This document shows, piece after piece, positions 1 through 64,000 of a DNA stretch of 64,000 nucleotides. This DNA is from Methanofollis sp. W23. Lineage in GTDB: Archaea; Halobacteriota; Methanomicrobia; Methanomicrobiales; Methanofollaceae. The stretch lies in NCBI RefSeq assembly GCF_017875325.1, contig NZ_JAGGMN010000001.1, positions 2,686,140-2,750,139 on the forward strand, in the 5' to 3' direction. Position 1 is the first letter of the stretch; each line of letters opens with the position of its first letter. The translations under genes were made by a program, and so were the position numbers. The notes below the pieces were generated by a model. It had not been told where the DNA came from. It ran no database searches and saw nothing but the letters and a program-made list of their open reading frames with translations.

Positions 1-424
1 TCATTGCCGCCCCTGCCTATCCTCGCTGTGGGGGGTCCGGGGGGCACTCGCCCCCCGGTGTGAGATTGCGATGAAGAGTCGCGACGAGGGCGGCACGTTC
101 TGATCATCACGCCTCCCACACGCTCCTGCCGGGGGCGCTGCCCCCGGACCCCTGGGATGAAGATAGGGCGGGGAGGGCAGAGATTCGGATCGTTCTGAGG
201 ACGGCTTTATTCTCCGCATATCAGTTATGAAAAAAATATGTATCTTCGAATTCTCATCCATAACTCCATAATTGAATGTCGGGATCATTTTCATGGTAAA
301 CCCTCACTTCCTCTCGGTGCAAGGGTGACTCAATCGCCTTCCCCCCTCTTTGGCCGGGGGCGGCACGCCCCCCGCAGAGATAACTGTCCAAAGAGTTTCT
401 ACAGGGCCGGGTAATGGCCACTCT
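1..424. repeat. Intergenic region with dispersed G/C-rich repeat segments
   Basis: No convincing gene is seen here; the open frames are low-complexity translations of G/C-rich repeats. The stretch carries paired tracts of the 'gggggcgctgcccccgg' type at about 45-60, 130-150 and 350-375. It ends with 'gagtttctacagggcc' at about 393-408, which matches the right end of the dispersed inverted-end elements found elsewhere in the window. An A/T-rich patch lies at 205-275. The phrase 'ggatcattttcatggtaaa' near 283 recurs near 10316, so these are related repeat copies. Confidence 0.5.
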
Positions 425-709
425 TCACGGCAAATTCCCTTCCCCGCTCCATTCGCGCTGCCGTTCCTCGCTCATCTCGATCAAGATCTCAAAGATCCGG
501 CGCACCTGCACCGGGTCGACCTGCTTCTCCACCGCCGTCTCAAAGATCCCTTCCAGCAGCGCCTCCCGCCGTGCCTCGTCCCGCACTGCCGCCCCGGCCA
601 GGTACTTCTCGTGGGCCATTCTCACCGCCGCCGCCTGCCGCGCCGCGATGAGATCGATGATCCCGGCGTCGATCCGGTCGATCTCCCGTCTGACCTCCTC
701 GATCGTCAT
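425..709 (-). CDS. Chorismate mutase, AroQ-type
   Basis: This 94-residue all-helical protein should convert chorismate to prephenate, the branch point to phenylalanine and tyrosine, in the cytosol. The N-terminal 'EEVRREIDRIDAGIIDLIAAR' pattern (Arg-Xaa-x-Ile-Asp-x-Ile-Asp, then Leu-Ile-x-x-Arg) is the first helix of the AroQ fold. A second helix carries 'AVRMAHEKY' and a third 'ALLEGIFETAVEK'. The length is that of a stand-alone mutase; no prephenate dehydratase or dehydrogenase domain is attached. The ATG at 709 is preceded by purine-rich 'agaggtagaggc'. It is divergent from the protease gene, with a TATA-like 'gtaaataaag' on its own strand at about 775-786. The family call is confident. 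Confidence 0.88.
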   Translation of the reverse strand: MTIEEVRREIDRIDAGIIDLIAARQAAAVRMAHEKYLAGAAVRDEARREALLEGIFETAVEKQVDPVQVRRIFEILIEMSEERQREWSGEGNLP

Positions 710-786
710 GCCTCTACCTCTACCCTCCCGCTACAAAACGGTGCCGACCCACAAGGATAAACCTCCAGAAGGTGCACTTTATTTAC

Positions 787-1386
787 ATGCTTGAGAGAAT
801 CCCGCGGCGCGAACGGCGGGACCTGCTCGTGGCCTGGGCGGCGATCGCCGTCGCCTTCACCTTTCTCTACCTCCGGGACTCTGTCGATCTGGTGTGGCTC
901 CTGATCATCTTTGTCTTCTCCCTCCTCACCGTCGGGATCGGTTTTGTCTTCCACGAGCTCGCCCACAAGTTCGCCGCGATGCACTTCGGCTACTGGGCCG
1001 AGTTCAGGAAAGACAACATCATGCTCCTGATGGCGGTGCTCCTCGCCGCCCTTGTCGGCGTCGTCTTCGCTGCGCCTGGCGCCACCATGGTCTACGGCGC
1101 CACGACCAGACGGGAGAACGGTGTCATCTCGGCCGCCGGGCCTGCGACCAACCTCGTGCTCTGCGCCATCTTTGCCGGCATCTACTTTGTGGGGGCGAGC
1201 CTTTCCCCCTGGGTCATGATCCTCGGGATGATGGGCGTTCAGATCAACGCCATGCTTGCCGCCTTCAACATGCTCCCGGTGAGCGTGCTCGACGGGAAAA
1301 AAGTGTTGGACTGGGACAAAGGGATCTTTGCCGTCCTCTTCGTCGCCTCGTTTGGGGCGGTCATCGCCGCACTGACTTTCCTGTAG
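787..1386 (+). CDS. Membrane zinc metalloprotease, site-2 protease (M50) family
   Basis: This 199-residue polytopic membrane protein carries the zinc-protease motif HELAH at residues 56-60 inside a transmembrane helix. The partner motif 'LPVSVLDGKK' near residues 159-168, with the third metal ligand Asp, is typical of intramembrane site-2 proteases. About five hydrophobic segments are visible and no PDZ or CBS domain is attached, so it is a minimal archaeal form; the substrate is unknown. ATG 787 is preferred over GTG 772 because a TATA-like 'aaggataaacc' at about 752-762 would place transcription at this ATG. The 3' end overlaps the convergent flavoprotein gene by 26 bp. Confidence 0.85.
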   Translation: MLERIPRRERRDLLVAWAAIAVAFTFLYLRDSVDLVWLLIIFVFSLLTVGIGFVFHELAHKFAAMHFGYWAEFRKDNIMLLMAVLLAALVGVVFAAPGATMVYGATTRRENGVISAAGPATNLVLCAIFAGIYFVGASLSPWVMILGMMGVQINAMLAAFNMLPVSVLDGKKVLDWDKGIFAVLFVASFGAVIAALTFL

Positions 1387-1984
1387 TCTGGATGGCGGTC
1401 ACCTCCTCGATCACCTCCCTTCCTTTCTCTTTTGCCTCGGCCAGTGCGGTCGGGTGCCCATGGATCCCTCCAAACTCGTCCATGTTGTTTGCGATGACAT
1501 TGTCATAATACTCAAACCCCGTCCCATGGAAGAACGCCGTCACCATCGGATAGGCCGAGTCAAAGACATGGTCCCAGCTCTGCCCGGCCGTCGAGATGAA
1601 GACACCCTTGTGCGCCCGTATATGTTCGTCTGAGTAGTAGAGATCCCTGATCACGAACTTACGTGCCCAGAGAAACTGCGCCCGGTCGATGAGCCCCTTC
1701 AGGTCGGCGGTGATCCCCATCGAGTAGATCGGGGAGGCGAGGGCCAGGACATCGGCGGCGAGGATCTTCTTGAAGAGCCCGGTAAGGTCGTCCCTGACCA
1801 CACAGATCCCATGGGTATGGCAGGCATTGCACCCGCGGCAGGCCGAGTACCTCAGTTCCCTGAGCACCACCTTCTCGACCTCGCCGCCCGCCTCGTCGGC
1901 ACCTCCCAGAAAGGCGTCAAGGAGGGTCTCGGTGTTCCCGTGCCTGTGCGGACTCCCCGAGATCCCGAGCACCTTAACAGTCAT
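1361..1984 (-). CDS. Iron-sulfur flavoprotein (Isf-like), NADPH-dependent FMN reductase fold
   Basis: The 207-residue protein begins with a flavodoxin-like FMN loop, 'GISGSPHRHGNTET' (residues 8-20). A compact cysteine motif follows, with Cys49, Cys52, Cys55 and Cys61 (C-x2-C-x2-C-x5-C), as in the [4Fe-4S] motif of methanogen iron-sulfur flavoproteins. 'ASPIYSMGITADLKGLIDRA' is the family's second flavin-contact segment. Isf proteins are reported to pass electrons from ferredoxin to O2 or H2O2; that role is only inferred here. Its start overlaps the stop of the upstream paralogue by 11 bp, so the two are probably co-translated. Confidence 0.85.
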   Translation of the reverse strand: MTVKVLGISGSPHRHGNTETLLDAFLGGADEAGGEVEKVVLRELRYSACRGCNACHTHGICVVRDDLTGLFKKILAADVLALASPIYSMGITADLKGLIDRAQFLWARKFVIRDLYYSDEHIRAHKGVFISTAGQSWDHVFDSAYPMVTAFFHGTGFEYYDNVIANNMDEFGGIHGHPTALAEAKEKGREVIEEVTAIQTTGKSVRR

Positions 1985-2600
1985 CGCCGAACCGCTCCCT
2001 CAGTTCCCTGACCAGGGTCACTCCCAACGCCGACGCCTCGGCTGCGGCCGTCGGGTGTTCCTTCACCTCGCCGGCATGGTCGACCCCCTTTACCATCAGG
2101 TACGAGATATCGACGTCCCTGATCTCCATCACATGATAAAAACATTTCACGCTTGGCACCGCTGCATCGAAGACATGCTCCCAGGTCTGCCCTGCCGTCG
2201 AGAGAAAGACCCCGAGCCGTTTGCCCTTCCGCTCGGGCGGGACGACTGGCAGGTGGAGGACATATTTGCGCGACCGAAAGACCTGCGCCCGGTCGATGAG
2301 CGCCTTGGCCTGGGCGCAGATGCCCATACAGTAGATCGGGGCGGCAAGAATGACACAGTCGGCGTCCAGGAGTTTTTGCCCGAGCCAGTCAAGGTCGTCG
2401 CGCTGCACGCACCGGTTCAACCGCTCGCAGGCATTGCACCCCCGGCACGGTCCGACTGTCACTTTGTTGAGGGGAACCTTCTCGACCTCGATCCCGCCCT
2501 TTCCTTCGGCCTGCATGGCGGCGGTCACCCAGTCGAGGAGAGTCTCAGAGTTGCCATGCCGGCGCGGACTGCCGGCGATGGCAAGGACATGGAGCACCAT
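1974..2600 (-). CDS. Iron-sulfur flavoprotein (Isf-like), second paralogue
   Basis: A 208-residue paralogue of the downstream gene. It has the flavin loop 'AIAGSPRRHGNSET' and cysteines 52, 55, 58 and 64 with the same C-x2-C-x2-C-x5-C spacing, followed by 'RDDL' as in its neighbour. 'AAPIYCMGICAQAKALIDRA' is the flavin-contact segment. The open frame runs further upstream, but the ATG at 2600 gives the usual 'hydrophobic strand then GSPR' start. It lies 39 bp downstream of the large histidine kinase stop. Probably a redox protein paired with the next gene. Confidence 0.84.
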   Translation of the reverse strand: MVLHVLAIAGSPRRHGNSETLLDWVTAAMQAEGKGGIEVEKVPLNKVTVGPCRGCNACERLNRCVQRDDLDWLGQKLLDADCVILAAPIYCMGICAQAKALIDRAQVFRSRKYVLHLPVVPPERKGKRLGVFLSTAGQTWEHVFDAAVPSVKCFYHVMEIRDVDISYLMVKGVDHAGEVKEHPTAAAEASALGVTLVRELRERFGDDC

Positions 2601-2639
2601 TACAGGTTCTATCTCCCGGGACCACAAAAAAGGTGGCGG

Positions 2640-5099
2640 TCAGGCCTCCTCATGGGACCAGAACCGCCCTACAGGGACCTTGATCTCGAAACGCACCCCT
2701 TCGCCTTCCCGCCCGGTCTCGGTGATAGTAAGCCCGGTGAGGGCGAGAACCTCGCGCGAAAGGAAAAGCCCCAGGCCGGTACCGTGTCCGGCCCCATACC
2801 TGAAGACCTGCTCTTTCTGCCTCTCAGGGATCCCGACGCCGTCGTCCTCGTAGACGATCATGACCTCGTCACCTGCAGGCACGAGTCTGACATGGGCCGT
2901 CTTCGCCCCCTTCCCGTGGCGGATCGAGTTGTCCACCAGGTTGTAAAAGACCCGTTCCAGCAGAGGGTCGGCGAGCACCTCGAAATCGGACGGGACCTCG
3001 ACCTTGAGGGCGAGGTCGGCGGGCGAGAGTGAGGCAAAGGCCTGCTCGATCTCCTCCCTCACCCCCTGCCAGACCGGGCCCTTCACCCCGAGTTCCTGGT
3101 AATCGCGGGTGAAATCGACCTGCCGCCTGATCCGTTCCGAAGCCCCGACGATCTGGTCCAGGTACTCCCCGCCCTCCCCACTCTGGCGAGCAAGTTCGAG
3201 GTAGCCCTGGAGGACCGTGAGCTGGTTGAGGAGGTCGTGGCGGAGGACCGAGTTGAGGAGGTTGAGTTTCCGGTTTGCCTCATGGACCGTGGTCTCCATC
3301 GCCTTGCGTTCGGTGATCTCGGTCCCGTACAGGTTCATGTAGCCTCCTTCAAGGACCGGGACGCAGGTGATTGAGTAGTCGGCACCGTCGACCTGGAAGT
3401 CCTGGCGCCTTCCCTCCCCGGCAGTGAACGTCTCCCTGACAAAAGTCCAGAGATCTTCTGGCACCATGCCGCCTTCCCTGATCCCCCAGAGGTCCATGAG
3501 CGGTCGACTTGCCGGGTTTGCATAGAGCACCGTCCCGTCGGCCCGCACCCTGAGGATGGGTTCGGGTGACTCTTCAGGGAACTTTGCCAGGTCCTGTGCC
3601 TTTTCTTCAGCCACTTTTCGGGCGGTGATGTCGTAGAGAGAACCCTGAAGAATTTTCGTCTCTCCTTCGGGATCCTGGATCGTCTGGATCTGTTCGTGGA
3701 TCCATCCCACACTCCCATCTTTCTTCCTGATCCTGAAGTCAAGGGTTCCTGCCCCCTGCCTCTCGATGAGGTCGGCAACAAATGCGTTGAACATCTCCCG
3801 GTCGTCTGGGTGGACGATCTCGCGCCAGTCCGCCTCACCTGAGAGGAAGATTTCGGGGGTATACCCGGTGATCCCCTCGACGTCCCCGAAGATATGGGCT
3901 GGACTGAGGTCGGGTTTCGCCCTGAAGGCGATCCCCTGGAAGTTCTCCAGGAAGACGCGGTACTTCTCCTCGCTCCGCCTGAGTGTGTCTTCCATCGCCA
4001 TCCGCGTGGTGACATCCCGCGCGATCCCGGTGGTCCCGATCACCGCGCCGTCGGGCCCGGTGATCGGGGTCTTCACCGTCTCGACCCATGCCTCAAGCCC
4101 GTCTGGCCTGGTCAGGGGTTCCACCAGGAACCGTCGTGCCCCCGAGACCATCACCTCCTGGTCCTCCTCGCGATACCGCTCGGCCAGGTGCGCCGGCCAG
4201 ACCTCAGTGTCGGTACGCCCGACGATCTCCTCACGCTTCTTCCCGACAAGTTCCTCGAACGCCCGGTTCACTGTGATGTAGCGGCTATCCCGGTCCTTGA
4301 GCCAGGCATAATCAGGGATGTTGTCCAGGATCGCCTTCTGCACCACCTCTCGCCAGCGAAGTTCCTCTTCGGCCGTCACCCGTGCGGTGATGTCGGTGAT
4401 GAAACCTTCAAGGGCAACGAGCGAACCGTCGGGCCCGAGCACCCCCCGGCCCTGTTCCCAGACCCAGCGTTCGCTCCCGTCGGCGGTCGTGACGCGGTAT
4501 GTCACCCTGAAGGCCGTCCCCCGCTGCACCGCCGACTGGATATCCTCCCAGACATAGTCGCGGTCCTCCTCCCTGATCAGGTCGCCGTACGAGACCCGCC
4601 TGTTCATCACCAGGTCTTCAGGGGCGTACCCAAGCACCTCCTTGCTCCCGTCGCTCACGAACTCCATCGTGTACGTGGGTTCAAGTCTGCACCGGTAGAC
4701 CATGCCTGGCAGGTTGGCCATCAGGGTGGTGAGCTGGCGTTCCCGCTCTTTGAGGGCCTCGCCGGCGCGGCGCCGTTCATGGGCTTCCAGCGCTGCCCGC
4801 ACCATCTCGCCGGTCCCCCCCGCCATCCCGCCGACCGATCGCGTCTCAATGACCACCGAGTGGTCGCCTTCAGACGGGACGATCAGGAGGTCGGGCGGGG
4901 TTTCGCTCCTGAGCACCTGCTCAAAAAAGTCTGTCCCGGTCTCCTCGATCGGGGCGATGACGACCTCGTAGCGTTGCCGGTCAAGTTCGGCAAACGCCTC
5001 GTCAGGTCCGGGGACAATCGTGACCTGAGTCTCCTCTGTCCGGGGCCTGGGGCTCTTCCCGACGATCAGGATGCTAACCCCTTTCTGTATCGTCTCCAT
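2640..5099 (-). CDS. Multi-PAS sensor histidine kinase
   Basis: An 819-residue cytoplasmic kinase with no transmembrane segment. Residues 1-100 resemble a worn response-regulator fold ('YEVVIAPIEETGTDFFEQ') without the usual phospho-acceptor Asp. PAS domains follow at about 120-240, 250-370 and 375-495, each ending in a PAC-type 'GxxxDIT' segment, and a shorter PAS-like domain lies at 505-600. The phospho-accepting His is His621 in 'LRHDLLNQL'. The ATPase domain has the N box around 'YNLVDNSIRHGKG', G1 'DDGVGIP' and G2 'GHGTGLGL'. It ends without a receiver. The signal is unknown. Its kinase core is closely related to the kinase at 10665, and no DNA-binding response regulator is nearby. Confidence 0.93.
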   Translation of the reverse strand: METIQKGVSILIVGKSPRPRTEETQVTIVPGPDEAFAELDRQRYEVVIAPIEETGTDFFEQVLRSETPPDLLIVPSEGDHSVVIETRSVGGMAGGTGEMVRAALEAHERRRAGEALKERERQLTTLMANLPGMVYRCRLEPTYTMEFVSDGSKEVLGYAPEDLVMNRRVSYGDLIREEDRDYVWEDIQSAVQRGTAFRVTYRVTTADGSERWVWEQGRGVLGPDGSLVALEGFITDITARVTAEEELRWREVVQKAILDNIPDYAWLKDRDSRYITVNRAFEELVGKKREEIVGRTDTEVWPAHLAERYREEDQEVMVSGARRFLVEPLTRPDGLEAWVETVKTPITGPDGAVIGTTGIARDVTTRMAMEDTLRRSEEKYRVFLENFQGIAFRAKPDLSPAHIFGDVEGITGYTPEIFLSGEADWREIVHPDDREMFNAFVADLIERQGAGTLDFRIRKKDGSVGWIHEQIQTIQDPEGETKILQGSLYDITARKVAEEKAQDLAKFPEESPEPILRVRADGTVLYANPASRPLMDLWGIREGGMVPEDLWTFVRETFTAGEGRRQDFQVDGADYSITCVPVLEGGYMNLYGTEITERKAMETTVHEANRKLNLLNSVLRHDLLNQLTVLQGYLELARQSGEGGEYLDQIVGASERIRRQVDFTRDYQELGVKGPVWQGVREEIEQAFASLSPADLALKVEVPSDFEVLADPLLERVFYNLVDNSIRHGKGAKTAHVRLVPAGDEVMIVYEDDGVGIPERQKEQVFRYGAGHGTGLGLFLSREVLALTGLTITETGREGEGVRFEIKVPVGRFWSHEEA

Positions 5100-5133
5100 G
5101 GCTCACAAGGCAGGGGCCGATGGGGCGTCCTGC

Positions 5134-5772
5134 TCAGATCTCCTTGAAACAGAGGTACCAGTCCTTGCAGTCGTACCCCTCTTTCTCCCGTTCTTCCATC
5201 GCTTTCGCGGTCTTCGGCGGAGGTACCACGACCTTCTCGCCTGGCTGCCAGTTTGCCGGCGTCGCCACCCCGTGCCGGTCTGAGGTCTGGAGGGCCTTGA
5301 CCAGTCTGACAATCTCGGGGATATACCGCCCATTGCTGAGCGGGTAGTAAATCATCGCCCGCATCATCCCGTCGGGGTCAATGAAAAAGACTGTCCGCAC
5401 CGTTGCCGTGCTGCTCTGGCCTGGATGGATCATCCCGAACTTTCGTGCGACTCCCATGTCCAGATCGGCGATGACCGGGAAGGGGATCGTCACTCCCATC
5501 TTCTCCTTGATGTTCCTGACCCACGCAAGGTGGGAGTGGACACTGTCGATGGAGAGCCCGATCAACTGGACGTTGAGGCGCTGGAGTTCGTCGTTCGCCT
5601 CTGCGAGGCCGATGAACTCGGTGGTGCAGACCGGCGTGAAGTCGGCCGGGTGCGAGAAGAGCACGACCCACTTGCCACGCAGGTCCGAGAGTTTGAGCGG
5701 GCCATGAGTGGTCAGGGCCTCAAAGTCAGGCGCTTCCTCCCCTAGGATGGGGAGGGAGTGTATCTCCTCCAT
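5134..5772 (-). CDS. Peroxiredoxin, Prx6/archaeal TPx type
   Basis: A 212-residue thiol peroxidase that reduces H2O2 and organic peroxides. The peroxidatic Cys49 lies in 'HPADFTPVCTTEF'. Two further cysteines near the C-terminus, Cys202 and Cys208 ('DCKDWYLCF'), match the arrangement of the Aeropyrum pernix thioredoxin-dependent enzyme, where one acts as resolving cysteine. The long C-terminal arm (residues 165-212) is typical of the Prx6 branch. It is the last gene of a four-gene peroxide-defence operon read from 6505 downward, with short spacers throughout. The electron donor could be the thioredoxin at 27.5 kb or the Grx-TrxR fusion at 15.1-16.4 kb; this is inference. Confidence 0.94.
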   Translation of the reverse strand: MEEIHSLPILGEEAPDFEALTTHGPLKLSDLRGKWVVLFSHPADFTPVCTTEFIGLAEANDELQRLNVQLIGLSIDSVHSHLAWVRNIKEKMGVTIPFPVIADLDMGVARKFGMIHPGQSSTATVRTVFFIDPDGMMRAMIYYPLSNGRYIPEIVRLVKALQTSDRHGVATPANWQPGEKVVVPPPKTAKAMEEREKEGYDCKDWYLCFKEI

Positions 5773-5799
5773 TATGTGTCCCCCTTCGATCCCCCGGCT

Positions 5800-6141
5800 T
5801 CAGTCCATGAACTCCTCGAGTGCCGCCTTCCCATAGACATAAGCTGGCATCCCGGCCAGGAGGAAAGCGACCCGCAGTCCCTCCTCAATCGCCTCCTTCT
5901 TCACGCCCAAACTCTTTGCCCCGGCCATCTGGGCACGAACCGCGTGTCGGTCGCGGAGCGACGCGGCGATCGCAATTGCAAGCACTTTTTTCGTCTGTTT
6001 GGAGAGCGCCCCGTCGGCCCAGACCATCTGGTCCAGGCCCATCACCTTCTCATAGAGGTCGGGTTCCATCTCCTTGAGTTCAGCAAAGATCTTCGGCACC
6101 TTGCCGATCTTCTCTTCCAGGTCTTTCAGTTTCTGCTCCAT
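5800..6141 (-). CDS. Carboxymuconolactone decarboxylase/AhpD-like protein lacking the CxxC pair
   Basis: A 113-residue helical protein of the carboxymuconolactone decarboxylase family. The fold is recognisable from 'VPKIFAELKEMEPDLYEKVM' at the start, 'LSKQTKKVLAIAIAASL' and 'AGAKSLGVKKEAIEEGLRVA'. In AhpD-like members the active site reads C-x-x-C-x-x-H; here the segment is 'DRHAVRAQM', so both cysteines are absent while a His remains. A disulfide-reducing role like that of AhpD is therefore doubtful. It sits between the desulforedoxin-like gene (5 bp upstream) and peroxiredoxin, so it probably works with them. Confidence 0.85.
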   Translation of the reverse strand: MEQKLKDLEEKIGKVPKIFAELKEMEPDLYEKVMGLDQMVWADGALSKQTKKVLAIAIAASLRDRHAVRAQMAGAKSLGVKKEAIEEGLRVAFLLAGMPAYVYGKAALEEFMD

Positions 6142-6145
6142 ACAA

Positions 6146-6271
6146 TCACTCCTGGAGGACCATCGGTTCGCCGCAGCAGACCAGTTCTCCTCCTCCTACT
6201 TCTTTGACTTCGACTACGTTCCCGCAGATCTCACAGAGAAAGACCTGCCCCACTTCTTTGACATTGGCCAA
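6146..6271 (-). CDS. Desulforedoxin-like small iron protein
   Basis: A short gene of 41 residues starting at TTG 6271. 'gagggg' lies about five bases upstream as ribosome-binding site. The product reads '[16 protein letters not shown]' then '[12 protein letters not shown]', which is the desulforedoxin pattern (C-x2-C, then C-C-G-x-P-M). In that family four cysteines hold one iron as Fe(SCys)4; it occurs alone or as the N-terminal part of desulfoferrodoxin. No superoxide reductase domain follows. The spacing to both neighbours is under 10 bp, so it is part of the peroxide-defence operon. A role as small electron carrier for peroxide or superoxide reduction is inferred. Confidence 0.87.
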
Positions 6272-6280
6272 TTGATCCCC

Positions 6281-6505
6281 TCATTTTCGTTTCGGGGGGT
6301 GGAGGACGTCTTCTGGCGTCTTGATATCAGGCCTGATATGGGTCATGGGGAAGCACTGGTATTCCTCGCAGGCGCAACTCGGGCACTTGACCAGGTCTTT
6401 CTCGGCGTCGGTCACCTTCAGTTCCCGCCCGCAGTCGATGCAGATGTACTTGCCAGGCCCCACCCGCTCCCCGGCCTTTACTTTCTGTGGTTCCTCTGCT
6501 GTCAT
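6281..6505 (-). CDS. Small rubredoxin-like/zinc-ribbon protein
   Basis: A 74-residue protein with a central metal-binding knuckle pair, 'YICIDCGRELKV' and 'VKCPSCACEEYQC'. The first pair is C-x2-C and the second C-x2-C followed by an additional Cys-x5-Cys, so either zinc or iron could be bound. No catalytic domain is attached. It is the first gene of the operon that continues with the desulforedoxin-like gene, the AhpD-like gene and peroxiredoxin. A TATA-like 'aaatatata' on the minus strand at about 6537-6546 lies 30-40 bp before the ATG. Exact function not recognised; an electron-transfer role is plausible from context. Confidence 0.8.
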   Translation of the reverse strand: MTAEEPQKVKAGERVGPGKYICIDCGRELKVTDAEKDLVKCPSCACEEYQCFPMTHIRPDIKTPEDVLHPPKRK

Positions 6506-6529
6506 GCTCTCACCGACGGGAGATTATAG

Positions 6530-6600
6530 TCGCTGTTATATATTTCTTCCCGGTATGGGGAGGTCAGGGCCTGACCGGGCATAACTACATATAGGCCAGG
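6530..6600. promoter_or_regulatory. Divergent promoter region of the peroxide operon and flavoprotein gene
   Basis: Two TATA-like boxes face away from each other. 'ttatatattt' at about 6535-6545 reads as 'aaatatataa' toward the zinc-ribbon operon. 'actacatatagg' at about 6584-6595 points toward the flavoprotein at 6616. Assigned by position and composition only. Confidence 0.5.
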
Positions 6601-6615
6601 GCAGAGGTGTCATCC

Positions 6616-7215
6616 ATGCCTGGAAAGATCATCGCTCTCCTGGGAAGTCCGGTGCGGCGGGGGAACACTGCATATCTCTTCCAAAAAGCGGTGGAAGGAG
6701 CCGAGGAGGAGGGGTGCGAGGTCGAGAAGGTGATGGTTCCCTTCCTCAATTTTCAGCCCTGCATGGAGATCTTCCACTGTATGGCCCATGAGGACTGCCA
6801 GATGCAGGATGATCTCACGCCATATTACCAGAAGTTCAGGGAGATGGACGGCCTGATCATCGCCACGCCGATCATGACGATGGGCATTCCTGGCAAACTC
6901 AAGTCGTTCATGGACCGGTTCCAGGTCTTTTATATGGCAAAATATATGCGGCACCACTCGTTCATCTCGCCAGAGCACCGGGCACGGAGGAAGACGCTCT
7001 TCATCTGCATATCAGGGATGGACCTGCCCGACAACTTCGACGGGGCCCTCCAGACGACGCGGGCCTTTTGCGAGATCGTCGACTGTCCGTACTGGGATGG
7101 GGTCTTCCAGCGGGACATGGACCATGTCAGGGACATCAGGACGCGCCCGGAGGTGGTCGAGGCGGCGTACGAGAAGGGAAAAGAACTTTGCCGCCTGGTC
7201 AGGAGAGAGGACTGA
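6616..7215 (+). CDS. Flavodoxin-fold NADPH-dependent FMN reductase, Isf relative with one cluster cysteine missing
   Basis: The 199-residue protein starts with the flavin loop 'LLGSPVRRGNTAY' and carries 'ATPIMTMGIPGKLKSFMDRF', so it belongs with the two Isf-like genes at 1361-2600. In the cluster segment Cys49, Cys55 and Cys61 are kept at the Isf positions, but the second ligand position is Ile52. A standard four-Cys [4Fe-4S] cluster is therefore unlikely unless another ligand substitutes. ATG 6616 is chosen over GTG 6607 because 'gaggtg' at 6604-6609 sits at ribosome-binding distance. The 3' end overlaps the convergent CDF transporter by 17 bp. Confidence 0.84.
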   Translation: MPGKIIALLGSPVRRGNTAYLFQKAVEGAEEEGCEVEKVMVPFLNFQPCMEIFHCMAHEDCQMQDDLTPYYQKFREMDGLIIATPIMTMGIPGKLKSFMDRFQVFYMAKYMRHHSFISPEHRARRKTLFICISGMDLPDNFDGALQTTRAFCEIVDCPYWDGVFQRDMDHVRDIRTRPEVVEAAYEKGKELCRLVRRED

Positions 7216-8086
7216 CCTCCCTGTCCTCTTCCTCGCCTGGTTCGATGTGCACGATCACCTCTTTCATGCCTGGCACCGCGGCGATGATCGCCGCCTCGAT
7301 CTCAATGGTGAGGGCGTGCGAGGTCTGCACGCTCATCCTGGGGTCGACGGTGACGTGGATGTCGGCACGGAGGTCGCCAGCACCGCCCCGGCACCTGAAG
7401 CGGTGGTAGCCCTGGACACCGGTGATGGCGGTCACGGCCTTCTTCACTGCATCCTCGCAGTTGACGGTAGCGGCGTCGGTGAGGATCATCCCGGCGTCCT
7501 TGAGGATGGAGAGCCCCATCTTCCCGATGATGGCCCCGATGGCCAGGGCGATGAGGGGGTCGGCGAGTGGGTAGCCCAGACAGACAAACCCGAACCCGGC
7601 CAGGACCGAGAGTGAGACGAGGATGTCGCTCTGGGTGTGTTTAGAGTCAGCGATGAGAAAACTGCTCCCCAGTTCTTTACCAGCCCGGCGTTCGTACCGG
7701 GCGACGAGGATGTTGATCACGATCGTCGCCGTCATGACGCCGATGGTGAGGAGGGTGATCTCGGGGACGGCCCCGGTGGTGATCCTGGTCAGTCCTTCGG
7801 TGATCACCCAGTAGGCGGTGAGGAGAAGGAGGCCGCCGACGACCAGGGTACCCATCGTCTCGAACTTGGCATGACCATAGGGGTGGTTCTGGTCGGGCGG
7901 GATGGCGGCGATGGTCATGGCGGCGATCCCGATGATGTTGGAGACCGAGTCAAAGGTCGAGTGGAGGGCGTCGGCGACCATGGACATCGACCCGGCAAGG
8001 AGGCCGAAGACCGCCTTGGCCAGGGCGACGGTGATGTTGGCGATGAGGATGAGCCAGAGCACCCGCCTGGCCCGCACGTACTGCAT
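7199..8086 (-). CDS. Cation diffusion facilitator (CDF) family metal transporter
   Basis: A 295-residue inner-membrane divalent metal:proton antiporter (Zn, Fe, Mn or Cd; substrate not decidable by eye). About six transmembrane segments fill residues 1-205. Metal-site motifs are 'MVADALHSTFDSV' in the second helix (H-x3-D) and 'DSKHTQSDILVS' in the fifth (H-x3-D). 'HPYGHAKFETMG' is the conserved cytoplasmic loop. The C-terminal part ('GYHRFRCRGGAGDLRADIHV', 'HALTIEIEAAI', 'VIVHIEP') is the usual cytoplasmic dimerisation domain. A TATA-like stretch lies just upstream at 8090-8110. It overlaps the convergent flavoprotein gene end. Confidence 0.93.
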   Translation of the reverse strand: MQYVRARRVLWLILIANITVALAKAVFGLLAGSMSMVADALHSTFDSVSNIIGIAAMTIAAIPPDQNHPYGHAKFETMGTLVVGGLLLLTAYWVITEGLTRITTGAVPEITLLTIGVMTATIVINILVARYERRAGKELGSSFLIADSKHTQSDILVSLSVLAGFGFVCLGYPLADPLIALAIGAIIGKMGLSILKDAGMILTDAATVNCEDAVKKAVTAITGVQGYHRFRCRGGAGDLRADIHVTVDPRMSVQTSHALTIEIEAAIIAAVPGMKEVIVHIEPGEEEDREVSPLS

Positions 8087-8572
8087 ATCGAAAGTAGATT
8101 GACGCCGCGATATTTAGGGTTATGTCATGGGAATACGCAGGATCTGGGAGAGGAGAGGGGTGATGGGTTCAGTCTTTCCGGGACATCATGATCCTGTGTC
8201 CTGCCTCCAGTACGAGTGTTCGGAGAAGTCAGTCTTCACATCTGTCTGAATGTCCTTCTGATCACTCGCCCACTCTCATGCACCGCGCCCGAGGCTCATG
8301 TTCGTTCTGCTCACATTTTTGAAAATCTGACTTTGTAGAACTCCTCTAGATAGCCATCTCTGCGGAGGGCTTGCCTCCCCCTGCTCCCCCTGCCACACGA
8401 TAAAGGGGAGGAGAACAACTTGCCTCTTCATTGGCCATCCATTCGGCCTTCCCGACCATATCGAGGTCCTGGGGGTCTGGGGGCAGAGTTCCAGGTCGAA
8501 GAGAAAGGAGAGCAAGTGACACACAAGGTGAGATTTTCTAATCACCTTGCATCTGAAAGATTCCTCCAGACC
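8087..8572. repeat. Intergenic region with dispersed inverted-end element
   Basis: No gene is seen. 'gactttgtagaactcctc' at 8329-8346 is one end of the dispersed element family, followed by the typical body: a 'gcctccccctgc' tract, 'ttcccgaccatatcgagg' and 'ctgggggtctgggggcag' to about 8490. The far end is degenerate. The part between 8110 and 8320 shows nothing recognisable. Confidence 0.5.
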
Positions 8573-9229
8573 TTACAGGAGGCCGCGCTCACGCATCGAA
8601 AGGTGGGTTTTTTTCGTGAGGATGATATGGTCGAGGACCCGGATCCCGAGGATCCCGGCGGCGTCGAGAAGTTGCCTGGTGATGGCGATGTCCTCGCGGC
8701 TGGGTTCCGGCGATCCCGAGGGGTGGTTGTGGACGAAGACCACCGAGGCGGCGCGGTCGGTGATGACGTCGGCAAAGACCTCACGAGGGTGGACTGGGCT
8801 GTAGTTGAGGAGGCCTTTGGTGACGACGCGGTTGCCGACGACCTCCCCGGCGCCGTTGAGAGAGAGACAGACAAAATATTCCTGTTTTCGTTCGGCGATG
8901 TGGCGGACGAGCGGGAGGACGTCTTCGGGCCTCGTGATCCTGATATCATCCGGGACGAGTCGCCTTCTGGCCAGTTCGAAGGCGGCAGTGATCTGGGAGG
9001 CCTTGGCGGCGCCGACGCCGGGGATGGCAAGGAGGTCGGCGTAGGCCGGGACATCGCTGAGGGGGAGAGTCCCTTCGATCGCCCGTGCGACCTCAAGGAC
9101 GTCATGGCCAGGGCCACCGCTTCCGATGATCGCGGCGATGAGTTCCCGGTCGGTGAGAGCCTCAGGGCCTCTGGCGGCGATCTTCTCCCTGGGCCGGTCG
9201 AGGGCCGGAACCTCGGAGATCCGTTTCAT
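8573..9229 (-). CDS. radC: RadC family JAB-domain protein
   Basis: A 218-residue protein of the RadC/YeeS family. The N-terminal part carries a helix-hairpin-helix-like stretch ('LLAIPGVGAAKASQITAAFEL'). The C-terminal JAB/MPN metalloprotease-like domain has the metal motif 'VFVHNHPSGSPEPSREDI' (H-x-H-x7-S-x2-D) and an upstream Glu in 'REVFADVI'. Despite its name its role in DNA repair is uncertain in the family. The frame stays open far upstream across the opposite-strand rubrerythrin gene, but that extension is antisense. Three ATG codons lie at 9227-9235; the one at 9229 has 'cggag' at suitable distance. A TATA-like 'acatatatat' lies at about 9256-9266. Confidence 0.9.
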   Translation of the reverse strand: MKRISEVPALDRPREKIAARGPEALTDRELIAAIIGSGGPGHDVLEVARAIEGTLPLSDVPAYADLLAIPGVGAAKASQITAAFELARRRLVPDDIRITRPEDVLPLVRHIAERKQEYFVCLSLNGAGEVVGNRVVTKGLLNYSPVHPREVFADVITDRAASVVFVHNHPSGSPEPSREDIAITRQLLDAAGILGIRVLDHIILTKKTHLSMRERGLL

Positions 9230-9385
9230 CATCATCTCCGGTATCGTCGTCTCCAATATATATGTGTTTGAATGCCTTCCTGGCTGGAGTTCAGGGTCAT
9301 GGGGGAGTATTTTCCCTCGTTGATCAGGCCGTTCTCTCTCCTGACGGTGAAAAGTATTTTTAACGGCCAGGGTGAAGCACTGCAT

Positions 9386-9886
9386 ATGGCAACGATGGAG
9401 AACCTTAAGGACGCCTTTGCCGGGGAGTCGCAGGCGAACAGGAAGTATCAGTCTTTCTCTGAGAAGGCAGACGAAGAAGGGTTTCCGAATGTCGCACGTC
9501 TCTATCGTGCGGCGTCCAGGGCCGAGGCGATCCATGCCCGTCGCGAACTCAGCGTGATGGGCGGGGTGAAGAGCACGGCCGAGAACCTGGAAGGGAGCAT
9601 TGAAGGGGAGACCGAGGAGTTCACCGAGATGTACCCCGGCTTCATCGAGGAGGCGAAGCAGGAGGGGAACACCGAGGCCGTGGTCATCTTCACTCATGCG
9701 ATGAAGGCCGAACAGGTGCATGCCGGGCTGTACACCAGGGCCCTGGAGGCGTTGCGGGGCGGCAAGGACTTCGAGGGCGCCGAGGTTTTTCTCTGCCCGG
9801 TCTGTGGGAATATCGAGATTGGCAAACCCCCTGAGCGCTGCCCGATCTGCGGAGTGCCTGGTGCGAAGTTTATGAAGGTGGAGTGA
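9386..9886 (+). CDS. Rubrerythrin
   Basis: A 166-residue non-haem di-iron peroxidase fused to a C-terminal rubredoxin-like domain; it reduces H2O2 to water in anaerobes. The four-helix part shows the iron ligand motifs 'ESQANRKY', 'EAIH' and 'EQVH', typical of rubrerythrin. The C-terminal domain has 'CPVCGN' and 'CPICG', the Fe(SCys)4 site. ATG 9386 is preceded by 'ggtga' at 9371-9375; the longer frame upstream lacks support. A TATA-like 'agtatttttaac' lies at about 9353-9364. Divergent from radC. Confidence 0.95.
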   Translation: MATMENLKDAFAGESQANRKYQSFSEKADEEGFPNVARLYRAASRAEAIHARRELSVMGGVKSTAENLEGSIEGETEEFTEMYPGFIEEAKQEGNTEAVVIFTHAMKAEQVHAGLYTRALEALRGGKDFEGAEVFLCPVCGNIEIGKPPERCPICGVPGAKFMKVE

Positions 9887-10664
9887 AAGTCTCCCCTGAC
9901 ATTCTTTTATGCAATTTTTAACTCTGTAGAATCAGGCATGGACCCCAGGTTCACGCATATGGGATGAACATGATCATTGGTCTCCAGGGTGTGTGGGCCC
10001 ATGATGCTCCCCCTGTAGCGCAGGACGCCACAGAGGGACCACCACTCACCTGCCGCCCCCACCTCTCCTCTGTCCAGGGGGTGCCTCCCGGCGCGAGATG
10101 ACAGAGAAGATTCTATGATCTGGGGCGGCACCCCTGATCACATCGCGCCTTCCCCCACCTTCACCCCGCAGGCGAGGCTCCCCTGGACCCCGGGAATGGC
10201 GATAGAGGTGAGAAAGCAGGGCTCCGATCGTGCTTAGGGTGTCTCTCTCATCTGTATGTCATCATCGACGAGATCAGGATGGTTCATCATAAAAACCAGG
10301 GAAGATTGTCGTCAGGATCATTTTCATGGTAAATTCTCTGGATGTCTCACTCTGGCGGGGGCGTGCTGCCCCCTGAACCCCCTGCCACACGAGAGGTCGA
10401 GGACGGGAGCATCCTCTTTATGGCCGTCTATTCTGCCTTCCCTACTCTATCTTGCTTCCTGGGGTCAGGGGGCAGCGCCCCCGGCACATGTGATGGGGAA
10501 GGCGGGCGAGTCGCGCTCACATCAATATATGATGTGAGCGTTCGGCCCTCGACATTTTAGATTGATATGGAGGGAATTTATGAGGGTTTTCTGGTGACTG
10601 TCATCCCCGATATGTCCGAGGAGATAAATGGAAACCTATAATTCTCCCGAAGGAGAGCATCGGG
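9887..10664. repeat. Intergenic region with repeat-derived segments
   Basis: There is no gene in these 778 bases. Several G/C-rich segments of the dispersed family are present: 'ggctcccctggaccccggg' near 10180, 'gcgtgctgccccctgaaccc' near 10360 and 'ggggtcagggggcagcgccc' near 10460. Between them lies the phrase 'ggatcattttcatggtaaa' near 10316, also seen near 283. A TATA-like stretch near 10633-10643 and 'aaggagag' at about 10650 precede the kinase gene. Confidence 0.5.
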
Positions 10665-12128
10665 ATGGGTTTTTGGATGCAGGAAGGACAGCAGAAAAGG
10701 TGGCCGATAGGTTCTATTCTGGTGTTTGATCCAGATGACCGGGTTAAGGACCATATGAAGGACGCCCTCGGGTACGACGATACGCTCCCGGTCGTGATCC
10801 ATCATTCGGTGGACGAAGCCCTTGAATATCTTGCAACCACTCCTTGTTACGCGATATTTGCACAGTATCAGGTGCCGGATACCAACAGCCTCGCCTTCTT
10901 CAGGACGGTGCGGGCCCGGCACCCAGATATTCCTTTTATCTTCTTTGCCGGGACGGCGGCGGATGAGGTCTCGGAGGGGATCGTCTCAGGGGCCGACCTA
11001 TTCCTCCCGACCGTCGGCGATGGTTCTGCGCTTGAACCCGTTGTCCGTTGCCTTGCGGCACAGCGGCAGACAGTGCGCCACCTCGGCATGGCGCGGATCG
11101 CTCTTGAACGCGCCGGTGATCTGGTCTTCTGGCTGGATGCCGAGGGGAGGTTTGTCTATATCAACGAGACTGCCTCGGCTCTTCTGGGCTACTCACGCGA
11201 GGAGTTTGCAACGATGACGCTTGCCGATATTGATCCTGGTTTTCCGAAAGAGCGATGGCCCGAAGCCTGGAAGGGGATGAAATTGCGTCGGCGTGTATCC
11301 CAGGAGTCTTCACACCTGACGAAGGCGGGGAAGACGATCCCCCTGGAGATCAGTGGGGAATATCTTCATTTTGACGGCACGGAATATCTCTGCGCGATCG
11401 CCCGGGATATCTCTGACCACAAGCAGGCGGTGTCGGCGGTGCGGGAGGCGAACAGGAAACTCAATCTCCTTTCTGGCATCACGCGCCACGACATCCTCAA
11501 TCAGGTCACCGCCCTTTCCGGCTACCTTCATCTTCTTGGCCGCGAGTTGGAGGGGGAGGACAACCCGGCGGTGCAGAAGTATCTTGGACGGTGTCAGACG
11601 GCTGCAGAGACGATCCAGCGCCAGATATCGTTTACCCGTGACTATGAAGAACTGGGCGTGCACGGGGCGGTGTGGCAGTCGGTGGACGAGGTGGTGCGGC
11701 ATGCGGCGGCCACAGTCCTGCCAGGACATCTTGACTTCAGTGTTGAGACAGGGGGGCTGGAAGTCTATGCCGACCCGATGCTGGAGAAGGTCTTCTTCAA
11801 CCTCCTGGAGAATTCTGTCCGTCACGGGGGTGGCGTGACCATGGTGAGGGTTGGGTTCTCAGGGGATGAGCGCGGCGGGGTCATCGTCGTAGAGGACAAC
11901 GGTGTCGGTGTCCCTGACGGCGAGAAAGCTTCGATCTTTGAGGTAAGGTTTGGCAGGAAGGCCGGGGGGTTCGGGCTTTTTCTGGTGCAGTCGATCCTGG
12001 GCATCACCGGGATGACGATCGCCGAGACCGGGCGGGAAGGCGAGGGGGCGCGCTTTGAGATCAGGGTGCCGCCTGGGGGATGCCGGGTTCATCCTGAAGA
12101 AGAGGGAATGAGTTCTCCAGATCCCTGA
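10665..12128 (+). CDS. Histidine kinase with degenerate receiver and PAS domain
   Basis: A 487-residue soluble protein. Residues 15-135 have a receiver-like fold: 'ILVFDPDD' supplies the acidic pocket, but the phospho-acceptor position in 'AIFAQYQVPD' is not Asp, and the conserved Lys is replaced in 'LFLPTVG'. A PAS domain follows at 140-255 ('DLVFWLDAEGRFVYINETA'). The kinase part has His275 in 'TRHDILNQ', N box 'FNLLENSVRHGG', G1 'DNGVGVP' and G2 'GGFGLFL'. The core closely resembles the kinase at 2640-5099, including 'TGREGEGARFEI' near the end, so the two are paralogues. 'aaggagag' precedes the ATG. Its stop shares bases with a possible ATG of the next gene. Confidence 0.92.
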   Translation: MGFWMQEGQQKRWPIGSILVFDPDDRVKDHMKDALGYDDTLPVVIHHSVDEALEYLATTPCYAIFAQYQVPDTNSLAFFRTVRARHPDIPFIFFAGTAADEVSEGIVSGADLFLPTVGDGSALEPVVRCLAAQRQTVRHLGMARIALERAGDLVFWLDAEGRFVYINETASALLGYSREEFATMTLADIDPGFPKERWPEAWKGMKLRRRVSQESSHLTKAGKTIPLEISGEYLHFDGTEYLCAIARDISDHKQAVSAVREANRKLNLLSGITRHDILNQVTALSGYLHLLGRELEGEDNPAVQKYLGRCQTAAETIQRQISFTRDYEELGVHGAVWQSVDEVVRHAAATVLPGHLDFSVETGGLEVYADPMLEKVFFNLLENSVRHGGGVTMVRVGFSGDERGGVIVVEDNGVGVPDGEKASIFEVRFGRKAGGFGLFLVQSILGITGMTIAETGREGEGARFEIRVPPGGCRVHPEEEGMSSPDP

Positions 12129-12781
12129 TGACCGGGTCCAGGACCGTCGCCTCTATCATCCCGGCCTCCCAATATCCTTCCACAATGCAGGGCATGGACG
12201 ACGAGATGGACCGGATGCGAGCATATGTGGAGACCGCTCTCGGGGCCTCGGGGTCCCACGGCTATGACCATATCCTCAGGGTCACCCGCCTCTGCCAGGT
12301 GATCGGCCGGGTCGAGGGTGCCGACATGCGGGTGCTCATCCCGGCGGCGCTCTTCCATGACGTCGCCCGCCCCCTGGAGGAGAAGCGCGGGCTTCGTCAT
12401 GAGGAAGAGGGGGCTCGGGTCGCGGATGCCTATCTCAAGGGCGTCCACTATGATCCCGCTCTTATCCTGGCAATCGCCCATGCCATCCGCACCCACCGCT
12501 ACCGCTCCCGCGCCACGCCCGAGACCCTGGAGGCAAAGATCCTCTCCGACGCCGACAAACTCGACGCAATCGGGGCGGTCGGTATTGCCCGGACCTTTTT
12601 GCGGGCAGGAGAGCACGGCGAAGGGATCCAGGACGCCATGGGCCATATCGAGGAGAAACTCCTGAAACTGAAGGACTTGATGTACACCGGGGGGGCGAGA
12701 CAGATCGCCGAAGAACGGCATGCGTTTCTCATCAGGTTTGTGGAGAATATGGAGGGGGAGATGGGGGGTGACCTGGAGTGA
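12128..12781 (+). CDS. HD-domain metal-dependent phosphohydrolase
   Basis: A protein of up to 217 residues in the HD superfamily. Motifs in order are 'GSHGYDHILRV' (first His), 'AALFHDVARP' (the His-Asp pair), a downstream His in 'AIAHAIRTHR' and Asp in 'LSDADKLDAIG'. These are the metal ligands of HD phosphohydrolases, which usually act on nucleotides or phosphate esters; the substrate cannot be told. The ATG at 12128 overlaps the kinase stop as TGATG, which suggests coupling. The first 19 residues are not family-like, however, so ATG 12185 or 12194 could be the real start (about 198 residues). Confidence 0.84.
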   Translation: MTGSRTVASIIPASQYPSTMQGMDDEMDRMRAYVETALGASGSHGYDHILRVTRLCQVIGRVEGADMRVLIPAALFHDVARPLEEKRGLRHEEEGARVADAYLKGVHYDPALILAIAHAIRTHRYRSRATPETLEAKILSDADKLDAIGAVGIARTFLRAGEHGEGIQDAMGHIEEKLLKLKDLMYTGGARQIAEERHAFLIRFVENMEGEMGGDLE

Positions 12782-13174
12782 GAGGGCATTTCCGCTCTTT
12801 TCTTGTGTGAACGAAACTTTCTGAATCGTTGCTCCGACATTCTCTGCTCCTCTTTATGGGGGGCACTCTTGAGTTGAAAATCTGCTTTTATCCGGTGGAC
12901 TTTCACGCCATGGGTGCTGTATCCTCTTGACTCCCTCTGGTCGTTCCCCTGGCGTCTGGCATGATCGATATGGGAGAATGGTGGGGTGATGCTCATACCG
13001 TCCCAGATCATGAGGGGTTCTACACGGCTGGGGCGTGACACTTTCGGGACAAACTCGCGGTAGGGCCGGGACGCCAGTTTGTTTCATGCGCATCTCTCCA
13101 CAGCCCTGCACGTCGCCCTTCACCAGAAACCCTAAATGAGATGGTTCCCGATTTCTGAAGAAACAGGAGCCTTC
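12782..13174. other. Intergenic region, possible decayed element end
   Basis: No gene is recognised. 'gaggggttctacacggct' at about 13013-13030 resembles the right end of the dispersed inverted-end family, but no clear left end or body was found. 'caggag' just before 13175 is the ribosome-binding site of the antiporter gene. Confidence 0.35.
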
Positions 13175-15166
13175 ATGGAAGCAGTAATCCTCGACGACAT
13201 CCTCGTCATCTTCACCCTCTCTATCGCCATCCTCTTCCTCTGTTCACGCCTGAAGATCCCTGGCATCGTTGGGTTTCTCATCACCGGGATGGTCGCGGGG
13301 CCGCACGCCCTCGGGCTCATCGACGACCCCGAGAGCGTCCAGGCCCTTGCCGAGATCGGGGTGGTCCTCCTCCTCTTCACCATTGGGATGGAGTTCTCGT
13401 TCCAGCATCTGCTGCGGATCCGCCGGGCCGTGCTCATCGGCGGCACCCTCCAGGTGGTTCTTACCGTCGTCGCGGTGGCGGCCGCAGGCACCTTCTTCGG
13501 GCTCGTACCTGGGCAGGCAGTCTTTTTTGGGTTTCTCCTCTCCCTCTCCAGCACCGCCATCGTCCTCTCGCTCCTCCAGGAACGCTCTGAAGTGGAAAGC
13601 CCGCACGGCCGCACCACCCTCGGGATCCTCATTTTTCAGGATCTGGTCATCATCCCGATGATGCTCCTCGTCCCCTTCCTTGCAGGGGAGGGCGGCGAAC
13701 CTGGCAGCGGGTCGGTCTTGGTTTTTCTGCTTACTTCGGCCGGGCTTATCGCCTACGTGGTCGTCTCGGCAAAATGGCTCGTCCCAAAACTCCTCTTCCA
13801 TGCCGCCAGGCTGCGGAGCCGCGAGATCTTTCTCCTCTCCATCATCGTCATCTGCCTCTTCACCGCCTGGCTCACCCAGAGCGCCGGGCTCTCCCTCTCC
13901 CTCGGCGCATTCCTCGCTGGGCTGATCGTATCCGAGTCCGAATACGCCCACGAAGCCCTCGGCACCGTACTCCCCTTCAAAGACGTCTTCACCAGTTTTT
14001 TCTTTGTCTCGGTCGGGATGCTCCTTGACCTCAGGTTCGTCGTCGACCACCCCTGGATCGTCCTGCTCCTGGCCCTCGCCGTCATCATGGGCAAGAGCGT
14101 CGTCGCCGCGGGCGTCACCTCGCTCCTCGGGTCGTCCCTGCGGACCTCAGTCCTCACCGGGACGGCGCTCAGCCAGGTCGGTGAGTTTTCGTTTATCCTC
14201 TCGGTGGTGGGCGTGCAATATGGCCTCCTCAGTCCCTGGGCCGAGCAGGTCTTCCTGGCCGTGGCGGTGGTCACGATGATCGCCACGCCCTTTACCGTCG
14301 GGTTCTCACCTCGTCTTGCCGAACGCTCCTGCCGTCTCCCTCTCCCCGAACGGGTCAGGACAGGGAGTATCAGGGAGGCCCCTCCCGACGAACCGGTGCT
14401 GCGCGATCATATTGTCATCGTCGGGTTCGGGCTCAGCGGCAGGCATGTGGCCAGGGCCGCAAGGGCCGCCAAAATCCCATACGTCGTCGTCGAGATGAAC
14501 CCAGAGACCGTGCGCGAGGAGCGGGGGCGGGGCGAGGTGATCTATTATGGCAATGCGGCCAGAGCGGCGGTCCTCGAACAGGCAGGCATCGACCGGGCCA
14601 AGGCGCTCGTTGTCGTCATCTCGGACCCGTCGGCGACCGGGCGAGTGGTGGCGACAGCCAGGCGGGCCAATCCGCACCTCCAGATCATCGCCAGGACACG
14701 CTATGTGAGCGAGATGGAGGACCTCTTCAGGCTCGGAGCCGACGAGGTGATCCCTGCCGAATTCGAGACCTCGGTCGAGATCTTCACCAGGATCCTCACT
14801 ACCTACCTGGTGCCGAGAGAAGAGATCGAGCGGTTCACTGCTGAGGTGCGGGCTGGGGGCTACGGGTTCCTCAGGGCCACGGCCATGCAAGCACCACGTC
14901 TCCACGACATCGGGTTCTTCCAGCCAGGTGCCGAGGTCGAGAGCCTCAGGGTCGGTGAGGGCGCGAAGGTCGAGGGGCGGAGCCTGGCCGATCTCGACCT
15001 GCGCAGGCGATACGGAGTGACGGTCCTGGCGGTCCGCCGGGGGGCCACCGTCCTCTCCACCCCGAGCGGGGAGACAGAGCTCATGGCCGGGGACGTCTGC
15101 GTGGTCATCGGTCCCGAGGAGAAGGTCGCTGGCGTCGACCCGCTCTTCAGGGGTGAGGGGGTATGA
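13175..15166 (+). CDS. Kef/CPA2-type monovalent cation:proton antiporter with RCK (TrkA) domain
   Basis: A 663-residue membrane transporter. Residues 1-390 form about twelve transmembrane helices of the CPA2 type, with 'LKIPGIVGFLITGMVAGP' early and the family's 'LGAFLAGLIVSESEY' later. Residues about 405-520 form a TrkA-N/RCK nucleotide-binding domain starting 'HIVIVGFGLSGRHVARA' (G-x-G-x2-G). Residues 570-660 form a TrkA-C ligand domain. It most likely exchanges K+ or Na+ for H+ under control of a bound nucleotide. ATG 13175 is preferred because 'aggag' at 13165-13169 is correctly spaced. It converges on the Grx-TrxR gene with a 20 bp overlap; a decayed relative lies on that gene's far side. 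Confidence 0.94.
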   Translation: MEAVILDDILVIFTLSIAILFLCSRLKIPGIVGFLITGMVAGPHALGLIDDPESVQALAEIGVVLLLFTIGMEFSFQHLLRIRRAVLIGGTLQVVLTVVAVAAAGTFFGLVPGQAVFFGFLLSLSSTAIVLSLLQERSEVESPHGRTTLGILIFQDLVIIPMMLLVPFLAGEGGEPGSGSVLVFLLTSAGLIAYVVVSAKWLVPKLLFHAARLRSREIFLLSIIVICLFTAWLTQSAGLSLSLGAFLAGLIVSESEYAHEALGTVLPFKDVFTSFFFVSVGMLLDLRFVVDHPWIVLLLALAVIMGKSVVAAGVTSLLGSSLRTSVLTGTALSQVGEFSFILSVVGVQYGLLSPWAEQVFLAVAVVTMIATPFTVGFSPRLAERSCRLPLPERVRTGSIREAPPDEPVLRDHIVIVGFGLSGRHVARAARAAKIPYVVVEMNPETVREERGRGEVIYYGNAARAAVLEQAGIDRAKALVVVISDPSATGRVVATARRANPHLQIIARTRYVSEMEDLFRLGADEVIPAEFETSVEIFTRILTTYLVPREEIERFTAEVRAGGYGFLRATAMQAPRLHDIGFFQPGAEVESLRVGEGAKVEGRSLADLDLRRRYGVTVLAVRRGATVLSTPSGETELMAGDVCVVIGPEEKVAGVDPLFRGEGV

Positions 15167-16355
15167 GCGGCGGCCTGGCAACTTTTGCCGCGGCCTTCGC
15201 CTCTCCGGCCATCAGGTAAGTATGGACCTCGAGGGCGGCCTTCGCCCCTTCGCCTGCGGCGATGATGATCTGTTTGCCCCTGACCGAGGTGACGTCGCCG
15301 GCGGCAAAGATCCCGGGCTGAGAGGTCTGGCAGTTCTCGTCCACCTGGATCTCGGCCTGGTCATTGAGCCTGACCAGGTCCTTGACCGCGGCGGTGTTGG
15401 GTTCGTGGCCGATCTCGGCGAAGACCCCGTCGACCGCGAGTCTCCTTTCTGTGCCGCGCTCCGCGTCCTTCATCCGTACGCCAGAGAGCACCTCTCCGCC
15501 AAGGAGGCCGGTCACGGTGTAGGGCATATGCACCGTGATGTTCTCGTGCTCGTCCAGGCGGTCGGCATAGACGGGATCAGCCCTGATCTGTGAACGGACA
15601 ATGAGGTGGACCGAGCGTGCGATCCTGGCCATCTCCAGGGCAGCGGTGACGGCCGAGTTCCCGCCGCCGACGACGGCGACGTCTTTGCCCTTGAAGAGGG
15701 GGCCATCGCAGGTGGAGCAGACAGAGACTCCGCGGCCCCAGAACTTCTCCTCCCCCTCGACGCCGAGCCGGCGGGGTTGGCGGCCGGTGGCGACGATGAG
15801 GCTCCTGGCCTTAAAGGTCTCCCCTGCATAGGTGGCGACCGCAAAGAGGTCGTCTGGCCCCCGGCTCACCCCGGTGACACGGTCGAGTTCGAGGCGGACA
15901 TTGGCGCCCCTGGCCTGTTCTTCGAACCGGTTCATGAGATCTTCGCCGGTGACCATCCGGTAGCCCATATAATTCTCGACAGCCCAGCTCTCCATGGCCT
16001 GCCCACCGATATTCTCTGAGATGACGAGGGTGGAGAGAGATTTTCTGGTGGTGTAGACCGCGGCCGTCAACCCGGCGGGTCCTGCCCCGAGGATGACGAC
16101 GTCGAAGGTGTCGCCGCCCCGTTCTGTCCCGAAGACCTCGGTGAGCCTGGGAGCGTCGAAACCGACGATCACCTCCTCGCCGACGACGGTGACCGGCACG
16201 CCGAGTTGCCCTGAGATGCGGTACAGGTCGGCGGCCGCCTGCTCGTCGGCGCCGGCGTCGATGTTACGATAAGTGATCCCGTGTTTTTCCAGGAAGGCCT
16301 TGACCATCCGGCAGTAAGGGCACTGTCTGGTGGAGTAGACGATGACTTCAGGCAT
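15147..16355 (-). CDS. Glutaredoxin-thioredoxin reductase fusion protein
   Basis: A 402-residue fusion. Residues 1-78 are a glutaredoxin domain with redox motif 'CPYC' (Cys12, Cys15) and the cis-Pro segment 'GVPVTVVGEEV'. Residues 83-390 are a low-molecular-weight thioredoxin reductase: FAD motif 'VVILGAGPAGLTAA', redox pair Cys213/Cys216 in 'VCSTCDGP', NAD(P) motif 'VAVVGGGNSA' and the second FAD motif 'GIFAAGDV'. The fusion suggests that electrons from NAD(P)H or reduced flavin pass directly to the attached Grx domain. ATG 16355 starts just before the Grx strand; the open frame beyond it reads through a decayed antiporter. It converges with the antiporter gene. Confidence 0.93.
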   Translation of the reverse strand: MPEVIVYSTRQCPYCRMVKAFLEKHGITYRNIDAGADEQAAADLYRISGQLGVPVTVVGEEVIVGFDAPRLTEVFGTERGGDTFDVVILGAGPAGLTAAVYTTRKSLSTLVISENIGGQAMESWAVENYMGYRMVTGEDLMNRFEEQARGANVRLELDRVTGVSRGPDDLFAVATYAGETFKARSLIVATGRQPRRLGVEGEEKFWGRGVSVCSTCDGPLFKGKDVAVVGGGNSAVTAALEMARIARSVHLIVRSQIRADPVYADRLDEHENITVHMPYTVTGLLGGEVLSGVRMKDAERGTERRLAVDGVFAEIGHEPNTAAVKDLVRLNDQAEIQVDENCQTSQPGIFAAGDVTSVRGKQIIIAAGEGAKAALEVHTYLMAGEAKAAAKVARPPLIPPHP

Positions 16356-16429
16356 GTGAGGGGGGTAGTAAAGGGGAGATAAAAGGGTTGTGGGATCGGG
16401 GGTCGATCTCCCTGGAGGGCAGCGGGAGC

Positions 16430-16627
16430 GGCATGACATTTCAGGGACATATCCATCCCGATCTCTGTGAGGAGATGGACGTCGGCCTGGTCCCCGATGA
16501 GTCCCGGACCGTACGGTCCTGCAGGCACCCCGGTGAGGACAAAGGCGACGATGCCTGGCACCTTCATCTGCTGGCAGAATGCGAGGCCACAATCGAGAGT
16601 GTGAATATGATGAGAATTTCAGTAAGA
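16430..16627 (-). pseudogene. Decayed fragment of a Kef-type cation:proton antiporter
   Basis: Reading the minus strand gives 'EILIIFTLSIV', then after a one-base frameshift 'GLAFCQQMKVPGIVAFVLTG', then 'GPGLIGDQADVHLLTEIGMD'. This follows the N-terminal region of the intact antiporter at 13175 ('DILVIFTLSIA', 'LFLCSRLKIPGIVGFLITG', 'ALGLIDDPESVQALAEIG') almost residue for residue. A short internal deletion seems to join 'EIG' directly to the later 'ME-S' segment. The rest of the gene is gone. It lies directly upstream of the Grx-TrxR start. Confidence 0.8.
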
Positions 16628-16710
16628 AACTGGTCATTGAGGGGTATGGATATCAAGTGGTGGCGGTGTCCCTGGAAAGAGGGGTTCCTGATGAGCGAAT
16701 TAAGAATGAG

Positions 16711-16724
16711 AGGGAAAAAAGGGG
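16711..16724 (-). terminator. Probable T-rich terminator after tfrB
   Basis: Immediately after the tfrB stop, the transcript strand reads a run of Ts ('ccccttttttccc'), the usual archaeal intrinsic termination signal. Confidence 0.5.
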
Positions 16725-16725
16725 T

Positions 16726-18186
16726 TTAGGGTCTCTGCGTTCTCTGGCGGTCCTTCTCCTCATACCCCTCGCGCAGCAGGGTCATGAGGTCCTTGACCGG
16801 GAGTATTGTATGTTCTGAGATATGGTATTCACAGAACGGACAGCACGAGACGACCATCCGGGCACCGCTTGCTTCGAAGGCCTCACCACGCTGGTCCCCG
16901 AGGGCCGCCGCCACTTCAGGCCGGCCAGAGCGCACCCCGCCGCCTGACCCGCAACATTGGTTCGGGGTCTCGACGAACTGCTTGACCACACTCCTGAGCA
17001 GGGCCCGCGGCTCTTCGCTGACTCCTTGCCCCCTGAGAAGGTGGCAGGGGTCGTGATAGGTGACGGTGACCGGGAGGTGTGCCGGGGGTTCGCACCCGTA
17101 TTTCGCGAGTACCTCGGTGGCGTCCATCACCGTGAACGGTGTGTTATAGTCGTTCTTGAGCGTCGACCCGCACCCGGCGCACATCGTCATCACGAGGTCG
17201 ATATGACGGCTCCTGAAGGCCTCGATGTTGCGGCGCTTGAGGTGGTCGACCACCCCGGTCTGGCCTGACCTGATCAGGGGCGAGCCGCAGCAGACCTGCT
17301 CGTGGGGAATGATCACCCTGATGCCGTTTCTCCGCATCACCGCAAGCATATCGCGTGCGGTCTCAGGGAGGCGGCCATTGTACATACAGCCCACAAAGAA
17401 CCCGACCGTCGCCTTCACCTCCCCCTCTGGCTCGATCACCTCAGGCACCTCTTCGAGGAGGGTGGGCTTGGTCCGGTCCACACTCCGACCGGTCAGTCTG
17501 ACTGTCCCGGCCAGGTCGGTATGGCGTGGAAGAGCCAGCCCCTCTCTTGCCGCGATCTCACGGAGTTTCTCGATCGCCTTGCCCGGGATCTGGATCTCCT
17601 TGGGACAGACGATCCTGCATCGCTGGCAGGAGGTGCAGGCAAAGAGCCCCCTCTCCACAGCCTCAGCCACCCGGTCGCCCGAGTCGCGGGGGTCGAGGGC
17701 CAGGCGGAGTTCCTGACGCATCGCCGTTGGGCCTGCGAATTCTGAGACCTTCAGGGCTGGGCAGACTGAGACGCAGGACATACACTCGATGCACTCGCGC
17801 AGCGGTTTGATCGCCTCGATCTCGGCCCTAGTCGGGAAGACCGCAGAGTCGTTCGGGGCGATGGAGGTGAACCGATCCAGATACGGTGCCAGGTCCACCT
17901 CCAGGTCCCGTGTCACCGGGAGGTCGAGGGGCTCGACGACCATCCCGTCGTGGGCCTCGGTCAGACATGCGAGCCCAGGGGTGCCGTCCACCTTCACGGC
18001 GCAGCTCCCGCACTGCCCGGCGCCGCAGCACCAGCGGTAGGCGAGTGTCGGGTCCATCGCGTGGACGGCGTGAAGGGCGTGGAGGACCCGCGCCCCGTCG
18101 TGGACCTCGACGGTATATTCTTCAAGGTGTGGCCGGGTGTCGGTCTCAGGGTCAAAGCGCGAGACCTGGAATGTGATCGTTTTCAT
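16726..18186 (-). CDS. tfrB: Thiol:fumarate reductase (CoM/CoB) subunit B
   Basis: A 486-residue iron-sulfur subunit. The N-terminal third is a fumarate-reductase-like [2Fe-2S] domain ('RWCCGAGQCGSCAV') followed by two [4Fe-4S] motifs, 'CIECMSCVSVCP' and 'CTSCQRCRIVCP'. The C-terminal half has two CCG domains ('EQVCCGSPLIRSG' with 'CAGCG', and 'NQCCGSGGGVRSG'), as in heterodisulfide reductase HdrB. This combination is specific to methanogen TfrB, where CoM-SH and CoB-SH reduce fumarate to succinate, giving CoM-S-S-CoB. The start overlaps tfrA by 4 bp (ATGA), so both are translated together. Cytosolic. Confidence 0.94.
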   Translation of the reverse strand: MKTITFQVSRFDPETDTRPHLEEYTVEVHDGARVLHALHAVHAMDPTLAYRWCCGAGQCGSCAVKVDGTPGLACLTEAHDGMVVEPLDLPVTRDLEVDLAPYLDRFTSIAPNDSAVFPTRAEIEAIKPLRECIECMSCVSVCPALKVSEFAGPTAMRQELRLALDPRDSGDRVAEAVERGLFACTSCQRCRIVCPKEIQIPGKAIEKLREIAAREGLALPRHTDLAGTVRLTGRSVDRTKPTLLEEVPEVIEPEGEVKATVGFFVGCMYNGRLPETARDMLAVMRRNGIRVIIPHEQVCCGSPLIRSGQTGVVDHLKRRNIEAFRSRHIDLVMTMCAGCGSTLKNDYNTPFTVMDATEVLAKYGCEPPAHLPVTVTYHDPCHLLRGQGVSEEPRALLRSVVKQFVETPNQCCGSGGGVRSGRPEVAAALGDQRGEAFEASGARMVVSCCPFCEYHISEHTILPVKDLMTLLREGYEEKDRQRTQRP

Positions 18187-19805
18187 TGCGCTCTCTCCTC
18201 GATGGACGATCCCTGGAGACTGATCTTTGTGTGGCCGTACGGCGAGTGGGCGGCGTCCCAGTCCTGGGAGACGTCGGTCCGGTAATGGGCTCCGCGGCTC
18301 TCAGGCCTGAGCAGGGCCGAGCGGACGATGAGCAGTGCGGTGGTGCAGAGGTTCTGGACCCCGCAGCACTCGATGAGGTTGCGTCCCGAGGCCGCTCTGA
18401 GCGGGGCGGCGAGCAGCCCTTCGACGGCCCGCTGCGTCGTCTGCAGTGCGGTCGCGTCCCGCCTGATCCCGGCGCCGTCCCACATCGCACGTTGGAGGTG
18501 TTCCTGCGCCCAGACCGGGGAGGACTCGCCCTCGTAGAAGGCGGCAAGCCGTGCTTCCTGCGCCGTCACCTGGGTTCTGTCCAGGGTCTTTGCCCGTGTC
18601 GGCGCCTGCCCGGCCGCCTCGCCAGCGCGCTTCCCGAAGACCTGGGTGTCGGCCAGGGCGTTGCCGCCGAGGCGGTTGGCCCCGTGGACCCCGCCGGCGG
18701 TCTCACCGCAGGCGAAAAGCCCGGTGAGGTTGGTCTGGCAGGTTGGGGTGATCCGAAGCCCTCCCATCACATGGTGGGCGGTGGGGGCGACCTCCATCGC
18801 CTCAGTCCTGATGTCCACGCCGTACCTGAGGAACTGGGCGAGCATCAGGGGGAGGCGCTCCTCGATCTGGTGTGCCGGCAGGTGGGTGACGTCCAGCCAG
18901 ACGCCGCCGTGGGAAGTCCCCCGTCCTTCCAGCACCTCGGTGGCGATCGCCCGCGCCACCACGTCGCGGGTGGAAAGTTCCATCCGCTCAGGGTCGTAAC
19001 GGTGCATGAACCGTTCTCCTTCGGCATTGACCAGGTGCCCCCCCTCGCCCCGCACCGCCTCGGTGACCAGGCGCCCCCGTGCGTCGTACGGGAAGACCGC
19101 ACCGGTCGGGTGGAACTGGACCATCTCCATATCGATCAGGTCGGCGCCGGCGCGGTAGCCGAGGGCGAACCCGTCCCCGGTGCCGGTGCCTGAGTTGGTG
19201 GAGACGTCATAGACCCGCGCGCCCCCGCCGGCCGCGAGGACGACGGCGTCGGCGCGCACCGCGACCATCTCGCCGTTCCTGTCCAGGGCCAGGGCCCCGC
19301 AGACCCGGTTCCCGTCCTTGAGCAGTTCGATCGCGGCCGTCTCCTCATGCCGCTCGACCCCGCTCCCGCGCAGCCGTTCCATCAGGGTGGCCATGATCTC
19401 GTGGCCAGTCCGGTCGCCTGCATAGCAGGTCCGCGGGAAGGACTGCCCCCCGAAAGAACGCTGGGCCACCTCGTGGTCGGCCGAAGCGTCGAAGACCGCC
19501 CCCCATCTGACCAGGTCGTCGAGACGCGCGGGGGCGTCATGGACCAGGGCCTCGATCAGGCCGGGGTCGTTGAGGTAGGCGCCTCCTCTAAGGGTGTCGG
19601 CCACATGGAGGTCGCAGGTATCGTCGTCTTTGAGGACGGCGTTGTACCCGCCCTCGGCCATCGTCGTACAGCCTCCTTTCCCGGTGATGCTCTTGGAAAG
19701 AAGGACTGTCTCACCGTATTGGTCGGCCTCGATCGCCGCCCTCACTCCGGCGCCGCCACTCCCGATTACGAGGACATGGCAGTCGATCACGTCCAGCGCG
19801 CGCAT
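18183..19805 (-). CDS. tfrA: Thiol:fumarate reductase (CoM/CoB) subunit A, flavoprotein
   Basis: A 540-residue FAD subunit that holds the fumarate site. The FAD-binding loop is 'VLVIGSGGAGVRAAIEA' near the N-terminus; 'GGCTTMAEGGYNAVL' is the region of FAD attachment in this superfamily. 'MVQFHPTG' and 'VTEAVRGEGGHLVN' are the catalytic fumarate-reductase motifs, and 'GLFACGETAGGVHGANRLGG' is the second FAD motif. The C-terminal helical domain is complete. A symmetric TATA-like 'tacataaataac' at 19831-19842 lies about 28 bp before the ATG, so the transcript may be leaderless. It is divergent from the aspartokinase gene. Confidence 0.94.
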   Translation of the reverse strand: MRALDVIDCHVLVIGSGGAGVRAAIEADQYGETVLLSKSITGKGGCTTMAEGGYNAVLKDDDTCDLHVADTLRGGAYLNDPGLIEALVHDAPARLDDLVRWGAVFDASADHEVAQRSFGGQSFPRTCYAGDRTGHEIMATLMERLRGSGVERHEETAAIELLKDGNRVCGALALDRNGEMVAVRADAVVLAAGGGARVYDVSTNSGTGTGDGFALGYRAGADLIDMEMVQFHPTGAVFPYDARGRLVTEAVRGEGGHLVNAEGERFMHRYDPERMELSTRDVVARAIATEVLEGRGTSHGGVWLDVTHLPAHQIEERLPLMLAQFLRYGVDIRTEAMEVAPTAHHVMGGLRITPTCQTNLTGLFACGETAGGVHGANRLGGNALADTQVFGKRAGEAAGQAPTRAKTLDRTQVTAQEARLAAFYEGESSPVWAQEHLQRAMWDGAGIRRDATALQTTQRAVEGLLAAPLRAASGRNLIECCGVQNLCTTALLIVRSALLRPESRGAHYRTDVSQDWDAAHSPYGHTKISLQGSSIEERAQ

Positions 19806-19830
19806 TCACTTATTACGTGGGCGGTGTCAG

Positions 19831-19843
19831 TACATAAATAACA
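19831..19843. promoter_or_regulatory. TATA box shared by tfrA and aspartokinase
   Basis: 'tacataaataac' is the only A/T-rich box in the 68 bp between the divergent genes. It lies about 28 bp from the tfrA ATG and about 32 bp from the aspartokinase ATG, so either direction fits archaeal TATA spacing. Confidence 0.5.
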
Positions 19844-19873
19844 TCGTGTGGGAATAGAGAGAGTGAGCCAGAA

Positions 19874-21277
19874 ATGAGGCTTGTAATGAAATTCGGGGGC
19901 ACATCTGTCGGGGATGCCGAGTCTATCGCCCGGGTGGTCAATATTCTTGCCCAATACCATGCCGAGGGACACGAACTTGCCGTCGTCGTCTCGGCCATGT
20001 CCGGGGTGACCGACCGACTCCATGCCATCGCCGCAGAGGCCGAATCCAGCGTAGATGATCCGCAGATCGCCACTTTTGTTCAGGCACTACGGACAAAACA
20101 TATGAAGGCCCTCCGGGCCGTCGCGCCGTCCAGAGTGGACGAGGTCGGGGCGGTCATCGACGAGCGCCTCTGGAAACTTGACCATATCCTGACCGCGGTC
20201 CACTCCCTCCATGAGTTGACCCAGCGTTCCAGGGACTATATTGTCAGTTATGGCGAGCGTCTCTCGTCGCTGATCGTGAGCGCGGCCCTCAACGAGGCCG
20301 GGGTTTCGTCGGTCGCCCTTGACGGGTGCGAGGCCGGGGTTCTCACCACCGACCGCCACGGCGACGCCTTGGTCCTCCCGTCGAGCGACGCCACCATCAA
20401 CAGTCGGGTCCTCCCCCTCCTGATGGACACGGTCCCGGTGATCACCGGGTATATGGGGTGCACGCCAGAGGGGATCGTCACCACGCTGGGTAGGAGCGGT
20501 TCAGACTACTCGGCGGCGGTGATCGGTCGCGGGATCGAGGCCGACGAGGTCTGGATATGGACCGACGTCGACGGGGTGCTGACCTCAGACCCGCGGGTGG
20601 TCCAGCATGTGCGGGTGCTGCCCTATGTCAGTTACCGTGAGGCGATGGAACTCTCGTACTTCGGGGCAAAGGTGCTCCACCCCAAGTCCATCGAACCGGC
20701 GATGGAGAAGAACATCGTCGTGCGGGTGAAGAACACCTTCAACCCGGATCATCCTGGCACGGTGGTGCGCCGGCAGGAGAACCGGGAGAAGCGGGTGGTG
20801 AAGGCGGTCTCCCATATCGACCAGGTGGCCCTGCTCAATGTCAATGGCGTCCAGATGATCGGACGGCCAGGAACGGCCAAGGAGATCTTCTCGCTTCTCG
20901 GCGACGCGGGAGTGAATGTGATGATGATCTCGCAGGCCTCGTCGCAGGCGAATATCTCGATGGTCATCGAGGAGGCCGACCTGGCGGTGGCGAAAGACGT
21001 CCTTTCCGGTCCGGTGAAGGCCGGGCTGGTCCGCGAGGTCACGGCTGACCGGAATGTCGTGGCCGTGGCGGTCGTGGGTGCCGGGATGGCAGGGACGCCA
21101 GGGATCTCGGGCCGGATCTTCACGGCGCTGGGAGATGCGGGGATCAATGTGATGATGATCTCGCAGGGGTCATCTGAGGTGAATGTCTCCTTTGTGGTGA
21201 AGCAGGAGGAGCATCACCGGGCGTTGCAGGTGCTGCACGACGAGTTCAGGCTTTCAGAGGAGTGTGACGATGAGTAA
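19874..21277 (+). CDS. Aspartate kinase
   Basis: A 467-residue enzyme that phosphorylates aspartate at the head of the lysine, threonine and methionine pathways. The N-terminal kinase domain opens with 'VMKFGGTSVGDAESIARV' and contains 'GRSGSDYSAAVIGRGI' and 'WIWTDVDGVLTSDPR', the substrate and ATP segments of the family. Two ACT domains follow at about 310-375 ('VQMIGRPGTAKEIFSLLGDA') and 390-460 ('GMAGTPGISGRIFTALGDA'), so feedback control by an amino acid is likely. There is no homoserine dehydrogenase fusion. Its last 8 bases overlap the start of purM. Confidence 0.95.
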   Translation: MRLVMKFGGTSVGDAESIARVVNILAQYHAEGHELAVVVSAMSGVTDRLHAIAAEAESSVDDPQIATFVQALRTKHMKALRAVAPSRVDEVGAVIDERLWKLDHILTAVHSLHELTQRSRDYIVSYGERLSSLIVSAALNEAGVSSVALDGCEAGVLTTDRHGDALVLPSSDATINSRVLPLLMDTVPVITGYMGCTPEGIVTTLGRSGSDYSAAVIGRGIEADEVWIWTDVDGVLTSDPRVVQHVRVLPYVSYREAMELSYFGAKVLHPKSIEPAMEKNIVVRVKNTFNPDHPGTVVRRQENREKRVVKAVSHIDQVALLNVNGVQMIGRPGTAKEIFSLLGDAGVNVMMISQASSQANISMVIEEADLAVAKDVLSGPVKAGLVREVTADRNVVAVAVVGAGMAGTPGISGRIFTALGDAGINVMMISQGSSEVNVSFVVKQEEHHRALQVLHDEFRLSEECDDE

Positions 21278-22268
21278 TACAGAGAAAGGATATGCGGCGG
21301 CCGGGGTGGATATCGACCTTGAGGCGGCAGGTGTGCGGACGCTGATCGAGCAGTTGACTTTCAGGCGGTCGGGAGCGTTCCAGACGGTCGGGAAGAGCGG
21401 GCATTTTGCCGGGCTGGTGGAGTTCGGCGATACGGCCCTGGCTCTGGCGGTCGACGGCGTGGGCACGAAGATGCTGGTGGCCGACGCCCTGGAGGACTGG
21501 TCGACGGTGGGCATCGACTGCATCGCGATGAATGTCAACGATCTCTTTGTGATGAATATCGAGCCGGTGGCGTTCGTGGATTATATCGCGTGCAACGAGG
21601 TCTCGCTGGACAAGATGCGCCAGATCGGAATGGGGCTCAACGAAGGTGCCCGCCTGGCCAACATGAATATCGTCGGCGGGGAGACGGCGACGCTGAAGGG
21701 TCTGGTGACCGGGCTTGACCTGGCAGGGACCTGCCTTGGGGCCCAGCAGAAGGACAGGATCGTCACCGGCGAGAAGGTGGCGCCCGGCGACCTGATCGTG
21801 GGCGTGCCCTCGACCGGAGTCCATTCAAACGGCTACACCCTGGCCAGGAAGGTGGCCCTGGAGCACGGCGGGTTCGACCATGTCCTCCCGTCGGGCCGGA
21901 CGGTGGGCGAGGCCCTCCTCACGCCGACCAGGATCTACCGCGAGGCCCTGGACGCCGCAGCGGCCTGCGAGGTCCATGGGATGTGCCATATCACCGGCGG
22001 CGGCCTGCTGAACTTCACGCGGCTCTCGGACTATGGGTTCGATATCACCGATCCCCTGCCGGTTCCTGAGATCCTCGCCTGGATCGGGGAGCAGGGCGAG
22101 ATCGCCGAGGCAGAGATGTACCGGACCTTCAATATGGGGATGGGCTACGCCTTCGTCATCCCTGAGGAGAGTCTGCCGGTCCTCAAAAATGTGGTGCCGG
22201 ACGCCGAAGTTGTCGGGGTCGTGGTGCCTGAGGCGGGGGCGTACCTCAGGGGCAGGCAGATCAGGTAA
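21270..22268 (+). CDS. purM: Phosphoribosylformylglycinamidine cyclo-ligase (AIR synthetase)
   Basis: A 332-residue purine-pathway enzyme that closes the imidazole ring to give AIR, using ATP. 'GYAAAGVDIDLEAAG' opens the protein; 'ALAVDGVGTKMLVA' and 'GIDCIAMNVNDL' are the substrate segments; 'IVGGETATLKG' and 'GVPSTGVHSNGYTLARKV' form the ATP region. The C-terminal 'CHITGGGLLNFTRL' is typical of PurM. ATG 21270 lies inside the end of the aspartokinase gene with 'gagg' upstream, so the two form an operon. PurF is encoded about 1 kb away on the other strand. Confidence 0.95.
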   Translation: MSNTEKGYAAAGVDIDLEAAGVRTLIEQLTFRRSGAFQTVGKSGHFAGLVEFGDTALALAVDGVGTKMLVADALEDWSTVGIDCIAMNVNDLFVMNIEPVAFVDYIACNEVSLDKMRQIGMGLNEGARLANMNIVGGETATLKGLVTGLDLAGTCLGAQQKDRIVTGEKVAPGDLIVGVPSTGVHSNGYTLARKVALEHGGFDHVLPSGRTVGEALLTPTRIYREALDAAAACEVHGMCHITGGGLLNFTRLSDYGFDITDPLPVPEILAWIGEQGEIAEAEMYRTFNMGMGYAFVIPEESLPVLKNVVPDAEVVGVVVPEAGAYLRGRQIR

Positions 22269-23230
22269 TTTTTCTATCTTTTTTGGGACGCGGGGGATCT
22301 GGTACGTGAACAGAATCCCTTCAGTCCAGGATTTTTAGATGCATATTTCCCGCCGGGGGCGTGACCTCGGAGATCAAAGATCTTCTCAAGTCCGCTGTCG
22401 CTCACATTTCCCACATGATAGACCGAGGACTGCAACACTTCTTTCATGGTCGTCCATTATGCCTTACTGACTCCAACGTCATTCAGGGGGTTCGGGGACG
22501 GTGTTCCCGGTGCGATTCATGGAGGAAGGCAAAGAGAAGATCATGAAGAGGGGGGGCGGCACGTCGGATCAAAACGTCTTCCCCATCACCTGACGAACCG
22601 CCCAAAGGGAGGTCGAGGACGGCACTACCCTCGTCAGGATGATCGAGTGTGTCGGCCCTCATCGAGAACATTTTTTGATCTCGCACCGGCGAATAGGACG
22701 CCCTCTGGAGGCCCACAGGAATATTTCATCCAGGATGCGTGCGGGGTTCATGCCTGGTCTGCACCTTCGCACCACCTTCGCACCCTGGTGGTGGAAAGAT
22801 AGGATGGGGCAGAATGGCGGCCGATCATGATTTGTGCATAAGGTAGAGTAGTACACGCGTGTATAAAGTGATCTTTACACGAGGATGGAAGAACACAGAG
22901 CATACTTGATGGGGGTGTTTCCCGGCGAAGTGCAAACGATTTTCTATTCCTGTAGGGTAGTCGTGAATTATAAAATGAGAGAGTTTACGGCGCCAGATTG
23001 GTTTGCACCCCCCTGGCGCGAAGTGTTGGGGGCCGTGTGCAAAGTGAAAGAATGAGGGAGAGGACCTGAGCTGATCTCTGACTTCCGGGGACGTGCCTTC
23101 CCGCCCCAATCTTCATCCAGGGGGTCCAGGGGCAGAGCCCCCGGTATGGGGATAAGGGAAGGCGGGTGGCACATGGTATCCCCACACAATTGGTGAGGGT
23201 TTCTACAACGCCAAAAAAAAAGAAAAAAAA
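22269..23230. repeat. Intergenic region with dispersed repeat segments
   Basis: About 960 bases without a supported gene. The part 23090-23160 has the repeat body ('ttcatccagggggtccagg' and 'ggcagagcccccgg'), and 23194-23212 ('tgagggtttctacaacgcc') is a right element end. An A/T-rich patch at 22835-22985 shows no gene. Short frames at 22361-22860 lack family features and ribosome-binding sites. Confidence 0.5.
23211..23230 (-). terminator. T-rich terminator of the lsm-eL37-purF operon
   Basis: Nearly continuous A on the + strand ('aaaaaaaaagaaaaaaaa') means a long T run on the transcript strand right after the purF stop. Confidence 0.65.
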
Positions 23231-24643
23231 TTACTCGGTCTCCAGATGACTCTGGACACTCGCGTTCACGAACTCGACCTTCCGGCAGGCGCACTCCTCT
23301 CCGGGCACCGCGACCGGGTACTTGCCGGTCAGGCATGCCGTGCAGAGGTTGTCCATATCGATCCCGATCGCCTCCACCATCCTGGAGATCGGCACATGAT
23401 AGAGCGAATCGGCATGGATCAGGTTCTGCACCTCCTCGGTCGACCGCTCGTGGGCGATGAGTTCGGTCCTCGTCGGGAAGTCCACCCCCAGATAACAGGG
23501 GGCGACGATCGGGGGGGACCCCACCCTGAGATGGACCTCCTTTGCCCCAGCGGCCCTGACCATATCGATGAGCCGCCGCGAGGTTGTCCCGCGCACCACC
23601 GAGTCGTCGATGAGCACCACCGACTTGCCCTCCAGGTGCTTTTTGATCGGGTTGAGTTTGATCCGCACGGCATTCTCCCGCATCTGCTGGGTCGGCATGA
23701 TGAACGTCCGGCCCATATACCGGTTCTTCATCAATCCCTCCAGGTACGGCGTCCCCGACGTCCGGGAATACCCGATCGCATACGCCGTCCCCGAGTCAGG
23801 GACCGGCGCCACCATGTCGGCCTCGACCGGTGCACCCCTTGCCAGTTGTTCGCCGATCTTTCGGCGCACGTCATAGACCAGCGTCCCGTCGATGACCGAG
23901 TCAGCCCTGGCAAAATAGACGTACTCGAACATGCAATGGGCCCTCCGGTCTGAGGTCGTGATCTGGGTGGACTTGACCCCGTCTGCGGTGACCGTGATAA
24001 GTTCTCCGGGTCGCACGTCCCTGACGAACTCCCCGTTAAGGGCGTCGATCGCCACACTCTCAGACGCCACGATATGGCCGTTCTTTGTTCTGCCAAGGCA
24101 GAGGGGCTTGATCCCCAGGGGATCGCGGAAGGCGTACAGCGTCTCGTCGAGCATCAGCACAATCGAGTACGACCCCCGCAGGAGCCGCATCGCCGCCGCC
24201 ACCGCGTCCTCTACCGACCCGGACGTGCGGATCTCGTGGGCGATGATCGTGGCGATCACCTCAGAATCGGTGCTCGTACAAAAGATCTGCCCGTCCTGCT
24301 CGTACTGCGCTCGTAGTTCCTCAGTATTCACCAAATTTCCGTTGTGTGCCAGAGAGATGGTCTGATCACGGAAGACAAAATTGAACGGCTGAAAATTTTC
24401 CGGCAGATTCGCACCAGTTGTCGGATACCTGACATGTCCGATCCCGACGGTCCCCTTGAGCTCCTGAAGAATTGATTCATCAAAGACCTCGGCCACCAAC
24501 CCCTTGTCCTTATGGACATAGGGGCGGCGGTCAAAAGTGGACATGCCCGCGCTCTCCTGCCCGCGGTGCTGGAGAGCATATAGGGCATAGTACAACGGGA
24601 AAGAGACACCGCCAGCATCCACGATGCCAACGATCCCACACAT
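23231..24643 (-). CDS. purF: Amidophosphoribosyltransferase
   Basis: A 470-residue enzyme for the first committed step of purine synthesis (PRPP plus glutamine gives phosphoribosylamine). Cys2 after the initiator Met is the N-terminal nucleophile of the class II glutamine amidotransferase domain ('MCGIVGIVDAGG', 'ALQHRGQESAG'). The C-terminal phosphoribosyltransferase domain has the PRPP loop 'VVLIDDSVVRGTTSRRL'. 'CTACLTGKYP' and 'CACRKVEF' near the end supply cysteines that hold a [4Fe-4S] cluster in many PurF enzymes. It is the last gene after lsm and eL37, with 11 bp between the eL37 stop and its ATG. Confidence 0.96.
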   Translation of the reverse strand: MCGIVGIVDAGGVSFPLYYALYALQHRGQESAGMSTFDRRPYVHKDKGLVAEVFDESILQELKGTVGIGHVRYPTTGANLPENFQPFNFVFRDQTISLAHNGNLVNTEELRAQYEQDGQIFCTSTDSEVIATIIAHEIRTSGSVEDAVAAAMRLLRGSYSIVLMLDETLYAFRDPLGIKPLCLGRTKNGHIVASESVAIDALNGEFVRDVRPGELITVTADGVKSTQITTSDRRAHCMFEYVYFARADSVIDGTLVYDVRRKIGEQLARGAPVEADMVAPVPDSGTAYAIGYSRTSGTPYLEGLMKNRYMGRTFIMPTQQMRENAVRIKLNPIKKHLEGKSVVLIDDSVVRGTTSRRLIDMVRAAGAKEVHLRVGSPPIVAPCYLGVDFPTRTELIAHERSTEEVQNLIHADSLYHVPISRMVEAIGIDMDNLCTACLTGKYPVAVPGEECACRKVEFVNASVQSHLETE

Positions 24644-24654
24644 ATCTGACTACC

Positions 24655-24837
24655 TTAGTGTGTTGGTACTTTGGGGCGCTTGTTTATCCACTTGTAGCTG
24701 CTCATCTTCTTGCTCCGGCCAAAGCCACAGGCCGAGCATACCTTGTGCCTGACATGGAATGACTTCTTTCCACACCTGCGGCATGTAATGTGGCTGTTCT
24801 TCTGCCGCTTACCCATCGATGGTGTACCTTTTGACAT
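24655..24837 (-). CDS. rpl37e: Large ribosomal subunit protein eL37
   Basis: A 60-residue zinc-binding ribosomal protein. '[16 protein letters not shown]' is the standard archaeal start, followed by '[10 protein letters not shown]' and 'CSACGFG', which bind one zinc. The basic tail '[10 protein letters not shown]' is typical. It lies 15 bp downstream of lsm and just before purF; the lsm-rpl37e pair is widely conserved in Euryarchaeota. Confidence 0.96.
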
Positions 24838-24852
24838 GCTCGCTCACCCAGA

Positions 24853-25080
24853 TTATTCGATTGACGGAGATATATAGATCACATTGTCTCCACGGACGAT
24901 CACCGTACCGTGTTTCTCTACCTGTCCTTCAATTTCTTCTTCAGCCCGGTCGAGGACGAGGTTCAGGTGGACATCGTACCCCTGCAGGATCCCGCGGATC
25001 TCACGCCCGCCTTTAAGAGCGATAATGACCGGCTGGCCGTTGAGTACCTGATCAAGAATCTCCAGTGGTCTTTTTGACAT
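24853..25080 (-). CDS. Sm-like RNA-binding protein (SmAP/LSm)
   Basis: A 75-residue LSm protein that forms heptameric rings binding U-rich RNA. Sm motif 1 is in '[29 protein letters not shown]' (residues about 15-43) with the Asp-x-His-x-Asn-Leu RNA-binding signature, and Sm motif 2 is '[13 protein letters not shown]'. The ATG at 25080 has 'aagggtaa' just upstream. It is the first gene of the operon with eL37 and purF, expressed from a TATA box shared with the PUA-protein gene on the other strand. Confidence 0.95.
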
Positions 25081-25132
25081 GGTAATTACCCTTTGACCCG
25101 TTTAAGAGTACCATACATGCGAGGGGAATCTA

Positions 25133-25145
25133 CTTAAATATACCG
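25133..25145. promoter_or_regulatory. TATA box shared by lsm and the PUA-protein gene
   Basis: 'cttaaatatacc' reads as a TATA-like box in both directions. It is 53 bp from the lsm ATG and 44 bp from the PUA-gene ATG, which leaves short leaders with a ribosome-binding site in each case. Confidence 0.5.
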
Positions 25146-25188
25146 CGGCGAACCATTTAATGAGAGATACGGGGTATTGAGGTTGGCC

Positions 25189-25686
25189 ATGGGTGATATT
25201 CAGGTAAAAAAACGGCACAGCATCAAGAAATCTGCGGTGGCACAGCTCAAGAGAGCACTGGAAGGGGAACTTGGGGCCGATGCAGCGCTTTTCGACGCCA
25301 AGAGGCTCGAGGTCGTCGAGACCGACTCGGAGTTCTTGATCTATCTGGTGGACAAGAAACCCCTCCTTATGGAGTTCGAGGGATGGACCTTCCCGACGGT
25401 GCGGGGTGCGGTCGAGCGGCCTTTTGAGGCGAGACGGGTGACCGTCGATTCGGGGGCGGTGCCCTATGTGATGAACGGCGCTGACATCATGCGGCCAGGG
25501 GTTGTCGATGCCACGCCTGACGTGAAAGAGGGCGCACCCTGCATCATCACCGAAGAGCGCTACGGGAAACCGCTTGCTGTCGGGATAGCCCTGTATGATG
25601 GGGCCGAATTATTGGCACAGGAGAAGGGGAAGGTCGTCAGGACGCTCCACAGGGTCGGGGATAGCATCTGGAACCTTGAACTCTGA
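25189..25686 (+). CDS. PUA-domain RNA-binding protein (MCT-1/Tma20-like)
   Basis: A 165-residue protein with an N-terminal DUF1947-like domain (residues about 1-75) and a C-terminal PUA domain (about 78-155; 'RRVTVDSGAVPYVMNGADIM', 'GYGKPLAVGIA'-like strand). It resembles eukaryotic MCT-1/Tma20, which acts on ribosomes in initiation and recycling; the archaeal role is inferred. ATG 25189 is preferred over TTG 25177 because 'gaggt' lies five bases upstream. It is followed by the SepF gene after 47 bp, but a TATA-like run at 25690-25715 could give SepF its own promoter. Confidence 0.87.
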   Translation: MGDIQVKKRHSIKKSAVAQLKRALEGELGADAALFDAKRLEVVETDSEFLIYLVDKKPLLMEFEGWTFPTVRGAVERPFEARRVTVDSGAVPYVMNGADIMRPGVVDATPDVKEGAPCIITEERYGKPLAVGIALYDGAELLAQEKGKVVRTLHRVGDSIWNLEL

Positions 25687-25733
25687 ACAAAAATAGGATA
25701 CCATTAAATAAATTCTATTATAGAGTTATTTTC

Positions 25734-26105
25734 ATGGGAAAATTCCTCGAATCCATCATAGGCAGGAGCGCACCTCCGAGGCAGGATGACTATATGGATC
25801 TCGACCTCAGCACGTTTGAAGGGGCGGCTCGTGATGAGCCGGCGTCGATGTACGTCAAGGTCGCCCAGATCAATGATATCAAAGATACCCCTCGCGTGAA
25901 GGACGAGGTCTACAATGGCAACATGGTCATCGTGGACATCACCCGCCTGAAACTGGACAAGATCATGTACGAGCGGGTGCTCAAGGACCTCCGTGAGGTG
26001 GCAAACGACGTCAACGGCGATATCATCGGTCTTGGCGAGCAGCAGTATGTGATCGTGGCGCCCATGTCGGTGAAGATCTCCAGGGAGAAGATCGGGGGCC
26101 TGTAG
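25734..26105 (+). CDS. sepF: Cell division protein SepF
   Basis: A 123-residue archaeal SepF. The first ten residues ('MGKFLESIIG') form a short amphipathic helix that can anchor to the membrane. The core 'YVKVAQINDIKD', 'VYNGNMVIVDITRL' and 'VNGDIIGLGEQQYVIVAP' matches the conserved DUF552 fold that binds FtsZ in other archaea. It therefore probably tethers FtsZ rings at mid-cell. Its stop and the GTG of the next gene share one base (TAGTG), so the two are coupled. No ftsZ gene is in the window. Confidence 0.93.
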   Translation: MGKFLESIIGRSAPPRQDDYMDLDLSTFEGAARDEPASMYVKVAQINDIKDTPRVKDEVYNGNMVIVDITRLKLDKIMYERVLKDLREVANDVNGDIIGLGEQQYVIVAPMSVKISREKIGGL

Positions 26106-26608
26106 TGCGAAACGTGCTCCGTGCCCCATGCCCGGTCTGTGGAAAAGAGATCGAATATATCTATCAGACCGAAGAGATCCCGTATTTTTCTGAGATTCTC
26201 ATCGAGAGTGCGACCTGCTCGTGTGGGTGGAGGATGAGCGATGCCTTCATCATGCGCGAGGGGGTGCCGACAAAGGACGAGTTGACGGTCTCCTCTGAGG
26301 ACGACCTCTCGGTGCGGGTGGTGCGTGGTTCGGCCGGACGGATCGAGGTGCCTGAACTCGGCGTCGAGATCAAACCTGGACCGGCCGCCGAGTCTTTCAT
26401 TTCCAATGTCGAGGGGGTGCTCGACCGGATCGATGCGGTCCTGGATATGGCGCTCAAGACGGCGGGGGCCGAGGAACAGGAACGGTGCCTGGCGATCAAG
26501 GATCTGATCGCGGCGGTGAAGCGGGGCGAGCAGAAGGTCACGCTGATCATCGAGGACGAGACCGGGAATTCAGCGCTGATCCGCGATCCCCACGACGGCA
26601 ACGAATAA
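26105..26608 (+). CDS. ZPR1-type zinc-finger protein
   Basis: A 167-residue protein with one ZPR1 zinc finger: 'CPVCGKEIEYIY' (Cys9, Cys12) and 'ATCSCGWRMSD' (Cys38, Cys40). A beta-rich domain and a C-terminal helical part ('NVEGVLDRIDAVLDMAL') follow. In eukaryotes ZPR1 acts on translation factor eEF1A; archaeal members are single-domain and their role is unproven. It begins at GTG 26105, overlapping the sepF stop. A T tract follows at 26616-26624. Confidence 0.88.
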   Translation: MRNVLRAPCPVCGKEIEYIYQTEEIPYFSEILIESATCSCGWRMSDAFIMREGVPTKDELTVSSEDDLSVRVVRGSAGRIEVPELGVEIKPGPAAESFISNVEGVLDRIDAVLDMALKTAGAEEQERCLAIKDLIAAVKRGEQKVTLIIEDETGNSALIRDPHDGNE

Positions 26609-26615
26609 TTCGTCC

Positions 26616-26624
26616 CTTTTTTTG
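26616..26624 (+). terminator. T-tract terminator after the ZPR1 gene
   Basis: 'cctttttttgg' lies 8 bp after the stop and directly abuts the left end of a dispersed element. Confidence 0.55.
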
Positions 26625-26840
26625 GCTTTGTAGAAATCCTCTTGATGATCCCCTCTGCAGGGGGCTGGCTGCCCCCCGATCTCCCTGCCTGCGCGAGCGA
26701 TAGGTGGCGGGAAGACAGGGCGATGATCGTGACGATGGGATGCGACCCCCCGCCACTCGTCCTCAGCGGGAGGTCGGGGGGTGGCACGCCTCCCTGGTGG
26801 AGGATAGGGCGTAGATCTCCAGGAAGGAAAGTCTTCAGTT
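26624..26840. repeat. Dispersed inverted-end intergenic element
   Basis: The left end is 'ggctttgtagaaatcctc' at 26624-26641, matching the family ends. The body has complementary G/C-rich tracts ('cagggggctggctgcccccc' and 'aggtcggggggtggcacgcc'). The right end near 26810-26840 is degenerate. No coding capacity. Confidence 0.6.
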
Positions 26841-26975
26841 CAAGACGATGGTCGGGCCTCAGGGATTTCGGGATATGCTCAGGATATATATGGATGCGCT
26901 CCGGTACGTGTTCATTCGTTCTTGCAGAGATGGGAAGAATCCTCAGCATTGGCTGGAAGAAATAGTGTTCAAAAG

Positions 26976-27050
26976 TAGCGAAGGATGGATTTGAACCATC
27001 GGTCTACGGGTTATGGGCCCGTCGGGATTTCCTGACTACCCCACCTCGCT
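26976..27050 (-). tRNA. Initiator tRNA-Met (CAU), copy 1, C33
   Basis: A 75-nt cloverleaf with acceptor AGCGAGG paired to the 3' strand CTTCGCT and A73; CCA is not encoded. A1:U72 and the three G:C pairs at the bottom of the anticodon stem (ACGGG/CCCGT) are initiator hallmarks. The anticodon loop is CCCATAA: anticodon CAT, but position 33 is C instead of the usual U. G6 pairs with U67. Confidence 0.94.
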
Positions 27051-27099
27051 ATCCTGTGCAAAATCAATTTTTCTTGTGAGATCTTTCTTATGAGATCAG

Positions 27100-27174
27100 T
27101 AGCGAAGGATGGATTTGAACCATCGGTCTACGGGTTATGGGCCCGTCGGGATTTCCTGACTACCCCACCTCGCT
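27100..27174 (-). tRNA. Initiator tRNA-Met (CAU), copy 2, C33
   Basis: Same 75-nt sequence as copy 1, including the loop CCCATAA with C33 and the G6:U67 wobble. The spacer to copy 3 closely matches the spacer to copy 1, so these are recent tandem duplicates of a 124-bp unit. Confidence 0.94.
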
Positions 27175-27223
27175 ATCCTGTATAAAATCAATTTTTCTTG
27201 TGAGATTTTTCTTATGGGACCAG

Positions 27224-27298
27224 TAGCGAAGGATGGATTTGAACCATCGGTCTACGGGTTATGGGCCCGTCGGGATTTCCTGACTACCCCACCTCGCT
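27224..27298 (-). tRNA. Initiator tRNA-Met (CAU), copy 3, C33
   Basis: Same as copies 1 and 2, with anticodon loop CCCATAA (C33), A1:U72, three G:C pairs in the anticodon stem and G6:U67. Confidence 0.94.
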
Positions 27299-27333
27299 AT
27301 CTGTGCAGAATAAACTTTTCTTATAGAGAAAAG

Positions 27334-27408
27334 TAGCGAGGGATGGATTTGAACCATCGGTCTACGGGTTATGAGCCCGTCGGGATTTCCTGACTACCCC
27401 ACCTCGCT
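27334..27408 (-). tRNA. Initiator tRNA-Met (CAU), copy 4, canonical U33
   Basis: The promoter-proximal copy. It differs from the others by having the canonical loop CTCATAA (U33) and a Watson-Crick G6:C67 pair ('tagcgaggg' on the + strand). A1:U72 and the three G:C anticodon-stem pairs are kept. Confidence 0.95.
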
Positions 27409-27437
27409 ATCCTGTGGGCTATAGTTTCTGATTCATT

Positions 27438-27451
27438 TCTATATATATTTT
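27438..27451. promoter_or_regulatory. TATA box between tRNA-Met array and thioredoxin gene
   Basis: 'tctatatatatttt' is symmetric. It lies about 32 bp upstream of the first tRNA (5' end 27408) and about 29 bp upstream of ATG 27479, so it can serve both directions. Confidence 0.55.
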
Positions 27452-27478
27452 TCTGGCTCGCCCTGAGGCAGATAGATT

Positions 27479-27901
27479 ATGCATGCCATCTCATTTTGGA
27501 TCATGGATGAAGAGCTTGAGAGGATCAGGCAGAGGAAGCAGGAGGCGCTTGCGGCACGTCTCGCTGCCCTCAGGGAGGGGGTGACCAGGGTCACCGACCT
27601 CACCTTCCCTGAGATGGTGCGCGAGCACCCCCGTCTTGTCATCGATTTTTCGGCAGAGTGGTGCGGGCCCTGCCAGCGTCTCGGCCCGGTGGTCGAGGGA
27701 CTTGCCGTCGAACTTGCCGGCACAGTCGCCTTTGCCACCTGCGATGTCGACGAGGCTCCTGGCGTCGCCTCAACGTTCGGGATCCAGGTGGTCCCGACCC
27801 TTGTCTTCTTCTCGCATGGCAGGGCGGTGGGACGGCTTACCGGTGCGGTCTCTGCCGATGTGCTCCGCGCCAATCTCAGGAGAGTGTATGACCTCTGGTG
27901 A
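27479..27901 (+). CDS. Thioredoxin
   Basis: A 140-residue thioredoxin. A helical N-terminal extension of about 35 residues precedes the fold. The redox site is 'WCGPC' (Cys62, Cys65), and 'VVPTLVFFSHGRAVGRLTGA' holds the conserved cis-Pro and final strands. ATG 27479 is taken because the TATA box at 27440-27449 would give a leaderless transcript there and 'gagg' lies upstream; ATG 27503 ('MDEELERIRQ') is the alternative. It probably reduces the peroxiredoxin at 5.1 kb and other targets. Confidence 0.93.
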   Translation: MHAISFWIMDEELERIRQRKQEALAARLAALREGVTRVTDLTFPEMVREHPRLVIDFSAEWCGPCQRLGPVVEGLAVELAGTVAFATCDVDEAPGVASTFGIQVVPTLVFFSHGRAVGRLTGAVSADVLRANLRRVYDLW

Positions 27902-27942
27902 GGCCGGGATTATAGGTCTTTGAAGCATGATGCGGAGTGAGG

Positions 27943-28171
27943 GGCCTGTAGAACTCCTCTGGATGGTGCTCTGTGACAGGTGGTTGCACCCCCTGACCTC
28001 CCGGCAATAGTTCGTTTCCGCCGAACACCAGGGATGAAGATTGGGTTGGGAAGGCAAAACCGATGGATATGAAGGGGGGGGTCGCGCTTCCCCGTCCTAT
28101 CTTGACGCGGGGGGTTCGGAGGGCGGCACGCCCGCCGCAGAGAGGCCCACCGTGAAGAGTTCTACAGAGCC
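27943..28171. repeat. Dispersed inverted-end intergenic element
   Basis: A 229-bp copy with both ends preserved: 'ggcctgtagaactcctc' on the left and 'gaagagttctacagagcc' on the right, which are inverted repeats. The body contains 'gggttgggaaggcaaaaccg' and 'ggggttcggagggcggcac'. No coding capacity. It fills most of the gap between thioredoxin and the next gene. Confidence 0.7.
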
Positions 28172-28234
28172 GAAATTAGAATAATCCTGAACATATTCCA
28201 GAACGATTCTTGTTGCCAACAGACGAGAGTTCGT

Positions 28235-28585
28235 TCATCTGAAAAATCCTTTTTTTGGGGTCAGGCTACTGAGTTTTGCAGCAAGGACGAAATCGGTCCG
28301 TGTCAGTCCCCCGCACGCATAGGTGTACCACAGGACGTCGACATGGCGATACTGCGAGAGGACGATGTCGGGATAGTGGTCTGCCCCGCTCTTCGACCCG
28401 ATCTCGATGACCTTGCCGATGAACGCGGCAGCTTCCCCGACAGACTGGAAGGTAAACCTCCTCCACAGTCTTCCATTCTCCAGGGTCCACCCCGGCACCT
28501 CAGGAAGGAGCGCAAGCATCTCCCGTCTGGTGAGCGGCGCCGATCCTGGCGTCACCGGCACCGGTGTCTCTGTGCTGAGTGGCAT
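28235..28585 (-). CDS. Pterin-4a-carbinolamine dehydratase-like protein
   Basis: A 116-residue protein of the PCD/DCoH family. The core 'PGWTLENGRLWRRFTF' and 'SGADHYPDIVLSQYRHVDV' matches the active-site region, where most enzymes have His-His-Pro-Asp-Ile; here it is His-Tyr-Pro-Asp-Ile, so one active-site His is Tyr. 'GGLTRTDFVLAAKL' is the final helix. It may act on pterins or have a role in molybdopterin-type metabolism; activity is uncertain. The symmetric TATA 'atatataag' at 28609-28617 lies 24 bp from its ATG, so the gene may be leaderless. Confidence 0.85.
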   Translation of the reverse strand: MPLSTETPVPVTPGSAPLTRREMLALLPEVPGWTLENGRLWRRFTFQSVGEAAAFIGKVIEIGSKSGADHYPDIVLSQYRHVDVLWYTYACGGLTRTDFVLAAKLSSLTPKKGFFR

Positions 28586-28604
28586 GCACCTGCCTGCTCT
28601 TCCT

Positions 28605-28618
28605 GAGATATATAAGTT
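28605..28618. promoter_or_regulatory. TATA box shared by the PCD-like gene and the Lhr-like helicase gene
   Basis: 'gagatatataagt' is TATA-like on both strands. It lies 24 bp from the PCD-like ATG (28585) and about 31 bp from GTG 28648, which suits leaderless transcripts in both directions. Confidence 0.5.
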
Positions 28619-28647
28619 GTTATGGAAGGAACCCTCACCATTCTTCT

Positions 28648-30759
28648 GTGTCGTCAGTCTACGCCTCTCTTCACCCCACGCTCAGGAATGTGCTCGCCCA
28701 TCGTCTCGGCTGGGGCGACCTCCGCCCTGTCCAGGAGGAGGCCTGCCGCGCCGCTGCCAACGGTGCCGACCTTCTGGTCGTCGCCGGCACTGCCGGAGGC
28801 AAGACCGAAGCCGCCCTCATCCCGGTCGTCGACGCCGTCCTCAAGGAAGGCTGCTCCGGCGTCGCCTGCCTCTGCCTCTTCCCCCTCAAGGCCCTCATCA
28901 ACGACCAGACCGACCGGGTCGAGGAGATCTGCACCCCGGCAGGGCTCTCGGTCACGAGGTGGCACGGCGATGTCGGGAAAAGTGAGCGTTCCTGGGCCGG
29001 AGAAGACCCCCCCCACCTCCTCCTCACCACCCCCGAGTCCCTGGAGGTGATCCTCATGGACGACACCCTCAGGCTTGCTCTGAAAAATCTTCGTTTTGTC
29101 ATCGTCGATGAACTCCATGCCTTTGCCGGGGATCTGCGCGGCGTGCAGGTCAGGTGTCTCCTCGACCGTCTCGACGAAGTGGCCGGGAGACCTCTCCAGC
29201 GGGTCGGGCTCTCGGCGACGGTGGGGAACCCTGAGGCAGTCCTTGACTGGTTCTCAGGCCCTGACCGTCGTCGCCAGGTCGTCGCCGTCCCCACACCCCC
29301 CGGAAAAAAACAGTTCTCCTTTACGGTCTCACGGGACCGCGAGGCACGTGCCCGTGCTGTCGCCCGTCTTGTCGCCGGCAAACGTGCCCTCGTCTTTGTC
29401 GCAAGCAGGAGCCAGGCTGAAGGGCTTGCCGCCGCCCTTGACGGGGAGGTTGACTCCCTCTCAGTCCATCACTCCTCTCTCTCCCCCGCGATGCGCCGGG
29501 CGGCCGAGGCGTCTCTTGTCGGGCCGGGGAGCGCCTGTGTCATCTGCACCTCCACCCTCGAACTCGGGATCGATATCGGAGGCCTCGACCTTGTCGTTCA
29601 GGTCGGACCTCCCCCTTCGGTCTCCTCTTTCCTCCAGCGCCTCGGCCGGACCGGCCGCCGGGGTGCACCAGCCAGGATGGCCTTCGTCCTTGGCGACGAC
29701 CTTGCCCTCCTCGTTGCGGTCGCCACCGTCGAGGCTGCGGTCCACCACGAGGTCGAACCCCTTCTCCCCCCACGGGCACCCTACACTGTCCTTGCCCAGC
29801 AACTCCTCCTCGTCCTCCGAGCCCGCGGGAGGGTGCCCGCGCACTCGGTTATCGCCTGGCTCTGCGGACTTTTGCCCTTCAGGGGGATGGAAGCCGCGGC
29901 CGAGACCCTGGTTGGGGCCCTCCTCGCTACCGGTCATATCGTTGCCGACCAGGGGCTTCTGATGCTCGGCCCAGAGGCCGAACGCACCCTCTCGCGTTCT
30001 CACTGGGCCGCGCTCCTCTCGGTCTTCGCCTCATCGGCTGCTTATCGTGCCCTCACTCCTGAGGGGGAGGCGGTCGGGGAACTCGACGCCAGGTTTGTGG
30101 CCGGCGGCACCGGGACCGTCTGCACCCTTGGCGGCAGGAGGTGGCGGGTCGTCGCCCTCGACCAGGACTACCATATCGCCACCGTCCTCCCGGCTGCAGG
30201 AACTCGCAAATCCTCGGACCGTCGCCCCTTCTGGGCCGGCGCCGGTGCGCCCCTCAGCCCGGTTGTCGCCGCCTCTGTCGGGCGCCTCCTTGCCAGGGGC
30301 CACTCTGATCTCCCACTTGGCAGAGCAGAGCAGGCATCGGTTAAGGGCATCGCAGGAGAGATCGGTGCGCCCGTGCCGCCTGAGGGGCTCTCCGTTCTGG
30401 ACCGACCCGAAGGGATCATTGTCCTCTCATTTCGTGGCGGTCGCGTGAACCGCGTCCTTGCTGCCGTCCTCACTGCCCTTCTCCCTGACGGCCCGAAAGT
30501 CACGGCCGCCGACCTCTGGATCTGTGTCAGGGGGATGACCGGCCCTGACCCTGCAGGCGAGGTGGCGGACGTCCTTGCCAGGATCAGAACCCTGAGCGCG
30601 GATGACATCGCCGCCTCCCTCCCGCTCCCTGATCCAGAGGAATGGAAATTTGGTTCTCTCCTCACCCCCGTGCTCTTCGCCGGGATGGTCGCCGCCGACT
30701 ACAATGACTGCGAAGGTTTTGTCGAGACCATGAAGAGGGAAGATATATTTATCGTCTGA
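28648..30759 (+). CDS. Lhr-like superfamily 2 DNA/RNA helicase
   Basis: A 703-residue SF2 helicase. Motifs in order are Q-like 'WGDLRPVQEEAC', Walker A 'AGTAGGKTEAAL', Ia 'FPLKALINDQ', Walker B 'VIVDELHAFAGD' (DELH box), III 'LSATVGNPE', then the second RecA domain with 'STLELGIDIGGLDLVVQ' and 'FLQRLGRTGRRG'. A winged-helix and a C-terminal Lhr-core-like part follow. Lhr-type helicases unwind forked DNA or RNA:DNA hybrids in repair. It is shorter than many archaeal Lhr proteins (usually over 800 residues). GTG 28648 is chosen from the TATA position; the frame is open to 28579. Confidence 0.9.
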   Translation: MSSVYASLHPTLRNVLAHRLGWGDLRPVQEEACRAAANGADLLVVAGTAGGKTEAALIPVVDAVLKEGCSGVACLCLFPLKALINDQTDRVEEICTPAGLSVTRWHGDVGKSERSWAGEDPPHLLLTTPESLEVILMDDTLRLALKNLRFVIVDELHAFAGDLRGVQVRCLLDRLDEVAGRPLQRVGLSATVGNPEAVLDWFSGPDRRRQVVAVPTPPGKKQFSFTVSRDREARARAVARLVAGKRALVFVASRSQAEGLAAALDGEVDSLSVHHSSLSPAMRRAAEASLVGPGSACVICTSTLELGIDIGGLDLVVQVGPPPSVSSFLQRLGRTGRRGAPARMAFVLGDDLALLVAVATVEAAVHHEVEPLLPPRAPYTVLAQQLLLVLRARGRVPAHSVIAWLCGLLPFRGMEAAAETLVGALLATGHIVADQGLLMLGPEAERTLSRSHWAALLSVFASSAAYRALTPEGEAVGELDARFVAGGTGTVCTLGGRRWRVVALDQDYHIATVLPAAGTRKSSDRRPFWAGAGAPLSPVVAASVGRLLARGHSDLPLGRAEQASVKGIAGEIGAPVPPEGLSVLDRPEGIIVLSFRGGRVNRVLAAVLTALLPDGPKVTAADLWICVRGMTGPDPAGEVADVLARIRTLSADDIAASLPLPDPEEWKFGSLLTPVLFAGMVAADYNDCEGFVETMKREDIFIV

Positions 30760-30892
30760 CCGTATTCTTCAGGTTGATGAGGCCCCCTCTCTCTGCCAGG
30801 TTCATTTCATGGGATCCCACCGATGACAGCGATATGCCGGTGGTCCGGAGTGTTCCTCTGGCGCAGGGCAGGTCGCGGAGGAACAGTTTCTG

Positions 30893-31780
30893 ATGCGGAC
30901 CCGGTACTTTGTCGCCGTTGCGGTCCTGCTTCTCTGCCTCTATGCCGCCGTCTTCCACCTCTCGACCACCTATGACGACTACAGTAGGTACAATGTCCAG
31001 TGGAACGGCACCTCGACCTTCTTCTCACATCTCGAGGGCCATGGGGCGCAGATGGTCACCGACCGGGATGATCTGATCACCTATGACAACGCTCTTCTCC
31101 TGGTCATCGCCCCTGATGGGCCCCCTGACCCGGAGAGGGCCAGGGCCTACAGAAACTTCCTGGCACACAACAACACCCTCCTCCTCTGCGACGACACCGG
31201 GGAGATCGCGCCTCTCCTTGAGGGGCTTCAGAGCACCATCTCGGTGCTCCCCGGCACGGTCTCATCGGTCGAGAGGGACTATGTCACCACGGCGGCGGTC
31301 AGGGGCTATGCGGCCGGGAACCATACTCTCATAGACGGGGTGCCGGCCGTCCTCTTCAACCGGCCCATGGCACTCGAAGGTGGGACCCCTTTCCTCCAGA
31401 CCTCTCTCCTCTCGTGGGCCGACGAGAATGGGAACGGCAGGATCGATGGTGAGGAGAGTGTCGGGCGCTACGACCTTGTGGCCTATGAAGAGATCGGCGG
31501 CGGTGAACTGGTCGTCGTCGGTGACCCCGGGATCTTTCTCAACTCGATGGCAGGCCTTGGAGAGGGGAACGAGATGTTCCTCAAAAACCTCCTCTCCCTC
31601 CGACCGGTCGTGCTGGTCGACGAGGGATGGAGCAGGACGTCTACCGGCGGGCCATATACAGGTGCGATTTTATGGGTGAAAGATCACCCTATTGTTCAGA
31701 TCGGGATTGTAGCCCTCTTCATCGGCGGGGCGGTATATGTATTCAGAAAGAGGATCAGGAAGGAGAAGAAATGCAACTGA
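30893..31780 (+). CDS. DUF4350-like membrane-anchored protein
   Basis: A 295-residue protein with an N-terminal membrane anchor (residues 5-23) and a C-terminal one (about 265-285) before a basic tail. The extracytoplasmic or membrane-facing middle contains 'YDNALLLVIAPDGPPDPE' and 'NTLLLCDDTG', a Rossmann-like fold seen in DUF4350 proteins. Such proteins usually accompany MoxR and DUF58 genes, as here. Function unknown; a role in assembly of envelope proteins is inferred. The end overlaps moxR by 10 bp. Confidence 0.8.
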   Translation: MRTRYFVAVAVLLLCLYAAVFHLSTTYDDYSRYNVQWNGTSTFFSHLEGHGAQMVTDRDDLITYDNALLLVIAPDGPPDPERARAYRNFLAHNNTLLLCDDTGEIAPLLEGLQSTISVLPGTVSSVERDYVTTAAVRGYAAGNHTLIDGVPAVLFNRPMALEGGTPFLQTSLLSWADENGNGRIDGEESVGRYDLVAYEEIGGGELVVVGDPGIFLNSMAGLGEGNEMFLKNLLSLRPVVLVDEGWSRTSTGGPYTGAILWVKDHPIVQIGIVALFIGGAVYVFRKRIRKEKKCN

Positions 31781-32739
31781 GTGAGCGCGATGTGGCACCG
31801 ATTGCCGAGAAATTCCGGGAGATCGAGGTGGCCGTCAACCAGTATGTCGTCGGGAACGCGAACCTGATCAGACTGATCGCGATCAGTTCCCTCTCAGAGG
31901 GTGCGATCCTCATCGAAGGGGTTCCTGGCACCGCAAAGACAACGATCTCAAAGATCATGGCGCACCTCCTCTCCGCCTCATTCGGGCGGGTGCAGGGAGC
32001 GGTGGATGTCCAGCCGGCCGACATCATTGGGGTGCGGATCTATACCAATGACGAAGAGGAATTTATCCTTAAAAAAGGTCCGATCTTCTCGAATTTTGTC
32101 CTCGTCGATGAGATCAACCGGCTCACCCCCAAGACGCAATCCGCCCTCCTTGAGGCTATGAGCGAGCAGCAGACGACGATCGATGGGGTGACCTACCCTC
32201 TTCCCCGTCCGTTTTTTGTCATGGCCACCCAGAACCCGTACGAGTTTGAAGGGACCTTCGCCCTGGTCGAGGCCCAGCGGGACAGGTTCATGTTCTGCGC
32301 CCCGCTTACCTATCTTGACGCCAGGGACGAACTGGAAGTCCTGAGACGCGACCAGGCAGGACAACTGATCTGGAAGAATTACGCCGATACGCTCACCCCC
32401 CGCCTCACCCTTGAGGAGATCGAGGGGATGATCAGGACGGTGAGGGAGGTCCATGTGGAAGACCCGATCCTCCAGTACATCACTGATCTGGTCATGGCCA
32501 CCAGGTCACACTCTGATGTCCGCCTGGGAGCAAGTTCCCGGGCCACTTTAGCGCTTCTGCGTGGTGCCAAGGCCAATGCCGCCCTTGAAGGCCGGACCTA
32601 TGTGATCCCGGACGATGTCAAGGGACTCGCTCTCCCGGCCCTCCGCCACCGCCTGATCATGGAGCGTGAGGCTATCATCGGGCGCATCTCGACGGATACG
32701 GTCATCAACGAGATCTTGGGTGTTGTTGAGGTGTCCTGA
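31771..32739 (+). CDS. MoxR-family AAA+ ATPase
   Basis: A 322-residue chaperone-like ATPase. Walker A is 'EGVPGTAKTT' (about residues 48-57), Walker B 'FVLVDEINRL', sensor 1 'MATQNP' and the arginine-finger region 'EAQRDRF'. The C-terminal lid includes 'LGASSRATLALLRGAKA'. MoxR proteins remodel or insert metal cofactors into partner complexes, usually with DUF58 and von Willebrand-type proteins. ATG 31771 has 'aaggag' in front; the longer open frame is in the preceding gene's sequence. It is 3 bp from the DUF58 gene. Confidence 0.94.
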   Translation: MQLSERDVAPIAEKFREIEVAVNQYVVGNANLIRLIAISSLSEGAILIEGVPGTAKTTISKIMAHLLSASFGRVQGAVDVQPADIIGVRIYTNDEEEFILKKGPIFSNFVLVDEINRLTPKTQSALLEAMSEQQTTIDGVTYPLPRPFFVMATQNPYEFEGTFALVEAQRDRFMFCAPLTYLDARDELEVLRRDQAGQLIWKNYADTLTPRLTLEEIEGMIRTVREVHVEDPILQYITDLVMATRSHSDVRLGASSRATLALLRGAKANAALEGRTYVIPDDVKGLALPALRHRLIMEREAIIGRISTDTVINEILGVVEVS

Positions 32740-32742
32740 GCC

Positions 32743-34032
32743 GTGAAACCGGGCCCGGTTGCGGAAGGGATGGGGGTGCTTGCGCTTGCACTCGCGGGAT
32801 ATGCCCTCATCTTCGACGACCTTGCGGGATATGTCGTTGCCGGGGCGTTGCTTGTTTATCTCGTGTACCGAGCCGCTTCTTTTCTCAAGAGATATACGCG
32901 CCTTGCAGGGTCCCTTGCCCTCTCGCGAGAGGTGGACAAGAAGGTCGTCAGGCAGGGTGCTGTCGCCCGCGTGGAGACCGTGGTCTCCTATGCATTTCAG
33001 TCGGGTGTTGCCGTGCAGGTGGAAGACCTTCTTCCGCCTGTTGCCGTGCTTGACCAGGAGCAGAAGACAGTTTTCCCTGAGCCAGGGCGGGCTGTGATCA
33101 GGTACAGGATGAGGTGCATGGCGCCCGGGGAGACTCTGTTTGGAGGCATCAAACTTACGGCCCGCGACCCCTTCTTCTCGGGTTCTCTCTCTTTCAGACA
33201 CACGGATTTAAGTCTCCCATCTGTGGCGGTTGTCCCGGTTGGACAGGCGCAGTCTGGCCCGGCGTCAGGGAATTGGCTTGGCGATATGGAAGGGGGTCGG
33301 TCTCTTCTCTTCAGGGGGCAGGAGACGCGTGCCTGCCGTGAATATCTTCCTGGCGACCCCCTTGAACAGGTGGACTGGAAACTCACGGCCAAGTATGGGA
33401 AGATGTATGTCAGGGAGCGGGAGGGACTGAGCGGTGGGGCCCCGATGGTCATCATCGATCTCCCGGGTGTTGACGAGAGACTCTCAAAAGAAGAGATATC
33501 AAGGTATTCTCTTGCCGCGACCGGTGCGGTTGAAGGGACATACAACAAATTCGGAAATTGCCCTCTTCTCCTCATTGCCGGAGGCGGCGTGGTTGCCTCG
33601 GTCCCCCTTGAAAGTTCAGAAGACGAGGTCTTTGGTGCGCTCACCGCGGTCAGGCCGACCGAACGTACCTCCCTCCTCTACCGGTACCTTGACCCGCTCA
33701 TGGCTCACCTGCTGCTCAGGAAGGCTGAGGATGGGCCGAGGGGTTCAGGGACATTCAGGGAGAACTATTCAGGGACCTTACATCGGTTCCGGGCACATTC
33801 TCCCGATTTTCCGTTCAGGAGACAGGTCTCTGAGGAGGTGCGTCTCTCTGAGGCATCTTCAGTCCATCTCTATACGCCAGGGCGGGGGGATGGCAGTCAC
33901 CTCGTCCAGGTGGTCCTTGAGGCCAAACAGCAGGGGCTCTGGGTCGAGGTCCATATCCTCTCCGGCATGGGCGGGGTGGCGGTGGGGCGTGAGTTGGGGG
34001 CATGCGGGGCAGATAAGGTGGAGGAGATCTGA
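32743..34032 (+). CDS. DUF58-domain protein
   Basis: A 429-residue protein. Two transmembrane segments lie at residues about 10-45. 'RGQETRACREYLPGDPLEQVDWKLTAKYGKMYVRE' contains the DUF58 signature (R-x-Y-x-P-G-D-x3-x-I/V-D-W), here split as 'CREYLPGDPLEQVDWKL'. A von Willebrand-like domain follows ('MVIIDLPGVDERL'). Partners of MoxR ATPases typically have this architecture. It starts at GTG 32743 with 'gaggtg' upstream. Operonic with the genes on both sides. Confidence 0.9.
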   Translation: MKPGPVAEGMGVLALALAGYALIFDDLAGYVVAGALLVYLVYRAASFLKRYTRLAGSLALSREVDKKVVRQGAVARVETVVSYAFQSGVAVQVEDLLPPVAVLDQEQKTVFPEPGRAVIRYRMRCMAPGETLFGGIKLTARDPFFSGSLSFRHTDLSLPSVAVVPVGQAQSGPASGNWLGDMEGGRSLLFRGQETRACREYLPGDPLEQVDWKLTAKYGKMYVREREGLSGGAPMVIIDLPGVDERLSKEEISRYSLAATGAVEGTYNKFGNCPLLLIAGGGVVASVPLESSEDEVFGALTAVRPTERTSLLYRYLDPLMAHLLLRKAEDGPRGSGTFRENYSGTLHRFRAHSPDFPFRRQVSEEVRLSEASSVHLYTPGRGDGSHLVQVVLEAKQQGLWVEVHILSGMGGVAVGRELGACGADKVEEI

Positions 34033-34482
34033 GTGGACGAACGGATCTGGTTCGGGCTCATTGTGGTGACCGGGCTTCTTGCCTCAGTCCTGGGACAGGG
34101 AGGGCTGGTCGGGATCGGTGCACTGATCATCGCCGTCGCTGTCATCTCCCGTGAGAGGGATCACTGGCTTGCTCTTCTTGCGGCAGGGGCGTTTGTGGCG
34201 GTTGTCGTCGGGCTCTCTTCTCCTCTCTGGTCCATCCCTCTCATCCTTGTTGTGCTTGGCTGGGTGCAGGACTCGTTTGGCCTCTTTACGTCGCCCGGGG
34301 ATATGATGGGTTTTTTGCTCTTTGCTGGGGTCGCCACAGTCTTTCTCCTTCTGGCACTCGGGAACGGGCATGTCTCCCTCCCCCTCGTCTTCCTGATAGT
34401 ATTCCTGGTGTTCAGTGGTCTGTTCATCTCTTTCTCATGGTACAGCCTGGTGTGGTCTGCACGAAGGGGTGAAGAAGAATGA
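34033..34482 (+). CDS. Uncharacterised polytopic membrane protein
   Basis: A 149-residue protein with about five hydrophobic segments ('WFGLIVVTGLLASVLG', 'GIGALIIAVAVI', 'LALLAAGAFVAVVVGL', 'IPLILVVLGWV', 'LLFAGVATVFLLLAL', 'LVFLIVFLVFSGLF'), no recognisable domain and a short charged tail. It begins at GTG 34033, directly after the DUF58 stop, and overlaps the next gene by 4 bp. Its place in the MoxR-DUF58 operon suggests it is a membrane part of that system. Function not recognised. Confidence 0.75.
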   Translation: MDERIWFGLIVVTGLLASVLGQGGLVGIGALIIAVAVISRERDHWLALLAAGAFVAVVVGLSSPLWSIPLILVVLGWVQDSFGLFTSPGDMMGFLLFAGVATVFLLLALGNGHVSLPLVFLIVFLVFSGLFISFSWYSLVWSARRGEEE

Positions 34483-35267
34483 AAAAACTGTCTGTGATGA
34501 ATGATACCGCTCTTGCCGGTCTTCTCCTCCTCGGGGCCGCCGCTGCGGCGCTCGGCCTGGCGGCGCTGACTGGCCGCAATGACCTCACGACCGCCGTTCT
34601 GATCCTTGCAGGGTTCGGGACGTTTATCTCGGGGATCTTTTTTATCTCCCTTGGGAGAAGCAAGACTCTTGACACGAAGATCGCCTCCCTCTTCCTGGTA
34701 CAGGGCCCCGTCGAGATCGCTACACTTCTTGCCGATCTTGGGTTACAGAGGGACGCCCTCTTCTATCCTCCTGATGAATCAGGGCAAAGTCGGGTTCTGG
34801 TCCCGGCCGGACCGTCTGTCCCATCCGCGCTCCCGGAGAGCACTTACTCGTATGTCATGACCGAGGAGGGGGACGGCGCGGTGTTCGCTCCGCTTGCGGC
34901 TCCTCTTCTCTCGTATCTGAAGGATTCATGTGCATTTGTGGTGCCGCAGGAGCGGGACCGTCTCTGTGAGGCGGTTGTCGAAGTCTGCAGGGACGTGCTT
35001 GAAGTCTCTGAGCATGTCGAGGCCTCGTTTGACGGCTACAACCTGGTCGTCGACCTGAAGGGCTTTGCCCTTGCCGATGGGTGCCGGGAGGTGAGAGCGG
35101 TCTCCCCAAAGTGCTGCACCATGGTCGGGTGTCCTTTCTGTTCGCTGATCGCCTGCATCGCCGCGGAAGGGATGGGGGTGCCGTGCCAGATCCTGGCGGC
35201 GGTCCCCTCGAAAAATGGGAACGACCTTCACCTTATCATAGGGCCGCGTCTGCTGGCCTCACCGTGA
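34479..35267 (+). CDS. Uncharacterised protein with two N-terminal membrane helices
   Basis: A 262-residue protein. Two hydrophobic helices lie at residues about 11-30 and 38-58, and the rest is soluble. The soluble part has a cysteine-rich patch, 'KCCTMVGCPFCSLIACIA', near residue 210. It is translated by ATGA overlap with the previous gene and is the last gene of the MoxR operon. The 3' end overlaps the convergent DUF1616-like gene by 32 bp. I do not recognise the family. Confidence 0.72.
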   Translation: MKKLSVMNDTALAGLLLLGAAAAALGLAALTGRNDLTTAVLILAGFGTFISGIFFISLGRSKTLDTKIASLFLVQGPVEIATLLADLGLQRDALFYPPDESGQSRVLVPAGPSVPSALPESTYSYVMTEEGDGAVFAPLAAPLLSYLKDSCAFVVPQERDRLCEAVVEVCRDVLEVSEHVEASFDGYNLVVDLKGFALADGCREVRAVSPKCCTMVGCPFCSLIACIAAEGMGVPCQILAAVPSKNGNDLHLIIGPRLLASP

Positions 35268-36237
35268 CCCAGAGGTGGAGGTCGCGGTAACTCGCGTTGA
35301 TCCTGTCCTGGTCCCAGACCGCATCTGACGGCACCGTCTCGTTGAAGAGGAGGAACTGGAGACGGTTCATATCGGTCCTGGAGACCGTGAAGTTGTACGG
35401 ACGTTCAACGGTCTTGTTGTGCGGGACGGTGACGGTGAACCGGTCGAGCCGCTCCATATCGTTGATCCTGGAGGTATTGGTCGTCCTGTCGAGGGTCTGG
35501 TTGGTGAGCAACACCTCCACGGTATAGGGCACCTCCCTGTACTCGTGGTTCCCGACGCCGATGATCAGGGACTGTTCGCTCCCGGTGAAGAAGGAAGTCG
35601 GGTAGTCAGCGGCCTTCCCCCCTGCACCGAGGATATAGAACTCGGTGAAGTGTTCACCTTCTTTGGGGACGACGATGACATAGACGGTCGTCACGATCGC
35701 CGTAAGGATCGAGAGGACCAGGATCACCGAGAGGGCACGGTCAAGGCCGGACTGTTCTTCAGGGAAAAGTTCGGTCTTCGCTTCGGCGACCATCTCCTTG
35801 AATGGGACGAAAAAACGCTGGTCTCTGGGGAGAAGCGTTCGTCGCCAGTGGGCGATGGCAAGCATGACGAAGGTGAAGATGATGAGTGAAGTGAGGATGG
35901 GCTCGAGCCTGATCCCCCAGGGGGTGTAGTTGAGACCGAGACCGATGAGGGGGGTGACCGCGATCGAGAGCCCGAATGAGAGGGCGACCCGTTCGATACC
36001 GTCGATGTCTTCGTTGTTCGGGAAGAGTGCGGCGATGAGTGCATAACCGGGGATGAAGATGACCATGGGCAGGCCAAAGACCGCCTGGACAAAGGTCCCG
36101 TGGAGGACCGGGAGGTAGATCGCCGCGACGGTCGCCACGGTCCAGAGGGCGATAAAAATGATGTCTTTTGGGACCGACCAGAGGTCGACCGCCACACGGG
36201 CTCTGGCATATTCTTCGTCAGGACTCACAGATGTCAC
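35236..36237 (-). CDS. DUF1616-like membrane protein
   Basis: A 333-residue protein with about four transmembrane helices in residues 25-125 and a further helix at about 180-200 ('ALSVILVLSILTAIVTTVYVI'). A C-terminal extracytoplasmic domain follows ('FTEFYILGAGGKAADYP', 'SLIIGVGNHEY'). That domain has many N-glycosylation sequons (NQT, NTS, NKT, NFT, NET, NAS). This matches DUF1616 proteins of methanogens and haloarchaea. It lies 6 bp upstream of the next surface-protein gene's stop and converges with the MoxR operon. Confidence 0.83.
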   Translation of the reverse strand: MTSVSPDEEYARARVAVDLWSVPKDIIFIALWTVATVAAIYLPVLHGTFVQAVFGLPMVIFIPGYALIAALFPNNEDIDGIERVALSFGLSIAVTPLIGLGLNYTPWGIRLEPILTSLIIFTFVMLAIAHWRRTLLPRDQRFFVPFKEMVAEAKTELFPEEQSGLDRALSVILVLSILTAIVTTVYVIVVPKEGEHFTEFYILGAGGKAADYPTSFFTGSEQSLIIGVGNHEYREVPYTVEVLLTNQTLDRTTNTSRINDMERLDRFTVTVPHNKTVERPYNFTVSRTDMNRLQFLLFNETVPSDAVWDQDRINASYRDLHLWVTVRPADAAL

Positions 36238-36243
36238 CAGGTT

Positions 36244-37440
36244 TTACAGCCTCTTGCGCGTTCCTGCTATATAGAGGGTGCCGACGATCGCGCCGATCGC
36301 CGCCAGGATCCCGGTCGGCGACTGGGTGGGGGCGGGGGTGACCGTCGTCGTCAAGGGTTCTTCTGAGGTGTCGGCCTGACCATGGGCCGCGGCAGCGACG
36401 GTGGCAGACGGCACCTCGGCCCGGGCAAAGGTCATCAAGGCATAAGTCCCGCCGTTCCTGATCGTGGCCGAGATCTCGTCGCCGTCGATGCTGGACGGGA
36501 GTGCGGTCCACTCTTCATCGGCATATTCTGCCAGGAAGAGTGTGTATGCATCTGGGTCGGCCGCAACCTTCTGCGGGAGCCTGAAGGTGAGCGTGACGAT
36601 CTGGGAGAAGGTCTTCTCCTGCGGGTTCAGGAGATAGGTGCCGGTGACGGCCTGCCACTCCTCAGGGACGGTGGGGGTCTGGGTGGTGAGGACTGAAATC
36701 CCTGGTGCGTCCTCTCCGAGAACATGGACGACGCCGTCGGTCGAGTACTTTTCAGGGAGTGGGGTGGGAGTCGTCCTTGCGCCGGGGTTGCCTGGCCCGC
36801 TCGGTCCACTCGGGTTGCTGGGCCTTGAAGTGGTCGGGGTCGGGACAATACCCTGCCCAATGGTGATCTCCTTTGCGAGTTCCTTGTGCCCGTCCACCAG
36901 GGCGGTGACGGTGACGATGCCATCGGTGATCCCGGCGACTCGGAAGGTGATCGCAGAGTCTTTGGGTCCCTGTTTCTCACCGGTCAGGCTCATGCTCGTC
37001 CTGATCTCGGTGCTCTTCTCGCCAGCCGTGCCGCCGAGGATGAGGTGGTCGTAGGTGCCGGCACCGATGTTTTTGTTCAGGGTCACAGAGTACTTTTCGT
37101 CATCTATCATCCTGATCATCTTCCCATCAGACGGTTTCACTTCAAGGAGAATTTCCTGGGCGTTTTCCGTGGAGGCCGAAACGGTCGAGTCCTTGAGGCT
37201 GATTGGCATCACAAAGTCTTCGGCCCTGAAAGCGAATTCCGAACCTGGACTAACGGCGAAGGTGGCATCGATCCTGAGCGAGAAGGGGGCGCCGTCAGGG
37301 ATGTCGCTGAGACTGACGGTGACAGTCTCCCCTTTCTGGATAGAGTCTGGTGAGGCGGTTACGCTGACCGCACTCGCACCCATGATAAGAGTGGAGAGGA
37401 GGCAGCCAATACACGCAATTTGCACGATCTTTTTCATCAT
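36244..37440 (-). CDS. Secreted/surface protein with C-terminal membrane anchor
   Basis: A 398-residue protein with signal peptide (residues 1-25, 'IACIGCLLSTLIMGASA'), two beta-rich extracellular domains and a Pro/Thr/Ser/Gly-rich linker ('PTPTTSRPSNPSGPSGPG', about residues 205-225). A second beta domain ('YLLNPQEKTFSQIVTLTF') and a final hydrophobic anchor with a basic tail ('IGAIVGTLYIAGTRKRL') follow. It looks like a methanogen envelope protein; its family is not certain. It is co-directional with the DUF1616-like gene and divergent from the larger surface protein. Confidence 0.8.
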   Translation of the reverse strand: MMKKIVQIACIGCLLSTLIMGASAVSVTASPDSIQKGETVTVSLSDIPDGAPFSLRIDATFAVSPGSEFAFRAEDFVMPISLKDSTVSASTENAQEILLEVKPSDGKMIRMIDDEKYSVTLNKNIGAGTYDHLILGGTAGEKSTEIRTSMSLTGEKQGPKDSAITFRVAGITDGIVTVTALVDGHKELAKEITIGQGIVPTPTTSRPSNPSGPSGPGNPGARTTPTPLPEKYSTDGVVHVLGEDAPGISVLTTQTPTVPEEWQAVTGTYLLNPQEKTFSQIVTLTFRLPQKVAADPDAYTLFLAEYADEEWTALPSSIDGDEISATIRNGGTYALMTFARAEVPSATVAAAAHGQADTSEEPLTTTVTPAPTQSPTGILAAIGAIVGTLYIAGTRKRL

Positions 37441-37526
37441 ATTATCACTTTATTTCGATATCTTTTTCATTTAGTACAGGACATGAACAAAAAAAGATAT
37501 CTATCCATAAGATATATCCATGTGCC

Positions 37527-39758
37527 ATGATGAGTTCTGTACGATTTTTGAAACATTGGAGTCCTTTTATCATCATTGGACTTCTCTGTTTCATGCTCGT
37601 GCCGGCATCAGCCTCGGCCGCCGAGAGCGGCGTGACGGTGGATCTCGACAAGGTCTATAGTGAGAAGGGGATGAGTGTCTCCTCCATCGAAGTCCTTGAC
37701 CTTGCGGACCCTTCTGTCTCCCGGGCTGAGTTGTTGCCGACCGATGGTAATGACCTCAAGACGCTCACTGCACCTGAGGTGCGGTATCTCACCCGTTCCT
37801 ACACCGGGGACGGGCCCATTACAATGCGAGGAGCAACGATCACGCTCAACCCCACCCTCAAAGATCCAGTGGAGATCAATGGCGCGGCAAAGTTGAATGT
37901 CTACACCGCCCTCCATGTCCCGACCCCGAAGGTGAATGTGCCTGGTAATTCAGGGAACGTTCTTGTCGGGAAGTACAACAATACCTACACATGTCCAGAG
38001 GATGAGGAGCAGGTGGGCTTTGAGGATCTGCTGGGTGCCATGAATGGCGGGTATCTGTACGCGGCGGGGGGTATCGCCTATGATACTCCGGAAGGCCGGG
38101 GAACATATCACATCACAGTTAATCCAGAGGATCTGGGTTCAACCCTGATCAACAACGAGGTCATACTCTCGCCGTTCACGGCAAAATCTGAGTACTCAAA
38201 GAAAGCGCTACCCCCTACCCAGGGCAAGTACGCCCTCACGGCAATCCAGTACCTCCCTGGCGACAAGAAGGTCAAGGTGCTTGCCTCCTACCCGGTCGTG
38301 ATCCTGGACAAGGATTCCTCCCTCACCTGGAACGGCAAGACTACGCCATCTTCTGTCTACAACAACAGGGCGAGCGATGTGACCCTCTCCTTCGAGGACC
38401 GTAACGATGTCGAGCACATCGGCTACGTGATCATCAGGCAGGGCACGACCTATGACCTCGACGCAAAGGTTGATGTCGATACGCTCCTCGAAGACGTAGA
38501 TGCCCAGGGGTTCACCTCGGCAAATTCATTCCTTGAGATCCTGACCTGGGGTGTCACTCATGAACTCGGGAAGGACCAACCGGTGACCTACACGGTCAAG
38601 GCGGTAGGTAAATCGGCGGAGCCGAGCACCGAGTGGTCTGACATCGCCATCACACCTGGATATGGCTGCTCCGGGTATGCTGCGGCATCCTCGGCGACGG
38701 TCCCGAAGGCGGCCCTCAACTCCCTTGGGAAGGGCACCTATGCGATCTATGCCGTCGGGCTCAATGACGAGCACGACATCGTCGCCCTCGACCAGAAGAC
38801 CCTCACCGTGAAGAGGTATTCCCCATCTGATGACGACGGCCCCAGTGGTCGCAGTCCCACCGGTCCCTCCACCCCCTCTGAGCCATCCACCCCTGGCGCT
38901 GATCTCTGGACCTCCTTCTCCCTGAGCGGTGCGACCTTCGAGAGCACCGACGACGGCCAGACCTTCTCCATCGACCTCGATGAGGCGACGGGTGTCAAGG
39001 TCGATGGCAATGTCATCACCTTCAAGAAGGATGGGATGGTTTTTGAGATCCTGGCGTCCGACCTCAAGGAAGACGGCACGACGATCGCCGGCACCATTAC
39101 GTCGGTGAAGGTCAAGGCCGACCCGATTAAGAGCGAGGTCGAAGGTCTCGGTGATGTCTCTGCACAGTTTACCGCAGAATTCGCGTCCTTCCCGGTGAAC
39201 GCCACAATTGGTGCCACGTTGGTCGAGAATGTGAGCGAGAATGTGGTCTCTGCCTACAGCCTTGCTCTCCTTGACGAGGGACTCGACGTCTCAGAGGTCG
39301 CCTACACCTTGAAGGTGACCAAGAAGGGCATCGAGGCGACCGGTCCCGCCACGATCACCATGACGGCCCCACCTGAATGGGTGACCTCCTCGGGCGGCAT
39401 GGACCAGATCAGGATCCTCAGGCTGGCCGACGACGGCACCACCCAGGTGCTTGAGACGGTCTTCAAGGGGTATGACGCCGACGGCAACTACCTCTTCGAG
39501 GCCGTCTCCCCTGAAGGTCTCTCTGAGATCGGACTGGTCGCAGTGACCGAGTCGACTGGCGTCACCGTGCGCCCCACTGATGTGGGGTCTGGTGTCGAGA
39601 CCACTGAGACCACACCCTCCGGCGAGGCCGGCGCGGGTGAAGGTCTCCCGGTTGGCTGGATCGCTGCGCTTCTTGTGGCCATCGTCGCACTTGTCGGGGT
39701 AGGCTACTACCTCCAGAAGAAGGGCGGCGATGAGAAGAAGGACCAGAAGAAGAACTAA
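37527..39758 (+). CDS. Large S-layer-like surface protein with signal peptide and C-terminal anchor
   Basis: A 743-residue extracellular protein. Residues 1-32 form a signal peptide ('FIIIGLLCFMLVPASASA'). The body is beta-rich with several domains. A low-complexity linker 'SDDDGPSGRSPTGPSTPS' lies at about residues 431-448. The second half resembles a domain of the neighbouring 36244 protein in its linker-domain-anchor arrangement. The C-terminus is a transmembrane helix ('GWIAALLVAIVALVGVGYYL') then a lysine-rich tail. Sequons such as NNT, NAT and NVS suggest glycosylation. Function: probably envelope or cell-surface structural protein. The start is preceded by A/T-rich promoter-like sequence at 37490-37520. 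Confidence 0.85.
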   Translation: MMSSVRFLKHWSPFIIIGLLCFMLVPASASAAESGVTVDLDKVYSEKGMSVSSIEVLDLADPSVSRAELLPTDGNDLKTLTAPEVRYLTRSYTGDGPITMRGATITLNPTLKDPVEINGAAKLNVYTALHVPTPKVNVPGNSGNVLVGKYNNTYTCPEDEEQVGFEDLLGAMNGGYLYAAGGIAYDTPEGRGTYHITVNPEDLGSTLINNEVILSPFTAKSEYSKKALPPTQGKYALTAIQYLPGDKKVKVLASYPVVILDKDSSLTWNGKTTPSSVYNNRASDVTLSFEDRNDVEHIGYVIIRQGTTYDLDAKVDVDTLLEDVDAQGFTSANSFLEILTWGVTHELGKDQPVTYTVKAVGKSAEPSTEWSDIAITPGYGCSGYAAASSATVPKAALNSLGKGTYAIYAVGLNDEHDIVALDQKTLTVKRYSPSDDDGPSGRSPTGPSTPSEPSTPGADLWTSFSLSGATFESTDDGQTFSIDLDEATGVKVDGNVITFKKDGMVFEILASDLKEDGTTIAGTITSVKVKADPIKSEVEGLGDVSAQFTAEFASFPVNATIGATLVENVSENVVSAYSLALLDEGLDVSEVAYTLKVTKKGIEATGPATITMTAPPEWVTSSGGMDQIRILRLADDGTTQVLETVFKGYDADGNYLFEAVSPEGLSEIGLVAVTESTGVTVRPTDVGSGVETTETTPSGEAGAGEGLPVGWIAALLVAIVALVGVGYYLQKKGGDEKKDQKKN

Positions 39759-40362
39759 TTTCTCCCTTATTTTTCGCAAAAACAGACCCACTGATCAGAA
39801 CTCTGTGAACCTACTGGCACAGAGGGCTCTCTCGATATTTTTTCCAGGACGGTCATTCGGAGACTCTGATCTTTGACGGTGAGCATATCCAAAAACTCTC
39901 TAATGCTTGGCTACCGTCTTGAAATGAAATCTGTTCTTCCTAGAGTTCTAAGCTCTATCCTCGACCGGGGGACGTGCTGCCCCCCGAACCCCCAGCGATG
40001 ACGATTGGCAGGGGCGTGCGTCCCGTCTTCACGGTCATCGCTCTGCCTCCCTGTTACAACCGCCATCCTGGGGATCCGGGGGCGGTGCTCCTGGTGCAGT
40101 GGTGTGGACGGCAATACCTTCTTCATGGCTGTCCATCCTGCCTCCCTGCCCCCATCGCCATCCAGTGGACGAAGAGCGGCAACAGAAGACACAGTCCTCT
40201 CTTAGGATGGCGGTTGTGGTCGTCAGGAGGATTTCACCTGGGCCGATAATCCCTTGCGAGAGGGGGAAGAACCGACCAGGAGGGGAGGATGGGACCGACT
40301 TGAGTTTCCGGGGAATCCCTTTCCGATTGCTTTTTGCATCTATCTTGCCAACTCTCTCTCAA
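39759..40362. repeat. Intergenic region with dispersed repeat segments
   Basis: No gene is supported. 39955-40150 contains repeat-family segments ('gacgtgctgccccccgaac', 'ggggatccgggggcggtgc'), and 'aggaggatttcacctgggcc' near 40226-40245 resembles a degenerate right end. The longest frame here continues into cofC but has no cofC-like residues before ATG 40363. Confidence 0.45.
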
Positions 40363-41007
40363 ATGGCCATAGACGCGATCATTCCATTCAAGCCGAAGAA
40401 CCCCAAGACCCGCCTCTCCTGTGTCATGGAGCAGGCGGAACGGGAGGCGTTCGCCCGAGCCATGCTCTCGGACGTCCTCGGCGCCGTCCGTGCGGCGGGG
40501 TGCGCCCCCACACTCATCAGCACCAGCCCCTTCGAACACCCTGACGCCAGAGTCGTCGAAGACCCTGCAGGCCTCGACGACTCATTAAACCGTGTGCTTG
40601 CACATGCGCAAGGGCCGGTCCTCATCATCATGGCAGACCTCCCCCTCGCCACCCCTGAGGCGGTCAGGAGGATGATCGAGACCGACGCCCAGATGGCGAT
40701 CGCTCCAGGCCTTGGTGGGGGGACGAACGCGATCTTTGTGAAAGAGCCCTCCAGGTACCATGTGAACTACTATGGCGCAAGTTTCTGCAAACACATGGCG
40801 ATCGCCGCCGAAGCAGGACTGTCATGTGAGGTCACCGACTCGTTCAGGCTTCACACCGATGTCGACGAAAAAGAGGACCTGGTCGAGGTCCTGATCCACG
40901 GCCGGGAGTCGGCCGCCTGCAGGTGCCTCGAGTCACTCGGATTTGCCCTTTCCATCGAACATGGCAGGGTCGGCGTGGAGCGCCGCGCCCATAAAGAGAC
41001 ACTCTGA
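40363..41007 (+). CDS. cofC: 2-phospho-L-lactate guanylyltransferase
   Basis: A 214-residue nucleotidyltransferase in coenzyme F420 synthesis; it joins GTP and 2-phospho-L-lactate (or PEP) to give the GDP-linked donor for CofD. 'AIDAIIPFKPKNPKTRLS' is the N-terminal nucleotide-binding segment, and 'VLIIMADLPLATPEAV' and 'GGGTNAIFVKEPSRYHVNYYGASFCKH' are the catalytic and substrate parts of CofC. ATG 40363 is the first Met that gives this start. It converges on cofE with an unusually long 75-bp overlap. Confidence 0.93.
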   Translation: MAIDAIIPFKPKNPKTRLSCVMEQAEREAFARAMLSDVLGAVRAAGCAPTLISTSPFEHPDARVVEDPAGLDDSLNRVLAHAQGPVLIIMADLPLATPEAVRRMIETDAQMAIAPGLGGGTNAIFVKEPSRYHVNYYGASFCKHMAIAAEAGLSCEVTDSFRLHTDVDEKEDLVEVLIHGRESAACRCLESLGFALSIEHGRVGVERRAHKETL

Positions 41008-41736
41008 CGTATCGATCGAAGGGATGCCGTAGTCTTCGTTGAGTTCGATACCCGTGCCGCGCACCAGCACGGCCGGGACGCACTCGTCAGCCTCGCCCAT
41101 CAGGAGTTCGGCGGCCGAGGCCAGACAGTCGCCGACCGCGCGCTTGGTCACCTCGAGCTCGCGCCCGAAGAGGTCGCGCCTGCCAGTCTCGTCGACGACG
41201 GCCGAGAGCCCCGCGCACCCGATGGCGACACCGCTGCATCCAAGGCGCATCGCGTGGGTGCGCGAGTCGATGACGAGCACCCCGACGTTGACGCCGAGGC
41301 GGGTGCGCACCGCTGCTCTCACCCTTCCTGCCGAAGCATTGGGGTCGAGGGGCAGGGGTACGACCGTCCCCTCAGGGGTATTTGAGTGGTCGGTCCCGGC
41401 GTTCGGGAGGAGCGTCCCGTTTTTGAGGGTGAGCAGGAATCCAGGGATGCCGCCGACCACCCGGTCGCTCTCCTGGAGGACCACCTCGGTGATCGCCGGG
41501 TCCATGGCATAGCGCACGGCGAGGCGGCGTGCCTCTTCGGAGGGGACGACCCCGTCAAGACTGACCACCCTCCCTTCGGCTGTCGCCACCGCCGTCTCGG
41601 CGATCAGGATGATGTCGCCGTCCCTGATCCCCTCGCAGGGTGCGGCCTCTGCGGCTGCGACTACCTTCTCGCCGATGTCGTCGCCGTCCTGGACCATGCC
41701 GGTCTCCAGGGCATACACCGCATACCACCGGCTCAT
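40933..41736 (-). CDS. cofE: Coenzyme F420:L-glutamate ligase
   Basis: A 267-residue GTP-dependent ligase that adds glutamates to F420-0. The family segments are 'YALETGMVQDGDDIGEKV', 'IRDGDIILIAETAVATAEGR', 'PNAGTDHSNTPEGTVVPLP' and 'TRLGVNVGVLVIDS'. The fused FMN domain seen in actinobacterial FbiB is absent, as usual in archaea. The start overlaps the dihydropteroate synthase-like stop by 4 bp (ATGA), making it the last gene of the glyA-folD-DHPS-cofE operon. The last 75 bp lie antisense to the end of cofC. Confidence 0.93.
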   Translation of the reverse strand: MSRWYAVYALETGMVQDGDDIGEKVVAAAEAAPCEGIRDGDIILIAETAVATAEGRVVSLDGVVPSEEARRLAVRYAMDPAITEVVLQESDRVVGGIPGFLLTLKNGTLLPNAGTDHSNTPEGTVVPLPLDPNASAGRVRAAVRTRLGVNVGVLVIDSRTHAMRLGCSGVAIGCAGLSAVVDETGRRDLFGRELEVTKRAVGDCLASAAELLMGEADECVPAVLVRGTGIELNEDYGIPSIDTSECLFMGAALHADPAMFDGKGKSE

Positions 41737-42542
41737 AACTCTTTCTCCATCTCCCTGACCACCAGAATGACGTCCCTGGTGGCGGCGACGTCATGGGCCC
41801 TGACCATGTCGGCATGTGGCAGGAGCCTGGTCGTGACCGCGAGGGTGGCGGCCAACCGTTCCTCGGAGGGCCTGTCGATGAGGCCGCCGAGATAGGACTT
41901 TCGTGAGATCGCGATCAGGACCGGATATCCGAGTTCCTGGAAACGGTCGAAGTGCCGGCAGAGGTCCCAGTCGTCGGCAAAGGTCCGCTCAGGCGTCCAG
42001 TTCCCGACGCCTGGGTCGAGGATGAGGTCGGTGACGCCTGCCTTCTCGGCCCGCACGACAACATCTTTGAGGGCCGCAAGGGTCGCCTCGGTCCCACGCG
42101 GGTCGCCTGGGAGGTTCTGTGCCGCCATCCCGATGACAGGGAGGCCTGAGTCGGCGGCGGTCCTGGCGTACTCGGGGTTTGAAAGCCCGCTGATGTCGTT
42201 GATCACATGGACGTCATGGCGCAGGCAGGCCTCCAGCACCTCGGGGTACATGGTGTCCACCGAGATGGTGACCCCTGAACCGTCGAGGGCAGAGAGGGCC
42301 GCGGTGATCCGGTCGACCTCCTCCTCGACGGTGATCGGGACCGAGTGAGGAGCCGTGGACCGCGCCCCCAGGTCGATGAGGTCGGCGCCTGCATCGATCA
42401 TCTGGAAGGCGCGTTCTCGCACTGTCTCTTCAGGTACATATGAGCCGGAAAAAAAGGATTCAGGGCTGCAGTTGATCACGCCCATCAGGCGGACCGGTGC
42501 CCCGCCGCCGACCTGCATCCCGTTTACTGTGCAGGGTTGCAT
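41733..42542 (-). CDS. Dihydropteroate synthase-family protein
   Basis: A 269-residue TIM-barrel protein of the DHPS/pterin-binding family. '[18 protein letters not shown]' is the first substrate loop (bacterial FolP has N-x-T-P-D-S-F-S-D-G, here N-C-S-P-E-S-F). '[13 protein letters not shown]', '[15 protein letters not shown]', 'INDISG', '[10 protein letters not shown]' and '[14 protein letters not shown]' are the pterin and phosphate sites. It may make pteroate for tetrahydrofolate or a methanopterin-type pterin; the changed loop leaves this open. It overlaps folD by 19 bp and cofE by 4 bp. Confidence 0.88.
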
Positions 42543-43369
42543 GACATCGCCCTGGCCGCCTTGAGAGTATTCTCCATCAGGGTGGCGATGGTCATCGGCC
42601 CGACACCGCCGGGTACCGGGGTGATGGCCGACGCCTTCTCGACCACCGCGTCAAAGTCCACGTCTCCACAGAGTTTGCCGTTCTCGTCGTGGTTGATCCC
42701 GACGTCGATGACCACGGCGCCCTCTTTGACCATCTCAGAGGTTACAAATCTTGCCTTGCCGATCCCTGAGACAAGGATGTCGGCCTGCTGCATGATCGCA
42801 GGGAGATCCTGGGTCTTGGAGTGGCATATCGTCACGGTTGCGTCGGCGTTGAGGAGCAGAGCGGCCATCGGCCGTCCGACATCCACGCTCCGCCCCACGA
42901 CGACGGCGTTCTTTCCGGCGATCTCGATCCCGTACTCGGCAAGCATCGTCATGATCCCCTGCGGGGTACAGGGGACGAACCCCGGGTGCCCGGAATAGAG
43001 GCGGCCGATGCTGGTCGGGTGGAACCCGTCCACGTCCTTTTCAGGAGAGACGGCGTCGATTACTGCCTGAGTGTTGACCTGCGGCGGGAGGGGGAGTTGG
43101 ACCAGAATCCCGGAGACCTCTGGGTCCTTGTTAAGCCTTTCCACGGTGGCGAGCACCTCGGCCGTAGTCGCCTCGGCAGGGAGTTCAGCACCGACCGAGG
43201 TGATCCCGACCTTCTCGCAGGCCTTGTGTTTCATCCTGACGTACATATGGGAGGCGGGGTCGTCCCCTACCAACACAGTGGCGAGGCATGGACAGATGCC
43301 CGATTTCTTGATCTCTTCTGTGAGGAGTTTGAGTCTCTTCTCAGAGAGGGTCTTGCCGTTGAGTATCAT
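42524..43369 (-). CDS. folD: Methylenetetrahydrofolate dehydrogenase/cyclohydrolase
   Basis: A 281-residue bifunctional enzyme that oxidises methylene-H4F to methenyl-H4F with NADP and hydrolyses it to formyl-H4F. Its motifs are '[14 protein letters not shown]' (catalytic Lys region), '[13 protein letters not shown]', '[11 protein letters not shown]' and the nucleotide segment '[16 protein letters not shown]', plus '[19 protein letters not shown]' at the end. It lies between glyA (4-bp ATGA overlap) and the DHPS-like gene. In a methanogen it suggests a second C1 carrier of H4F type for biosynthesis. Confidence 0.96.
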
Positions 43370-44610
43370 TCTGTTACCGCGTAGATGGAGAACTTGCTCG
43401 CGAGTGCCTCGACCTCGGTCTTCACGTCTGCGATCTTCTCCTTGTTCTCGATGTCGTTGAGGACAGTGGCGATGAAGTGCCCGATGCTCTTCATCTCCTC
43501 TTCTTTCATGCCCCGTGAGGTGACTGCCGGGGTGCCGATCCGCAGCCCACTCGTCACGAAGGGAGAGAGGGTCTCGCGCGGGATGGTGTTCTTGTTGACG
43601 GTGATGCCGGCGTCGTGAAGGGCGTTCTCGGCGTCGAGTCCGGTGAGCCCCTTGTCGGAGAGGTCGAGGAGCATCAGGTGGTTGTCGGTGCCGCCTGAGA
43701 CGAGACGGAACCCTTCGCTGTCAAGGGTCTCGGCGAGGGTCCGTGCATTGGCGACGACCTGCTTGCAGTAGTCTTTGTATGACTGGGTCGAGGCTTCCTT
43801 GAAGCAGACGGCCTTGGCGGCGATGATGTGCATCAGCGGCCCGCCCTGCAGACCAGGGAAGATGGCTTTGTCGATAGCCTGCCCGAACTCTTCACGGCAC
43901 ATGATCGCTCCGCCGCGAGGGCCGCGGAGGGTCTTGTGGGTGGTTGTCGTGGTGAAGGGGAGGACGTCGACGGGAGAGTTGTGGAGTCCGGTGGCGACAA
44001 GCCCGGCGATGTGGGCGATGTCGGCCACACAGTAGGCCCCGACCTCTTCGGCGATCTCGCCAAAGACCTTGAAGTCGATCTCGCGCGGGTAGGCCGAGGC
44101 GCCGCAGACGATCATCTGGGGCTTCTCTTTCCTGGCCATCTCGTCGAGGGCGGCGTAGTCGAGCACTTCGGTCTCGTGGTCGACGCCGTACTGGACGACG
44201 TTGTATCTCTTGCCCGAGAAACTCACCGGGGATCCATGGGAGAGGTGGCCGCCCTCGGAGAGCTTCATGGACATGATCTTGTCGCCGTAGTTGATGGTGG
44301 AGAAGTAGACGGCCATGTTGGCGCCAGAGCCCGAGTGGGCCTGGACGTTGGCGTGCTCCGCACCGAAGAGGGTGCACAGGCGGTCTTTTGCGAGGTTCTC
44401 GATGATGTCGTAGTACTCGCATCCCCCGTAGTAGCGCTTGCCGGGGTAGCCTTCTGCATATTTGTTGGTCAGGATCGAGCCCGCGGTTTCGAGGACTGCC
44501 TTGGAGACAACATTTTCAGATGCGATCAGTTCAAGCCCGTTTGTCTGCCGCAGCCGCTCTTTTTCGATGAGTGCTGCGATTTCGGGATCGGTATTGGCAA
44601 GACTAGACAT
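43366..44610 (-). CDS. glyA: Serine hydroxymethyltransferase
   Basis: A 414-residue PLP enzyme that converts serine to glycine, moving C1 to a folate-type carrier. '[14 protein letters not shown]' is the N-terminal motif, and the PLP lysine lies in '[14 protein letters not shown]'. Other motifs are '[14 protein letters not shown]' and '[18 protein letters not shown]'. The sequence has the bacterial/H4F-type pattern rather than that of the shorter divergent methanopterin-linked enzymes; this is a judgement by eye. It is the first gene of the operon with folD, the DHPS-like gene and cofE. A TATA-like 'cataatacctat' lies about 20 bp upstream on the minus strand. Confidence 0.95.
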
Positions 44611-45383
44611 GTACAGGAATGTTGTATTGAATAGGTATTATGTCTTCGTCCGGCGGTCTTCTGGATGCGGTGGCCGGGGATCCCGGGAGATGGCAGGGTC
44701 GGGTTCATGTCCAGGGGGGGGGAGGGGTCATGGATCGGTCCGGTTTTCTGGGAGAATGGCCCTGTAAATATCTTTACCAATCTGTCCTCACGAGCATTCC
44801 TGGTGCGAAGACGTGGGGAGGCGACTGGTTGCATCTCGCGTCCGTCCCGAAGAATTGGCTCTGTAGTGTTCCTCGCCGATGTGACTTCGTTCACCTGCCT
44901 TCATTGTTACGCGCCGGAGGGCTCTGCGAGAGGTCTTGGGAGGTCCCTCATCGCCGCCCTCCCTTCTCTTTGGTCCACGGGGTGCACCCCATGGAATCCC
45001 TCGTGATGAGGAGAGGTGGGAGGCGGAGACTTGAATGGGGCCTTCACCGATTATCCGGTCTTGAAAAAAGAGAAATCACAAATCACGCGACAAAAAATTT
45101 TAATTTTCATCCAGTATTTTTTAGGCGTGTTCTCACTTCATGCATGATCCTACAGACCTGAAATCGGTCAATCGGGTCAGGTCAGGGGACCGGGGACCGG
45201 GGGTTCCAGATGGAGAGAAGACATGGGGTACGGATGGAGGTATGCTCCAGCGCTCCAGCGAAGGTAGGATCTACCTGGGAGAATGTCTCTCACGTCTTTA
45301 ACCTTGATTCGTCGCAGGAATACCGCAGGATAAGAGCACAAGGATTATAGGGCAATAGAATCATCATTATTTCGAGGGAAGAT
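44611..45383. repeat. Intergenic region, partial repeat end
   Basis: About 770 bases without a supported gene. 'ggctctgtagtgttcctc' at 44857-44874 resembles a left element end, and 44940-45010 has a repeat-like body. A/T-rich 45060-45125 may hold a promoter-like or terminator-like stretch. 'gagggaag' before 45384 is the ribosome-binding site of the coiled-coil gene. Confidence 0.4.
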
Positions 45384-45941
45384 ATGCTCAAAAAGGATGC
45401 AAAAGTAAAATTTCTTGAGCATCAACTTGAAGAGAGGGAGCGGGAGATGTCTATGCAGGGTGCAGAGAAGACTTTTATCAACGAGGGAGACGAGCGGATC
45501 TACCGGCTTGAGCAGCGGGTGAGAGATCTTGAGGCCCTGGTCAAGGGGTTGACTGAAGAGATGCTTGACCTCAAGACGGTCACGATGAAGATCGATCACG
45601 CCTTTGAGGTGAGAGTGAAGGCCGCGGAGAAACCGAGGCACCAGGTTCTGGTCGAAGAGGTACCTGGGGAGAAGGAAGAACCGGCCCCTGTGCCGGCTCC
45701 TGAAAAAAAGGTCTCCATGCCCGTGGAAGAGGACGAGAGGGACCTGGACCTGATCATGCAGACCGACGGCACACTTAAGCGCGAGCGCCGCCATGGGTCT
45801 GATTATATTATCGCCCCCACTAGGTATCAGGCGCCCCCCAGTCTGATCGGGAGGCGCAAGGGTGAGAAGTCCAGCAGTTCCGGTCGAAAGAGCGGAGAGA
45901 TCATCTTCGCTGAGGAAGAAGACGACTCTATTACGAAATAA
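45384..45941 (+). CDS. Uncharacterised coiled-coil protein upstream of smc
   Basis: A 185-residue acidic/basic protein. Residues 1-75 form heptads typical of a coiled coil ('RIYRLEQRVRDLEALVKGL'). A proline/glutamate-rich linker (about 90-115) and a conserved-looking segment 'LDLIMQTDGTLKRERRHGSD' (about 120-140) follow, then a Lys/Ser-rich tail. It lies 11 bp before smc with the same orientation and is probably translated from the same message. Its family is not known to me; a role with condensin is only inferred. Confidence 0.75.
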   Translation: MLKKDAKVKFLEHQLEEREREMSMQGAEKTFINEGDERIYRLEQRVRDLEALVKGLTEEMLDLKTVTMKIDHAFEVRVKAAEKPRHQVLVEEVPGEKEEPAPVPAPEKKVSMPVEEDERDLDLIMQTDGTLKRERRHGSDYIIAPTRYQAPPSLIGRRKGEKSSSSGRKSGEIIFAEEEDDSITK

Positions 45942-45952
45942 GGGGCTGTTGG

Positions 45953-48900
45953 GTGTACATTACCGGGATTGAGATCGATAATTTCAAGTCTTTTGCGAAA
46001 AAGACGAGAATCCCATTTTTAGAGGGTTTCACTGTCATCTCAGGCCCGAACGGTTCTGGTAAAAGTAATATTATCGACAGTCTCCTCTTCGCCCTGGCAC
46101 TCTCCAGTTCGCGTGGACTCAGGGCTGAGAAGTTGACCGACCTCATCAACCTCAATTCTGGAAAAAATACTGCCGAGGTGGGAATAACTTTCTCTGACGG
46201 GACCGAGATCAGGCGACGGATCAAGCGGACGGCGTCAAACTATTATTCATACAATTATCTCAATGGCAAACTTGTCAAGCAGAACGATATTGTCGAGTTC
46301 CTTGCAAAGTTTGGGGTCAAACCTGAGGGATATAATGTGGTGATGCAGGGTGACATCACCAGGATTATGGAGATGAGCGACTTCGAGCGCCGCAAGATCA
46401 TTGATGAGATCGCTGGCGTCTCGGAGTTCGAGGGAAAGAAGGCCCGGGCCCTTGATGAACTCGAGGTGGTGCGCGAGCGGATCGAGCGCGAAGAGGTGGT
46501 GCTCTTTGAACTCGATGCGAGGCTTGAGGAACTGAAGCACGAGCGTGAGCAGGCCCTGGCATATCGTCACTGGCAGGAACAACTCGAGCATTTCAAGGGG
46601 TGTCGTGCCGCGGCGCAGCTGCGCGATATGGAGAAGGAGCACACGTCTCTCCTTTCAAAGGTGGCTGATGCAGAGACTGACCTTGAGCGGACGCTCTTGG
46701 ATCTCGGGATCGAGCAGAACGACCTTGAGTACCTGCGTGGGGATCTCAAAGAGGTCGATGCAGAGATCAATGAGAAGAGCGGGAGCGAATACCTGAAGAT
46801 GATCTCGGCCCTTGAAGGCGCTAAGGGGAGGATCAAGGTATCTGAGTCGACGATCGCGAGGTTGAAGAAGGAAAAAGAAGGGAACCTTGAGGGGGTCAAC
46901 CGTGCGTTCCTTGATGAGAAGCGTGCTTCTGAGCGGGTGCAGGAGTGCACCACGCAGATCAGGACGCTCTCGGTCGACCGGGCAAATCTCTCGATGGAAC
47001 TTGCCGGTGCAAAGGCGGCGGTCGAGAACCTGGAGGCCGAGATCGCACGCGGCGGGCAGGCGGCAGAAGACCTGAAAGAGCACCTCTTCTCCCTGATGAG
47101 GGGGGTGGAGGAGAAGAAAGGGGCACGCTCAGAGTATCTGCATCGCCAGGATCTCCTGATTGAAAAAAGTCGGATGCGGACCTCGGAGATGGAGCGTCTT
47201 CAGGCCCGTCTTGATGAGGTGCGGTCAGGCAGGGAGGGGCTTGCCGCTGAGGTCGAGAAAGTGCGGAAGGCGTCGGCCGCTCTGGTGGAGAAGAAGAGTG
47301 CCCTTGACCGTGACCTTTCGAAGGCGGAGAGTACGCTCTTTGGTCGGAGGTCGTCTCTTGAGCGGATCAGGAAAGAACTCCAGGACACTGAGCGTGAGTT
47401 GATGCGGCTTGAGGCCCAGCAGCAGTCGCGCGGTGGCGTGGGGGGGCCTGCGCTTGAGGCCGTTCTTGGGATGGACGGTGTCTGTGGGACAGTGGCGCAG
47501 CTTGGGAAGACGCCGCCTGAGTATGCCACCGCGCTGGATGTGGCGGCCGGGGGAAAGTTGCGCTATGTCGTCGCTGAGAGTGATGGGGTGGCGGCTGAGG
47601 CGATCCGGTACCTCAAGGAGCAGCGTCTCGGGCGGTTGACTTTCCTTCCTATGAATAAACTGAAGCGGAGGGAGTATCCACCGGTGCGGGAAGCTGGGGT
47701 GGTCGGGTATGCGAAGGACCTCCTCTCTTTTGGTCCAGAGTACGACCTTGCTTTCCAGCAGGTCTTCGGGACGACGCTGGTCGTTGAAACCCTGGCGAAT
47801 GCACGGCGGTTGATGGGGCGGTACAGGATGGTCACGCTGGAGGGCGAACTTCTGGAGCGCTCAGGAGCGATGACTGGCGGCTATCTAAAGAAGAAGCAGC
47901 AGGGTGGGTTCGGTGCGGCGGTCGAGGACGAGATCGCACGTCTTTCGATTTCGCTTGCAGAGAAGAGGGAGGAGGCTACGGAGTTTGAGCGTTCTGTCGC
48001 CCGTCTCACCTCTGAGGCCGAAGAGTTGCGGAGGCGCCGCTCAGGGATCGAGCAGGAGGCGGCACGGTATGCGATGGTCCTCGAGGAGTACGAACGTCGG
48101 ACGACCTCGCAGCAGAGTGATGAGGGGGAGTTTGCCACATCGCTTGCCGCCCTCAAGGCTGAGGTGGAGGAGAGCGCGGGAGAACTTGCCTTGGTCGAGG
48201 CCGCGCTGGACACGGTGGGAGATGAGATTGCGGCGCTGGACCGGGAGGTCGAGGGCCTCAAGCAGGAGTTGGACGATACTGAGATCCCGCGGCTCACCGA
48301 GGAGTTGGAGCAGAGGCGTCGGGAGTGCGAGGGGATCGAGCGTCGTCTCCGGAACAAGGAGGCAGATGTTGCCGATGCCCAGCGCGAGAGGCAGTACTTT
48401 GAGCGGCGGGTGGAGGAACTTGCCGCCGAGCGGGAACGCCTGGCAGAGAAGAATGCCGGGATTGATGCCGAGGTCTCGGGGGCGGAGGCCGAGATCGCGT
48501 CGGCAAAGGCCGAGATCGCCGGGCTTGAAGAGCGGCAGAAGGTGTTCTCGACTGAACTTGACGGGCTGCGTAAAAAACGCGAAGAGGTTGCAGGGGCGAT
48601 TACAGAGGCCGAGAAGCGGTGTGCGGGACTGAATGCAAAGGCCGATCGGGTCCGTCTCCTTATCGTCTCCTACAAGGAGAAGGTTACAGGGTTGGCCGCG
48701 GAGATCGAGGAACTGCGCGGGCACGCGGGGGAGGAGACTGATCTCTCACTCTCCCAGATCGAGGACGGGATCGCAGAGGCGGAACGGAATATGCGCGCCA
48801 TCGGGGCGGTGAACATGCTGGCCATAGAGGAGTATGGGCGGGTGTGCGACCGTATCAACGAGCGGACTGAGAAGAAGAATGTGCTCTCCGGGGAGAGGAC

Positions 48901-49393
48901 GTCGATCCTTGAGCGGATCGAGCATTTTGATACCCTGAAATATGACTCTTTTATGGAGGCTTTCCGCGCGATCGATGCGAACTTCAGGGAGATCTTTGCT
49001 TGTCTGACTGCAGGGAGTGGACATCTGAACCTCGAGAATCCTGACGACCCCTTCTCAGGGGGGCTCTCATTTGCGGTACGGCCGAGAGGGAAGAAGGTCC
49101 AGCTCCTCTCTGCGCTTTCGGGGGGGGAGAAGTCGCTGACCACCCTGGCGTTCCTCTTCTCGATTCAAAAGTTCATGCCCGCCCCGTTCTATGCCTTCGA
49201 TGAGGTGGATATGTTCCTTGATGGGGCAAATGTTGAGCAGGTTGCTGCCATGATCAGGGAACTTTCCAGGAATGCCCAGTTCATCTCGGTCTCTCTGCGC
49301 AAGCCGATGATTGAGCGGGCTGACCGGGTGATGGGTGTGACGATCCGCCCTGACAAGAGTACGCTTGTGACCGGTGTCGAGAATCATGCATGA
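45953..49393 (+). CDS. smc: Chromosome segregation ATPase SMC
   Basis: A 1146-residue SMC protein. The N-terminal ATPase half has 'FTVISGPNGSGKSNIIDSL' (Walker A). Two long coiled coils (about 165-450 and 640-970) flank a hinge at about 460-630 ('VCGTVAQLGKTPPEYATAL'). The C-terminal half has the signature 'LSGGEKSLTTLAF' and Walker B 'FYAFDEVDMFLDGANVE'. It organises chromosomes as the archaeal/bacterial condensin core. It starts at GTG 45953 with 'agggg' upstream. Its stop overlaps the start of scpA by 8 bp, so smc, scpA and scpB are coupled. Confidence 0.97.
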   Translation: MYITGIEIDNFKSFAKKTRIPFLEGFTVISGPNGSGKSNIIDSLLFALALSSSRGLRAEKLTDLINLNSGKNTAEVGITFSDGTEIRRRIKRTASNYYSYNYLNGKLVKQNDIVEFLAKFGVKPEGYNVVMQGDITRIMEMSDFERRKIIDEIAGVSEFEGKKARALDELEVVRERIEREEVVLFELDARLEELKHEREQALAYRHWQEQLEHFKGCRAAAQLRDMEKEHTSLLSKVADAETDLERTLLDLGIEQNDLEYLRGDLKEVDAEINEKSGSEYLKMISALEGAKGRIKVSESTIARLKKEKEGNLEGVNRAFLDEKRASERVQECTTQIRTLSVDRANLSMELAGAKAAVENLEAEIARGGQAAEDLKEHLFSLMRGVEEKKGARSEYLHRQDLLIEKSRMRTSEMERLQARLDEVRSGREGLAAEVEKVRKASAALVEKKSALDRDLSKAESTLFGRRSSLERIRKELQDTERELMRLEAQQQSRGGVGGPALEAVLGMDGVCGTVAQLGKTPPEYATALDVAAGGKLRYVVAESDGVAAEAIRYLKEQRLGRLTFLPMNKLKRREYPPVREAGVVGYAKDLLSFGPEYDLAFQQVFGTTLVVETLANARRLMGRYRMVTLEGELLERSGAMTGGYLKKKQQGGFGAAVEDEIARLSISLAEKREEATEFERSVARLTSEAEELRRRRSGIEQEAARYAMVLEEYERRTTSQQSDEGEFATSLAALKAEVEESAGELALVEAALDTVGDEIAALDREVEGLKQELDDTEIPRLTEELEQRRRECEGIERRLRNKEADVADAQRERQYFERRVEELAAERERLAEKNAGIDAEVSGAEAEIASAKAEIAGLEERQKVFSTELDGLRKKREEVAGAITEAEKRCAGLNAKADRVRLLIVSYKEKVTGLAAEIEELRGHAGEETDLSLSQIEDGIAEAERNMRAIGAVNMLAIEEYGRVCDRINERTEKKNVLSGERTSILERIEHFDTLKYDSFMEAFRAIDANFREIFACLTAGSGHLNLENPDDPFSGGLSFAVRPRGKKVQLLSALSGGEKSLTTLAFLFSIQKFMPAPFYAFDEVDMFLDGANVEQVAAMIRELSRNAQFISVSLRKPMIERADRVMGVTIRPDKSTLVTGVENHA

Positions 49394-50105
49394 GGAGCCT
49401 GTAGAGATTCTGGTCCAGCTCGCGGAGCGGGGTGAGATCGATCCATGGAATATCGACATCGTCGAAGTGACAGATCGCTTTCTCTCTGAACTTGAACGGC
49501 GCCGTGAACTGGACCTCAGGATCTCGGGGCGCACACTTTTTTTTGCGGCGACATTGCTGAGGATGAAGTCGGAGTACCTTACGACTGATCCGTTTGAAGA
49601 TGAGGGTGAGGACGATCTGGACGGGTCAGAGGAGGATGAAGAGATCCTTGAGTGTGCCGCTGATGAGACTGAACCAATCGAGCAGTTGGAGCGCGAGATT
49701 CAACGGCGTATCGGTCGCAAGAAAGTGCGCCGCAGGCCAGTCACACTCTATGAACTGATCACTGAGTTGAAAGCGGCGGAGAAAGAGGAGCGCCGTCGTC
49801 ACCGGAGGCGCGCGCAGCAGCAGGAGATCCCTCCTCCTCATGTCAGTGAGGTTGTGGCGGTGGCCCATGATGAGGATTATGGAGGTGCGGCCGGGGCCGT
49901 GCTCGGTTGCTATGAGTCTCTGGCTCCTGGTGGGGAGACAGTGACAGTGCGCGCACTTTGTGATTCTTTAGGGAAGAGAACGATAGATGTCTATATCCCA
50001 CTTCTTTTTCTTACCCTGGAGGGAGAAGTGGCGCTCTGGCAGGAGGAATATTTTGGTGATGTGTACGTGAGGAGGGATCTGCATGGACAGAGTCGCGATG
50101 CTTGA
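49386..50105 (+). CDS. scpA: Segregation and condensation protein A
   Basis: A 239-residue kleisin that bridges the SMC heads. 'PVEILVQLAERGEIDPWNIDIVEVTDRF' is split here as 'EILVQLAERGEIDPWNID', the typical N-terminal kleisin helix. The centre is acidic and variable, and the C-terminal winged helix contains 'TVRALCDSLGKRTIDVYIP'. ATG 49386 overlaps the end of smc (TGA at 49391). The 3' end overlaps scpB by 23 bp. Shorter than many bacterial ScpA proteins, as usual in archaea. Confidence 0.93.
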   Translation: MHEEPVEILVQLAERGEIDPWNIDIVEVTDRFLSELERRRELDLRISGRTLFFAATLLRMKSEYLTTDPFEDEGEDDLDGSEEDEEILECAADETEPIEQLEREIQRRIGRKKVRRRPVTLYELITELKAAEKEERRRHRRRAQQQEIPPPHVSEVVAVAHDEDYGGAAGAVLGCYESLAPGGETVTVRALCDSLGKRTIDVYIPLLFLTLEGEVALWQEEYFGDVYVRRDLHGQSRDA

Positions 50106-50565
50106 AGCCATTCTCTTTGTGGCAGGTGCGCCTGTTGATTATAGGGATATTGCAAAGATGCTTAAAGTGCGGGGCGATGAGGTGCCGGCGCTTGCATCTG
50201 AGTTGAAAACTCGGCTGGAGGGGCGCGCAGCTCCTCTTGAGGTGCTCGATTCTGGTGAAACTCTGTACATGGTCCTTAAGGAGGAGTATAGCGAGTTTGT
50301 TTATCCTTTGATGCGCCCTGAGATTTCTCGTGCGGTTTTACGCACGCTTTCGGTGATCGCATACCGGCAGCCGATGCTCCAGAGTGATCTTGTGGGGGTG
50401 CGCGGGAGTGGAGCATATGCGCATGTGGAGGAACTTGTGGAGCGGGGTCTGGTGGCGCGTCAGCGGAGCGGGCGGAGTTATGAACTCCAGACGACTCCTG
50501 AATTCTCCCGGTATTTTAAAACTGCAACCCTTTCGAGTGTCCAGGAACGCCTGGATGTGCGGTAG
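50083..50565 (+). CDS. scpB: Segregation and condensation protein B
   Basis: A 160-residue protein with two winged helices that binds ScpA. 'AMLEAILFVAGAPVDYRDI' is the first, and 'LRTLSVIAYRQPMLQSDLVGVRG' with 'VEELVERGLVARQRSGRSYEL' form the second. It is the last gene of the smc operon. A perfect palindrome at 50578-50599 and a hairpin at 50614-50647 follow the stop. Confidence 0.94.
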   Translation: MDRVAMLEAILFVAGAPVDYRDIAKMLKVRGDEVPALASELKTRLEGRAAPLEVLDSGETLYMVLKEEYSEFVYPLMRPEISRAVLRTLSVIAYRQPMLQSDLVGVRGSGAYAHVEELVERGLVARQRSGRSYELQTTPEFSRYFKTATLSSVQERLDVR

Positions 50566-50577
50566 TTATTTATGCTG

Positions 50578-50599
50578 GACCTTACAACATTGTAAGGTC
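50578..50599. promoter_or_regulatory. Perfect palindrome downstream of scpB
   Basis: Arms 'gaccttacaa' and 'ttgtaaggtc' (10 bp each) are separated by 'ca'. It could be a transcription factor operator or an RNA hairpin; it lies 13 bp after the scpB stop and before the rRNA promoters. Confidence 0.5.
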
Positions 50600-50613
50600 G
50601 TGTCTGAGACGGT

Positions 50614-50648
50614 TTCCAGAGGGCTGCTCATGGGGTGGCCCTCTGGGG
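50614..50648 (+). terminator. Hairpin after the smc operon
   Basis: 'ccagagggc' and 'gccctctgg' form a 9-bp stem with a loop of about 11 bases. No long T tract follows, so termination activity is a guess. Confidence 0.4.
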
Positions 50649-50776
50649 ATTGTATTCTCGATCCTGGCTGTGGGCCGGGGTCGAAGGGTATATATGCGTC
50701 GAAGATTAACAATGATAACGCACAAGGTGACGGGGACTGGTTGCAATGCAACTGGTCTTTTGTTGGTCTTTGGGAA

Positions 50777-50852
50777 GTCTTCCTTTAACGCGCTCCTCCG
50801 GGGGTGTGACTGCGAAGGTTTATATCCTGAAGCGCCCAATATTGTTACCTCT
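50777..50852 (+). repeat. Direct repeat carrying an rRNA promoter, copy 1
   Basis: A 76-bp segment, 'gtcttcctttaacgcgctcc' at its start and 'attgttacctct' at its end, recurs identically at 50926-51001. It contains a complete TATA and initiator. Confidence 0.85.
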
Positions 50853-50925
50853 CAAAGTGACTGGGGTTCGATGAATCCGGCGAGATCGGAATCGAGCCTT
50901 TATGGGACCTGAGGCATCGGATGTG

Positions 50926-51001
50926 GTCTTCCTTTAACGCGCTCCTCCGGGGGTGTGACTGCGAAGGTTTATATCCTGAAGCGCCCAATATTGTTACCTC
51001 T
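50926..51001 (+). repeat. Direct repeat carrying an rRNA promoter, copy 2
   Basis: Second copy of the 76-bp promoter segment of 50777-50852. The exact identity suggests a recent duplication. Confidence 0.85.
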
Positions 51002-51325
51002 AAACGAGCATATGATGTTGGAGTCAGGGGCAGACAAGGTTTATATGTCCTGAACTCTAATATTGTTAGCACGCAAGGTGGCTGGCACCGAAGACCCCGG
51101 AATGTTCTGGGATCGGTGTTGGGCGACACCAATCTGGTTTGTCTTTCACTCGGTCTGAGCGAAGGTATATAACTGGTGAAGTGAAACATAATATGCCTCA
51201 ATGGGTGACCTCGAATCATATCTTTGGTTCGAGACAGTGACTCCAAAGGTTTATAACCTCTGAAGTCTAATACTGTATCCCCAAGAAGTCACTCGGGTGC
51301 GAGGAAGTTCGCCCCTGACAAAGGG

Positions 51326-51348
51326 CGCAGAATACTGTTCTGCGTTTT
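51326..51348 (+). promoter_or_regulatory. Leader hairpin with T tract upstream of 16S
   Basis: 'cgcagaa' (51326-51332) and 'ttctgcg' (51338-51344) form a 7-bp stem with a 5-base loop, followed by 'tttt'. It could be an attenuator or an antitermination/processing signal in the rRNA leader. Confidence 0.4.
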
Positions 51349-51396
51349 AATGGAGAATCAAAATCACCGAATTTGGTCGGTGTTGGTTCTGACGTT

Positions 51397-51437
51397 GGCA
51401 CTGGCAATGCGGAAATCTATCTAGCAACCGCTAATCC
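51397..51437 (+). other. 16S rRNA processing stem, 5' arm
   Basis: 'ggcactggcaat' and 'tctatctagcaaccg' pair with 'gttgctagtgcc' and 'cggttgttagataga' at 52940-52982 downstream of 16S. Unpaired bases between the helices resemble the bulge-helix-bulge cut by archaeal splicing endonuclease. Confidence 0.65.
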
Positions 51438-51465
51438 CTTTAAGAAAATAGTGTGCTTACTTTAA

Positions 51466-52932
<1,467 letters not shown>

Positions 52933-52993
52933 AACGAAATAGGGTTCGCGGTTGTTAGATAGACCGTAAAGTTGCTAGTGCCAAGAAGGGAGC

Positions 52994-53065
52994 GGGCTCA
53001 TAGATCAGTGGTAGATCGCCGCCTTTGCGAGGCGGAGGCCGAGGGTTCAAATCCCCCTGAGTCCA
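52994..53065 (+). tRNA. tRNA-Ala (UGC)
   Basis: A 72-nt cloverleaf between 16S and 23S. The acceptor 'gggctca' pairs with 'tgagtcc' (one G:U), and the anticodon stem-loop 'ccgcctttgcgaggcgg' has anticodon TGC. CCA is not encoded. The spacer position is standard in Euryarchaeota. Confidence 0.97.
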
Positions 53066-53146
53066 CTTTCAATGCACCTGGGGACGCAAGTCCTCAGGGA
53101 AGGGCTGAAGGTCAAGTCAATGACCTGAAGAGGCCGTGTAAAGGGA

Positions 53147-53185
53147 ATGCACATCGGGCGTCAAATGGGTTCAGCGGAACGCTGG
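53147..53185 (+). other. 23S rRNA processing stem, 5' arm
   Basis: 'atgcacatcgg' and 'gggttcagcggaa' pair with 'ccgatgtgcat' and 'ttccgttgaaccc' at 56084-56122. The unpaired 'gcgtcaaat' and 'gacgaaat' between the two helices fit a bulge-helix-bulge site. Confidence 0.7.
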
Positions 53186-56083
<2,898 letters not shown>

Positions 56084-56115
56084 CCAGTATTCCGTTGAAC
56101 CCAGACGAAATCCGA

Positions 56116-56145
56116 TGTGCATACCCTTAAATCATATAATGGTTA
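56116..56145 (+). promoter_or_regulatory. Promoter-like box upstream of tRNA-Cys and 5S
   Basis: 'gtgcatacccttaaatcata' has a TATA-like centre and overlaps the 23S processing arm. A near copy, 'gtgcatatccttatatcgta', lies upstream of the second 5S (56646-56670). Confidence 0.5.
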
Positions 56146-56169
56146 ACATTATAGACTGATAACACGGCT

Positions 56170-56241
56170 GCCAAGGTGGCGGAGCGGCTACGCGGTTGAC
56201 TGCAGATCAACTACACCCCGGTTCAAATCCGGGCCTTGGCT
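56170..56241 (+). tRNA. tRNA-Cys (GCA)
   Basis: A 72-nt tRNA. The acceptor 'gccaagg' pairs with 'ccttggc', the anticodon loop 'ctgcaga' gives GCA, and position 73 is U, the discriminator typical of tRNA-Cys. It lies between 23S and 5S, whereas many Euryarchaeota place it after 5S. Confidence 0.96.
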
Positions 56242-56248
56242 TTGGGTG

Positions 56249-56367
56249 ATAGCGGCCATAGCAACAGGGAAACACCTGGACTCTTTCCGAACCCAGAAGT
56301 TAAGCCTGTTCACGTATTGCCTTGTACTGAGTTGCGCGAGCACTTGGGAACGGTAATGCGCTGCTAT
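56249..56367 (+). rRNA. 5S ribosomal RNA, copy 1
   Basis: A 119-nt 5S with 'atagcggccatagc' at the start and 'gcgctgctat' at the end closing helix I. The conserved 'ccgaacccagaagttaagcc' loop lies near 56298. It differs from copy 2 at one base, 'ggtaatgcg' versus 'ggtagtgcg'. Confidence 0.96.
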
Positions 56368-56698
56368 CCCCTTCCTTATAATTAGACTGTTCTTATATGC
56401 ATTGTTTAGGAGATTGTTTCCTGCATGTGTACAGGACTTGTTATCTTCAGCATCATCATTGTGTATTTCTTATTCTATAACATGGACTTACCTGGGATTA
56501 TCCAATAGGAAGATCTATCAATCCAGTGTTCAGTTGCCATTAGTGTTCGATCCTATGTACTTCTTCCAACAATTGATCCCAGGACTTTAGAATTTCGATC
56601 GATTATTGTCTCTCAAGTATTTCCCTGTCCTATCCTCTGGTCTTATGTGCATATCCTTATATCGTATTAGGACCGATTAGTACAATGTATAGCGGCCA
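56368..56698. other. Intergenic spacer between the 5S copies
   Basis: A/T-rich spacer without a supported gene. A short open frame at 56402-56590 has no family features. Near the end, 'gtgcatatccttatatcgta' (56646-56665) is a promoter-like copy of the box before tRNA-Cys. Confidence 0.5.
56646..56670 (+). promoter_or_regulatory. Promoter-like box upstream of 5S copy 2
   Basis: TATA-like 'tccttatatc' at 56654-56663, 36-45 bp before the second 5S; the flanks match the box before tRNA-Cys. Confidence 0.55.
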
Positions 56699-56817
56699 TA
56701 GCAACAGGGAAACACCTGGACTCTTTCCGAACCCAGAAGTTAAGCCTGTTCACGTATTGCCTTGTACTGAGTTGCGCGAGCACTTGGGAACGGTAGTGCG
56801 CTGCTATATTCTTCCTG
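56699..56817 (+). rRNA. 5S ribosomal RNA, copy 2
   Basis: A 119-nt copy almost identical to 5S copy 1, 331 bp downstream and with its own promoter-like box. No tRNA-Cys accompanies it, so it probably arose by duplication of the promoter and 5S. Confidence 0.95.
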
Positions 56818-57112
56818 AGCAATGAGTAGATGTCTATTTTCTATTTGTTATTCAATTCAGCTCATTCCTGCAGACACTCCTTCCCCAGGCTGTTGTGATC
56901 AGTCTTGGTGCAGGTTTATGCTTCCGGCGATCACCTGTGGATACCGTGATATCTGATCTCTCTTTTCCTTTTGCCTCGTTCTTGAAGCACTATTATAAGG
57001 TATATTCTCACATATCATCAGGCACACGGTCAGTGTCAGTTCTCGCGACAGCGTGTGTCCATCCTGAGCAGTGCGAGATCATGTCGCTCATTCAGGATGT
57101 ATGGTGATAGAG
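56818..57112. other. Intergenic region before PEP carboxylase
   Basis: No gene is supported; the open frame here lacks a ribosome-binding site. TATA-like 'cactattataaggtatat' near 56988-57005 may drive the PEP carboxylase gene. Confidence 0.4.
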
Positions 57113-58579
57113 ATGGCAGAGATTCCACGAATACCACAGTGTATGAGCACCCAGCATCCTGACAATGTTCATATCCCGTTTTTTGCTGAGAACACACAAC
57201 TCGGTGGGGAGGACGAGGTCAGGGAGGCCTACTATGCCTATTCACATCTCGGGTGCGGGGAACAGATGTGGGACTGCGAAGGGAAAGAAGTCGACAACTT
57301 TGTCGTCAAAAAACTTCTGTCTAGATATGGTCCATTCTTCCATGAACATCCCCTCGGGAAAGATGTCTTTCTGACCCTCAGGGTACCGAATCCTGAGGTA
57401 GAGAAGGCCGAGGCAAAGATCCTCCTCGAGACCCTGGAGAGCATCCCACGCTCATATGATGTCGCTCACCTATTCTCAGGTGGTACCACCCCTCCGATCT
57501 TCCAGGTTATTCTCCCGATGGCGTCATCATACCCGGCCATTGATAATATCTATCAATATTACCGCGATTTTGTGGTGGGCCAACAATACAAACGACTTGG
57601 GGGGCGTGAAAAAACAATTGCGGACTGGATAGGGCGATTTAATCCAGAAAAGATCGATGTAATCCCGCTCTTTGAAGACCAATCAAGCCTGCTCAATGCG
57701 GCCAAAATTGTAGGGCGGTACATGGAGGATAAAAACCTCGATTATCAGCGGGTCTTTCTTGCGCGTTCAGATCCCGCAATGAATTATGGGATGGTGGGGG
57801 CAATCCTCCTTGACAAAGTTGCGCTCTACCGTCTTCACCTCCTGGCCGAGGAGACCGGCGTCCCGATCTACCCGATCATCGGTGTCGGGTCCGCTCCGTT
57901 CAGGGGAAATCTCAGCCCCGAAACCGTCGAGCGCTGCACTGCAGAGTACCCAAGTGTCCACACCTTCACGGTGCAGTCGGCCTTCAAATATGACTATCCC
58001 CAGGATGAAGTCTGTAAAGCAGTCACAGATCTTGAAAAGCGTGAGGTATCTGCCCCGATGGAGATCAGAGAAGAAGACGTCCTCCCGGTGGTTGAGAAGT
58101 GCACGGTACGGTATATGGAAAGTGTCACCGCCCTCTCAGACCTTATCAATCGCGTTGCCGCCTATGTCCCGAGCCGGAGAAAGCGGAAACTCCATATCGG
58201 ACTCTTCGGGTATTCGCGGAGTATGGGCGGGGTCACCCTCCCCAGGGCGATCACCTTCACCTCGGCACTCTATTCAATCGGCCTCCCCCCTGAACTCCTC
58301 GGACTCGATGCCCTTGAGTCAGACGACATCGAGTACCTGCGTGAGGTCTACGTGAACTTCGACACTGACCTGGCCGATGCGGTGCGGTACTTCGATCCTG
58401 AATCCTCGTACGCCCCTGCGTCCCTGGTCCAGTCGGTCTGCGACCTTGTCGATGTCGAACCAGACCCAGAACACCTGGAGTGCGCGGCCTCGGTCCGCCT
58501 GGCGATGAAGGAAGGCCGGACCGCAGACGTCAGGTCCGGGATCCTCAGGGCCGCGAATATCAGGCATTTCCTGGGATGA
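57113..58579 (+). CDS. ppcA: Phosphoenolpyruvate carboxylase, archaeal type
   Basis: A 488-residue archaeal PEP carboxylase that makes oxaloacetate from PEP and bicarbonate, filling the incomplete TCA route. 'IPQCMSTQHPDNVHIPFF' opens the conserved region. Others are 'DCEGKEVDNFVVKKLL', 'IDVIPLFEDQSSLLNA', 'VFLARSDPAMNYGMVGA' and 'GVGSAPFRGNL', typical of the short archaeal enzymes (about half the length of bacterial PEPC). ATG 57113 is chosen because 'ggtga' lies five bases upstream; ATG 57101 is an alternative. It fits with TfrAB in reductive TCA steps. Confidence 0.95.
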   Translation: MAEIPRIPQCMSTQHPDNVHIPFFAENTQLGGEDEVREAYYAYSHLGCGEQMWDCEGKEVDNFVVKKLLSRYGPFFHEHPLGKDVFLTLRVPNPEVEKAEAKILLETLESIPRSYDVAHLFSGGTTPPIFQVILPMASSYPAIDNIYQYYRDFVVGQQYKRLGGREKTIADWIGRFNPEKIDVIPLFEDQSSLLNAAKIVGRYMEDKNLDYQRVFLARSDPAMNYGMVGAILLDKVALYRLHLLAEETGVPIYPIIGVGSAPFRGNLSPETVERCTAEYPSVHTFTVQSAFKYDYPQDEVCKAVTDLEKREVSAPMEIREEDVLPVVEKCTVRYMESVTALSDLINRVAAYVPSRRKRKLHIGLFGYSRSMGGVTLPRAITFTSALYSIGLPPELLGLDALESDDIEYLREVYVNFDTDLADAVRYFDPESSYAPASLVQSVCDLVDVEPDPEHLECAASVRLAMKEGRTADVRSGILRAANIRHFLG

Positions 58580-59314
58580 TACCTCATTAGAAGGTCTCTG
58601 GATTTTGGCTCTGTAGAACCCTTCCCACATCGAGCGCGCTGGGGGCGCGGCCCCCTGACCTCGGTACGAAGATTGAACTGGGAAGGCACAATCAATGGAC
58701 ATGAAAAGTCACTTTTTCAACACAGCCTGGATTCTGAATAATCATCTCAGTGAGGCGGGACGTGCTGCTCCCTGTTCCTCCCGCGCCAGTGCCGGGGCCA
58801 GGGGAGGACGGGAAGCAATCATCCCCAATTTATGTTCGTCGATTGTGCCTTCCAGGTCCAATCTTTATCGCTGAGGACCGGAGACGGAGTTCCCCTATAT
58901 CACAGAATCATTCCCACCTTCTCGTGGAATCTTTCGACGATGAGAAGCGAAGGTGGCGCTGGGGTGCTCCCTCTCTTATGAGGAGATGGACCGCACCCAT
59001 CAGGACGTTGAAACGCCGCTCAGGACAATGTTCTCAGAATATTTTCATCAGATATGTGTGAGTCTGGATCCTATTCTGTGGTGCCCCTCACTTTTTTTGG
59101 TTCGAGTATGATTCAACTGCCTTCCCCCATCTTCTCGCCGGGGGCGAGTGCCGCCCGGACCTCTGGGATGTGGATTGGGCCGGGAAAGCACCATCAATGA
59201 CCATGGAGAGAGGATTTCCATCTCTCTAAGAGAACTATTGAAAAGATTAATTGAGAGGGAGCGTGAGGACACCACCTCTATCTTCATATACTGCGACTCC
59301 CATCACGCCTTTTC
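58580..59314. repeat. Intergenic region with dispersed repeat segments
   Basis: No gene is supported. 'ggctctgtagaacccttccc' at 58617-58636 is a left element end, followed by 'gctgggggcgcggccccc'. A further repeat-like body lies at 59112-59195 ('ccatcttctcgccgggggcg'). A/T-rich sequence near 59225-59290 may hold the promoter of the next gene. Confidence 0.5.
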
Positions 59315-59854
59315 ATGTCACGTCATGTACCATATCTCATCGCTCTCCTGGCCGTGACCGTCGTCGTCGGGGGAGCGGAGGCCGAGACAAGAGGGATGAT
59401 CAATATTGACGCCGTCGAGGCCGACACCCAGGAAAGTCTGGTGATCTTCGGGACGACAAATATCGCCCCTGGAAATACACTGCAGGTCGAGGTGACCTCG
59501 TCGGGCTTTGAGCCAGTAGGGAAAGAGACCGAAGTACCGGCATATGGAGCACGCGGGACGGTGACAGTCGAGGCCGGGGCGCCGCTGAACACCTGGGAAT
59601 TCGCGACCGAGGTCGACCTCCCGCCTGATGAGTACACCGTCACGGTCATGTGGATCGAAGGGGACGCACAGGCAAGCACCACCTTCACTGTCACTGAGGA
59701 GATGACCGGGACGGTCACGACGACTGCCAATGCCACGACGTCAGTACCTGAAACCCCTGAAACCCTGAAGACGCCTCCAACCGAGGCCGCGACTGGAGGG
59801 ATAGCGAATGCCCTTGGACTTCTTGGTGCGGCGCTCTTCATCCGCCGAAGATAA
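59315..59854 (+). CDS. Secreted protein with C-terminal sorting-like anchor
   Basis: A 179-residue protein with signal peptide ('YLIALLAVTVVVGGAEA', residues 7-23), a single beta-sandwich-like domain ('RGMINIDAVEADTQESLVIF', 'TLQVEVTSSGFEPVG'), a Thr/Pro-rich linker (about 130-160) and a short C-terminal hydrophobic segment with an Arg tail ('ALGLLGAALFIRRR'). That end resembles archaeosortase-type CTERM signals, but no PGF motif is visible. Function unknown; surface-exposed. It lies 26 bp before the propeller gene. Confidence 0.77.
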   Translation: MSRHVPYLIALLAVTVVVGGAEAETRGMINIDAVEADTQESLVIFGTTNIAPGNTLQVEVTSSGFEPVGKETEVPAYGARGTVTVEAGAPLNTWEFATEVDLPPDEYTVTVMWIEGDAQASTTFTVTEEMTGTVTTTANATTSVPETPETLKTPPTEAATGGIANALGLLGAALFIRRR

Positions 59855-59880
59855 ATAGAGGCACCAAGAGATCTCCCTCC

Positions 59881-61182
59881 ATGACACAGAAGATAGTATG
59901 GGCTGTGGTTTTCGTGTCCATCACACTCTGTTCCCTCTGCAGTGTCGTGGCCGCAGAAGAGACGGTTCCTGACTGGATATATGACACAGAATGGACGGTG
60001 CGCGGGGTCTCCGTCTCTGCAGACAGCGCACTGGTCGCAGCAGGTGGAGACGATGGGACGGTCACGCTCCTTGGCCCTGACGGCGAGGTGCGCTGGGAGG
60101 AGAACGCCCGGGCAAAGGTGAACAGTGTCTCGGTTGCGCCGAATGGGAGTGCGGTGGGCGCGGCCTCTTCTGACAACCGTGTCTACCTCTACGAGATCGA
60201 CGGAAAGAAACGCTGGAGTTACCTCTTGCCAGGAAGAGGGTTTGGTGTCGCGCTCGCCGACGGTGGGAAATATGTGGCCGCCGGTGGATCGGACGGCCGC
60301 GTCTACCTCTTCGACGGTGAGGGAGAAGTTCTCTGGAAATATAAATCTGGAGACGACCTTCTCTGCACTGCGATCACCCCGGACGGATCGCGGATCGCCG
60401 CGGGGTCTGCCGACAACCAGGTCTACCTCTTCGAGAGATCAGGTGCACTTCTCTGGACGAAGGCGATCTTTGGGGATGTGCTGGGAGTTTCGATCTCACC
60501 TGACGGTGGATATATCGCGGCAGGCACGTCTGAAGGGGGGGTCTACCTCTTCTCTGCAGAGGGCGAACTCCTCTGGGAGACAAGGGCTGGAGGATCGGTC
60601 ACCTCGGTCTCCATGACCGAAGACGCACGGAATGTTGCCATAGGATCGCTTGACAGAACTTTTGTGGTCCTCGAGAAAGACGGAGAGACTCTCCTGACCG
60701 GAGAGACCGGCGCGGGGATCAGGGCGGTCGCCCTTTCATCTGACGGTCTCAGTCTGATCACCGGGGATAATGACGGGGTGGTGCAGGGCTATACCATGGC
60801 CACGGCAAAACCCACTGAAACCCCTATTGAAGTTCCAACGGCCGCCCCCACGCTGGAAACCACAGTTTCGACCGGCACCCTGGTTGTCTCCTCTGATCCT
60901 GCAGGCGCGGCGGTCTATATCGACAACCTCCTCGTCGGCAGGACCCCGGTCACGGTCCCGGACCGTGCGCCCGGCAACTACTCGGTCACTCTTGAACTCG
61001 AAGGGTATGAACCCTGGAGCGGAGAGGTTCAGGTCCAGGCCGGGACGACGACACCTGTCAACGGCACGCTCACCCCACGTCCCGAGACGACCCAGACCAG
61101 GGCAGGAGCTCCGCTTCCGGTCATGGCCCTCTTTGGGACCGCACTCGCTGCGGTCGCCATCGGCCTGAAGAAAAAGGACTAA
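59881..61182 (+). CDS. Secreted beta-propeller protein with PEGA domain
   Basis: A 433-residue protein with a signal peptide (residues 1-25, 'VFVSITLCSLCSVVAA'). Residues about 28-310 form a beta-propeller of about seven blades, each with a repeat such as 'VYLFDGEGEVLWKY' or 'VYLFSAEGELLWET'. A Thr/Pro linker (about 310-335) leads to a PEGA domain ('GTLVVSSDPAGAAVYIDNL', residues about 338-400). A final hydrophobic segment and Lys tail ('GTALAAVAIGLKKKD') anchor it. Likely cell-surface; function unknown. It is probably co-transcribed with the preceding gene. Confidence 0.85.
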   Translation: MTQKIVWAVVFVSITLCSLCSVVAAEETVPDWIYDTEWTVRGVSVSADSALVAAGGDDGTVTLLGPDGEVRWEENARAKVNSVSVAPNGSAVGAASSDNRVYLYEIDGKKRWSYLLPGRGFGVALADGGKYVAAGGSDGRVYLFDGEGEVLWKYKSGDDLLCTAITPDGSRIAAGSADNQVYLFERSGALLWTKAIFGDVLGVSISPDGGYIAAGTSEGGVYLFSAEGELLWETRAGGSVTSVSMTEDARNVAIGSLDRTFVVLEKDGETLLTGETGAGIRAVALSSDGLSLITGDNDGVVQGYTMATAKPTETPIEVPTAAPTLETTVSTGTLVVSSDPAGAAVYIDNLLVGRTPVTVPDRAPGNYSVTLELEGYEPWSGEVQVQAGTTTPVNGTLTPRPETTQTRAGAPLPVMALFGTALAAVAIGLKKKD

Positions 61183-61204
61183 AAATTTTGTCCCTCAAAA
61201 TCTC

Positions 61205-61441
61205 GGCTTTGTAGAAACCCTCGCCTCTTGTGTGGGGGAGACGTGTGTCACCCCCCTTCTTATCTCTTTGGCCGGGGGCTCTGCCCCCGGACCGGACCTC
61301 CGAGACCACGATAGGGTCGGGAAGGCAGAATCGATGACCATAAAGAAAGTGCTGTCGCCCTCGCCCTATCGTGTGGCGGGGGGTTCGGGGGGCGGCACGC
61401 CCCCCGCCAGAGGGATTCATCAAGAGGATTTCTACAGAGCC
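61205..61441. repeat. Dispersed inverted-end intergenic element, best preserved copy
   Basis: A 237-bp element with left end 'ggctttgtagaaaccctc' and right end 'gaggatttctacagagcc', which are inverted repeats with about 16 of 18 matching bases. Inside, 'gggggctctgcccccgg' and 'ggggggcggcacgcccccc' are self-complementary. It directly follows the propeller gene. No open frame of significance. Confidence 0.75.
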
Positions 61442-61649
61442 AAATTTTCCAAGATTGGAGAGTCAGTGGAGATCTTGTTCGGTTGCCGCCCCTCTTTCTT
61501 TCTCTTATTGTCCTGGGGGTTTCCGGGGGTGAAACCCCTCGACGCGGACGACAGGAAAGACCCTATAGTGAGGGCGGCCGATCAGATCGACGGCCTTCTA
61601 GACCCTATCGTCATCCCAGAAAACCCAAAAAAAGAGACAGAGATCCAAT
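61442..61649. other. Short intergenic region after the element
   Basis: No gene is seen. An A-run 'cccaaaaaaag' at 61626-61634 gives a T tract on the gltX transcript strand after its stop, a likely terminator. Confidence 0.45.
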
Positions 61650-63335
61650 TCACCGGTGTGCAAAGAACGCCATGACCCGGCCGTCCTCGACCCGATCGAT
61701 GCGTGCAAAGCCCACCCGCTCGAACTGGACCGTCCCGCCGACATGCTCTGCGACTTCTGGCTCGCAGACCCCGTCGAGATCGCCCTCTGGAGTGCGGAGC
61801 GTGCATGGAACTCCATATCCTGCCGGGAGCCACTGGATGATCGGGGCCTTTGCCTCGCGTGCCGCCGCGAGGTCATCGCCTGCGTATGCTGCCTGCCCTT
61901 CTCCCTTCACCTCGATGTTGAAGAGATCCTTGAGACGAACCATCGCCGTCCCCTCCACCTCGGCCGCCGGGAGGACGACCCCCCCGGTGAACTCCAGGGT
62001 GCGCATCCCCCTCTTCTCGTCGCCTGGGTATCTCGGCACCTCTGCCGTCTGCTCAGGCGCCCCCTCCACCTCGTAGCGTGCCGGGTCAGGGACAAAGAAG
62101 AACCGATCTGAAGTCTCGTCGATGACCGCCTTGTTCTGAGCATACAGATTCTCCCACGAAAACGAGATATCCGTATCCCCGGTCCCGAGATCGACCATCG
62201 CCTGGCACACCGCCTCAGGCTGGATCCCCCGGCGTGCGATCGCCCGCAAGGTCCCCAGGTGGATATCGTCCCAGCCCGTATAGGTCCCCTCGTCGATCCC
62301 CTGGTGCATCGAAGACGTCGAGAGGACCAGTCCCTCGATGGACATCCGGCCATAATGGCGATACACTGGTGGCTTCCAACCGAAATAGTCAAAGATATAC
62401 CGCTGCCGCCTGGTGTTGGCGATGTGGTCCTTGCCCCTGATCACATGGGTGATCCCAAGGAGATGATCGTCGACCACCACCGAGAAGTTCATCAGCGGAT
62501 AGACCTTTGCTTCGATCCGCGGGTGGGCCGGGGCGTCGACGATCCTGAAGATGGAGAAGTCCCTGATCGCCGGGTCAGGGTGTTCCAGATCGGTCTTGAC
62601 GCGGACTGTCACCTGTCCCTCGGCAAACCCGCCAGAGAGCATCTGTTCCCAGAGTTCCAGGTTCTCCTCGATGGTATGTGACCGGCACGGACAGGCCTTC
62701 TTGGCAAGTTTCAGTTCCCTGAACCGCCCTGCATCGCAGGTGCAGACATACGCTCCACCCAGTTCGATGAGTTTCCTGCCCAGGTCATAGTAGATATCCA
62801 TCCGGTCGGACTGGTAGACAATATCGGTCACCCCAAGTCCCATCCACTCGATATCCTCCTGGACCATTCTATATGCCTCAGGGTCCACCCGGCGCGGGTC
62901 GGTGTCTTCGATCCGCAGGACATAGCGCCCGCCGTACCGCTTCACATAGGCGTCATTGAGAAATGCCGCCCGGGCATGACCAAGGTGGAGCGGGCCTGAG
63001 GGGTTGGGGGCAAACCGCATGACCACGCCGCCCTCGCTCTCTTCCAGGGGGGGAAGTTCTTTCTTCTCTTTCTTTTTCTTCTTCCCCGTGTCCATCTCGC
63101 CGGCGACCTCTGGAGCGAGTTCGGCAAGTTTTGCCTTCCACGTCTCCGGGTCCATCGCCGCCACCTCGGCCAGCACCTCGTCGAGGGCTGCCGGGAGTTC
63201 TTTTGCGTGCGGCCTGAGTTCAGGATGGGTGCCAAGCACCTTGCCCATCACCGCCTTCGCCCTGGGGACGCTGCCATGCTTTGCCGCGTTCTCGAGCGCG
63301 TAGACGAGGAGGATTTGTCTGAGCGCTGCGTCCAT
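61650..63335 (-). CDS. gltX: Glutamyl-tRNA synthetase
   Basis: A 561-residue archaeal-type GluRS. Residues 1-105 form an N-terminal extension with a lysine stretch ('GKKKKKEKK'). The class I HIGH motif is 'PNPSGPLHLGHA' (about residues 111-121), with 'YVLRIEDTDPRR' beside it. A zinc-binding-like segment is 'YVCTCDAGRF' with 'ACPCRSH'. The KMSKS motif is the variant 'LSTSSM'. The C-terminal beta-barrel tRNA anticodon domain is of the archaeal/eukaryotic type. In methanogens without GlnRS it usually charges both tRNA-Glu and tRNA-Gln; this is an inference. It overlaps nothing, and its start is 1 bp from the next gene's end. Confidence 0.96.
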   Translation of the reverse strand: MDAALRQILLVYALENAAKHGSVPRAKAVMGKVLGTHPELRPHAKELPAALDEVLAEVAAMDPETWKAKLAELAPEVAGEMDTGKKKKKEKKELPPLEESEGGVVMRFAPNPSGPLHLGHARAAFLNDAYVKRYGGRYVLRIEDTDPRRVDPEAYRMVQEDIEWMGLGVTDIVYQSDRMDIYYDLGRKLIELGGAYVCTCDAGRFRELKLAKKACPCRSHTIEENLELWEQMLSGGFAEGQVTVRVKTDLEHPDPAIRDFSIFRIVDAPAHPRIEAKVYPLMNFSVVVDDHLLGITHVIRGKDHIANTRRQRYIFDYFGWKPPVYRHYGRMSIEGLVLSTSSMHQGIDEGTYTGWDDIHLGTLRAIARRGIQPEAVCQAMVDLGTGDTDISFSWENLYAQNKAVIDETSDRFFFVPDPARYEVEGAPEQTAEVPRYPGDEKRGMRTLEFTGGVVLPAAEVEGTAMVRLKDLFNIEVKGEGQAAYAGDDLAAAREAKAPIIQWLPAGYGVPCTLRTPEGDLDGVCEPEVAEHVGGTVQFERVGFARIDRVEDGRVMAFFAHR

Positions 63336-63336
63336 C

Positions 63337-64000
63337 TCAGAAACTCCTGCTGATGAAAAACTCCACCAGGTCTTCTAAGTGCTGGCGCTCCTTGCACTCT
63401 GGCAGGACTGTGAGAGCGTGCTTGGCCGTCGCCACTTTCTCCTCGGCGACCCGCCTGACCGCGTCGACCACCCCGGCCTCCTTCAGTTCGGCGATCGCCC
63501 TGTCCACTTCCTCGGGCGTGAGGTCAGGACGGCGGTACTTCGAGAGGTTGAGCCCCTTCTCCCGCGCCGTGATCGCGATGAGCGTCTGTTTGCCCTCGCG
63601 CAGGTCAGATCCACGGTCCTTCCCGCTCTTCTCAGGGGGAGCGATGAAGTCGATGAGGTCATCCTGAATCTGGAAGGCGATCCCGGCGTTCATCCCGTAC
63701 TGGTAGAGTGCGTCGACCTGGACGGCGTTCCCCCCGGCCAGAACCCCTCCAATGGCTGCCGATGCCGCATACAGGGCCCCAGTCTTCTTCCCGGCCATCT
63801 CGAGATATTCAAAGGCGTCGACCTCTTTCTCGGCCTTTTCGAAGGCCATGTCCTGGTGTTGCCCCTCGCAGATCTCGGCGCACGTCCGTGCCAGCATCGC
63901 GACCGCCTTCACCCGCGCCCGGTCGTCGGCGACCGCATGGGTAATGAACTCGAAGGCTTTCGCATACAGGACATCGCCTGCCAGGATCGCCGTCGGTTCG
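63337..64000 (-). CDS. Polyprenyl diphosphate synthase (GGPP/FPP synthase type), 5' part outside window
   Basis: The visible part is about 220 residues of a trans-prenyltransferase that makes isoprenoid chains for archaeal membrane lipids. At the window edge 'EPTAILAGDVLYAKAFEF' is in frame; the first DDxxD motif lies beyond the window. The second Asp motif is 'FQIQDDLIDF', and 'GQHQDM' precedes it. 'GSDLREGKQTLIAI' is the terminal conserved block. The internal GTG at 63912 is not the start. Its stop lies 1 bp before the gltX ATG, suggesting one transcript. Chain length cannot be determined from this part. Confidence 0.9.
   Translation of the reverse strand, partial: EPTAILAGDVLYAKAFEFITHAVADDRARVKAVAMLARTCAEICEGQHQDMAFEKAEKEVDAFEYLEMAGKKTGALYAASAAIGGVLAGGNAVQVDALYQYGMNAGIAFQIQDDLIDFIAPPEKSGKDRGSDLREGKQTLIAITAREKGLNLSKYRRPDLTPEEVDRAIAELKEAGVVDAVRRVAEEKVATAKHALTVLPECKERQHLEDLVEFFISRSF

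Follow-up and report, generated by a model that had tools for sequence, protein, structure and literature searches.

Four tandem initiator tRNA-Met genes in Methanofollis sp. W23, three of them carrying C33

The initiator tRNA array and its promoter

The window analysed here, 64,000 nucleotides of Methanofollis sp. W23, lies within a contig of 2.87 Mb. The genome (hereafter G000) measures 2.9 Mb, is assembled in 2 contigs and is 99.7% complete. ARAGORN and the Rfam model RF00005 both identified four tRNA-Met(CAU) genes, arranged in tandem on the minus strand, with RF00005 scores of 57.4 bits for each of copies 1 to 3 and 64.6 bits for copy 4 (gathering score 29). Following the minus strand, the features of the locus are:

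27440..27455, minus strand: CAGAAAAATATATATA, a BRE/TATA-like promoter element before copy 4; the site starts at -47
27334..27408, minus strand: copy 4, promoter-proximal, canonical initiator tRNA-Met with U33 (base 27374) and G6:C67 (base 27340)
27299..27333, minus strand: 35-nt spacer between copies 4 and 3, starting with CTTTTC (a short T run) and ending with the GCACAGAT leader
27224..27298, minus strand: copy 3, initiator tRNA-Met variant with C33 (base 27264) and G6:U67 (base 27230)
27175..27223, minus strand: 49-nt spacer between copies 3 and 2, without a T run after copy 3 and without a well-placed promoter
27100..27174, minus strand: copy 2, same sequence as copy 3, with C33 (27140) and G6:U67 (27106)
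27051..27099, minus strand: 49-nt spacer between copies 2 and 1, 44/49 identical to the spacer between copies 3 and 2
26976..27050, minus strand: copy 1, last of the array, same sequence as copy 3, with C33 (27016) and G6:U67 (26982)
26964..26975, minus strand: CTTTTGAACACT, a short T run past the last copy and possible transcript end

Read from the sequence, all four copies carry A73 together with the full set of hallmarks of archaeal initiator tRNA-Met, namely A1:U72, a GGG:CCC anticodon stem (G29-31:C39-41) and the anticodon CAU. The preliminary description of this DNA had proposed four such genes, with U33 confined to the promoter-proximal copy and C33 with G6:U67 in the other three, and was borne out on both points. 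Copies 1 to 3 show 0/75 nt differences among themselves and differ from copy 4 only at Sprinzl position 33, where C replaces U, and position 67, where a change from C to U produces G6:U67. The U33 and C33 forms both fold as cloverleaves (-29.0 and -26.3 kcal/mol, respectively), the T loop of the array copies is TTCAAAT (UUCAAAU), with U54, and CCA is not encoded. Start-to-start distances are 124, 124 and 110 nt. The copies had also been described as tandem duplicates with matching spacers: this holds for the C33 copies, with bodies identical over 75 nt and 49-nt spacers matching at 44/49 positions, but not for the spacer between copies 4 and 3, which is different and shorter (35 nt).

Promoters were sought with a BRE/TATA motif trained on the regions upstream of 42 other tRNA genes, where its sites lie mostly at -39 to -53 (range -70 to -25). 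The single typical, well-placed element of the array is the one before copy 4. Upstream of copies 1 and 2 the motif scored no better than in shuffles, and the region before copy 3 gave an ambiguous promoter-like hit at -41 (score 8.4), which overlaps the copy 4 end. Despite the TTTT run directly after copy 4, read-through from this copy would be the simplest route to expressing copies 3 to 1. Copies 3, 2 and 1 would then be transcribed at least partly from the copy 4 promoter, and RNase P and RNase Z would cut the individual tRNAs out of the shared precursor.

The ORFs neighbouring the array are presumably purF/amidophosphoribosyltransferase-like, SepF-like, thioredoxin-like and helicase-like. 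An origin from a mobile element or phage was rejected given these housekeeping-type neighbours and the position of the initiator gene near purF in the complete relatives checked. Elsewhere in the window, we observed two 5S rRNA genes (56248-56369 and 56688-56809, 440 nt start to start), both at the end of one rRNA operon ordered 16S, tRNA-Ala, 23S, tRNA-Cys, 5S, 5S.

Duplication and conservation within Methanofollis

Initiator gene copies in twelve Methanofollis genomes number one or two, with four in G000 only. Among 232 Methanomicrobiales genomes, G000 alone has more than two initiator matches, four being the maximum. Whereas the order has one or two copies, four thus stand here in tandem, copies 1 to 3 with C33 and G6:U67; copy 4 is 100% identical to an initiator gene of many other Methanomicrobiales.

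In a purF tree, G000 pairs with G091, its nearest sequenced relative, and G085 pairs with G088. A downstream duplicate with G6:U67 (paralogue B) is common to these four Methanofollis genomes, and its position 33 is C in G000, G088 and G091 and U in G085. G088 carries one C33+U67 copy downstream of the U33 copy at the same locus, G085 a U33+U67 copy, and G091 at least two tandem C33+U67 copies, its contig breaking off within the array, as contigs tend to do at repeats. In the last array copy of G091 (L236, contig C321, 3568-3643, minus strand), A37 is replaced by G37; this change would preclude the usual modification to t6A37 and suggests that single array members can decay. In a further Methanofollis genome, G093 (L042, 1221-1295), a separate C33 initiator, which has C67 and a TATA element of its own, stands upstream, and a U33 copy starts 371 nt downstream. 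We regard this C33 as independent in origin of that in paralogue B.

The succession of events would be as follows. In the ancestor of the four-species Methanofollis clade, tandem duplication turned one initiator tRNA gene into two; the downstream duplicate gained G6:U67, probably once and in that same ancestor, plus C33 in three of the four species; in the G000 lineage it was amplified to three copies via duplication of a 124-nt unit. For C33 in paralogue B, either a single gain followed by loss in G085 or two separate gains would account for the distribution. Since paralogue B of G085 has U33, the C at this position is not itself a requirement.

Assemblies are known to go wrong at near-identical repeats such as these 124-nt units, and the exact copy number was read from the assembly alone; the array could in principle come from a repeat collapsed or falsely expanded. 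However, its spacers differ from each other (5/49 bases), G000 is assembled in 2 contigs at 99.7% completeness, and the same paralogue was found independently in G091 and G088. The collapsed or misassembled array for which the preliminary description had allowed is contradicted by the diverged spacers and by the tandem C33/U67 copies of G091; we rejected an assembly artefact and give it virtually no probability.

The bodies of the three C33 copies show 0/75 differences compared with 5/49 in their spacers (Fisher P=0.008). Identity between species is 96-99% for paralogue B and 97-100% for paralogue A, compared with 47-66% in the spacers and 35-53% in the downstream flanks. The C33 copy is thus probably a working initiator gene under selection, because its body is conserved between species while spacers and flanks diverge. 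Body identity alone could also reflect gene conversion and does not separate the two. Some homogenisation does occur, as one D-loop base is common to every copy in a given genome (GGAA in G000, GGAG in G085 and G088); wholesale conversion is disfavoured, as it would have erased the 33/67 differences between copy 4 and the rest. A tRNA pseudogene was rejected: all stems pair, scores exceed gathering, and the paralogue B gene is 96-99% identical compared with 35-66% for spacers and flanks.

Another possibility is that redundancy with the U33 copy relaxed constraint, so that C33 and U67 drifted in; the extra copies would then see little use or be in decay, and would not be kept for their dosage. 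Accordingly, both C33 origins in the genus (paralogue B of G000, G088 and G091; the upstream copy of G093) lie in duplicated genes, a U33 copy is present in G000, G088 and G093, G37 occurs in the last G091 copy, and other Methanofollis manage with one copy. On the other hand, the two paralogues are conserved to about the same degree despite the divergence of the spacers, and C33 alone is sufficient in many genomes (see below). Moreover, the variant was multiplied and not lost, as had been stated at the outset: the C33 copy is present three times, with bodies identical while spacers diverged. Such neutral drift is unlikely in our estimation, though it deserves some weight.

C33 in other initiators and other tRNAs

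G000 holds 46 tRNA genes, and all the others that were read carry U33 except tRNA-Gln(CTG). The latter, a sole copy located outside the window (G000:C1:2226967-2227039; L226, 168-241), has C33 in the loop CCCTGGA; the same tRNA has U33 in every other Methanomicrobiales genome matched (about 91). In the Methanomicrobiales sample this C33-bearing elongator is private to G000, and it is arguably more surprising than the C33 initiators. Sulfolobales tRNA-Cys (PMC7668247) is another archaeal tRNA with natural C33, but it is an elongator with G27:U43, unlike the Methanofollis initiator.

That a second, unrelated tRNA of the genome has C33 would fit a conversion of C33 to U33 after transcription, as for base 8 in Methanopyrus, the mature tRNA then being canonical; C-to-U tRNA editing exists in archaea (PMC3695527). 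However, G000 has a single PF00383 deaminase (about 147 aa) where other Methanofollis have one or two, and C33 initiators are widespread in unrelated groups. Editing by an extra deaminase of the PF00383 family was rejected, no extra member of that family being found in G000, and we hold editing in general to be extremely improbable.

A scan of 85,000 species genomes for the C33 initiator pattern returned at least 118 stretches. Among the matches listed, C33 occurs in Weissella and relatives, Erysipelotrichaceae, Planctomycetota, Patescibacteria, Thermoplasmatota and DPANN archaea. The C33 initiators of Weissella, Leuconostoc, Thermoplasmatota, Phycisphaerales and DPANN archaea have the same loop, CCCAUAA, in a GGG:CCC stem; C33 is usually the sole form there, whereas here it stands beside a U33 copy in one array. 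We rechecked 27 genomes picked for a C33 initiator, spanning Weissella, Thermoplasmatota, Phycisphaerales and DPANN archaea and including three multi-megabase single-contig records: with a relaxed pattern accepting any base at position 33, 26 of them, among these the three single-contig chromosome records, showed C33 initiators and no others, though an initiator whose T loop is unusual may escape such a pattern. Within Thermoplasmatota, C33 is the only form in about 18 of the roughly 89 genomes that gave a credible match, counted after removal of evident chance matches.

In Halobacteriota, the C33 pattern matched only three of 393 genomes, the denominator being all genomes sampled, whether or not they match a U33 initiator. 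Two of them are Methanofollis; the third, G043, was set aside as a different tRNA, which begins TGCGGTGT and adjoins tRNA-Thr. This genome, of another family, carries an extra bacterial-looking CAU tRNA with C33 (G043:C1 near 886544; L237 1515-1759), perhaps on a mobile element.

Metazoan initiator tRNA has C33, and A54 in the T loop is a eukaryotic initiator feature (PMC9023262). The metazoan initiator thus shares C33 with copies 1 to 3 but has A54 where the Methanofollis array has U54; the two C33 initiators are of independent origin. A literature search of incomplete coverage found no prior report of C33 in prokaryotic initiators, and an earlier description is possible.

A C33 initiator is therefore unusual in Halobacteriota but not in prokaryotes at large. 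U33 had been presented as nearly invariant in tRNAs and C33 as known from vertebrates; C33 is rare in this genome, but for initiators the statement was too strong, C33 being present in many bacterial and archaeal groups. The C33 copies are not a new kind of tRNA and are locally unusual in their copy number and in the mix of U33 and C33.

Initiator dosage and tolerance of C33

With aIF2, initiators go directly to the P site of the ribosome and bypass A-site selection. All copies of the array keep the initiator features A1:U72, GGG:CCC, CAU and A73; with these they should be substrates for MetRS and aIF2 and reach the P site. The conserved gene body speaks, indirectly, for expression and charging with Met. 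C33 is expected to be tolerated because initiators skip A-site selection, the step at which the U-turn made by U33 would matter most. Tolerance as such is shown by the genomes in which C33 appears as the sole form, with P-site entry as its presumable reason. The extra copies would most simply mean more initiator tRNA, and the array most likely raises initiator dosage; such an effect is plausible since four copies are the maximum in the order. Taken as a whole, a tandem duplication that raised initiator dosage, with C33 tolerated through P-site entry and the array conserved and functional, is the reading we consider likely.

The C33 copies could instead be a specialised isoform that initiates differently, for example at leaderless or non-AUG starts, and is kept beside U33 for regulation. 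The 33/67 differences do persist in G000 and G088 despite some homogenisation, seen in the shared D-loop base. However, species of the same genus live with U33 only, paralogue B of G085 has U33, sole-C33 genomes manage without U33, and the promoter scan gave no separate signal that would make differential control likely. We find such specialisation improbable, and grant as little to a two-isoform system in which U33 and C33 initiators would differ in start-codon or leader selectivity, C33 having been amplified to shift the initiation balance. The preliminary description had offered a functional isoform or a dosage effect. The C33 copies do appear functional, by conservation of their bodies and by the prokaryotes with C33 alone, and dosage is plausible; a distinct isoform role is without positive evidence.

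Methanofollis offers a natural experiment on the need for U33 in initiators: one genus comprises U33-only species and species carrying both forms, and other phyla hold organisms living on a C33 initiator alone. The survey beyond the genus suggests that initiator tRNAs of both bacteria and archaea can do without U33, in keeping with the view that A-site selection is the main step at which the U-turn is enforced.
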